A stretch of DNA of 32,127 bases from positions 1 to 32,127 of the IMG/VR virus record IMGVR_UViG_3300015360_000128, one strand, 5' to 3'. Under the pieces are notes generated by a model. It saw only the letters and a list, made by a program, of their open reading frames with translations, was not told the origin of the DNA and searched no databases. The number at the start of each line of letters is the position of its first letter. Position 1 is the stretch's first letter. This DNA is from a virus. The translations under genes and the position numbers were made by a program. Positions 1-32,127 of the stretch are shown piece by piece.

Positions 1-199
1 ATAATTTTCTTTTTTGTCAAGTTCTTCATTAGATTTATCAAGTTCTTCCATATTATTTCTTTCTAAAAATACCGGGTCAGTTGTTGTGTAACAATTTTTA
101 TTATAAATGATTCCACATTCACCCACCTTATAATTTTCTTTTTTGTCAAGTTCTTCGTTAGATTTGTTAAGTTCTTCCATATTATTTCTTTCTAAAAAT
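1..199 (-). repeat. Tandem 129-nt coding repeat
   Basis: Bases 1-70 and 130-199 are nearly identical (both begin ATAATTTTCTTTTTTGTCAA on the plus strand), giving a period of 129 nt, or 43 codons, in frame with the minus-strand gene. The part between the two copies does not recur in the visible sequence, but the array may continue past the left edge. Confidence 0.75.
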
Positions 200-264
200 T
201 TAAAAAATTGAGGCCCAACATGCATAACACATCCTCCATCCCATTGTTTTTTATAAGTTGTCAT
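1..264 (-). CDS. Repeat-containing hypothetical protein, partial (runs off left end)
   Basis: An open frame starts at ATG 264 and is still open at base 1, giving 88 residues here; the C-terminus lies outside the window. I recognise no family. After a short N-terminal part (MTTYKKQWDGGCVMHVGPQ) the protein consists of a repeated block beginning FLERNNMEEL, about 43 residues per period, with a charged helical segment (KSNEELDKKENY) followed by a Cys-containing segment. The second copy is interrupted by the window edge. The near-identity of the two copies, with changes such as N to D, shows the frame is translated and recently duplicated. Its ATG overlaps the stop of the small upstream gene (ATGA). 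A GGATGGAGG stretch precedes an internal ATG (residue 14), which is an alternative start. Confidence 0.6.
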   Translation of the reverse strand, partial: MTTYKKQWDGGCVMHVGPQFFKFLERNNMEELNKSNEELDKKENYKVGECGIIYNKNCYTTTDPVFLERNNMEELDKSNEELDKKENY

Positions 265-365
265 TTTTTAATGGGAGGTGGTGGACTTGTAGGGATGTGA
301 CCGGAAACGGTTTTTGGATAAACAGGTATCTTTACAGGAGGTGGAACTGGTTCTTTTGTTGGCAT
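261..365 (-). CDS. Short proline-rich peptide
   Basis: This is a 34-residue frame starting at ATG 365, four bases past the stop of the upstream zinc-ribbon gene, and ending in a TGA that overlaps the next ATG. The sequence is rich in Pro, Lys and Val (it starts MPTKEPVPPPVKIP and ends SPPPPIKK), with no cysteines or membrane segment. No family is recognised. The case for coding is positional: it fills the space exactly and couples to both neighbours. A GGGAAAA stretch about 8 nt upstream could serve as a ribosome site. It could instead be a spacer. Confidence 0.45.
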   Translation of the reverse strand: MPTKEPVPPPVKIPVYPKTVSGHIPTSPPPPIKK

Positions 366-369
366 AAAA

Positions 370-843
370 CTATTTTCCCGTCAATTCTCTTAGGCATTTT
401 TCACATTTATAAAATTCTGTTACGCTGTGTGGATAAATCATAAAATCCTGCATACACTTGCTGCATTTATGACTCACCTTCTTATACTTGGGGCGGCGAG
501 GGACGGGAGTTACCTTTGGTGTTTTTAAATCTTTCTTATTTAAATCGCCATTTTCGCCCGAATCACTCCAAGTGTTGCCCTCCCACCTAACCTCCCGGTC
601 GGACCTCTTTGGCTTGATTGTAATAAAGCTTTGCTCCTTGTCAATAGATGCCTGTGATTTTTTTGGTGGACGGCCTCTTTTGCTCACATTTGTCGCCTTG
701 GACTGCTTGAAAGACGTATCTGTTATAATAACAGACTCAGGCTCTGGTTCGCCCAACAGTTTGTTAGCGATGGCTATTAGATCTGGATCGCCCAAAAGAA
801 TGCCTTTTCTCAACAAATCTTTTGCTACTTCAATGTTACTCAT
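370..843 (-). CDS. Hypothetical protein with AT-hook-like motif and C-terminal zinc ribbon
   Basis: The protein has 157 residues and starts at ATG 843. The N-terminal third is helical, the middle is basic and probably disordered, and it contains KRGRPPKK, which resembles an AT-hook (minor-groove DNA-binding motif). The C-terminus has two Cys pairs (CSKC and CEKC) about 19 residues apart, consistent with one zinc-ribbon site. DNA or RNA binding is an inference from these two motifs. Its start overlaps the end of the upstream UvsY-like gene by 8 nt, so it belongs to the uvsX operon. No specific family is recognised. Confidence 0.75.
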   Translation of the reverse strand: MSNIEVAKDLLRKGILLGDPDLIAIANKLLGEPEPESVIITDTSFKQSKATNVSKRGRPPKKSQASIDKEQSFITIKPKRSDREVRWEGNTWSDSGENGDLNKKDLKTPKVTPVPRRPKYKKVSHKCSKCMQDFMIYPHSVTEFYKCEKCLRELTGK

Positions 844-1315
844 ATTTAAACTTCTTTCTCTTAGCGATATCGTTCATAATTTCCCCTAACTTAGTTATTA
901 TCTGAATTCTTCCAGCAACTTCATTCATTCGGGCCTTTGCTAAAAGGGACAGTTTAAATAACTTTGAACAAAGTGGATCTTCTTTTATTGCTAGCATGTA
1001 TTTTACCTCATGCTTCGTGTAGTCGCCCTGAATTGGGACTAGCTTGGGAGAAATTATTGAGAGGATGGATGTTTCAGCAAAATCTGCCACCATTTTTTGA
1101 TGATTGTGGGCCGACTGTAACGATTCAAGATAGCCATACAAAGAAAAAGTATCTATGAGAATGGATTCAGAGGACATCTCCCTCATATCTTCAGGGTCTC
1201 GATCTAGAATATATGCTATTTTTTCCTTGTCAAATTCGCCCTTAACAAATCCTGAGTTTTCGACCCAAAAATCTATCTTGTGGAGGAAATCTTCGACTAG
1301 TTCGTCGGGAGTCAT
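836..1315 (-). CDS. Possible UvsY-like recombination mediator
   Basis: The protein has 159 residues with an ATG start at 1315 and is mostly helical and charged. In T4, UvsY is a small helical protein that loads UvsX onto single-stranded DNA coated with gp32. The C-terminal half here (about residues 100-155, KYMLAIKEDPLCSKLF to GEIMNDIAKRKK) resembles, by eye, the UvsY pattern of a short 'L-x-x-D/E-D' turn followed by two long helices. Size and position, two genes after a UvsX-type recombinase, also fit. This is a weak, alignment-free resemblance combined with context, so the call is tentative. It overlaps the upstream nuclease gene by 4 nt. Confidence 0.4.
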   Translation of the reverse strand: MTPDELVEDFLHKIDFWVENSGFVKGEFDKEKIAYILDRDPEDMREMSSESILIDTFSLYGYLESLQSAHNHQKMVADFAETSILSIISPKLVPIQGDYTKHEVKYMLAIKEDPLCSKLFKLSLLAKARMNEVAGRIQIITKLGEIMNDIAKRKKFKYE

Positions 1316-1716
1316 AACTTATTTTTCCACTGATCTATTGTTTCGTTGTGTTCAAACTCTACCAAGGTGATCCCGTTAAGCTCACACCACTGCTTTTTTA
1401 TCTTGTCTCTCATTTTGGCCCGAGCGAACTCCAGTTTATTACCGTGAAAAAACTGGGTATAGTTGCTATGTTGGGACCCATTGACCTCTACCATTATACT
1501 GCGTAAAGGAATATAAAAATCACCAAATAGAATGGAATTTTTTCCTTTTGTGGCCGAACCGGGCAAGGAAATTTCCTCGTAGATCAGGTCAAAGGGGAAT
1601 ATTAGTTTTAATAATTCTCGGGCCTTTAAGTGTAGGTCAGACCTAGACCCATCTTCTCGGGCAGCTTGCTTCAGCGACCACGAGTATTCTTTGCCATCAA
1701 TGCCGACTACTTTCAC
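1312..1716 (-). CDS. Vsr-like / DUF559-type PD-(D/E)xK nuclease
   Basis: The protein has 134 residues and starts at GTG 1716, overlapping the uvsX stop (GTGA). The core LFGDFYIP, then MVEVNGSQHSNY, with a later basic helix (RAKMRDKIKKQW) and LNGITLVEF, matches the Vsr/very-short-patch-repair-like fold: D66, E77-x-N79, H83 and R102. Such nucleases act in mismatch repair, as restriction enzymes, or as free-standing homing endonucleases. The position between a recombinase and a putative mediator suggests either a recombination or repair partner, or a selfish nuclease inserted in a conserved locus. The sequence alone cannot decide. The first 30 residues lack a known domain. Confidence 0.6.
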   Translation of the reverse strand: MKVVGIDGKEYSWSLKQAAREDGSRSDLHLKARELLKLIFPFDLIYEEISLPGSATKGKNSILFGDFYIPLRSIMVEVNGSQHSNYTQFFHGNKLEFARAKMRDKIKKQWCELNGITLVEFEHNETIDQWKNKL

Positions 1717-2789
1717 GCAAGCATCTCTTTAATTTTATCACTGAGTAGTTTTAATGCAGGAGGATTATCTGATAAAAACATGTAGGTCTTTTCCTGCCCC
1801 TGAAACTTGCAAAACTTTTCAGGATCTGAATCTGGAAATAAGGTATAGAATGATTCATCTTCTTTTAGGAAATCACAAGTGTACCAAGCACCAGCTTTAC
1901 TAATAAGCCCTAGTTCCTCTCCAAGCATTAGAAGTTCTTGAGTAGAATCAATCCCCACTCCGTACCTGATCCAGCTTTTACATTCTACTCCGGTGGTGCC
2001 CATAGAGCTATAATGTATCTTCCAGTTAACAGCTTGTCCAATCTGAACCTCTTTGCTCATCCAAGGCTCGATACTCTTTACTTCTAAGCGGGTGTCTGCT
2101 TGATACTGAATCTTAACGCCGCAGTCCGCCATTTTAGAGGGGCCGTAACCACTCGTATTTGTAATCATGTGTGTCACAACAGCCATGATGATTTTGTTGT
2201 TAGGAACGATTTGCCCCGCCTTCCTAACGAAATTTGACAGAATTTTGGGTAAGCCCGGCCTCATAGAACCCGTAACATCATCTTCTAGTTCCTTACTACA
2301 TATTAGGGCCGAAGCAGAATCTATGATACACAAGGCCCCCTCATTTTCTTTTGCCGAAATTAGTTGCAAAGCGATATCTAAGAAAGCTTCGGCTGATAAC
2401 GGCTTATCTTCCGCAGTTACAATAATCATTTTAGAGGGATCTAGGCCCTTTAACTCAAAATTCATTTCACTGAGGCGACCTTCGGAATTAATATAAATTA
2501 CCGGGCGACCCTCCTTTTGGCAATTACAGGCAAGTTGCATAAGAGTGCTTGTTTTACCACTTTTCTGTGCTCCAGAAATCATTACCCAAGTGCCTTCTCT
2601 AAGACCACCCTTTAGGGCGATATCGAAAATAGGGCTAACAGATACGGCTTTAAGACTCTTTTTATTATGAAGAATCTCTGTTCCGCTCCTTATAATGTCA
2701 CCATATTTTTTCTTAATATTACTAAGAATCTTACCAACTTCATTGCTTTCTTCAACATCAACTTCTTCTTTTTTTGCTTTTTTAGCCAC
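1713..2789 (-). CDS. uvsX: UvsX/RecA-type recombinase
   Basis: This RecA-family strand-exchange ATPase would form filaments on single-stranded DNA in recombination-dependent replication and repair. Walker A is GAQKSGKT (residues 73-80) and Walker B is LCIID (about 152-157). The flanking sequence fits the RecA core: an N-terminal 'SPIFDIALKGG', then 'YINSEG' and an SMGTTG-like loop region. Its length of 358 residues suits UvsX. I chose GTG 2789 (MAKKAKKEE) because GAGG lies 6 nt upstream; the frame also opens at TTG 2801, giving 362 residues. It overlaps the upstream gene slightly and the downstream nuclease by 4 nt, so the three genes are probably co-translated. It could also be called RecA-like; the phage context favours UvsX. 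Confidence 0.9.
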   Translation of the reverse strand: MAKKAKKEEVDVEESNEVGKILSNIKKKYGDIIRSGTEILHNKKSLKAVSVSPIFDIALKGGLREGTWVMISGAQKSGKTSTLMQLACNCQKEGRPVIYINSEGRLSEMNFELKGLDPSKMIIVTAEDKPLSAEAFLDIALQLISAKENEGALCIIDSASALICSKELEDDVTGSMRPGLPKILSNFVRKAGQIVPNNKIIMAVVTHMITNTSGYGPSKMADCGVKIQYQADTRLEVKSIEPWMSKEVQIGQAVNWKIHYSSMGTTGVECKSWIRYGVGIDSTQELLMLGEELGLISKAGAWYTCDFLKEDESFYTLFPDSDPEKFCKFQGQEKTYMFLSDNPPALKLLSDKIKEMLA

Positions 2790-3243
2790 TATTTGCCTCA
2801 ATCTTTTTTAATCTACCAAAAAGTCCTTTACACTTGGACCCGTTTCTTACAACATCTTCTGCAACAATAACATAAGTCTGTTCTGCCTCAACTTCTTTAG
2901 GAATAGGGATCAGATCTAACTTTTCTTTTGATTTTCTTACTCCATCTGTTATATAGTCGGGAACGGTTTTATAAAACCCTACATAAAATATGTTCCATCC
3001 CGGACCATTCAAATAGTTTAGTAGGGCAGGTGCCCCATATTCTCTACAGATAAGACTCACCGCCATAATAGTTCCTTTATAGCGATTAGCCTCTTCTTTA
3101 TTCCAAAACTTGTACGAAGGCCCTATATCATATCTCTTAAAGGCTCTCAAACAAACTAGCTCAGCTATATATTGCTGGGCCGTACAAAACTCACCCGTTG
3201 TGGGAGAGCAATAAGCACTTCCTTCGGTTCTTTTCTTCGCCAT
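2782..3243 (-). CDS. Hypothetical protein
   Basis: The protein has 153 residues with an ATG start at 3243. It is a globular, mixed alpha/beta-looking protein with no motif that I recognise. Segments such as TAQQYIAELVCLRAF and an aromatic middle (NGPGWNIFYVGFYK) suggest a folded domain, and the C-terminus is basic (CKGLFGRLKKIE). It lies immediately upstream of the uvsX-type gene, whose GTG start falls inside its end, so a role in replication or recombination is possible but is only inferred from position. It overlaps the upstream gene's 3' end by 53 nt. Confidence 0.75.
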   Translation of the reverse strand: MAKKRTEGSAYCSPTTGEFCTAQQYIAELVCLRAFKRYDIGPSYKFWNKEEANRYKGTIMAVSLICREYGAPALLNYLNGPGWNIFYVGFYKTVPDYITDGVRKSKEKLDLIPIPKEVEAEQTYVIVAEDVVRNGSKCKGLFGRLKKIEANSG

Positions 3244-3694
3244 CTTTAAAGTACATCATTTCAATGTTGTCAATAGTCAATTTGCGAGTCTCACGATTCG
3301 CGTCAATTTCATTTTCTGGCCAACAAAACTTCTTTACATCAATCGCATCATCTTTTAATACCCCAACCACCAATTTCTTGTACGATATACTGTTATCGGC
3401 ACTATTTAGGTCTACGTCCTTAACAGCACCCCTGAGAATGAACAAGCCATCAAGCCCTTCAGGATCGGAAAACATAACTGTTTCTGGAGCCCCAAACATC
3501 ATACTCTTTACTTCAACCGGATAGAGGCCGGTCTCGGCACAATATTCTTTCACCTTATCAAAAGGCGACGTGTCATCCCTATAGTAATCAGAAAATATTT
3601 TGGTGCCGTCATTAAGAGTGACGGTCCAAAGCATCTCAAGCTTACGTACTAGAATCTTGATATGGGAATCAAACTGAGTTGTTATTTGTACCAT
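3191..3694 (-). CDS. Hypothetical protein
   Basis: The protein has 167 residues from ATG 3694 (MVQITTQFDS). The frame is open further upstream to 3775, but that part is occupied by hairpins and has no ribosome site. AGAGG lies 4 nt before the chosen ATG. The protein looks beta-rich, with LWTVTLNDGTKIFSDYY near residue 25 and repeated beta-type segments; the 3' end is basic (KNRRKCLLLSHNG). I recognise no family. The last 50 nt are shared with the next gene in another frame. The ribosome site lies inside a small stem (see the leader at 3696-3769), so translation may be regulated. Confidence 0.7.
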   Translation of the reverse strand: MVQITTQFDSHIKILVRKLEMLWTVTLNDGTKIFSDYYRDDTSPFDKVKEYCAETGLYPVEVKSMMFGAPETVMFSDPEGLDGLFILRGAVKDVDLNSADNSISYKKLVVGVLKDDAIDVKKFCWPENEIDANRETRKLTIDNIEMMYFKDGEEKNRRKCLLLSHNG

Positions 3695-3695
3695 T

Positions 3696-3769
3696 TTGCC
3701 TCTGGCAAGTAATATGAATTTTATTCCGCCACTCGAAAAGCGGGCTCCATGTGGGGTTTCGCCCCCACA
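3696..3769 (-). promoter_or_regulatory. Structured 5' leader with three hairpins
   Basis: In transcript sense three stems follow one another: TGTGGGG-GCGAAA-CCCCACA (3769-3750), a shorter CCGC/GCGG stem (3743-3726), and TTGCC-AGA-GGCAA (3708-3696). The last one pairs most of the AGAGG ribosome site of the gene starting at 3694. None is followed by a U-tract, so a terminator is unlikely. A translational control element, protein-binding site or processing site is the best guess. Confidence 0.5.
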
Positions 3770-3787
3770 CGACAAGTTCGTGATAAG

Positions 3788-4123
3788 CTACTTGTTCTTG
3801 TCAAATTTGTGAATGAATGACTGATCCAGATTAGGCTTGCGAGTAGCCTTTTTAGAATCCATAAACATAGAACTTGCTTCTGTTGCACAAACAACACCTC
3901 TTTCAAGATTTTTTGCAAATAATTCTTTTATATAAGACTCTTTTTTAGGCTCAACCTTGACTTCGGGCTCATCAGTGACACCAAGAACGTTTTGTACAGA
4001 CTCCTTTGTACGCTTAAGTTTTTTGCATAACTTCTCAATAGGCATCTCGGAGTTTTTCTTAATTACTTCGATTTCTTCGAGTGTCATACGACCTTTTCTC
4101 AATACTGGCTTCTTTTTTGGCAT
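3788..4123 (-). CDS. Small basic protein with helix-turn-helix-like segment
   Basis: The protein has 111 residues and starts at ATG 4123 with AAGGA 7 nt upstream. The N-terminus is very basic (MPKKKPVLRKGR), followed by MTLEEIEVIKKNSEMPIEKL and then KKLKRTKESVQNVL. The order helix, turn, helix with 'pIEKLckkLkRTkesV' resembles the DNA-binding HTH found in small phage regulators and recombinases. The C-terminal half is charged and shows no motif. DNA binding is plausible; the function is unknown. It sits directly after a copy of the GC-rich interspersed repeat, so it may begin a new transcript or follow a terminator. Confidence 0.7.
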   Translation of the reverse strand: MPKKKPVLRKGRMTLEEIEVIKKNSEMPIEKLCKKLKRTKESVQNVLGVTDEPEVKVEPKKESYIKELFAKNLERGVVCATEASSMFMDSKKATRKPNLDQSFIHKFDKNK

Positions 4124-4149
4124 AATGTTCCTTAGTAAAAATGGTACAA

Positions 4150-4199
4150 ATAAAAAATATACATAGGGGGCGGATGACCCGACCCAACCGGGTTAGCCC
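4150..4199 (-). repeat. Interspersed GC-rich repeat, copy A (terminator-like)
   Basis: Read on the minus strand, GGGCTAACCC is followed by GGTTGGGTCGGGTC, a C-run, and TATGTATATTTTTT. The stop codon (TAA) of the upstream gene lies inside the repeat. ACCCG can pair with CGGGT across a 7-nt loop and the outer GGGC with a later G/C-rich stretch; a T-run follows, as in an intrinsic terminator. Five related copies occur in the window. Confidence 0.65.
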
Positions 4200-4558
4200 T
4201 GCATCTTAAGTCTTCGGGCCGTAGTTAAGTAAATCCTGTTTTTGGTTTTTAGATATTTTAAGTAGCTCTCAAAAACTTTACGGCTGACCTTAACACTTTT
4301 AGCATTGTTGTCTTGCCCTCTACGTAAAATTTCGTGTCCATAGCTCTCATATAAGTCGCCCTTCCAAATCCACACAAAATAATGGGTAACTGTATCATAT
4401 GTTATTGTCTTGGCGAAAGCTTCCGACTCATCCACAAAATTTCCCGACTTACCATAAAATGTATAGTGATCTTTTGATTTTTCTTTCACTATCTCCCTGT
4501 TTCCGGGCTGAGGAAGTTCATACTTTTCATCTAGTTCAAATTCATCAGACTTCTTCAT
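4193..4558 (-). CDS. Hypothetical protein
   Basis: The protein has 121 residues with ATG 4558 and GGAG 8 nt upstream. An acidic N-terminus is followed by an aromatic, beta-looking centre (THYFVWIWKGDLYESYGHE) and a basic helical end (FESYLKYLKTKNRIYLTTARRLKMQG). No family or motif is recognised. Its stop codon is supplied by the first bases of repeat copy A, so the C-terminal 'QG' is encoded at the repeat border. Its start overlaps the 3' end of the gene before it by 14 nt, which suggests translational coupling. Confidence 0.7.
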   Translation of the reverse strand: MKKSDEFELDEKYELPQPGNREIVKEKSKDHYTFYGKSGNFVDESEAFAKTITYDTVTHYFVWIWKGDLYESYGHEILRRGQDNNAKSVKVSRKVFESYLKYLKTKNRIYLTTARRLKMQG

Positions 4559-4760
4559 ATTTTAGCTCCATCAACACTTTCTTTAGTTTCTCTATACAAT
4601 CGGCCCTAGTAAAACCCTGAATTCCAAATGATGCTCTGGGGCCTATATTTTCTGCCTCTAAGTCTGACACAGTTAATTTATTAGGAGATAAAGACCCGTC
4701 TTGCATTAAAGGAAAAACATCTATGGTAAAATTAATTTGTGCGTAATGTGGCTCGCTCAA
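4545..4760 (-). CDS. Hypothetical protein, TTG start
   Basis: The protein has 71 residues. The initiation codon is TTG 4760, whose last bases overlap the TGA of the upstream gene (TTGA), an arrangement typical of coupled phage genes. The protein is neutral and compact (HYAQINFTIDVFPLMQDG, then a C-terminal helix CIEKLKKVLMELKYEEV). No motif is recognised. Overlaps at both ends and good codon continuity support it as a real gene. Confidence 0.65.
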   Translation of the reverse strand: MSEPHYAQINFTIDVFPLMQDGSLSPNKLTVSDLEAENIGPRASFGIQGFTRADCIEKLKKVLMELKYEEV

Positions 4761-5095
4761 GGTGTCTCACCAGTTTCTATATATTTTTTCTTTTGCTCAC
4801 CACTCATGCGAGAAATCTTTTGATGCTTCTTATTAGTTTCGGTTCGTCTGATGGACGCATTGACACCGTCCGCCTCACACCTATCTTCTCGTTCGTAAGT
4901 ACCCATCTTATTCCAGTTTCTGTCGGCCTGTTGCCCTACAGTGTGGATGGTGTTCATGGTGAAATAAGGGCATGAGGTGATAACACGCCGGACAACACCT
5001 TGGCAATTCGGGCAAACAGTTTGGGGAACCGCTTTAATGCTCTCGTTAGCTTCAAAATACTGCTCACAATCATAACATTCATAACTATAGATCAT
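4757..5095 (-). CDS. FmdB-like zinc-ribbon protein
   Basis: The protein has 112 residues with an ATG start at 5095 that overlaps the previous stop (ATGA). The first 45 residues match the FmdB-type zinc ribbon: MIYSYECYDCEQYFEA, then VCPNCQG and VVRRVIT, with two CxxC pairs 20-25 residues apart. FmdB-type ribbons are widespread small putative regulatory domains of uncertain function. The C-terminal 60 residues are charged and probably disordered (REDRCEADGVNASIRRTETN), ending in helical KKYIETGETP. A nucleic-acid-binding role is inferred. Its neighbour upstream is another small zinc ribbon. Confidence 0.75.
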   Translation of the reverse strand: MIYSYECYDCEQYFEANESIKAVPQTVCPNCQGVVRRVITSCPYFTMNTIHTVGQQADRNWNKMGTYEREDRCEADGVNASIRRTETNKKHQKISRMSGEQKKKYIETGETP

Positions 5096-5244
5096 AATTT
5101 CCTAACTAATATTTGAGACTTGCACTGGGGGCAAATTACTAGACTGTCCTCAACATCAATTTCGTCGCACTCTATACGGCAGCAACATTTTGGACAGCAA
5201 CCGTATAGTTTCTTAGAGCGGGATTCGTAAATAACTTTGATCAT
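5092..5244 (-). CDS. Small zinc-ribbon protein (50 aa)
   Basis: The frame runs from ATG 5244 to the TGA at 5092. The protein begins MIKVIYESRSKKLYGCC and carries Cys at residues 16, 17, 20, 21, 22, 26, 38 and 41. CPKC (17-20) and CPQC (38-41) form a typical two-knuckle zinc ribbon of rubredoxin or transcription-factor type. CAGGGG lies a few bases before the start, and the stop overlaps the next gene's ATG. The Cys spacing makes a chance frame unlikely. Its function is unknown; nucleic-acid or protein binding is likely. Confidence 0.75.
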   Translation of the reverse strand: MIKVIYESRSKKLYGCCPKCCCRIECDEIDVEDSLVICPQCKSQILVRKL

Positions 5245-5291
5245 GACCCCTGCTGTTCCTGTTGCTCTCTAAGGTTTCTGGCTATTCTGAG

Positions 5292-5393
5292 CTACTTCGC
5301 TACTAACCGTATTTCATCAACAATGTTAACGGAATCATCAAAAATTCTAAGAGAATCTACTCCATGATCTTGTTTTTTGCTGTGCTCGTACAC
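5292..5393 (-). CDS. Possible short peptide or gene remnant
   Basis: The frame has 33 residues if it starts at GTG 5393 (VYEHSKKQDHGVDSLRIF), ending at TAG 5292. The open frame extends another 11 codons upstream (DADFIRWCKI) to a stop without an ATG, and that extension also looks protein-like. It could therefore be a real small gene with a GTG start (AGGTGG lies about 9 nt upstream) or the tail of a decayed gene. It fills the only sizeable gap between the PhoH gene and the zinc-ribbon genes. Confidence 0.35.
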   Translation of the reverse strand: MYEHSKKQDHGVDSLRIFDDSVNIVDEIRLVAK

Positions 5394-5436
5394 TATTTTA
5401 CACCACCTGATAAAGTCAGCATCTTCTTAGAGATTG

Positions 5437-6156
5437 TTATCTCACGGCCCTTAAGAATCCGGCAATCAAAGGATTCCTAATTATATCAGCTTCAGTAAGT
5501 CTGGTAATTCCAAAATGTTTTAACTCGTTACTTTCAACCCTATTCATAATAAATTGTAAATCTGTAGGGAAATCTCCAGATTTTTTCTTAAGGTCCGTCT
5601 GCTCGAAATCACCATTAATCACCATTTTAGAGTTTTCGCATAATCTTGTCACCAGCATAATGAGCTGCTCCGAACTACAGTTCTGAGATTCTTCACAAAT
5701 AACAAAACTATCATCAAAATTAGAACCTCTACAAAATTCTAAGGCTTTAAATTGTATTCTGTTATCGTGATAGTACTTACCATAAACATCTTTTCCTAAA
5801 AACTTCTTCATATGTTCTACTGCTGGAAGCAAATACGGCGACAATTTTTCATCGACATCTCCGGGGAGGTAGCCTATGGATTTTGGGGCCGCTTCTACCG
5901 TTGGCCTAGCCACTATAATGGTATCAAACCTATCCTCAAGAAGATATTGACAGGCTAAACCTAGGCATAAAAAAGACTTGCCACAGCCTGCTGGGCCCGT
6001 TGCGAATGTAACCGAATTATGGATAATAGTTTTTAAATATTCTGATTGGCCGATTGTTTTGGGCTTAAAATCTATGCATAACTTCTTTTGTTTTGAAACC
6101 ACCGGGGCTGGAGTATTTTCCTCATGAAGAACTTTAATTGCTCGTTTTCTTGGCAT
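5437..6156 (-). CDS. phoH: PhoH-like P-loop ATPase
   Basis: The protein has 239 residues with an ATG start at 6156. PhoH is an ATPase fold (related to superfamily 1 helicase cores) common in marine and other phages; proposed roles in phosphate stress or RNA metabolism are unproven. Walker A is GPAGCGKS (54-61); other family features are IVARPTVEA (81-89), SIGYLPGD (93-100), the Walker B-like FVICEESQN (151-159) and the late KMVINGDFEQTD. The length and order match the family. There is a repeat copy just upstream, separating it from the preceding gene. The N-terminal 30 residues are basic and variable. Confidence 0.9.
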   Translation of the reverse strand: MPRKRAIKVLHEENTPAPVVSKQKKLCIDFKPKTIGQSEYLKTIIHNSVTFATGPAGCGKSFLCLGLACQYLLEDRFDTIIVARPTVEAAPKSIGYLPGDVDEKLSPYLLPAVEHMKKFLGKDVYGKYYHDNRIQFKALEFCRGSNFDDSFVICEESQNCSSEQLIMLVTRLCENSKMVINGDFEQTDLKKKSGDFPTDLQFIMNRVESNELKHFGITRLTEADIIRNPLIAGFLRAVR

Positions 6157-6173
6157 GGTGCTTTAACTTTCGT

Positions 6174-6224
6174 GACAAAGAAAAAATAGAGGGGGAGAAT
6201 AACCCGACCCAGTCCGATTGGCCC
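6174..6224 (-). repeat. Interspersed GC-rich repeat, copy B (diverged)
   Basis: On the minus strand: GGGCCAATCGGACTGGGTCG, then GGTTATTC, CCCCCTCTATTTTTTC and TTTGTCAC. It keeps the layout of the other copies (G/C block, TGGGTCGGGT, C-run, T6, TTTGTCA) but has point changes. It lies between the end of the 6231-7373 gene and phoH, where a terminator would be expected. Confidence 0.6.
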
Positions 6225-6230
6225 GTAATT

Positions 6231-7373
6231 TTAATACTTCTCTGCTAACTGTTCTGGTGCTGTAAAACTACTCACATTAGTAAAATATGTTAAAAAATCG
6301 TTGTTACTGTTGACATAATTATATGTGTATTCAACTAGGCTTCCGTCTGTTGATCCGCCCGATATAGAAATAGACTCCAAATAGTTCTTTTTACCAAGAT
6401 TGATCACAAAATTGTTTCCGGTCGAGCCATCATTGTTATGGCAATCAAAAACTAAGCGGATTTTGCTTTCAGCAAAGTTATTTGGGCGATTTTTTATAGG
6501 ATTGTCTAGGGATTTTCTTGCCGTAAAGGTGAAAGAACAACCCACAGTAAATGGAATTTGGGCCACCGCCCAAAGATTGGCCTCAGACGAAGTGGTGGAG
6601 CCCAGCCATTTACCCTGATCTCCCTGCCTAGCATAGTCGATTCCAAGATTAACCGATACGTTAGTAAGGCCCAATACCTCGGAACCATCTACGAATGTAT
6701 TATTATCAATAACCTCTAGTAATTCGGGGGGAAAGACACTTTTTGTATTTGAAAAATTATTAGACCTAATTGTCTTAATGAATTTACTATTATTAAATCC
6801 ACCAGTATAAACTGCTAATTTATCATAAGAGCCAGTTCCTACTTCAACATTTTTCGAAGTAAATGTACTTCCTTCGGTCAAATACCCCTGAGTTTGGATA
6901 CTATAGGATAATTCAGACAATAATGATCGGCGAAATCTGAGGGACGACAGTGCCTTAGAAGCCTTCAGAATGTCCGTCTCGTGCTGGTAGAGTAACTCTA
7001 GGTCATATTCCAGTATATCGGACGAGGTGCCCGTAATAGACATTCCATGCGTTTTGGGAAGATATCCCTGACCGTATGAGGTTGGTCCTGTCGCCAAAGG
7101 GAAAAGAGAATTTTGTCCAAATACATAGTGTAGAAACGGACCCGTTATTCGGGTTGTCTCATCAGTATAATTAGACACGATACGCTCTACGGATATAGAA
7201 TTATTAGTGGGTAAGTATAAGCGGGTATTTTGAGATCGCCCCGCATCTAAAACCGGAGTAGAACTAAGATCATAATCAGACCCAACAGACTGAACCCCAT
7301 TTAAATAATAGGTGGGACCCGGTCTAGTGGGTGTTATGGTTAATCCCTGAGATCCGTAAAAAAAATTATAAAT
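6231..7373 (-). CDS. Hypothetical protein, apparently started at ATT
   Basis: The first standard start is GTG 7178 (315 residues), but it has no ribosome site and the frame stays open for over 80 codons upstream with clearly protein-like content (for example RPGPTYYLNG, VGSDYDLSSTP, NTRLYLPTNN). There is no ATG, GTG or TTG there. A strong AAGGA at 7386-7382 is followed after 8 nt by ATT 7373, giving 380 residues starting (M)YNFFYGSQGLTITPT. The protein is rich in Ser, Thr, Asn and Gly and looks beta-rich, like a virion surface or fibre-type protein, but no domain is recognised. It follows a two-helix membrane protein gene. The alternative is a sequencing or assembly error at the start codon. 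Confidence 0.65.
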   Translation of the reverse strand: MYNFFYGSQGLTITPTRPGPTYYLNGVQSVGSDYDLSSTPVLDAGRSQNTRLYLPTNNSISVERIVSNYTDETTRITGPFLHYVFGQNSLFPLATGPTSYGQGYLPKTHGMSITGTSSDILEYDLELLYQHETDILKASKALSSLRFRRSLLSELSYSIQTQGYLTEGSTFTSKNVEVGTGSYDKLAVYTGGFNNSKFIKTIRSNNFSNTKSVFPPELLEVIDNNTFVDGSEVLGLTNVSVNLGIDYARQGDQGKWLGSTTSSEANLWAVAQIPFTVGCSFTFTARKSLDNPIKNRPNNFAESKIRLVFDCHNNDGSTGNNFVINLGKKNYLESISISGGSTDGSLVEYTYNYVNSNNDFLTYFTNVSSFTAPEQLAEKY

Positions 7374-7386
7374 TAAAAAATTCCTT
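7371..7386 (-). promoter_or_regulatory. Ribosome binding site and ATT start codon
   Basis: The minus strand reads AAGGA (7386-7382), ATTTTTTA, then ATT (7373-7371). The ribosome site context is almost identical to that of the homing endonuclease gene, AAGGAATTTTTT followed by ATG at 9530. The parallel favours ATT as the real initiation codon of the gene ending at 6231. Confidence 0.5.
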
Positions 7387-7416
7387 ATAAAGACAAAATT
7401 TAAGGCATTAATTTCG

Positions 7417-7644
7417 CTAACTAGGTCTAATAACGCCCCATAAACATGAGGCTGCTAAATAACTCGCCAACAGAGCAATCCCAAAAAACCCAATATATAT
7501 AGGAAAAAGAACAATCATCCAAGGATCTGACCCACCTTCAGATAAAATAGCATACCATATTTTTACAGAAAGATATGTGAAAAAACAAAAACCAACCGCA
7601 GAGAATATACGGCTAGAAATTGTTGGTGAGTCAAGATCGTTCAT
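7417..7644 (-). CDS. Small two-helix membrane protein
   Basis: The protein has 75 residues with an ATG start at 7644. Two hydrophobic segments are visible: about residues 14-33 (FSAVGFCFFTYLSVKIWYAI) and about 43-68 (MIVLFPIYIGFFGIALLASY onwards), separated by a short polar SEGGSDP loop. This is the size and shape of phage holins and other small inner-membrane proteins, but nothing specific identifies it as one. It is encoded directly after the C-terminal RNR gene and before the unknown 6231-7373 gene. Its end overlaps the non-coding upstream part of that gene's frame. Confidence 0.65.
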   Translation of the reverse strand: MNDLDSPTISSRIFSAVGFCFFTYLSVKIWYAILSEGGSDPWMIVLFPIYIGFFGIALLASYLAASCLWGVIRPS

Positions 7645-7657
7645 ATTTTTTCTTTTG

Positions 7658-8626
7658 TCAAATCTTTGATATGGAGCATCCTTCTGGACCCGAACATGCT
7701 ACGGCGGCATATTCACTAACATCTTTATATTCTGGCTTAGTAAGAATCTTGGAGAAATCAACTTCTTTCATTTGTCTAGATACTGTCTCCCATTTATGCA
7801 AAAGGTGGGTATCCTTAAGACAATACACCATTTGGGTCAAATCTCCCTTGAAGTAATTCCGGGCGAACTTCTTGGCTCGGTCCAGCCACGATTTGCGAAG
7901 TAGGGCTTCCTCCCTAGTACCGCCAACCGGAATAGTCTTATCTTTAATGCAATCGCAGGCCTGCCAAAGGTTTTGGTTGAAATAATGGAGTCCGTCTACA
8001 ATAAGTCCGGAAGCGAATATAGCCCCTTTACCATATTTTTCCATCAATTCTTCGCAGGTAAGAACAGATGTGAATGGAGCCTGATTAAAATCCTTGTCGC
8101 CGTAGTCGGAAATAAAAGAGACTGCTGTAAAAATATCTTTATTATCCCAGATATAATTAACAACAGCTTCTTTATCATCCAATATGACTGTATTACTAAT
8201 ATTATGTGTTGTTAGAGGAGATATTCCAAGCTCTCTGTTAGTGCCGGGAATTACCCAGTGTTCTTGGGCTAATTTAATAAGCTCTAAGTGTTTAACTCCC
8301 TTCATATCCCTTTTAAATAAACCATCCTTTGGGTTTGTGACCGGAACAAATACTACATAATCGGTTTTTGAAGCAGACCAAACTGACTCTTCAATCAAAA
8401 ATGGCATATTTTTTTCAATCCACTTGGCGGTATCAGAATCTTTGTTTAGCTGCATAATTCTAAAATATCTCTCGGAATGTTCTGGGTGAATACCAGAAGC
8501 AGTGCCCAGACATACAGAATTGTGAGAAACTACACCATTAGATAATTGGTAAGAGTGAGTGTTTTCAACTTCAATGTCGCAAGTCATTTCCAAAATACTA
8601 TTCTTCGTTATTTTTTTTATCTTCAC
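7658..8626 (-). CDS. nrdJ: Class II ribonucleotide reductase, C-terminal part, fused to C-intein
   Basis: The protein has 322 residues from GTG 8626. Residues 1-36 are the C-terminal half of a split intein (CDIEVENTHSYQLS then NGVVSHN), and residues 37-322 are the C-terminal extein starting SVCLGTASGIHPEHSERY, which continues the RNR motif TTTKPSGNA of the gene at 9621-11828. The C-terminus has the Cys pair ACSGPEGC that re-reduces the active site in this family. RNR converts ribonucleotides to deoxyribonucleotides; the B12-dependent monomeric type needs no oxygen. The start lies within the last 29 nt of the homing endonuclease gene, with AAGGA about 10 nt upstream. Extein pieces sum to about 754 residues, close to the known monomeric class II enzyme (739 in Lactobacillus leichmannii). 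Confidence 0.9.
   Translation of the reverse strand: MKIKKITKNSILEMTCDIEVENTHSYQLSNGVVSHNSVCLGTASGIHPEHSERYFRIMQLNKDSDTAKWIEKNMPFLIEESVWSASKTDYVVFVPVTNPKDGLFKRDMKGVKHLELIKLAQEHWVIPGTNRELGISPLTTHNISNTVILDDKEAVVNYIWDNKDIFTAVSFISDYGDKDFNQAPFTSVLTCEELMEKYGKGAIFASGLIVDGLHYFNQNLWQACDCIKDKTIPVGGTREEALLRKSWLDRAKKFARNYFKGDLTQMVYCLKDTHLLHKWETVSRQMKEVDFSKILTKPEYKDVSEYAAVACSGPEGCSISKI
8519..8626 (-). other. C-intein half of split RNR intein
   Basis: Thirty-six codons encode intein blocks G and F: DIEVENTHSYQLSNGVVSHN, ending in the penultimate His and terminal Asn, with Ser as the +1 extein residue. All residues needed for C-terminal cleavage are present. The partner is the 109-residue half at 9624-9950. 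Confidence 0.9.
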
Positions 8627-9530
8627 TTTTTATTTTTCCTTTTATATGTATTAAAATATCAAAATTTACAGGATCTATATAAAAATTTTTAGCCCCATCA
8701 TTTACCCATATCATGCCTTCGTTTCTTGTTTTATTTTTATCTCGCCCGCCTCTAAACCTAGGATTGTTTTTTAAAAAATCTTCAAAAGATAAATTTAGCT
8801 GCTCGGATTTAGTATACTTATAAGATCTAATGTCGTCTGTATACCATTTAAAACCTTTGTTTTTTGGGCCACCCTTACGACCACGCTCTCTTTGCTTCTC
8901 TATTCTTTCCTCTTCTGATAAACCATTTTTTTCATGATAATTTTTACTAAATATTCCATTTTGGCCACCCTTTAAACATATTGCGGCCCTTAATTTAGGA
9001 TCGTAATATGCACTTACCTGTTTTTCTTTAAGTGTTTTATGCTGCCTTTTCATAACTTCCGGATCAAATATAGCTCTACCAAGCTTCTTGTTTGCGATAC
9101 CAGCAATCACGCCAGACCTTTTACTTATTTCGGATCTTTCTTCAGTAGTTAATCTAAATAATCCAGTTTTGTTTTTATAAGACAAATTGCCTTGTATAGA
9201 AGCTCTAATTCTTTGCTGTTTAGTATTTTCTTCAAACTGCTCTTCTGTTAAAACTAAATATCCCATATGCATATTCAGATAATCTTCTCTTTTTGTAGCA
9301 ATTTCTAGAAGCTGCGATTCAAATTTTATGGCATCGTATTGATTGTCAAAAACCCTAATTATCTTAAAAATAAAATCATCTTTTCCATACAATTTTATTA
9401 AATTTTTAATAGCGTTCGAAGAAGTAAAATATGTTATCCAAAAAAGTTCAGGAATACATCTTTGTTGATATTTGACACCCACATATTTTAATTGAGTTGT
9501 TTTATTTTTAACCAAATAGACATACGGCAT
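8598..9530 (-). CDS. GIY-YIG homing endonuclease, free-standing
   Basis: The protein has 310 residues with ATG 9530 and AAGGA 7 nt upstream. The N-terminal GIY-YIG nuclease domain is clear: YVYLVKNKTTQLKYVGV at residues 3-19 and further conserved blocks (FKIIRVFDNQYDAIKFE around 75-90). The C-terminal half has NUMOD3-like modules (GGQNGIFS, RGRKGGPKNKG) and a WVNDGAKNFYI motif typical of phage homing nucleases. It lies exactly between the two halves of the split RNR intein and reads in the same direction, so it probably cuts intein-less nrdJ alleles and spreads the whole fractured arrangement. Its 3' end overlaps the downstream intein half. The coding region is very AT-rich, which suggests transfer. 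Confidence 0.9.
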   Translation of the reverse strand: MPYVYLVKNKTTQLKYVGVKYQQRCIPELFWITYFTSSNAIKNLIKLYGKDDFIFKIIRVFDNQYDAIKFESQLLEIATKREDYLNMHMGYLVLTEEQFEENTKQQRIRASIQGNLSYKNKTGLFRLTTEERSEISKRSGVIAGIANKKLGRAIFDPEVMKRQHKTLKEKQVSAYYDPKLRAAICLKGGQNGIFSKNYHEKNGLSEEERIEKQRERGRKGGPKNKGFKWYTDDIRSYKYTKSEQLNLSFEDFLKNNPRFRGGRDKNKTRNEGMIWVNDGAKNFYIDPVNFDILIHIKGKIKSEDKKNNEE

Positions 9531-9555
9531 AAAAAATTCCTTAAACAGACATAGA

Positions 9556-9616
9556 AGTACTATACTACACTGTATAATACTCAGTATGCAGGTTTAATGC
9601 GTTTATGCAGGCTTAA
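9556..9616 (-). promoter_or_regulatory. Hairpin and direct repeats between RNR N-gene and homing endonuclease
   Basis: AGTACTATAC (9556-9565) and GTATAATACT (9572-9581) form a 10-bp inverted repeat with a 6-nt loop; in the minus-strand RNA one pair is G-U. Next to it are two 13-nt copies of TATGCAGG(T/C)TTAA at 9585-9597 and 9604-9616, 19 nt apart. The hairpin lies upstream of the endonuclease ribosome site and has no U-tract. Such sequences often regulate homing-nuclease translation in phages or mark an insertion boundary. Confidence 0.45.
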
Positions 9617-9620
9617 GTGA

Positions 9621-11828
9621 TTAATAAGCTATGATCTCATCGTTTTCTATTAAATCTTCCGTCCGAACCCAACCGTTCTTAGTCAAGAATTTATGATTAT
9701 CAGTAAAGCTACTTTTATACCCATCCTCAAATTCGATTTCGTAAGTTTCTGCAAAACCATTAACGTATAAAGCGGAAATTTTTTGTAATTCATTGTTCTT
9801 ATCATAAACCATTAAATCCTTTTTAATCTCCGGAAGTGAGGCCAGATCAACGGAAGGATTGTATTCTGAGTTATCCGTACAATGCTTAAATATCTCTAAT
9901 GATGACATATTACCCATACTTGTTTTTATTTTTGTGCTAAAAGTTTTGCAAGCATTTCCTGATGGTTTCGTTGTGGTTAGTCGAGCAGCTTGATTGCTTC
10001 CAAGTTTTTCAGCCAAACTCTTATTAATAATTCTTATTATTTCGACACCCTCCCTAAGCATTTTTGGGTCAAACATTTTAGGATTATTCATCCATCCCGT
10101 TATGGAAACTCCTAATAACGCCTCTCTTTTACAAATATCCTCTGAGGCTTTTGTTAAATATGGAAAAGTATTATAGGTCGATTGCAAAGTTCCTAAAATC
10201 GCCGCATCTTGACAAAGTCTAAAAAACGTCTCTTTATCTTTACATTTCTCAGCATTGATTTCGCACAAATTACAAAAATTCATTCCGAAAAGATCTTCAT
10301 TTTGATTAGTCCATTCAGAAAGTTGTTCATAGGATATACTAGAAACGTCTTCGTATGTATTAACTGGAATCATGCCAATTTCAAAACACCTTGCAACAAC
10401 AATATCCTCAACAATAATTGTCCTATGATTATTTTCTTCTAAACAATAAACATCTTCAAACCCATCAGTCTCCACACTCTTAACTGTTACCCATAACTTA
10501 TTGGTGTGTGGAGAGTAAGATAATAAAATATCTCCAGAAACTATATCCTTAGCTTCTTTAAAACCATTCCATGTAGCAATTTTGTGGTTGGGGGTTACTC
10601 TTAAAACATCTCCAAGTTCGGTGAGAATTTTTAATATCGGCTGTTTTAAACCAGTTAATCCAACTTTCTCACATTTGTTTTTAGAAATATATCCATAAAG
10701 TTTATTATCAACAGAAAAAGCCTCTTCTCCGTCAACAACTTCACCTTTAGCCCTAAGATCTTGAATTAAATAAATATCTTCCCCGAGATTCTGTTTTTCA
10801 ACAAGTTCTGCAAAAGAAAAATATCCATCAGTCGTAAGAACTCTCATTTCTTTAGTAAAGCATGGATTGAAACAATCAAATAGGGTGTTTCCAAACACAA
10901 AACCTATATCATTATCGCCGTCGTTCAGATTAACAATCTTATCAAAAAATTCTCTATCATTAGATTCTCTGGGAATTAATACGGAATTATTAGATCTGGC
11001 TCTTTGGGGGTTATCCTGCCTCCAACTTCCGGTCTTGGCCATAATCATTTCTTCATCCCTAGGGTCCACAATCATGCATAGAGCAGATCTTCTTAGGTTT
11101 CCGCTCAAGACTGCATCGGCTAAAAAACACAGCGTATCGAATGCTAAAATAGGCCTAATTACAGACCCTTCATTATCTATCCATTTTTCCCACAAGGCTT
11201 CAATTCTTTCCATTGACAACTTAAGACCATCTGGTCCGGGAGCTTTAAAAGCCCCACTAATCTTTGCCCCCTTAGATCTAATTTTAGAATAGTCAAATCG
11301 AATTTCGTATCCGGAGTATTCTGGAAATGGTTGCTTGTCAATAAAATAAGAAGAAAGCAAAACCCCACAAGCATCTGCCCAACCCTCAATAGAATCTGGA
11401 ACAACAAATGTTTTTACACCCTTCGTTCTTTTTTGAATTCTGGATAAATTGTCAACAAAAGGTTTGAGCAACGAACTACCACAACCACAACCACATAAGG
11501 AAAGATAGAAAACTTCTTGAAAACATCTATTGCGGCACAAATGGTTCACGACACAATTATAAATTTTTTCAGAATTTTTCATCAATTGTTTATGCCTAAA
11601 TTGTAAAGATCTTTGGGAGGCCAATAATTTCATTTCCCTCATAGATTCTAATGCTGAAGAAAACTCTTCCTCCAAATCTATATGTTTAAACTTCTCTCTG
11701 TGCCCCTGTATAATATCTTCACACGCTTCATCCCAAGTCTCGTATCTGTTGAATTCCGGTCTCCACTTCAAATAATCCGAGTAAAGCTTAAGATCGGACA
11801 AAAATTTCTTACCAGTTGACTTAGACAT
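9621..11828 (-). CDS. nrdJ: Class II ribonucleotide reductase, N-terminal part, with internal mini-intein and N-intein
   Basis: The protein has 735 residues with ATG 11828 and AAAGGA about 6 nt upstream. Residues 1-322 are the first RNR extein (RSLQFRHKQL region, SGNLRRSALCMIVDP, NSVLIPRESN, FNP at 320-322). An intein fills 323-480, and RNR resumes at C481 (CFEIGMIPV), the catalytic-cysteine motif. Residues 481-626 end with LTTTKPSGNA; residues 627-735 are the N-half of a split intein, and the chain then stops. The rest of the enzyme is the gene at 7658-8626. Two splicing events, one of them in trans, are needed to make a working enzyme. An intrinsic terminator precedes the gene, so it starts a new transcription unit or is read through. 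The similarity is to L. leichmannii-type monomeric class II enzymes. Confidence 0.9.
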   Translation of the reverse strand: MSKSTGKKFLSDLKLYSDYLKWRPEFNRYETWDEACEDIIQGHREKFKHIDLEEEFSSALESMREMKLLASQRSLQFRHKQLMKNSEKIYNCVVNHLCRNRCFQEVFYLSLCGCGCGSSLLKPFVDNLSRIQKRTKGVKTFVVPDSIEGWADACGVLLSSYFIDKQPFPEYSGYEIRFDYSKIRSKGAKISGAFKAPGPDGLKLSMERIEALWEKWIDNEGSVIRPILAFDTLCFLADAVLSGNLRRSALCMIVDPRDEEMIMAKTGSWRQDNPQRARSNNSVLIPRESNDREFFDKIVNLNDGDNDIGFVFGNTLFDCFNPCFTKEMRVLTTDGYFSFAELVEKQNLGEDIYLIQDLRAKGEVVDGEEAFSVDNKLYGYISKNKCEKVGLTGLKQPILKILTELGDVLRVTPNHKIATWNGFKEAKDIVSGDILLSYSPHTNKLWVTVKSVETDGFEDVYCLEENNHRTIIVEDIVVARCFEIGMIPVNTYEDVSSISYEQLSEWTNQNEDLFGMNFCNLCEINAEKCKDKETFFRLCQDAAILGTLQSTYNTFPYLTKASEDICKREALLGVSITGWMNNPKMFDPKMLREGVEIIRIINKSLAEKLGSNQAARLTTTKPSGNACKTFSTKIKTSMGNMSSLEIFKHCTDNSEYNPSVDLASLPEIKKDLMVYDKNNELQKISALYVNGFAETYEIEFEDGYKSSFTDNHKFLTKNGWVRTEDLIENDEIIAY
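9624..9950 (-). other. N-intein half of split RNR intein
   Basis: The 109 residues start at Cys (CKTFSTKIKTSMGN) and contain block B (FTDNHKFLT). They end with ENDEIIAY at a stop codon. The halves have the usual split-intein sizes of roughly 100 and 36 residues. Confidence 0.85.
10389..10862 (-). other. Mini-intein at the RNR catalytic cysteine, atypical C-terminus
   Basis: This 158-residue insert has clear N-terminal splicing blocks: Cys1 in CFTKEMRVLTTDGYFSFAEL, and the block B motif VTPNHKI with the conserved T and H. No endonuclease domain is present. The end reads VYCLEENNHRTIIVEDIVVA then R, directly followed by the catalytic Cys of RNR. The expected His-Asn ending is Ala-Arg, which should block Asn cyclisation. 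Confidence 0.8.
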
Positions 11829-11844
11829 GCTGATCCTTTAGACG

Positions 11845-11870
11845 AAAAAAGCCAACCAGAAAGATTGGCG
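11845..11870 (-). terminator. Intrinsic terminator upstream of RNR gene
   Basis: On the minus strand: GCCAATC, loop TTTCTG, GTTGGC, then TTTTTT. The stem is about 6-7 bp with a 6-T tail. It lies between the GT-sulfotransferase gene and nrdJ. A T-rich CCCTATAGTATTATAT segment just before it resembles the tail of the interspersed repeats. Confidence 0.75.
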
Positions 11871-11893
11871 TAGCAAATAAAAAATATATAATA

Positions 11894-13204
11894 CTATAGG
11901 GACGGCGTTACATTTCTACTTGGATATGGCTCACTTGGAACCGAAACCCCCAAGAACTTACACAATCCTTCCCACTCATTAGTTTCCATAACAAACAAGA
12001 CCGACCTATCTTTAAAGTATTCTTTAACTTCGGCATTGTGCTGCCTGTATTTGCTCAAAAATAGCTCGGCATCAAATCCTTTTTGCCCATATATAATCTT
12101 ATGTATAGTGTCGGTAAAAGGATCGCTCTTCCAATATATCCGCTGTGGATTATACTCAAAACTCCAGTGTTTTCTGGCAGATTCAATCCAATCGTTTTCG
12201 GGCCGAACAGTAAGAACAAATTTAGAATTAGGATAAGCCTTGTCTAATTGTTTGTAAAGTACAGGAATGGGGAGATCGCATAACGCATAATTCTTTTCTA
12301 ATACTAGAGATCGGCCCTCGGAAGTCATTTGATTCCATATGGACTTAGCCCAGTGGGCGTTTTTCCAGTGGGCCGATTTATATCCCAGCATCTCGAAAGC
12401 GTGATGTAGCGATGTGGTGGCGGTCTTATGGCACCCAATACCGAATACACGAGTTGGAACCGGACTTATATCATATTCCACGTCATTATTAAAATTTTTA
12501 GTCACAACTCCGCATCCAAAATTCCCATAGTTTACTACACGGTTTTTTGGGTCAATCCAAAAATCTTCTGCATCGGCGAAAGCCGCATCTGGATATTCCT
12601 TAAACCGCATTTTGTCGTTGTGCCTAACAGCCCTTAAATATTTTGGATCAATAGATTCTCTAACAAACCCTAGTCGCCCTAATCGGGCCACATAATCTTT
12701 GTCATCGGGCGAATAAGTGTCATATTTCTCGTCATATCCCCCAGAAAGTATGAATTGGTCCCTAGAACACACTATACGCCCCGAGATGCCTTTTGGGAGC
12801 ACTCCTTTGATCATATTGGCCCAAAGAAATACGTCCTCAGCAACAGCAAATTTGAAGTCTACGTACCTATCAAAGTCCTTCGTGGTAAAATTATCAGCAT
12901 CCAAATTAACTAGGATATCTCCCCCATTGATAATTCCGAGCCTGTGTGCCAAGTTTTTAGCGTGGGCCATTCTAAATTTGTGGTCTGCATGATACTTATA
13001 GTAAATAAGCTTACCACTGGCTATATCTTTGGCATGATCTTTACTAATTCTCTCGGCCATATCGTCGCCGCTATTATAATCGACCACCACGAATTTGGTG
13101 TTAGGCATATTATTATCTGCCAAGTTTTTAGGCAAAGTCTCAGCTAAATGCTGATAACGATTTTTACACGTTGTACAAAAAATTACACTTTTAGCTTGAT
13201 CCAT
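11894..13204 (-). CDS. Glycosyltransferase family 2 - sulfotransferase fusion
   Basis: The protein has 436 residues from ATG 13204. Residues 5-240 form a GT-A fold: SVIFCTTCKNRYQHLAETLP at the N-terminus, VVVDYNSGD (39-47), the metal-binding LDADN (D102 and D104) and GGYDEKYDTYSPDDKDY (155-171). Residues 250-436 look like a PAPS-dependent sulfotransferase: the P-loop GCHKTATTSL (256-265) binds 5'-phosphosulfate, and FVLTVRPENDWIESARKHW (329-347) fits the 3'-phosphate site. Such a protein might transfer a sugar and then sulfate it, though the acceptor is unknown. The parts are in frame with no junction problem. Another sulfotransferase lies at 22703-23380. Confidence 0.8.
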   Translation of the reverse strand: MDQAKSVIFCTTCKNRYQHLAETLPKNLADNNMPNTKFVVVDYNSGDDMAERISKDHAKDIASGKLIYYKYHADHKFRMAHAKNLAHRLGIINGGDILVNLDADNFTTKDFDRYVDFKFAVAEDVFLWANMIKGVLPKGISGRIVCSRDQFILSGGYDEKYDTYSPDDKDYVARLGRLGFVRESIDPKYLRAVRHNDKMRFKEYPDAAFADAEDFWIDPKNRVVNYGNFGCGVVTKNFNNDVEYDISPVPTRVFGIGCHKTATTSLHHAFEMLGYKSAHWKNAHWAKSIWNQMTSEGRSLVLEKNYALCDLPIPVLYKQLDKAYPNSKFVLTVRPENDWIESARKHWSFEYNPQRIYWKSDPFTDTIHKIIYGQKGFDAELFLSKYRQHNAEVKEYFKDRSVLFVMETNEWEGLCKFLGVSVPSEPYPSRNVTPSL

Positions 13205-13374
13205 TCATTAATCCTTTTTTTACGAGCAAGTCTTTTTTTACGCTTAATCCTTCTTTTTCGGCTAGGTGGAACTAAGTCCTCCTCAACACGAAATATTTTA
13301 TCAATACAGATGGCAACTATTAAAGCCGCCAAAAACAATCCGAAAACAACTAATGAGACGTTTGTAGTAATCAT
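13183..13374 (-). CDS. Small membrane-anchored basic protein
   Basis: The protein has 63 residues from ATG 13374 (MITTNVSLVVFGLFLAALIV), chosen because AGGGG lies about 8 nt upstream; the frame opens earlier at TTG 13395. A single N-terminal membrane segment (residues 7-25) is followed by a highly basic tail (PSRKRRIKRKKRLARKKRIN), so it is probably an inner-membrane protein with a cytoplasmic basic end. The end overlaps the start of the GT-sulfotransferase gene by 22 nt. Its function is unknown; it could be a holin-like or anchoring protein. Confidence 0.6.
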   Translation of the reverse strand: MITTNVSLVVFGLFLAALIVAICIDKIFRVEEDLVPPSRKRRIKRKKRLARKKRINEWIKLKV

Positions 13375-13384
13375 GATTAAACCC

Positions 13385-13564
13385 CTACGTATCAACCTGT
13401 GCTATTTTTTTATTGTTAAATTCTTTATTTACAGAATCTTTACTTGGGTACATGTGACCATTCTCACAAATATCGTTACCATTTACACATATTTCCCTGA
13501 TAGAAACCCTAGCGTTACATATCGGGCAAAATCCGTAAACTTCAGAATTGGCGTTGGTTTTCAT
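13385..13564 (-). CDS. Small zinc-ribbon-like protein (59 aa)
   Basis: The frame runs from ATG 13564 to TAG 13385. The protein starts MKTNANSEVYGFCPICNARV and has CPIC (13-16), further Cys at 26 and 33, and a CENGHMY segment, enough for one zinc site. The ATG overlaps the previous gene's stop (ATGA), and the TAGGGG at its end provides the ribosome site of the next gene. Tight coupling at both ends supports it. No family is recognised. Confidence 0.7.
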   Translation of the reverse strand: MKTNANSEVYGFCPICNARVSIREICVNGNDICENGHMYPSKDSVNKEFNNKKIAQVDT

Positions 13565-13857
13565 AGTTTTAATCCAAATATCTCGTTTTTAAATTCTCTT
13601 AGCCATTCGACATCATTTTCTTGTTGAGTGACCCAGTTAATTCTCTTTTTCCAGCTATAATAATGTAGATACTGGACTGTGCCCGCATAAAATATAGTTT
13701 TTCCAATCATACGAACATCATTTTCTTTAATGCCACATTCATAACTTTCTACCACAGACCCAAGGCCACCACCCCAAGTATATTCAATACCATCGATGGT
13801 AGCCTTTAAATCGGTCGCAAAAATTTTGGTGGTATATAACTTATAAATAGGGTTCAT
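13561..13857 (-). CDS. Hypothetical protein
   Basis: The protein has 98 residues with an ATG start at 13857 overlapping the end of the previous gene by 4 nt. It seems beta-rich in the N-terminal half (KLYTTKIFATDLKATIDGIE, then YTWGGGLGSVVESYECG) and has an aromatic C-terminal part (VQYLHYYSWKKRINWV). No motif or family is recognised. It forms part of a run of overlapping small genes between the PAS gene and the GT-sulfotransferase. Confidence 0.65.
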   Translation of the reverse strand: MNPIYKLYTTKIFATDLKATIDGIEYTWGGGLGSVVESYECGIKENDVRMIGKTIFYAGTVQYLHYYSWKKRINWVTQQENDVEWLREFKNEIFGLKL

Positions 13858-14057
13858 CGATCAATCTTTATTACAGTTCCGCCCAAATTGATAGTGATTA
13901 CCTTATCAGTAACCTCAACCTTATCCAAAAAAATCTTGACCTTATCTATGTGTTCTTGCGTGACACCATAACGAGCCACAAGACTCATCAAAATCCCATC
14001 AAACATGCCGCCCTGCACTGGAGGGGCCACAACTTCTTTTTTATTAAACAGTCCCAT
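13854..14057 (-). CDS. Hypothetical protein
   Basis: The protein has 67 residues from ATG 14057 (MGLFNKKEVV), preferred over the in-frame codon at 14069 because AGGTGG lies 7-8 nt upstream. The start lies inside the end of the upstream gene. A short linker (APPVQGGMFDG) precedes a helix (HIDKVKIFLDKVEVTDK) and a small beta end (VITINLGGTVIKIDR). No family is recognised. Confidence 0.6.
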   Translation of the reverse strand: MGLFNKKEVVAPPVQGGMFDGILMSLVARYGVTQEHIDKVKIFLDKVEVTDKVITINLGGTVIKIDR

Positions 14058-14373
14058 GTCTATCACCACCTAGCAAAGAAACATCACTAATAGAATTTTG
14101 ATTTGCAGGATCGGGAGATATTCCTAGTCCTTGATAAACGTTGCTTAATACTGATTCATGCTCCTCGACCCCAAGGAACTTTCTTGCACTATTGACTGGG
14201 TCTTCAGTAGTTTCTAGGGTTCCTACTAGAGACTCTAAGGCATCTCTAATATCTACCCACTTAAGCACAACCAAATTGCCATCAACATACTTCTCCCAAG
14301 CGTGCTCAACACCCTTAGTAGAAAGATCTGCAATAGCCATGTCAACCAACTTACGTACTTCATTAAAATTCAT
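14044..14373 (-). CDS. Hypothetical protein
   Basis: The protein has 109 residues from ATG 14373 (MNFNEVRKLVDM). AGGA lies 11 nt upstream. The frame also opens at ATG 14427 directly after the PAS gene, but no ribosome site is visible there. The protein is helical (KLVDMAIADLSTKGVEHAW; RDALESLVGTLETTEDP) and shows no recognised motif. It overlaps the next gene by 14 nt. Confidence 0.6.
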   Translation of the reverse strand: MNFNEVRKLVDMAIADLSTKGVEHAWEKYVDGNLVVLKWVDIRDALESLVGTLETTEDPVNSARKFLGVEEHESVLSNVYQGLGISPDPANQNSISDVSLLGGDRHGTV

Positions 14374-14426
14374 AATTAAACTATTCCTATTATTGTAATA
14401 TCGATACAAACCCTTCTTCTTATTCA

Positions 14427-15101
14427 TTACTTAATCACTTCGATTTGAGGTGGAGCATTGGGCATTTCTGCTTTACTAGCCACCGTAATATAATAAAACA
14501 TCCAAATCCCCATGACTACCATAACGCACATTACCCCACCAAGTATCTTGATGGCGGAATCGCTATTTTTATCTCTTCCAACATTATCTCCACTGCCGGA
14601 ATTACTGACGCTATCGTTCCTGTTTCCCATACTTATGCTAATTCCTTTCTCATTTTCATTAATTCTTTCTTCAAGAACATGTATTATTTTCATTAGGTTT
14701 TTTTCAACTTCGTCTAGTTCAGGCTTGGTCGCTCTAGTCGGCGGTGCCTCAACGATAAAACAAACCAAGTTTTCTACCGAACTTTCTGGAAATCTATGTA
14801 CAGTTAGCTCTACAGATACCATGTGCCCACGTTTATGAATATAATTCTTAGACATTGTGTAGTTGGAAATTCTGCCACTTATGACGGCTTCTACACTAGC
14901 CAAGTCACCGCCAACAAATGATTGCTCGGTGATGCTCATCCACGTTCTACCCGCTAATTCAGCGGAGGAGTAACCAAGCATTCTCTCGAAAGCCTGATTA
15001 ACCCATAAAAATTTATTATCTGGGCAAACGCAAGCCAGAGGATAATCCATTTCCTCGCACGCTTTTTGCCAGTAGCCTAATGGTACTATGTAGTTGTTCA
15101 T
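14427..15101 (-). CDS. Membrane-anchored PAS-domain protein
   Basis: The protein has 224 residues from ATG 15101. Residues about 15-118 are a PAS domain: DYPLACVCPDNKFLWVNQAF, ERMLGYSSAELAGRTWMSIT, then the beta strands SGRISNYTMSKNYIHKRGHM and VSVELTVHRFP ending LVCFIVEA. PAS domains bind ligands or cofactors or mediate protein contacts. A charged helix follows (VEKNLMKIIHVLEERINEN, about 132-150, likely coiled coil), then a Ser/Asn/Gly linker and one membrane segment (about 184-207) with a short tail. There is no kinase, cyclase or HTH output. It probably sits in the inner membrane with the PAS domain in the cytoplasm. The ligand is unknown; a host-derived signalling decoy is one possibility. 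Confidence 0.8.
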   Translation of the reverse strand: MNNYIVPLGYWQKACEEMDYPLACVCPDNKFLWVNQAFERMLGYSSAELAGRTWMSITEQSFVGGDLASVEAVISGRISNYTMSKNYIHKRGHMVSVELTVHRFPESSVENLVCFIVEAPPTRATKPELDEVEKNLMKIIHVLEERINENEKGISISMGNRNDSVSNSGSGDNVGRDKNSDSAIKILGGVMCVMVVMGIWMFYYITVASKAEMPNAPPQIEVIK

Positions 15102-15132
15102 GATGGAATCCTAAATTTAATTATCCGGCATT

Positions 15133-15159
15133 AAAAAAGGGCAGCACGAATGCCGCCCT
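15133..15159 (-). terminator. Strong intrinsic terminator
   Basis: On the minus strand: AGGGCGGC, loop ATTCGT, GCTGCCCT, then TTTTTT. The stem is 8 bp with one G-U pair, and the U-tract is immediate. It follows the stop of the 15185-15877 gene and precedes the PAS gene. Confidence 0.85.
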
Positions 15160-15184
15160 GCATGGAATAAATCTTAAGCTTTAA

Positions 15185-15877
15185 TTACATACCTGTAATA
15201 GGCTTGTAATTAAATTTGTTGCCACCAGACAAAACTGGCCTAGTAACAAAATCTATTCGAATAATAAATTCACCGGGAAACGCTCTAGATGGAGTAGCGG
15301 CGTTATCGTTTGCTATTCCAGAACTAGAGCCGAGTGCGATATCTCTCATGAACAAAGTATTCATGGAAGTAGGTGTAACAACCGCCGTACTAGCAGCATT
15401 CAACCACATGAGGCGAGAGTTCTTACTGTTGCCGTTTGCGAGCCTACCGGTCCAAGAGAAGCTATTGCTGAGCCAAGAGTCAAGCATCCTGACGCCAAAA
15501 TCTCGCCTAAAAGAGGAGATTGGCCTGACCATGCTCCCCCGGCTCATAAACAAAAGTGCAGTACTGGCAACACCAGCAATAGCAGTTGTGATACGGGAGA
15601 TAATATAGGAGCCCGCTACAGGAACATTCCCGAAGCCATAAGCAGCAGCAGAAATAGCCTTGGTGCTAGATACAAGACCTGAGCCCGGACCATAAGCACG
15701 TTGCTTAGTTACAGCAGAGATTTCGTTAGGTGCTAATGCATCAAACATTGAAAGAGAAGCACTTAGGACCGATCCAGTTGCTCCGACGACACCCATAACG
15801 GCACCGCCTATATTTTGACTAACGAACGCATTACCGTTTCTTCCTCGGACGGCACCGAATTTTGTTGGAGTTGCCAT
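15185..15877 (-). CDS. Hypothetical, probably highly expressed (structural?) protein
   Basis: The protein has 230 residues from ATG 15877 with AAAGGG about 8 nt upstream. It is rich in Gly, Ala, Ser and Asn (GNAFVSQNIGGAVMGVVGAT; PGSGLVSSTKAISAAAYGFG), has two moderately hydrophobic stretches and ends in EFIIRIDFVTRPVLSGGNKF. No domain is recognised. A long leader, a good ribosome site and the strong terminator directly after it suggest a separate, well-transcribed unit, as for an abundant virion protein. That remains an inference. Confidence 0.65.
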   Translation of the reverse strand: MATPTKFGAVRGRNGNAFVSQNIGGAVMGVVGATGSVLSASLSMFDALAPNEISAVTKQRAYGPGSGLVSSTKAISAAAYGFGNVPVAGSYIISRITTAIAGVASTALLFMSRGSMVRPISSFRRDFGVRMLDSWLSNSFSWTGRLANGNSKNSRLMWLNAASTAVVTPTSMNTLFMRDIALGSSSGIANDNAATPSRAFPGEFIIRIDFVTRPVLSGGNKFNYKPITGM

Positions 15878-15982
15878 GTGTGTGGCCCTTTAGACTGATT
15901 TTTATAGATAGTCTTTGGTTCCTTTAGAGTCCTATAGTCCTACCATACAATACACAACGAGGAAAAATGTAGTAAATTTAGG

Positions 15983-16040
15983 TGACAAAAGAAAAAATAT
16001 ACATAGGGGGGCGAACGACCCGACCCAACCGGGTTAGCCC
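15983..16040 (-). repeat. Interspersed GC-rich repeat, copy C
   Basis: On the minus strand GGGCTAACCC is followed by GGTTGGGTCGGGTCGTTCG, a C-run, TATGTATATTTTTTC and TTTTGTCACC. Copies A and C are nearly identical. It lies just after the stop of the 16042-16467 gene. The remaining 105 nt up to ATG 15877 hold the leader of that gene; no convincing sigma70 promoter is visible. Confidence 0.7.
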
Positions 16041-16041
16041 A

Positions 16042-16467
16042 CTAAGCTGAACCAAGTTTAAAACTAATGTCATTCATTACTAGGCGAGATTCAAAACTCT
16101 TAGAAATTCCTACACAGAAGGTGTACTTGTCCAATATATTTAGGGCAGCAACTCCATCAACTTCCTTGTTGATCTTGTTGGCCATACCGTTAGTTATTGA
16201 AAAGTTTGTATGGGCGATCCAACAGTCCCATCTGTCACTCGGCTTAAACATTGAAGATATAGGAAACGCCCCAAACGGCGTTATAATGTTGCCCTGTAGT
16301 CCAAAATCGCCCATAGAAACAACTTCGTCTTCATCATCAACTATAAACTCTCCAAACTTACCTTTAATAGAAGAATCATTACTATTTTTTTCTTGTAAAA
16401 ATTCATGCTCCTTAGTGTTCCAATTTTCCCAACTAATTTTGTTCTTAGATTTAATTTTTTTAGTCAT
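16042..16467 (-). CDS. Hypothetical protein
   Basis: The protein has 141 residues from ATG 16467. A basic N-terminus (MTKKIKSKNKISWENW) leads to an acidic segment (FIVDDEDEVVSMGDFGLQGN), then IITPFGAFPISSMFKPSDRW and CWIAHTNFSIT, which look like a folded beta domain. The C-terminal part has KYTFCVGISKSFESRLV. No family is recognised. It ends directly at repeat copy C and its start overlaps the previous gene by 8 nt. Confidence 0.65.
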   Translation of the reverse strand: MTKKIKSKNKISWENWNTKEHEFLQEKNSNDSSIKGKFGEFIVDDEDEVVSMGDFGLQGNIITPFGAFPISSMFKPSDRWDCWIAHTNFSITNGMANKINKEVDGVAALNILDKYTFCVGISKSFESRLVMNDISFKLGSA

Positions 16468-16759
16468 CTTTATAAACCTCCAATGGTAAAATAGCTGGTG
16501 CGTTGCCCATATTTTCTATTATCTTTTCTAATTCAACAATATCTTCAGGGCTATCGGTTTCCATCTCTCTAATGTTTTTCATTATAAAATCAGAATTTTG
16601 AATAAGATATATTATGTGGGCGAGTTTCTTAAGGGCGTCCTTATCAGACCAAGCAGCGTCAAATATTAAATCATCTTCCCCAGTTAAGCAGAAAGAAAGG
16701 TAACATGCCATATCTGGATCATCTGTATCCTCGGCCATTTCGGATGATTGCTCGCTCAT
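16460..16759 (-). CDS. Hypothetical acidic protein
   Basis: The protein has 99 residues from ATG 16759 (MSEQSSEMAEDTDD); AGGTGA lies 5 nt upstream, so this start is preferred over GTG 16768. It is acidic and helical (DKDALKKLAHIIYLIQNSDF; SPEDIVELEKIIENMGN), with a Cys-containing segment ACYLSFCLTGED. No motif is recognised. The start lies within the last 41 nt of the upstream gene. Confidence 0.6.
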   Translation of the reverse strand: MSEQSSEMAEDTDDPDMACYLSFCLTGEDDLIFDAAWSDKDALKKLAHIIYLIQNSDFIMKNIREMETDSPEDIVELEKIIENMGNAPAILPLEVYKDD

Positions 16760-17117
16760 AAAACTCACCTATCTCTATTTTTCTTTGTTGTAATTCTTTT
16801 ATGGAGTAAATGGTGCCTGTTTTATTAAGGCCCGGAACATAATTTAGTGTTGAAACATAGACAACCTCGTATAAATCACCTATTCTTCTAAAATCGGCCA
16901 AACTTTTAATGACAAACTCATTATCATACTTTAAGTATTTTTCATTTAGCAGTGATAATAAGCCATCCACATCTGCAACGTTGCAAACAGTTATGGATAT
17001 GGGCTCAGAATCATCTAGAAGTAACTTAGAATAACGGTGGTCATCCGGAGCCCTTGTCCTATCTATAATAGAAACAAGCCAAGTTACTTTGAGGCTAATT
17101 TTTGTGCTAGATTCCAC
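16719..17117 (-). CDS. Hypothetical protein
   Basis: The protein has 132 residues from GTG 17117 with AGAGGG 5-6 nt upstream. It is mostly beta (ISLKVTWLVSIIDRTRAPDD, then SISITVCNVADVDGLLSLL and LYEVVYVSTLNYVPGLNKTG) with a C-terminal helix. The last feature could recall a Nudix-like fold, but no Nudix box is present. No family is recognised. It overlaps the upstream signal-peptide gene by 34 nt and the next gene by about 40 nt. Confidence 0.6.
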   Translation of the reverse strand: MESSTKISLKVTWLVSIIDRTRAPDDHRYSKLLLDDSEPISITVCNVADVDGLLSLLNEKYLKYDNEFVIKSLADFRRIGDLYEVVYVSTLNYVPGLNKTGTIYSIKELQQRKIEIGEFYERAIIRNGRGYR

Positions 17118-17560
17118 GACAACCCTCTAAATAAACCACTTAGACGAACCAAATCTTCAGGAGACATAGAACGATCCTTTTCTCCAGCCACCTCTTTAAC
17201 GATTGAGATGACACCGTTTTTGTAAATCGGATATTTCCCCATATATTTATTGGCGAAAACTTCTCCAACAGTTTTAACATATACAGAATTCACTTCTAGT
17301 ACCGATGGCGACTTATATGAAGTTAGTCTTGAAGAGTACTCGTCATTAAGAACCGCTAATTCAGAAAGTTCTTGTTCAGAAGTAATTTCGGAAACAAAAT
17401 CTTTACTGAAGGCAATAAATTCATCTGATGGCTTAGATATTTCTACAACAATGGGTTTGATAATATCTGGGATAAGATTATCGGGAATCAAATCTTTTAT
17501 GTTATCCTGAAACGCAAATGCTAATAGTGCAACAGCAATTAAAAGCTTAATTCTTTTCAT
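17084..17560 (-). CDS. Secreted or membrane-anchored hypothetical protein
   Basis: The protein has 158 residues from ATG 17560. The N-terminus (MKRIKLLIAVALLAFAFQDN) has a positive start and a hydrophobic core typical of a signal peptide or anchor. The remainder is soluble and charged, with EITSEQELSELAVLNDEYSS and SPEDLVRLSGLFRGLSWNLA. No cysteines or known domain. It belongs to an apparent cluster of membrane and secreted proteins (17084-19074), which may act at the cell envelope. It overlaps neighbours by 14 and 34 nt. Confidence 0.65.
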   Translation of the reverse strand: MKRIKLLIAVALLAFAFQDNIKDLIPDNLIPDIIKPIVVEISKPSDEFIAFSKDFVSEITSEQELSELAVLNDEYSSRLTSYKSPSVLEVNSVYVKTVGEVFANKYMGKYPIYKNGVISIVKEVAGEKDRSMSPEDLVRLSGLFRGLSWNLAQKLASK

Positions 17561-17852
17561 TTTTAGCGTCCTTGTCTAACAAGAAAAGAAAAACATTATC
17601 CATTTCCTTAGCAGACGCCTTAGATCCAAAAGCAATGCACATATCCCTAAGCTTATCCCACTGCTCAACAACCTGAGAGATAGTGGGTTTTGGAGATTGT
17701 TTAGGGCCCTCTACTGTATCAACCAAATCTTTCGGGTTTTTTAGCTTTACCCTTTTTGACATAAGTCTACCCAATAGGGATCTTATGTCAACAAAGCTGG
17801 TGATAACCAATAAAGCCGCCACCGCTAATGCAATAATTTGAAAAGTTGTCAT
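17547..17852 (-). CDS. Single-pass membrane protein
   Basis: The protein has 101 residues from ATG 17852. One N-terminal membrane segment (MTTFQIIALAVAALLVITSF) is followed by a soluble basic part with a linker (VEGPKQSPKPTISQ) and a C-terminal helix (EMDNVFLFLLDKDAKNEKN). Topology suggests an inner-membrane anchor with a cytoplasmic or periplasmic domain. No family is recognised. It overlaps the next gene by 14 nt. Confidence 0.65.
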   Translation of the reverse strand: MTTFQIIALAVAALLVITSFVDIRSLLGRLMSKRVKLKNPKDLVDTVEGPKQSPKPTISQVVEQWDKLRDMCIAFGSKASAKEMDNVFLFLLDKDAKNEKN

Positions 17853-17861
17853 AATTTTACC

Positions 17862-18113
17862 CTAAACCTTTTTTACTGTTTCTATAACATTAACCACGAC
17901 AGGATCAACCTTCGGAGGGTTATGATCTTTTACACTGAGGGCCCCGATAACAGTCATCACTAGTGCTGTTAACTGTACCAACTCCTCTTGAGTTAACTCA
18001 TATCCAAGCTTTTTAGAAATAATCGGCAAAAGAAACGCTAGTGCCGCCAAAATCGCCCTTCGTGAAGTTGACAAATCCACTACAGATTTAATTAGATCAA
18101 TAACTTTATTCAT
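17862..18113 (-). CDS. Holin-like small membrane protein
   Basis: The protein has 83 residues from ATG 18113. Two short hydrophobic helices (RRAILAALAFLLPIISKKLG; LVQLTALVMTVIGALSV) are separated by the charged loop YELTQEELV, with a soluble tail. This order resembles short phage holins of the LL-H type, which have a 'LLPIinkKLGlxLsxEE' layout. I base this on memory of the pattern, not an alignment. The position in a run of membrane genes near a cysteine peptidase is compatible with a lysis role. Other small membrane proteins have a similar shape. Confidence 0.5.
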   Translation of the reverse strand: MNKVIDLIKSVVDLSTSRRAILAALAFLLPIISKKLGYELTQEELVQLTALVMTVIGALSVKDHNPPKVDPVVVNVIETVKKV

Positions 18114-18115
18114 TT

Positions 18116-18451
18116 TTAAACACCCTTTTTAGATTCTGAAATTAAACAAAGAAGTTCTTCTCGGGAAAAATCCGTTTGAAATATTGTTTTCCTTAACTTT
18201 TTTTGGTCCATTTGCCCAAATCGCCCCGTACAATGTTTTGCTATAATTCTGCCCAAAATAATTCTGGTGGCTAAATTTGGATTTTTTATTTGATATTCTA
18301 AGTCTTTAGGGTCGCCATAACACTTATAAATCATCATGATACACTCTATAATTACCTTTGTAATCATCATGATAGTAAGAGGGTCGAATGCTAAATTTCC
18401 CCCATAATAAGAGGAAGCTATTAATTCGGCCTTAGATTTAGAGACTTGCAT
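18116..18451 (-). CDS. Hypothetical protein with one hydrophobic segment
   Basis: The protein has 111 residues from ATG 18451. Residues about 24-44 (LTIMMITKVIIECIMMIYKC) are hydrophobic enough for a membrane helix. The remainder is basic and helical (NPNLATRIILGRIIAKHCTG; KKLRKTIFQTDFSREELL). No family is recognised. It ends 2 nt before the holin-like gene and sits downstream of the thioredoxin-like gene. Confidence 0.6.
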   Translation of the reverse strand: MQVSKSKAELIASSYYGGNLAFDPLTIMMITKVIIECIMMIYKCYGDPKDLEYQIKNPNLATRIILGRIIAKHCTGRFGQMDQKKLRKTIFQTDFSREELLCLISESKKGV

Positions 18452-18480
18452 AATAACCTCTTTTTATTTTGTTTTAAAAA

Positions 18481-19074
18481 CTACTTACCGTATTTCGCTT
18501 TAATCTCACCTAACTTTTCGCCGGTTAAAAACCCTTTCACAACATCCATCTTCCCATCAATAAACACTTCGAACGTTGGAAACATGGAATATTTTGATCC
18601 AAATTCATCCACTTCTACAGTCCATCCGGATTTTATTAGCCTATCTTTCATCGTGCCTTTCCATAGTTTGCATGGAGCACAATTTTGAAGCGAATACATT
18701 TTGATGTGGGCGTTTAATTTGGTTGGAGCGGGTTCAGGCTTTACAACCTTTGGAGTCTCAACAATAACCTCGACTCGTGGTAGCTCTACCGTCACCTTGG
18801 GGGCGACTTGGCCGGTGCCCTTGGTACAACCGGGATAATTGGGGCAAGGCGTCTTATGACCGTCGCCATGCGTTATAAAGCCAGTGCCTTTACATTCGCA
18901 CTTTACTAGAACTACGGGTTTTGGGACCACATCCTTTTTAAATACAATGTCTTCAACCTTAACAAAGGCCTGTTTAATAGTTTCCCTCAGTTTAGTAATA
19001 ACTTCAGACTCATCGGCAATAACCGGCGAGGAAATGATCAAAAAGAAAAATATAGTCTTAAAGGAATTCGTCAT
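18481..19074 (-). CDS. Secreted thioredoxin-like protein with DnaJ-type Cys/Gly region
   Basis: The protein has 197 residues from ATG 19074. Residues 1-20 form a signal peptide (MTNSFKTIFFFLIISSPVIA). Residues 59-88 hold CECKGTGF and CPNYPGCTKGTG, which recall the CxxCxGxG zinc repeats of DnaJ. A Pro/Val linker follows. Residues 123-197 form a small thioredoxin or glutaredoxin-like domain: active site NCAPC (C132, C135) and cis-Pro in MFPTFEVFIDG. The predicted role is disulfide chemistry outside the cytoplasm, possibly on virion or envelope proteins. The export signal makes it unlikely to be the partner of the phage RNR. It overlaps the peptidase gene by 17 nt. Confidence 0.75.
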   Translation of the reverse strand: MTNSFKTIFFFLIISSPVIADESEVITKLRETIKQAFVKVEDIVFKKDVVPKPVVLVKCECKGTGFITHGDGHKTPCPNYPGCTKGTGQVAPKVTVELPRVEVIVETPKVVKPEPAPTKLNAHIKMYSLQNCAPCKLWKGTMKDRLIKSGWTVEVDEFGSKYSMFPTFEVFIDGKMDVVKGFLTGEKLGEIKAKYGK

Positions 19075-21070
19075 ATATACTCCAATCTATGTTTCGTGCG
19101 GGAAATCCATTTACATTACTGACGGCATAAGTTTGTTTTTGGTTAAGAATGGCTTGGGCATCTTCTTCTGTGATCCAAAAACTACCTCCGGGCTGATTAA
19201 ACCAAAGGGGGCCATTGATGTAAGAAGAATTACCACACCAACAGGCGTCACCGTTTCTTCTTACATAAATAACACTATTTGGAACGGTAACGCAATAGAC
19301 TTTTCCAATATAATCTATTTCGTTTTTTCCCCAACCTTCCATAGGACATGTTTCGTTACTTAATTCTTTTATCCTAATCTGATATTCTAATAAGTTTCTA
19401 TTGTTTCCACTTGTGGTTTTTTCTCCACGTCTATCTATAATTCTAATATCACCAGAATATCCTATAGATAACAACAATCTTTGAAAATCATCAGCCAAAT
19501 GTTTTGATCCAGTGTAATATGTATTTTTTCCATCGCTTCTGCTGCCGTCACCTAGCATTAAAGCATCATAAAATATTTTTAATTGATCTTTTGAACAATC
19601 CCAGACATAATCTGGTATGTATTTTGTCTCAGAACCCCCTAAAGTTCTAAGTTCATCAAATAACTGCCTATTAGCAGTAGTTATCTTATCATTTGAAATA
19701 TTAAATTTTATAGTTTTACTTAATTTCCTACAACATTCAATCATTCTTTTTTTAGATTCTAGCTTAACTTGGCAAATTCCAGAAGCATAATATCTTTGAA
19801 GTCTTGTTTCTTTACTTTTTACAAGAGTTTTTAAGTTACTATCATCTCTAACTGTTTTTATTTTATTTAATTCTATTTCGTACGTGCTTGTATATCCTTC
19901 GGAAATAAAATATCCAAGAAATTCAAGCCAAACATTCATTGGAATTTGATAATCTCCAAATTTATGCATTAGTAAATGGCCGTTGTTTACTCCATTGCAA
20001 TTCTTTTTAAATTGAAATTTTTCATGATTAGATATGTTTTCTGCACGCATTAAAGAAAAATTTTCTTGTGATGAATAATATTTTTTTGAATACATGTTGT
20101 GATTTGGAGTAACTAAAAGATCAATATTCCTACCTTTAAATCTCAACAATTTAGTGTTCACGTCATATTCCTGATACTCTTCTGGATATTGAAACTCTAA
20201 ATTTCCATCTTTATTTAATGTTGCTACGGTATCAAACTTAGATAAATTTTTAAACAATTTCCATCCATTATTTGTTAAAATTTCCGTATCATCTGAATAG
20301 CAGCCCCATGAATTAATGTACAGTATGAGTAGCTGATCTGATCTTTGTTTGGTATCATCCATAGACCCAAAACAGGTAGCGTGATTCCAAACACCTTTTC
20401 TCCTAATTATACCGTTTTTATCACGATTTTTAGCCGAAAAACCTAGATTACTTCCGTTAACAACTCCATATCCATTATAGATTGAGTCTCTAAGTTCTGA
20501 AGTTTTGGTGATTAGGGCAAAATCTTGTATTGTGTTGGATTTGGTCTCGTCTGTTATAATTTTAGGGGTTCCGGTTCGGCCCCAGTTAATACCTAAGTTG
20601 GGATTGTATTTAGAGAGATCGTAGGGGCCGTACTTCTTCCTGAAAGCTATCCCCTTAGTTTGCAAATACTGCATAGCATAAATAACAGCCATACCTTCGC
20701 CACCATGACGACGAGCCCCATAGATAGTCTCCGTGGCTAGCTTACCGGGATATTTTTCGGCCTCGAATCTGGCCTTGATATCACACACTAAAGATATGGT
20801 AGCAGCGTTACGAGCAGCATGAGAACTACAATCGCTCGTAAGCTGATTCTCGTCTTGCCCAAAGTTTGGATCGAATTCCTGCACCAACTTATAAGGTAGG
20901 GCCATTTTGCCCTTACCGGACTCTGCTATAGTTGAATCTGCGGCCTGACTAAATAACGGCTTAGGCATACTAGACAATATCTCATCAACTTTTCTTTCAT
21001 CGAACTGAGTTCCGTCCAAACCATTTTCATAAGCATCAATAAGTGCCTGAGTCGATGAAAAAGCTGCCAT
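19058..21070 (-). CDS. Papain-like (C1) cysteine peptidase with internal LAGLIDADG intein
   Basis: The precursor has 670 residues from ATG 21070. Extein 1-256 has ENQLTSDCSSHAA with the likely catalytic Cys81, GVWNHATCFG with His230, and YINSWG with Asn253, the papain active-site triad in order. A 358-residue intein follows, after which the extein resumes SSYINGPLWFNQPGGSFW (615-670). The spliced protein would be 312 residues. No signal peptide is seen; the N-terminal 70 residues could be a propeptide or a virion-targeting part. Substrate unknown; possible roles are prohead or tail maturation, or lysis. The gene is directly upstream of the secreted thioredoxin-like gene. No peptidase activity is expected before splicing, since Asn253 adjoins the intein. 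Confidence 0.85.
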   Translation of the reverse strand: MAAFSSTQALIDAYENGLDGTQFDERKVDEILSSMPKPLFSQAADSTIAESGKGKMALPYKLVQEFDPNFGQDENQLTSDCSSHAARNAATISLVCDIKARFEAEKYPGKLATETIYGARRHGGEGMAVIYAMQYLQTKGIAFRKKYGPYDLSKYNPNLGINWGRTGTPKIITDETKSNTIQDFALITKTSELRDSIYNGYGVVNGSNLGFSAKNRDKNGIIRRKGVWNHATCFGSMDDTKQRSDQLLILYINSWGCYSDDTEILTNNGWKLFKNLSKFDTVATLNKDGNLEFQYPEEYQEYDVNTKLLRFKGRNIDLLVTPNHNMYSKKYYSSQENFSLMRAENISNHEKFQFKKNCNGVNNGHLLMHKFGDYQIPMNVWLEFLGYFISEGYTSTYEIELNKIKTVRDDSNLKTLVKSKETRLQRYYASGICQVKLESKKRMIECCRKLSKTIKFNISNDKITTANRQLFDELRTLGGSETKYIPDYVWDCSKDQLKIFYDALMLGDGSRSDGKNTYYTGSKHLADDFQRLLLSIGYSGDIRIIDRRGEKTTSGNNRNLLEYQIRIKELSNETCPMEGWGKNEIDYIGKVYCVTVPNSVIYVRRNGDACWCGNSSYINGPLWFNQPGGSFWITEEDAQAILNQKQTYAVSNVNGFPARNIDWSIYDEFL
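19229..20302 (-). other. LAGLIDADG intein in the peptidase
   Basis: The insert has 358 residues. Block A is CYSDDTEILTNNGWKLFKNL, block B LVTPNHNM. Two LAGLIDADG-like helices are EFLGYFISEGY and FYDALMLGDGS, with acidic residues at the active positions. The end is VYCVTVPNSVIYVRRNG, then DACWCGN, with Ser as +1. The Asn is present; the penultimate residue is Gly, as in many phage inteins. Confidence 0.9.
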
Positions 21071-21073
21071 GTT

Positions 21074-22132
21074 TTACTCCAATATTTTAATTAATTGCTT
21101 AGCAGAATTTTCCCAAGTAAATTTTTTACCGGTCTCTATTCCGGCATGATTCACTCTTAGATTTTTTTCTTGCTTAAGTTTGTGAAGATTTCTTAAATGT
21201 TCTACATATTGAGACTGTTGGTCATCACCGAGATGGGCCCAGTATCCATTATTATGAAACCAAATGTCGTCAAAAGCCGACTCTTTGTCCGTAATATGAA
21301 TTTGATGGGAATTACTTTCGTCGGCAAATTCTGTGTGGGCCGAATAATTAGTGCAGATAACCTGCTTTCCTATTGCCATCATTTCTAATAGCTCTAGATT
21401 CCACCCTTCAGCCCTAGCCGGGAACAAACCAACGTCTGCTTTAGACATAATGTAATACACATTCTCGTGGGTGGCCTGCCGTGGAATTATTTTGATTTTG
21501 GAGGATAGTTTAGAGGTACGGCACATATTTACCCATTGCTTTCCGCCATCTTCTAAGAAAGGATTGTCGCACATCATCCATAATTCGACGTTATCGGAAG
21601 AATTAAAAGCCTTATTAAAAGAATCTATGGTAAAATTGTGTCCTTTACGGATTTCCCACTTTCCCACACTTAAAAATATGGTTTGCGGGGTCTTGGGCTC
21701 TATACAAGGAAAAAAAATAGTGGGATCTATCCCTAGGGGGACTACATTTACGGGCACTACTACATTCTCTCTTAAAATTTCCTGAGCCCACTTTGAGCAC
21801 GTAATTAACTCATCGCACAAAGACATGCTTGATAGTTCCTGTTGACAAAACGTATCTAGCTCGAATATAGGAAGTCCAATATGCTTTCCGGGTCCAACTC
21901 TAGGATGAACATCGTTTTGATGATAGATCCTAAGTGAGCGGGTCGAGCGACCCGACCAAGCCGGATTAGTCCCATACCAGTACGGGGCGACCTCATTAGA
22001 CATTTCAGGCTCAACGAGCCCGATGGGAAACGCCGTAACGTCTTGGCCGAGCTTAATAAGTTGCTTGAAGATGTTGTGCCCGACCTGCCCGTAACCCATA
22101 GTATTAAAGCACGCAGAATAATTTATTTTCAT
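21074..22132 (-). CDS. GT4-family glycosyltransferase (GT-B fold)
   Basis: The protein has 352 residues from ATG 22132. N-terminal GYGQVGHNIFKQLIKLGQDV fits a GT-B donor-side start. The C-terminal half has the GT4 markers VVPLGIDPTIFFP, FLSVGKWEIRKGH and the EX7E motif (E242 and E250 in AEGWNLELLEMMAIG), followed by NYSAHTEFA. Such enzymes transfer sugars from activated nucleotide donors. Residues 55-66 (TNPAWSGRSTRS) come from a translated copy of the interspersed repeat inserted in the N-terminal domain. The fold appears otherwise intact. The peptidase gene starts 3 nt after its stop. Confidence 0.85.
   Translation of the reverse strand: MKINYSACFNTMGYGQVGHNIFKQLIKLGQDVTAFPIGLVEPEMSNEVAPYWYGTNPAWSGRSTRSLRIYHQNDVHPRVGPGKHIGLPIFELDTFCQQELSSMSLCDELITCSKWAQEILRENVVVPVNVVPLGIDPTIFFPCIEPKTPQTIFLSVGKWEIRKGHNFTIDSFNKAFNSSDNVELWMMCDNPFLEDGGKQWVNMCRTSKLSSKIKIIPRQATHENVYYIMSKADVGLFPARAEGWNLELLEMMAIGKQVICTNYSAHTEFADESNSHQIHITDKESAFDDIWFHNNGYWAHLGDDQQSQYVEHLRNLHKLKQEKNLRVNHAGIETGKKFTWENSAKQLIKILE
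21936..21973 (-). repeat. Interspersed GC-rich repeat, copy E, inside coding sequence
   Basis: The minus strand reads GGGACTAATCCGG, CTTGGTCGGGTCGCTCG, ACCCGCTC. The order and most bases match the intergenic copies, but the C-run and T-tail are missing. GGGTCG and CGACCC form a short palindrome. It is read through in frame as part of the glycosyltransferase. Confidence 0.6.
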
Positions 22133-22398
22133 TACATATTCACCATTTCTATAGTTTTTCCAGCATATTCATGACTACAATCTTCTAAATATTGAATTTT
22201 ACCATCTCTAATAAACAGGTGGCAAGCATGGGCGTCTGGATTAACCCGATCTTTATTGACAAAAATACTGGGAGTTACTGTTAGACTATCTTCTGGGCCG
22301 GTAATAGTCCAAGTGTGGTTTATGTAATGACAACAAGAACATGCGAGACATTCAAATAACCATCTTATGCTAGTATTATTTACCCCGATAAGTTTCAT
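22132..22398 (-). CDS. DUF6527-like small protein
   Basis: The protein has 88 residues from ATG 22398. It is rich in Cys and His (WLFECLACSCCHYINHTW) and has the pattern GPEDSLTVTPSI followed by HACHLFIRDGKIQYLEDCSH and YAGKTIEM. This resembles phage proteins of the DUF6527 type, which I recall as having the same Cys/His-rich start and 'DGkIqfLxDcxHxlaGktv' end. Metal binding is likely; the function is unknown. Its start overlaps the previous gene by 4 nt. Confidence 0.6.
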   Translation of the reverse strand: MKLIGVNNTSIRWLFECLACSCCHYINHTWTITGPEDSLTVTPSIFVNKDRVNPDAHACHLFIRDGKIQYLEDCSHEYAGKTIEMVNM

Positions 22399-22715
22399 TT
22401 AGAACCCTTTCGTAACGGCATTTCTACACTCTTATCATGAACCAAATGTTCGGTCGGCAAATTCTTAAATTCTAGCGGTGGGGAGTCCCCATCTTCCAAA
22501 ATTTTTAAACAAATCGGCTCCTCATCAGATATAGAATATTTATAAAATAATATTCCCTCCATAGAATAATCGTTAGCCCCCATTAAATAGCCAGTAATCA
22601 AATATTCTGTCTTAGAATGATAATAATCGCCCCAAATAAATAGTTTTTTATTTACATATAGGGCATCAACAGACTCAGCATCTCCATCAAAAGTGACCCA
22701 ATCTAAACGCAACAT
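22395..22715 (-). CDS. Hypothetical protein
   Basis: The protein has 106 residues from ATG 22715. It looks like a beta-strand-rich fold (LDWVTFDGDAESVDALYVNK, FIWGDYYHSKTEYLITGYLM) and an acidic middle (SDEEPICLKILEDGDSP). No family is recognised. It overlaps the sulfotransferase gene by 13 nt and the next gene by 4 nt. Confidence 0.65.
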   Translation of the reverse strand: MLRLDWVTFDGDAESVDALYVNKKLFIWGDYYHSKTEYLITGYLMGANDYSMEGILFYKYSISDEEPICLKILEDGDSPPLEFKNLPTEHLVHDKSVEMPLRKGSK

Positions 22716-23380
22716 TTTAATTCCTCATAATTTCGAACACTCTGTAATACTTCGGCCCCATTAATCTTGTGCCGGGCCAATTCTTTCCTAAAATCATCTC
22801 TATTTAAGGGTCCAGTAACAACCTCTATTTGAAGAAACGTTTGTTCGTAAATTTCTTCCCCAAACAAGCATTCGTGCTCAACAGCCCTATTAAACAAATT
22901 AATATTAGATTCTAATAATTTTCGATATACCAAGATCATTTCTCTAGTATATTCATACTGGCTAATAAAATATTCTTCATCAATTTCTAGCTCTGAAACA
23001 ACCTTTTTATATTCGGGGGGAAGCATTTTTATATTCCATCCTCCTGTTTTCTGGGCAATGATATTAGAAAGAGTGCATGAAAAAAAATCGCTCCTTATAA
23101 GGAATAAGGTGGAAAATTCGCCCACACACATTCGGATCAAATTTTCTGAATCTTTTACGGTATCCCACTTATAATAAGTGACCGTTTTAAAAAAATCCAC
23201 ATTAGACTTTTTTATTTTGTCAAATTTTTCTTTAACAGTCTCAAACCCAGTAAAAGTATCGTCCCACCTATACGATTCTGGATTAAATGGTTCAGCCATC
23301 TGTTTTAAACCAGTGGCAGCACAAATCGCTTCGGACAAAGCAGTACTTCCAGATCTAGGGTTTGCCATTACACAAAACAT
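22703..23380 (-). CDS. Sulfotransferase
   Basis: The protein has 225 residues from ATG 23380. The start MFCVMANPRSGSTALSEAI contains the 5'-phosphosulfate-binding loop (N7 to T13) of PAPS-dependent sulfotransferases. TLFLIRSDFFSCTLSNIIAQ (about 92-111) fits the 3'-phosphate-binding part (R and S), and the protein has the usual length of 200-300. It would move sulfate from PAPS to a sugar or small molecule. PAPS must come from the host, since no PAPS-synthesis gene is present here. It is adjacent to a GNAT acetyltransferase and near three glycosyltransferase genes, which suggests joint modification of one glycan. Confidence 0.8.
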   Translation of the reverse strand: MFCVMANPRSGSTALSEAICAATGLKQMAEPFNPESYRWDDTFTGFETVKEKFDKIKKSNVDFFKTVTYYKWDTVKDSENLIRMCVGEFSTLFLIRSDFFSCTLSNIIAQKTGGWNIKMLPPEYKKVVSELEIDEEYFISQYEYTREMILVYRKLLESNINLFNRAVEHECLFGEEIYEQTFLQIEVVTGPLNRDDFRKELARHKINGAEVLQSVRNYEELKCCV

Positions 23381-23383
23381 ATT

Positions 23384-23848
23384 TTAATCCTCAGTAAGAT
23401 TGTCACAATAAGTAAAAAGATATTCTTCGCCATTTTCTAAATTTACAATCTTATCACATTTAAATTTTAATTTTTTAAAAAACAATTGTGCATACAGCAT
23501 ATTACTAGGGACTAAAACAGATAAAATAGTTACTCCAAACTTTTTCATTTTTAGTTGAAGATTTTTAATTACAGCAGAGCCAATACCTTGACGCTGAAAT
23601 TCTCTAGATAGGCATAATTTTAAAATACAGATATGCTTGCCAACAACTGAATATATAAAATATCCAGCAATCTTTTCTTTTATTTCTATGGTGTGGCAAG
23701 TTACCTTGGTAAGCTTCATATTTTTGGAGAAATCGTTGAATGTGTATGGATGTTCAAAATTATCATCCTCAATATCACAAATAAACTTTAAATCTCTCTT
23801 CAGTGTGTTACGAGACATGAACGCGGTTTTAACTGGTGAGTCTGTCAT
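23384..23848 (-). CDS. GNAT-family N-acetyltransferase
   Basis: The protein has 154 residues from ATG 23848. Motif A with the CoA-binding loop is clear: HICILKLCLSREFQRQGIGS, then AVIKNLQLKMKKFGVTILSV. The following LVPSNMLYAQLFFKKLKFKC is the usual C-terminal GNAT arm. It resembles RimI-type enzymes that acetylate protein N-termini or amines; the substrate here is unknown. It overlaps the HD gene by 20 nt and precedes the sulfotransferase by 3 nt. Confidence 0.85.
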   Translation of the reverse strand: MTDSPVKTAFMSRNTLKRDLKFICDIEDDNFEHPYTFNDFSKNMKLTKVTCHTIEIKEKIAGYFIYSVVGKHICILKLCLSREFQRQGIGSAVIKNLQLKMKKFGVTILSVLVPSNMLYAQLFFKKLKFKCDKIVNLENGEEYLFTYCDNLTED

Positions 23849-24362
23849 ATTTTTTTAAAAAGTCCTCTCTTGATTCTTTTGGATTTAAGTTTTTAATAAA
23901 ATAACTCGGTGTTCTATTTTTTAAAGACTCATGTTCTATATTAAACATATATTTATCAAAACGCTTTATTATTACTTTATTTAAAAACAAATCAACCCCA
24001 AATTTTTTACATATTGCTTTTTCAACATTATGCTCAACATCTTTATACCTTCTTCCAATATAAGTTTTTAGTGGAGTGTTTAAATCAGAACAAACAAATT
24101 CTGCGGCATCATGTAGTAGCCCAGCTAATACTATAGATCTATCATTCCCGCAAAGTTCCAAGCATTTCGCTACGTTGATAGAATGCTCAGCTATCGAGTA
24201 GAATTCGTCCACAAGACCCGTAAACCTACACTGATTCCCCAGAGACATGGCTATGTGCTCAATCTTAATTAGCTCAGGATCGGGATTCAATATATCAAAC
24301 TCTACCCCGTTTGGTAAAGTGATGAACGCGGTTTTTTTCTTAAATAAGTTGTAAAATATCAT
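23829..24362 (-). CDS. HD-domain phosphohydrolase (YfbR-like 5'-nucleotidase)
   Basis: The protein has 177 residues from ATG 24362. Metal ligands fit the HD family: SIAEHSINVAKCLELCG (H60), GLLHDAAEFVCSDLNTPLKT (H84, D85, D93). The N-terminus DILNPDPELIKIEHIAMSLG and NQCRFTG follow the phage YfbR-like group that hydrolyses deoxynucleoside monophosphates. It would salvage or balance nucleotide pools, compatible with the phage RNR. It is encoded between a glycosyltransferase and the GNAT gene. The exact substrate is not shown by sequence. Confidence 0.8.
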   Translation of the reverse strand: MIFYNLFKKKTAFITLPNGVEFDILNPDPELIKIEHIAMSLGNQCRFTGLVDEFYSIAEHSINVAKCLELCGNDRSIVLAGLLHDAAEFVCSDLNTPLKTYIGRRYKDVEHNVEKAICKKFGVDLFLNKVIIKRFDKYMFNIEHESLKNRTPSYFIKNLNPKESREDFLKKYDRLTS

Positions 24363-25297
24363 AATTTTTTTAGAGCACTACAAATTTCTTTTAGAAAGTT
24401 CGGCCCATCTAAATATCCTTTATTCATATTTTTTAAATAGTGGTGGGCGGATATGATCTGTTCGAGTTCAGGCATACCGTCGTAAAGGTCATGATAGAGT
24501 GGATAATCGGGTCCTAAATATTCTACAACCGCTGGAAGACGATTGACCATAACAGGCGTTGAACGAGCCACGCACTCGATTATGGCATTGTTGGCCGAAC
24601 TATCATATAAATCTAGGTAAACTATGGAGCAAGAAAGAAAATCATCATAATCTTTGTCTGGTAAATGTTCTAAAACTTTTATATCGGCCCACATATTTAT
24701 CTGGTGGGCCCAATTAATTCCTAGGGCTTGATAGTAATGTTTTAATAGAATTTGGGCCTGCACAGTATTTGAAGGCATCCAGAATTTTTTATAGTGCGTT
24801 TTAAGATTGCATATGGAATCCATGTTTCTTAACCAATAACCAAGCTGTACTATATTTTTTTCTTTGCCAGTAAGAAATTTTTTAATGTCCCACTGTGGGC
24901 CCGGTTCTGTTGGGTGCTTCACTGAGAACACCGGAACCTGCACCTGAGGCCTGAGCCAATCAGCTAAGTAGTCCGATAGCACAAAGAGTGCCTTACAACT
25001 CTTGAGTGACTCTTGGAAGGGCTCTCTAGCTAGTATGGATTGTGGACTATGATAGTAACCAAACCATGTGGGCATATTTTGTGGATTGTGAAGGAATCCC
25101 GCCCAAGGAAATTTATAGGGAATTTTATGCGTATTATTTTCATAACATTTATTTAACTCCCAAGAGAATGCTTTTTCAATAAATCCATCAACATATAAGC
25201 CCGAATTTGAATGTATTGGGGCTAAGGCAGATAAGGCATATGCCCAACCGCTTCTGTGATTTTTAAAAGAAATACATTTAGATAAATTAAGAAGCAT
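24359..25297 (-). CDS. Glycosyltransferase-like protein (GT-B type)
   Basis: The protein has 312 residues from ATG 25297. The middle to C-terminal region shows the GT-B donor-site layout: QLGYWLRNMDSICNLKTHYK, DDFLSCSIVYLDLYDSSANN, AIIECVARSTPVMVNRLPAV, VEYLGPDYPLY. The SANNAIIE motif stands where the EX7E region would be. The N-terminus FLHNPQNMPTWFGYYHSPQS and LSDYLADWL also fit. It is a remote member and the donor and acceptor are unknown. The ATG overlaps the stop of the gene before it by one base. Confidence 0.65.
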   Translation of the reverse strand: MLLNLSKCISFKNHRSGWAYALSALAPIHSNSGLYVDGFIEKAFSWELNKCYENNTHKIPYKFPWAGFLHNPQNMPTWFGYYHSPQSILAREPFQESLKSCKALFVLSDYLADWLRPQVQVPVFSVKHPTEPGPQWDIKKFLTGKEKNIVQLGYWLRNMDSICNLKTHYKKFWMPSNTVQAQILLKHYYQALGINWAHQINMWADIKVLEHLPDKDYDDFLSCSIVYLDLYDSSANNAIIECVARSTPVMVNRLPAVVEYLGPDYPLYHDLYDGMPELEQIISAHHYLKNMNKGYLDGPNFLKEICSALKKL

Positions 25298-26064
25298 TAA
25301 AATAGCTTCATTTTTGAGACATTCTCGAAAGTACCTAGTTTATACATATGGAGCAAATCTTGTGTCTCCGGCATGTCCAAAACAATCTCTAGGCAGGAAT
25401 GTCTATCTATAGACTTATCCAAAAAACCTTGCTGATAACACCAACTAGCCATGCTCTCCCTGCCGAGATGATCTTCGGTCAAATACTTGTAGGTCTTGAG
25501 GCATTCTGAATACACTATTGGGCCCGACTTGTCTATCCGACCAAAGAACTCTATACTGTTAACGGGGCCCCTAGGGCTGAGAAGTTCCGAATAACCACCA
25601 ACTGAATTATAATGACGACCTGAAAATATACATCCCGACATAAACGGATAAAGCCAGTTTTGAGAATTTAAAACACAGCTTATAAAAGTAGAGAAGCTAT
25701 CTAGGGAGTAGTTTTCATAAAGCTTCAAAAAGTTAGCCAGTTCCAGATTGACCCTGCTGGGTCGGGTCGCTCGCGGCCCACAAAAACATGCCGCATCCCG
25801 ATGTAAGTTATTTATAGATAAAATTCTAGATAAATAATCTGCGGGAATTAAGCTATTTTCGTCCAATACCACAAAAAGAAAAGAATCAGTCTTTCGTGGA
25901 ATTTCCGAGAGAGACCCTGAATTTAAAAGATAATCTAATTTTAAAAGCTTTGATTGTTTAGAAATATCTGAAACAGTAGAGTAAACCTCAGACACGCCAG
26001 AATATGTATAGTCAGGATGAACTACTTTTTTTTCTTGTATAATATAAAATTCTAGATTATGCAT
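25297..26064 (-). CDS. GT2-like protein with repeat-derived insert
   Basis: The protein has 255 residues from ATG 26064. SFLFVVLDENSLIPADYLSR resembles the nucleotide-sugar site of GT-A enzymes, and PFMSGCIFSGRHYNSVGGYS with ELLSPRGPVNS matches the late 'Gxxxf.r..f..vGGF.E' region of family 2. The classical DxD is replaced by LDENS, so catalysis is uncertain. Residues 95-107 (CGPRATRPSRVNL) are encoded by a copy of the GC-rich repeat, in opposite orientation to the others. It lies upstream of and probably works with the 24359-25297 glycosyltransferase. Confidence 0.55.
   Translation of the reverse strand: MHNLEFYIIQEKKVVHPDYTYSGVSEVYSTVSDISKQSKLLKLDYLLNSGSLSEIPRKTDSFLFVVLDENSLIPADYLSRILSINNLHRDAACFCGPRATRPSRVNLELANFLKLYENYSLDSFSTFISCVLNSQNWLYPFMSGCIFSGRHYNSVGGYSELLSPRGPVNSIEFFGRIDKSGPIVYSECLKTYKYLTEDHLGRESMASWCYQQGFLDKSIDRHSCLEIVLDMPETQDLLHMYKLGTFENVSKMKLF
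25749..25779 (+). repeat. Interspersed GC-rich repeat, copy F, inverted, inside coding sequence
   Basis: The plus strand reads ACCCTGC, then TGGGTCGGGTCGCTCGC, then GGCCC. The 17-base core TGGGTCGGGTCGCTCGC is identical to copy D. It is the only copy in this orientation and is translated in the antisense direction as part of the GT2-like protein. Confidence 0.6.
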
Positions 26065-26342
26065 CAGTTATTGGAGGGTTCTAGGGAATTCATCATTTTG
26101 ATACGAGCCACCTTGTATGAGAAATATGCCATAAAACAATTTCGAGATATAACAACGTCAGAATTTGAAATAGGAAATTTAGCCTGAATTAAAGATATTT
26201 CAGTAATATAAGCCGCAAAAGCCGGATCAATAGAAATCATATCCATCATCATCGTGTTTAATAAGACATCATCGGCCTGATCCTTAGTGAATTCGCTAAG
26301 TATGGATTGATAGATTTCATGTATATTAAATGGTATAGTCAT
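26064..26342 (-). CDS. Hypothetical protein
   Basis: The protein has 92 residues from ATG 26342. It is helical (FNIHEIYQSILSEFTKDQAD; VARIKMMNSLEPSNN) and Met-rich, with VLLNTMMMDMISIDPAFAAY. There is no recognised motif or membrane segment. The stop shares a base with the next gene's ATG. Confidence 0.6.
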   Translation of the reverse strand: MTIPFNIHEIYQSILSEFTKDQADDVLLNTMMMDMISIDPAFAAYITEISLIQAKFPISNSDVVISRNCFMAYFSYKVARIKMMNSLEPSNN

Positions 26343-26348
26343 AATACT

Positions 26349-26615
26349 CTATCTTTGCACAATTATTTTACTGTCTTCAGAATCAATCGCCATTAAGCTT
26401 ATGGAAGGATCGACACCGAAATACTCTTTCAAAAGATCTAGGATAATCATGTATATATTTGGGGGCAAATTAAATTCAGAAATATGTATAACTGCGTTAT
26501 CTTCATCTGAGCAAGAGTCTAATGAAAAGATTATATTTAGATCAGAAATTTCTTCGTCATTGTATAGGGCCCCTATCAATAATATCGATCTTTTACCAAT
26601 ATCTAGTTCGCTCAT
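26349..26615 (-). CDS. Hypothetical acidic protein
   Basis: The protein has 88 residues from ATG 26615. It has an acidic beta-rich core (ISDLNIIFSLDSCSDEDNAV; HISEFNLPPNIYMIILDLLK) and ends in SIISLMA-type beta strands. No family is recognised. It overlaps the RuvA-tail-like gene by 4 nt. Confidence 0.6.
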   Translation of the reverse strand: MSELDIGKRSILLIGALYNDEEISDLNIIFSLDSCSDEDNAVIHISEFNLPPNIYMIILDLLKEYFGVDPSISLMAIDSEDSKIIVQR

Positions 26616-26992
26616 TTTTTCCTCATTACTTCTAAAATTATTTGCTGGGAAGTATTAAAAGTTTTGTTTTGAACTACTTTATTTACCAAGACTTTGGCAT
26701 CACTTTTTTTATAACCTATCTTAGAAAGAGCTAGTATGGCGTCTTCAACCTCTTCTTTAGGGGTTTGGCTAGGCTCTTCCTCCGTAGAAACTTCTGGTTG
26801 AAACATATTCTTCATGACCCAGTCCCTAGATGCCTTATCTCCCGACAGAGCGTTTAGGTAAGTCATCCTGTCTAGAAGCTCTCTGGGGGTAAACTCTGCT
26901 GGCGGCTGCTTCGGCGGCACATGCTTAGGGAGCATCGCCAAAAAACATAAAATAGTAATGGATGTAATGAGCACGCAAAAGATGAATTCCAT
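26612..26992 (-). CDS. Membrane-anchored protein with RuvA C-terminal-like domain
   Basis: The protein has 126 residues from ATG 26992. The first 20 residues (MEFIFCVLITSITILCFLAM) form a membrane anchor, followed by a Pro-rich linker (LPKHVPPKQPPAEFTP) and a helical part. The C-terminus DAILALSKIGYKKSDAKVLV resembles the three-helix tail of RuvA (and UBA-like folds), which binds RuvB in bacteria. Membrane anchoring of such a domain is unusual, and the partner is unknown. It is the first gene after the 27037-27065 promoter. Confidence 0.55.
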   Translation of the reverse strand: MEFIFCVLITSITILCFLAMLPKHVPPKQPPAEFTPRELLDRMTYLNALSGDKASRDWVMKNMFQPEVSTEEEPSQTPKEEVEDAILALSKIGYKKSDAKVLVNKVVQNKTFNTSQQIILEVMRKK

Positions 26993-27036
26993 AGGTAAAC
27001 CTAAAAATTTTGAGTTGAAAGCAAATCGACCCGTGT

Positions 27037-27065
27037 ATTATAGCACAGGCCAAAGTGGCTGTTAA
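27037..27065 (-). promoter_or_regulatory. Sigma70-type promoter
   Basis: On the minus strand TTAACA (-35), 17 nt, TATAAT (-10), with TGC just before it (extended -10). The spacer holds GCCACTTTGGC, an inverted repeat that could be an operator. The downstream bases CGGGTCG recur after the promoter at 30246. It would drive the genes from 26992 leftward. Confidence 0.85.
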
Positions 27066-27098
27066 GATCTTTTGTGGGAAATGCTAAAGTAATTATCC

Positions 27099-27422
27099 TT
27101 ATTGAATTATGTACTCGTTAGGTCCGTTACCATACTTTATTTGAAGAACCCACTTTTGCCCATCCCATATTTTTCTACTAGATCTGTATCCAGTCATACT
27201 TCCATTAAATCCGCAGCCATTACAAATACGTGACAATTGTTCGTCGTACCAAGTAGACTTTTTACATCTTGGGCAGTATTGGTCTGCCTCCCAACATGTA
27301 CTATTTTCAGTTAATCTCCAGTCCATAGGATCTTTTGGTAACATAGGGCTTTTTGGCAACATAACTTTTTTTGGGGAGATTTTAAATCCAAAAAAAGACA
27401 TTAGTAATCTTAGAACACTCAT
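27099..27422 (-). CDS. Zinc-ribbon protein
   Basis: The protein has 107 residues from ATG 27422. After a hydrophobic, basic N-terminus (MSVLRLLMSFFGFKISPKK) come CPRCKKSTWYDEQLSRICNG with the second pair CNGC, so CxxC at about residues 50-53 and 67-70. This is one zinc ribbon. The C-terminal part YRSSRKIWDGQKWVLQIKYG is basic. DNA or RNA binding is plausible. It lies downstream of the tRNA-like sequence and ends before the 27037-27065 promoter. Confidence 0.65.
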   Translation of the reverse strand: MSVLRLLMSFFGFKISPKKVMLPKSPMLPKDPMDWRLTENSTCWEADQYCPRCKKSTWYDEQLSRICNGCGFNGSMTGYRSSRKIWDGQKWVLQIKYGNGPNEYIIQ

Positions 27423-27458
27423 AAAAAGTACCTATAAGAATTTAAACCACTTGACAAA

Positions 27459-27526
27459 CTGGGTAGGTGCGATTCGAACGCACAATTTCGGGTGCCCCCA
27501 ACGTCCTGCCATTAAACTACTACCCA
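27459..27526 (-). tRNA. Degenerate tRNA-like sequence
   Basis: On the minus strand: acceptor arms TGGGTAG and CTACCCA (7 bp), D-arm GTTT-AATGGCA-GGAC and T-arm GTGCG-TTCGAAT-CGCAC are all perfect. In the anticodon arm, TTGGG and CCCGA pair but leave only GGCA as a loop, so a 7-nt anticodon loop with U33 is missing and the total is only 68 nt. No CCA is encoded. It may be a decayed tRNA, a tRNA mimic or an intron-disrupted gene, and no amino acid can be assigned. Confidence 0.5.
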
Positions 27527-27532
27527 GAACAA

Positions 27533-27832
27533 TTAAGACGTGGGAGTCGCCGCATCCTTATTTTCTCTAAACTCTTGCTCTCGGGCAGCGTTTAGGTCCC
27601 CTAACAAAGCCCTCTGAACGTTCTCTACGTGCCTAGTATATTCTAGGGTAGGGCCCTTGGTCAGCCTTTCTACCGGATGGCTCATAACAAAGGATAGTCT
27701 TTCTAGATTCTCAAGCTCCGTCTTTAGCTTTAATTTAGCCTGCTTCTGAACCTTGGCGATAGCCTGAGACTTCCTGACCTCAATATTACGCTTAACAATC
27801 TTATTTAGTTTGTATTTGGTAACACTACGCAT
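27533..27832 (-). CDS. Basic helical hypothetical protein
   Basis: The protein has 99 residues from ATG 27832. A lysine-rich N-terminal helix (KYKLNKIVKRNIEVRKSQAI; KVQKQAKLKLKTELENLE) suggests nucleic-acid binding or a coiled coil. The C-terminal third is more acidic. No family is recognised. Its start overlaps the upstream gene's end by 28 nt; the tRNA-like sequence follows 7 nt after its stop. Confidence 0.6.
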   Translation of the reverse strand: MRSVTKYKLNKIVKRNIEVRKSQAIAKVQKQAKLKLKTELENLERLSFVMSHPVERLTKGPTLEYTRHVENVQRALLGDLNAAREQEFRENKDAATPTS

Positions 27833-28026
27833 GTTTGAACTTTCTTTCTTCGAGCAATTGCCCTCTTCGCTAAACTTCTAACTTTTTGCACACCATTTTT
27901 ACGCAACAGATTCCGAACCATGCCTCCATGCTCTCCGCACTTAAATTGTGCATAGAACTCTTTATCTGTCAAGAGTCCAGACGAAAACAAAACAAGAACT
28001 GCATCTTCAACAACATCCCAACGCAT
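27805..28026 (-). CDS. Small basic hypothetical protein
   Basis: The protein has 73 residues from ATG 28026. The N-terminal half is mixed (DVVEDAVLVLFSSGLLTDKE) and the C-terminal half very basic (LRKNGVQKVRSLAKRAIARR), with CGEHGG in between. No family is recognised. It is the first gene after repeat copy D, so may start a transcript or follow a terminator. Confidence 0.55.
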   Translation of the reverse strand: MRWDVVEDAVLVLFSSGLLTDKEFYAQFKCGEHGGMVRNLLRKNGVQKVRSLAKRAIARRKKVQTCVVLPNTN

Positions 28027-28100
28027 AAAATAATCTCCAAGTTTAAAAGTATCAAGTATCCTAGGTTTAACCGGAAACTCAAATAACTTTTAACGAAGAT

Positions 28101-28155
28101 TGACAAAGAAAAAATAGGGTGGGGGGCGAGCGACCCGACCCAATAGGGTTAGCCC
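28101..28155 (-). repeat. Interspersed GC-rich repeat, copy D
   Basis: On the minus strand GGGCTAACCCTAT, then TGGGTCGGGTCGCTCGC, a C-run, CCTATTTTTTC and TTTGTCA. The TAA of the upstream gene (28149-28367) lies in GGGCTAA, exactly as at copy A. Confidence 0.7.
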
Positions 28156-28367
28156 TTTAGTGGATTTTGTTTACAATTAAATTTCATAAATATTAGAACT
28201 GCTAATCTATTATTTAAACATGCTAAAAAATGATCAATTTCCATACTATTTTCTAATTCACCTGTAACTTCTTTAATTTTTTCTTCTAACATATTAGAAG
28301 TTTCAACGGCTAGTCTACTACATACTTTAGAGCGGTCTTTAGAATGATCTCTTTGTTCTTTATTCAT
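28149..28367 (-). CDS. Small hypothetical protein
   Basis: The protein has 72 residues from ATG 28367. It is helical and charged (KEQRDHSKDRSKVCSRLAVE; SMEIDHFLACLNNRLAVLIF) and ends KFNCKQNPLKG, the last residues and stop lying in repeat copy D. No family is recognised. Its start overlaps the previous gene by 4 nt. Confidence 0.55.
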   Translation of the reverse strand: MNKEQRDHSKDRSKVCSRLAVETSNMLEEKIKEVTGELENSMEIDHFLACLNNRLAVLIFMKFNCKQNPLKG

Positions 28368-28612
28368 AATATCTTAGCTATGTAAACGACTCTGGCTATA
28401 TCCATAAGTTCATCCCTAATTACATCTTCGAACGAATCAAGTTCGGTGTACCATTCTTCAATGGTGCCCTTAAAGGAATCTGGCTTATCTTGGAAAGGAT
28501 CGTAATCTGGCACATTATCTACGATGGTACAATAATCTTCATCATAATTATTCTCCTCAATATAAACCTGAAGTTGAAAAACCGACATTCCTTCAAAGTT
28601 GGGCCGCTTCAC
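28364..28612 (-). CDS. Small acidic hypothetical protein
   Basis: The protein has 82 residues from GTG 28612, overlapping the upstream gene's stop (GTGA). It is strongly acidic (NNYDEDYCTIVDNVPDYDPF) with a helix-rich C-terminus (EEWYTELDSFEDVIRDELMD). No motif is recognised. The arrangement supports co-translation with its neighbours. Confidence 0.6.
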   Translation of the reverse strand: MKRPNFEGMSVFQLQVYIEENNYDEDYCTIVDNVPDYDPFQDKPDSFKGTIEEWYTELDSFEDVIRDELMDIARVVYIAKIL

Positions 28613-28938
28613 TTTAACATACTTTCTTCAAATTCTTTATAAACAATCTCTCCATCAACTTTACACATCTTTCCATCCTTAAAATATTTCTTCCAAAAAT
28701 CTGGAGATTCTTCGCCGTCCCCCTTAAGGGTAAACAAAACAGTTGGGAATTCTTTAGAAAATCTTAGCATATCTTCTTCATGATCATACCATTTGAATTT
28801 TTCGTAGCTATCCATAACTAATTCCAAGGCACCGTATTGACATGTGCCATCACGACTGAGAGCCAATTCAAGCTCAATTTTTAAGAGATTATCTTCAGGA
28901 GCAACATACTCTAGGTCAAATCTTGTGTAATATCCCAT
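28609..28938 (-). CDS. Hypothetical protein
   Basis: The protein has 109 residues from ATG 28938 (MGYYTRFDLEYVAPEDN). The frame opens upstream at TTG 28986 but the 48 nt between overlap the previous gene; the internal ATG is favoured because MGYYTxF is a common start in phage proteins of this kind. The rest is mixed (SYEKFKWYDHEEDMLRFSKE; FPTVLFTLKGDGEESPDFWK). No known function. Confidence 0.65.
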   Translation of the reverse strand: MGYYTRFDLEYVAPEDNLLKIELELALSRDGTCQYGALELVMDSYEKFKWYDHEEDMLRFSKEFPTVLFTLKGDGEESPDFWKKYFKDGKMCKVDGEIVYKEFEESMLK

Positions 28939-28945
28939 AATAATT

Positions 28946-29161
28946 TTAATCCAAGTCAAGTTTTTTGAACCAAGTAAAGTCTTCAAAAGAATAAGTCATG
29001 TTGTCACAAATTCTCATAACGAGCCACCTGCCGTTATAGTACACGTAAACAACTTCGTAGTCAAGCCCATCTATAATAGAATCTGTGTTTTTAGGCACTG
29101 CTTTCCAATAGCCACACTTTTGTTCGTCTTTTGGAATATTAACCCACTCACGAGAAACCAT
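28946..29161 (-). CDS. Hypothetical protein
   Basis: The protein has 71 residues from ATG 29161 (MVSREWVNIPKDEQK). The frame is open to GTG 29284 just after the rIIB-like stop, which would give 112 residues. The shorter version is preferred because the extension has an odd composition and lacks a clear ribosome site. The protein is beta-rich and aromatic (YEVVYVYYNGRWLVMRICDN). No family is recognised. Confidence 0.55.
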   Translation of the reverse strand: MVSREWVNIPKDEQKCGYWKAVPKNTDSIIDGLDYEVVYVYYNGRWLVMRICDNMTYSFEDFTWFKKLDLD

Positions 29162-29283
29162 TATATTTTTCTTTTTGTAAAATGTTATAAAAAATTCTCT
29201 ATAGCTCCACACACGAGATGAATGTATTCGGCAAACATCTAGGTTTCGTCCCGATATAACTAGTATATCTGAACTCCACCACA

Positions 29284-30189
<906 letters not shown>

Positions 30190-30223
30190 AAAACTAATCC
30201 TTTAAGTTAAACTAAAAAGTTTT

Positions 30224-30235
30224 GGTCTTGCGACC
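30224..30235 (-). promoter_or_regulatory. GNRA hairpin in the rIIB leader
   Basis: The leader RNA contains GGTC-GCAA-GACC, a 4-bp stem closed by a GNRA tetraloop, about 10 nt after the expected transcription start. It may stabilise the 5' end. Confidence 0.5.
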
Positions 30236-30245
30236 CGATACGAAT

Positions 30246-30274
30246 ATTATAGCACAAGTTGAGATACGTGTCAA
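30246..30274 (-). promoter_or_regulatory. Consensus sigma70 promoter
   Basis: On the minus strand: TTGACA, 17 nt, TATAAT, with TGC before the -10. Every base of the two hexamers matches the consensus. It lies across the end of the rIIA-like gene and would serve rIIB and the small genes after it. It is a typical early phage promoter. Confidence 0.9.
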
Positions 30275-32127
30275 TAGGCCCCAAGGTATTTTGCGATGGT
30301 AATTTGATCTTCTTCATCGATTTTATAGCTATATTCAGACGTGTTTGCAAATCTCAACATGGGGTAATTCTCAAGAATCTGTTTTTCTAGATCATTCAAT
30401 TCGTTATCTACGGCTTCGGGGTCGTAATACCCAACCTCCTTAAGAATTGGGCACTCCGTACTGTTTTTTCTTAACCGCATTTTTTGGACAAAAGTAACAA
30501 CAGGATTATCAGCGGGCCAAATGAACCCCTTAAGCTCAAAGGATCTCTTGAAGACGTGTTCATATAATCCATCGTAAGCAATATATCTTCCCTTCTTAAC
30601 TTTAGAGTACTCCCTTTTAATATAATCCGGCAAACTGATCCAGTCATCCTTCATGAATGATTTTTTCTTTGCTACCGCAGTCTTAACTAGATAAATGTCA
30701 GGAATAGTAATATGGGTAAGTTTAGATAGCCACTTATCAGCGTAGGGATTATGTAAAAAACTATAAGTATAATTTGTTGCTCTATCCCTACACACCTCGA
30801 TATAAACTTTTTCGCCCACGGGAATATCTGTTACTTTGAGACTACGTCCACCGCTAAGCAATTCGATACCACTAGTAGGTGTCTTGCCGGAGGGAGTTCT
30901 TTGAACCTTTGGGAGGGCCCCTAAATCCTTAATGTAGGATGGGTCAATCTGTATCTCATCAATAACATCTTGAGAAAGAAGGCACAATGAAATCCCCGAA
31001 GTCTTTACATATTCTCTAATTCGTGCTGTGAACCCGTCCTTCTTAAGGTAGTATTCGGTCTTATCTAAGGGCAGCTTCTGCATAGAACTTTCTATGACAC
31101 GTTTACCATATTTCTCATATCTTTTAAACTGAACGGTAGAACTTTTAATTCTATACTTATAAAAATCAAGAGTTGACGCCTTTATAATACCAGATAGGTG
31201 GCCGTTATCAAGCTTATGAAGCATTAGGACCTTGCTAAAATGGGTCGGTTCGGCCTCGACCTGCTCAAGCAAAATCCGAGCAATAGAACCCCTAACCTTT
31301 TGAACTTTAGCTATCGCATTCTCTTTCGTTCTAACATCCAGAGATAGCTTCTCTCGGCCCGAATCGAAATTCAACTCCCCAATCTTAAACTTAATAATTC
31401 CAGAAAAGTGATCAGGGTTTAGTGATGAATCAATAAGATATGCAATATTACCCATAACAGCAAACAGATCGCCATAATTAGAACTTATAGAGAACTCTTC
31501 GTTATCAACTAAATACTCTTTGATCTGATCTTTAATCTGATCTTTTACGCTAGAAACATTAATGTTGGGAATATTGTCAAAATGTTTAAAGACTTTAACA
31601 GCCTCATGTTGGAACTCGTAAGTTTGACTTGAGGGGACCGTAACCGAAACAAGGACCCCATTAGGTTCCACGGTTTCGTTTTGGGTAAGAAGTGCAATCT
31701 GGGGAATTCCTAGATTATCTTTGTATACTGAATAAACCGACTTAGTTCCCCTATAAAACGATTCCAATGTGAAAGAGTCACACAGACAAAATGGACTCAA
31801 GCGACCAATCCCTAAGCTTCCCACGAAATCATTAGAGTTACCACGAGTAGATGTAAAGACCTCGGAATAAAAAGTGTTCATACTTTCTGGCGAAATTCCG
31901 GTGCCGTAATCCCGAACCGAAAACCATGATTCTAGGTAGGTAGGAAGATGAACGTCAAATGGGGCTGGATTTTTGGCCTCCACATGTGAGTCATAGGCAT
32001 TACAAGAAATTTCCCTAAGGACTGCACGGATTTTGTTAGAGTAGATTTTATCGGCAAGTATGGAAAAAGCTTTAGAGGAATTCTTAATTGAGAACTCTTT
32101 CTTTTGGAAGGAGTTAGAAAGCTCTAC
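30271..32127 (-). CDS. rIIA: rIIA-like protein (GHKL ATPase), partial
   Basis: The frame runs from the right window edge, so the N-terminus is missing; the first in-frame GTG (31983) is internal. The GHKL N-box VLREISCNAYDSHVEAKN lies at the edge, followed by VRDYGTGISPESMNTFY and FVGSLGIGRLSPF (ATP-binding G1 and G2 boxes). The visible part is about 618 residues. T4 rIIA is 725. The C-terminal 300 residues are more variable and include a PSGKTPTSG loop. The protein is probably a membrane-associated partner of rIIB. The gene leads into rIIB after the promoter. Confidence 0.9.
   Translation of the reverse strand, partial: VELSNSFQKKEFSIKNSSKAFSILADKIYSNKIRAVLREISCNAYDSHVEAKNPAPFDVHLPTYLESWFSVRDYGTGISPESMNTFYSEVFTSTRGNSNDFVGSLGIGRLSPFCLCDSFTLESFYRGTKSVYSVYKDNLGIPQIALLTQNETVEPNGVLVSVTVPSSQTYEFQHEAVKVFKHFDNIPNINVSSVKDQIKDQIKEYLVDNEEFSISSNYGDLFAVMGNIAYLIDSSLNPDHFSGIIKFKIGELNFDSGREKLSLDVRTKENAIAKVQKVRGSIARILLEQVEAEPTHFSKVLMLHKLDNGHLSGIIKASTLDFYKYRIKSSTVQFKRYEKYGKRVIESSMQKLPLDKTEYYLKKDGFTARIREYVKTSGISLCLLSQDVIDEIQIDPSYIKDLGALPKVQRTPSGKTPTSGIELLSGGRSLKVTDIPVGEKVYIEVCRDRATNYTYSFLHNPYADKWLSKLTHITIPDIYLVKTAVAKKKSFMKDDWISLPDYIKREYSKVKKGRYIAYDGLYEHVFKRSFELKGFIWPADNPVVTFVQKMRLRKNSTECPILKEVGYYDPEAVDNELNDLEKQILENYPMLRFANTSEYSYKIDEEDQITIAKYLGAY

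What the first reader, a model, noticed from the sequence alone, without database searches (positions are those of the whole stretch)
7658..11828. Ribonucleotide reductase gene fractured by a split intein with a GIY-YIG homing endonuclease between the halves
The gene order on the minus strand is RNR N-part plus N-intein, GIY-YIG nuclease, C-intein plus RNR C-part. The N-half ends at LTTTKPSGNA, and the C-half resumes SVCLGTASGIHPEH; the two intein parts have blocks A, B and F with proper His-Asn/Ser at the end. Known precedent is the 'fractured gene' arrangement found in metagenomic phage genes; there the nuclease is usually Vsr-like, whereas here it is GIY-YIG. The HEG starts with its own ribosome site and overlaps the C-half by 29 nt, which couples its expression to the RNR.
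Basis: partly seen in the sequence, partly recalled or inferred. Interest (0 to 1): 0.8.

Follow-up and report, generated by a model that had tools for sequence, protein, structure and literature searches.

The report
Split-intein phage ribonucleotide reductase gene
A phage gene for the DNA-building enzyme ribonucleotide reductase is broken in two by a self-splicing protein element with a DNA-cutting gene lodged in the break, so the two halves must be stitched together after translation; the arrangement is known, but comparison with relatives shows the stitching element and its cutter moving together between distant phage enzymes.

Summary
On the minus strand a class II RNR gene is broken at KPSGNA|S: N-half plus IntN (9621-11828), a SegE-type GIY-YIG nuclease (8598-9530), and IntC plus C-half (7658-8626). 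The overlap is 29 nt, and splicing residues are intact on both intein parts. Relatives with an uninterrupted gene have the exact empty site (67% identity). First, this is not a new kind: a GIY-YIG nuclease in a fractured RNR gene is published (AceL NrdHF, PMC7891396). I found eight more fractured class II RNRs with GIY-YIG nucleases, besides many with HNH or Vsr-like ones. Second, the N-half carries another, contiguous intein (158 aa) directly before the catalytic cysteine. Its last two residues are Ala-Arg, not His-Asn, so it may not splice; whether a working 754-residue enzyme forms is open. Third, phylogenies show split intein and GIY-YIG gene moving as a unit: locus L102 has this intein/nuclease type inside a distant RNR (AU p=0.005 and 2.5e-5), two codons from the window's register. 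Verdict: a good new member of a known kind, with a defective-looking second intein as the main puzzle.

The parts
9621..11828 (-). RNR N-half ORF (735 aa): extein 1, contiguous intein A, extein 2, IntN of split intein B
   Evidence: phrog_367 ribonucleotide reductase 6.9e-49
10863..11828 (-). extein 1 (322 aa, ends FNP)
   Evidence: 66-67% identical to intact L003
10389..10862 (-). intein A: contiguous 158-aa mini-intein, NP|C..AR|C, directly before the catalytic-site Cys; lacks terminal His-Asn
   Evidence: TIGR01445 over residues 323-419; Hint fold pLDDT 85.9, best PDB match 3.1e-9; absent at exactly this point in L003 etc.
9951..10388 (-). extein 2 (146 aa, CFEIG..KPSGNA)
9621..9950 (-). 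IntN of split intein B (109 aa, Cys1, block B TDNH) with stop codon
8598..9530 (-). GIY-YIG (SegE-type) homing endonuclease gene, 310 aa, own Shine-Dalgarno-like AAGGA
   Evidence: PF19835 9.1e-7; phrog_314 1e-10; N-domain model matches I-TevI catalytic domain, prob 1.00
7658..8626 (-). RNR C-half ORF (322 aa, GTG start): IntC plus extein 3
8519..8626 (-). IntC of split intein B (36 aa, ends VVSHN)
   Evidence: TIGR01443 6.5e-5; conserved family alignment A1
7658..8518 (-). extein 3 (286 aa, SVCLG..CSISKI) with stop codon
   Evidence: 73% identical to L003
8598..8626 (-). 29-nt overlap of HEG 3' end and C-half start
   Evidence: similar 4-26 nt overlaps in many relatives
11851..11869 (-). terminator-like hairpin upstream of the N-half
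   Evidence: counts near chance level; not proof
7592..7616 (-). terminator-like hairpin downstream of the C-half
   Evidence: counts near chance level; not proof

Best explanation
A class II (adenosylcobalamin-type) phage RNR gene carries a 'fractured gene' mobile element at the KPSGNA|S codons. The N- and C-polypeptides are made from one transcription unit (inferred); IntN and IntC find each other and trans-splice the exteins (predicted from intact residues and relatives, not shown). The GIY-YIG nuclease encoded between them cuts uninterrupted KPSGNA-S alleles of co-infecting phages, so that the whole IntN-HEG-IntC segment is copied in by recombination (inferred from empty sites and from the phylogenetic evidence for transfer). 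A second, contiguous mini-intein precedes the active-site Cys; it looks decayed at its last two residues, so completion of the active enzyme is the weak link.
For: Exact empty sites at both insertion points in intact homologues. IntN and IntC keep Cys1, TxxH, block F Asp/His, His-Asn and Ser+1. Inserted pieces are lower in GC (HEG 0.30, IntN 0.32, IntC 0.31) than the exteins (0.35-0.40). GIY-YIG catalytic fold and conserved Tyr/Tyr/Glu/Asn. HEG and IntN differ from relatives most at third codon positions, as expected under purifying selection. Nine GIY-YIG HEGs sit in the same place in fractured RNRs. The window intein falls in a supported clade (97/97) of 7 GIY-YIG loci plus one HEG-less locus. 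L102 intein and RNR trees conflict: AU p=0.0049 and 2.5e-5. Only one genome-contig hit against dozens of viral loci, so this is mainly phage-borne.
Against: Intein A ends AR|C, while every other NPC-site intein seen ends HN; without Asn cyclisation RNR maturation should stall. The N-half extein has more unique changes at otherwise invariant columns than the C-half (19/162 v 1/76, p=0.005), hinting at relaxed or altered constraint. No homing, splicing or co-transcription was observed; promoter and terminator hits are at chance level.
Confidence: 0.8

Rival explanations
1. The RNR is in decay: intein A has lost its C-terminal catalytic dipeptide, so the enzyme is not completed and the locus persists mainly as a platform for the selfish intein/HEG cassette.
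For: AR|C instead of HN|C, and block F Asp replaced by Cys; excess of unusual substitutions in the N-half.
Against: 735- and 322-codon ORFs without stop or frameshift; RNR redox cysteines, NPC..E and the C-terminal Cys pair retained; third-position-biased divergence in all exteins; relative-rate tests of window against L003 not significant.
Confidence: 0.3
2. The halves work as separate, non-spliced polypeptides (genes-in-pieces as in Aeromonas phage Aeh1 NrdA), and the intein parts are passive.
For: Precedent of a functional split RNR interrupted by a HEG without splicing (described in PMC3653736).
Against: Both parts of intein B keep all splicing residues and are conserved across dozens of loci; no intein is described for Aeh1.
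Confidence: 0.07
3. The GIY-YIG gene is an unrelated free-standing endonuclease that lodged between the halves and does not mobilise this site.
For: The same C-terminal module occurs in free-standing GIY-YIG genes between tail genes (L083, L084).
Against: Nine related GIY-YIG genes at the same split point; co-clustering of nuclease type with intein phylogeny (0 of 500 shuffles for GIY-YIG).
Confidence: 0.12

Closest known systems
AceL NrdHF fractured gene (class 3 split intein with GIY-YIG HEG, Ace Lake phage-like contig; PMC7891396)
   Same: RNR gene broken by a split intein with a putative GIY-YIG homing endonuclease between the halves, phage-like contig
   Different: There the class Ib beta subunit and a class 3 intein (Ala1, internal Cys branch point); here the class II catalytic chain and a class 1-type intein with Cys1
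Fractured genes of Dassa et al. 2009 (NAR 37:2560)
   Same: DNA-metabolism enzyme gene broken by a split intein with a free-standing endonuclease gene inside
   Different: From memory, half of those had Vsr-like nucleases; the paper is not held in this library, so details were not checked. Here GIY-YIG
NrdJ-1 split intein (PDB 8ubs)
   Same: Split intein of a class II RNR
   Different: NrdJ-1 corresponds to the NPC|S-site split inteins (L067 NPC intein matches 8ubs at 2.3e-33), whereas window intein B sits at KPSGNA|S and its IntN matches 8ubs only at E=0.62
L082 (IMGVR_UViG_3300048580_000535)
   Same: Same full layout: contiguous NP|C intein, KPSGNA|C IntN, GIY-YIG HEG (47%), IntC
   Different: Its NPC intein keeps LAGLIDADG and ends VHN|C; exteins 43-49% identical
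Aeromonas phage Aeh1 nrdA genes-in-pieces
   Same: RNR interrupted by a homing endonuclease gene
   Different: mobE nuclease, no splicing, functional as two genes (as described in PMC3653736)
Salmonella phage S16 uvsW
   Same: Cultured phage with helicase halves carrying IntN/IntC and a nuclease-like ORF between
   Different: Helicase host gene; TnsA-like nuclease match with NUMOD3

Membership tests
fractured gene (split intein + free-standing endonuclease) | conserved enzyme gene broken in two separate ORFs at one point | tested here: met
   both halves align to adjacent parts of intact L003/L006-type genes
fractured gene (split intein + free-standing endonuclease) | IntN at end of first ORF, IntC at start of second, splicing residues intact | tested here: met
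fractured gene (split intein + free-standing endonuclease) | endonuclease gene between the halves | tested here: met
fractured gene (split intein + free-standing endonuclease) | trans-splicing of the two products | not testable with these tools
   needs co-expression
GIY-YIG homing endonuclease (SegE-type) | GIY-YIG fold and catalytic residues | tested here: met
   PF19835 above cut-off; invariant Tyr5, Tyr16, Glu71, Asn86 among 9 relatives; I-TevI is best PDB fold match, E 0.015, prob 1.00
GIY-YIG homing endonuclease (SegE-type) | cleaves the empty allele | not testable with these tools
   empty alleles identified; assay needed
class II RNR (NrdJ) | sequence family and catalytic cysteines, NPC.E, C-terminal Cys pair | tested here: met
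   TIGR02505 1.8e-21, below its whole-protein cut-off for this half; alignment
class 1 intein (intein A, N-half) | Cys1, block B TxxH, Hint fold | tested here: met
class 1 intein (intein A, N-half) | penultimate His and terminal Asn (or Gln/Asp) | tested here: not met
   ends Ala-Arg; other NPC-site inteins end His-Asn
class 3 intein | no nucleophile at position 1, Cys in motif F/C2 | tested here: not met
   intein A has Cys1 although it has a Cys at the block F Asp position; intein B has Cys1 and Asp in block F

The most novel reading that the evidence does not exclude
Intein A is not dead: it completes or controls RNR assembly without a terminal Asn (for example by N-terminal cleavage only or another C-terminal reaction), so that the enzyme is built from three pieces by one orthodox trans-splice and one unorthodox step at the catalytic cysteine.
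Probability: 0.1. Interest if true: 0.75.

Novelty: new member of a known kind. Interest (0 to 1): 0.45.

Why it matters
It adds a class II RNR fractured gene with a GIY-YIG nuclease to a known kind. The surrounding set gives a comparative series at one gene region: empty, contiguous mini-intein, split without nuclease, and split with one of three unrelated nuclease families, plus a statistically supported transfer of intein and nuclease together between distant RNRs. That makes the question of how nucleases break inteins and spread split inteins directly testable with defined empty and occupied alleles. New split inteins at a KPSG site are also candidate ligation tools.

Tried and rejected
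Rfam scan of window, L005, L095, L082, L067: no family at gathering threshold, so the group-I-like introns in L005/L095 rest on exon logic only. Search for relatives of intein A in viral contigs: none. Cultured phage collection: no phage with this split RNR recognised. Promoter scan: chance level. Relative-rate tests for decay of the exteins of the window against L003: not significant. Shared HEG C-terminal module as a site-specific marker: rejected, it also occurs in free-standing tail-region HEGs. Idea that the two ORFs are paralogues: rejected. Idea that intein A is a class 3 intein: rejected, it has Cys1.

Full report
What is there. The window is one whole linear IMG/VR virus record of 32,127 bases. 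It carries rIIA- and rIIB-like, UvsX-like and PhoH genes, which suggests a T4-like tailed phage (inference). On the minus strand, between two terminator-like hairpins at 11851-11869 and 7592-7616 (at chance frequency), lie three ORFs: 11828-9621, 9530-8598 and 8626-7658. The first has, in order, RNR extein 1 (322 aa), a contiguous 158-aa intein A, RNR extein 2 (146 aa, ending KPSGNA) and a 109-aa IntN. The second is a 310-aa nuclease. The third is a 36-aa IntC ending VVSHN followed by RNR extein 3 (286 aa). Removing all intein parts leaves 754 residues.

Tests of the observation. Intact homologues (L003, L004, L006 and many others) run through both insertion points without a gap in tblastn: extein 1, 2 and 3 match adjacent stretches of one gene at 66, 55 and 73% identity in L003. 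At DNA level the joined flanks match the intact alleles at 59-64 of 90 positions, with the empty site present. Family searches: intein_Nterm 8.6e-12, intein_Cterm 6.5e-5, RTPR 1.8e-21, Pfam Intein_splicing 6.2e-11 and SegE_GIY-YIG 9.1e-7. The 29-nt overlap of HEG and C-half is exact.

The nuclease. It aligns with eight others found between fractured RNR halves (L082, L096, L097, L098, L102, L107, L127, L138; 40-52% identity), with invariant Tyr, Tyr, Glu and Asn at the catalytic positions. The AlphaFold model of the N-terminal part has the beta-beta-alpha-beta-alpha order, and its best PDB matches are the I-TevI catalytic domain (E 0.015, probability 1.00, TM-score 0.66 over the target). Overall model confidence is moderate (pLDDT 70.6).

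How common. A scan with the IntC region and a profile search gave several dozen fractured or intein-bearing RNRs. Classified by the ORF between the halves: GIY-YIG in 9 distinct loci including the window, HNH in 12, Vsr-like/EDxHD-type in 12 (by length, architecture and a C-terminal REase-like match in those with a hit; several have no Pfam hit, and some of these are class I-like RNRs), none in about 9, and a few contiguous inteins (for example L125). The sample is biased by the search patterns. In most loci with a nuclease the HEG stop overlaps the C-half start by a few to 26 nt, which fits translational coupling (inference).

Transfer as a unit. In the tree of IntN+IntC, the window lies in a supported clade (97/97) of seven GIY-YIG loci and the HEG-less L101; the GIY-YIG label is more clustered than in any of 500 shuffles. 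L102 belongs to that clade by its intein (58% to the window) and its nuclease (53%), yet its RNR is 60% identical to L066 and only 35-40% to the window. Forcing L102 with its RNR relatives on the intein tree is rejected (AU p=0.0049), and forcing it with the GIY-YIG long-NrdJ loci on the extein tree is rejected (p=2.5e-5). The groups were named after the trees had been seen, so the p-values are somewhat optimistic. The simplest reading is that intein and nuclease moved together. The insertion register differs: KPSGNA^S in the window type and KPSG/KPAG^T in short NrdJ including L102, two codons apart. I have no explanation for that shift. Nuclease heads can also be exchanged on one tail: L127 (GIY-YIG) and L067 (HNH) share a C-terminal region including a Cys/His tail; support for the grouping is moderate (90/97).

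Intein A. It sits between NP and the catalytic-site Cys (NP|C..AR|C). It keeps Cys1 and TPNH, and folds confidently as a Hint domain (pLDDT 85.9; best PDB hits DnaB and RecA mini-inteins, E 3e-9). But the last two residues are Ala-Arg, and the block F Asp is Cys. Every other NPC-site intein or split intein that I read ends His-Asn (L067, L082, L096, L100, L104, L106, L108, L109, L124, L127, L128, L136, L138). By established intein chemistry, loss of the terminal Asn blocks resolution of the branched intermediate, so this intein probably does not splice. Against simple decay: the frame is open over 735 codons, RNR catalytic residues are intact and divergence is third-position-biased. In favour of altered constraint: 19 of the 20 unique changes at columns otherwise invariant in the long-NrdJ set are in the N-half (Fisher p=0.005; the comparison was chosen after seeing the data, so treat as suggestive). 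Relative-rate tests of window against L003 are not significant.

Compared with what is known. Fractured genes were described by Dassa et al. 2009; that paper is not in the held library, so its content is quoted only from other papers and memory. The NPC-site split intein in L067 is of the NrdJ-1 type (PDB 8ubs, 2.3e-33); window intein B is a different one, at KPSG.

Shown: anatomy, homology, empty sites, phylogenetic conflict. Inferred: co-transcription, trans-splicing, homing. Open: whether intein A splices and whether the phage makes a working enzyme.

Noticed in passing
window 19058-21070 (-): A 670-aa protein with an NSWG motif is interrupted by a LAGLIDADG intein (NSWG|CYSDDTEIL..CWCGN|SSYINGP), ending Gly-Asn instead of His-Asn: a third intein in this record.
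   Followed up: partly
L005 4213-5098 and 5331-5556; L095 (Pseudaeromonas phage KLEP7) about 1145-1385: Group-I-like introns at SGG|VRR (with a LAGLIDADG-type ORF) and inside the NPC Cys codon of related RNR genes; the NPC codon is thus hit by contiguous inteins, split inteins and introns. No Rfam match.
   Followed up: partly
window N-half residues 244-245 (about 11094-11099): SGGVRR is changed to SGNLRR exactly where L005 carries its intron; might be a resistant target site.
   Followed up: no
L067 2292-6639: RNR broken twice: NrdJ-1-type split intein with a Vsr-like ORF at NPC, and a KPSG split intein with an HNH ORF.
   Followed up: partly
L101 5568-6069 and 4731 onward: Split intein at KPSGNA without a nuclease (68-nt gap) in the RNR family of the window, and a further IntC-like end (SHN|SAMNMI) near VRRSA.
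   Followed up: partly
L151 (Salmonella phage S16) 2152-4878: uvsW helicase fractured by a split intein with a TnsA-like NUMOD3 ORF between, in a cultured phage annotated only as helicase and hypothetical.
   Followed up: partly
L154 2460-4120 (MAG contig labelled Cloacimonadota): Apparent fractured gene with IntN, a long repeat-type ORF and IntC; the only genome-contig hit, perhaps a phage contig.
   Followed up: no
window 11894-13204 (-): Glycosyltransferase-2 fused to a sulfotransferase domain directly upstream of the RNR.
   Followed up: no
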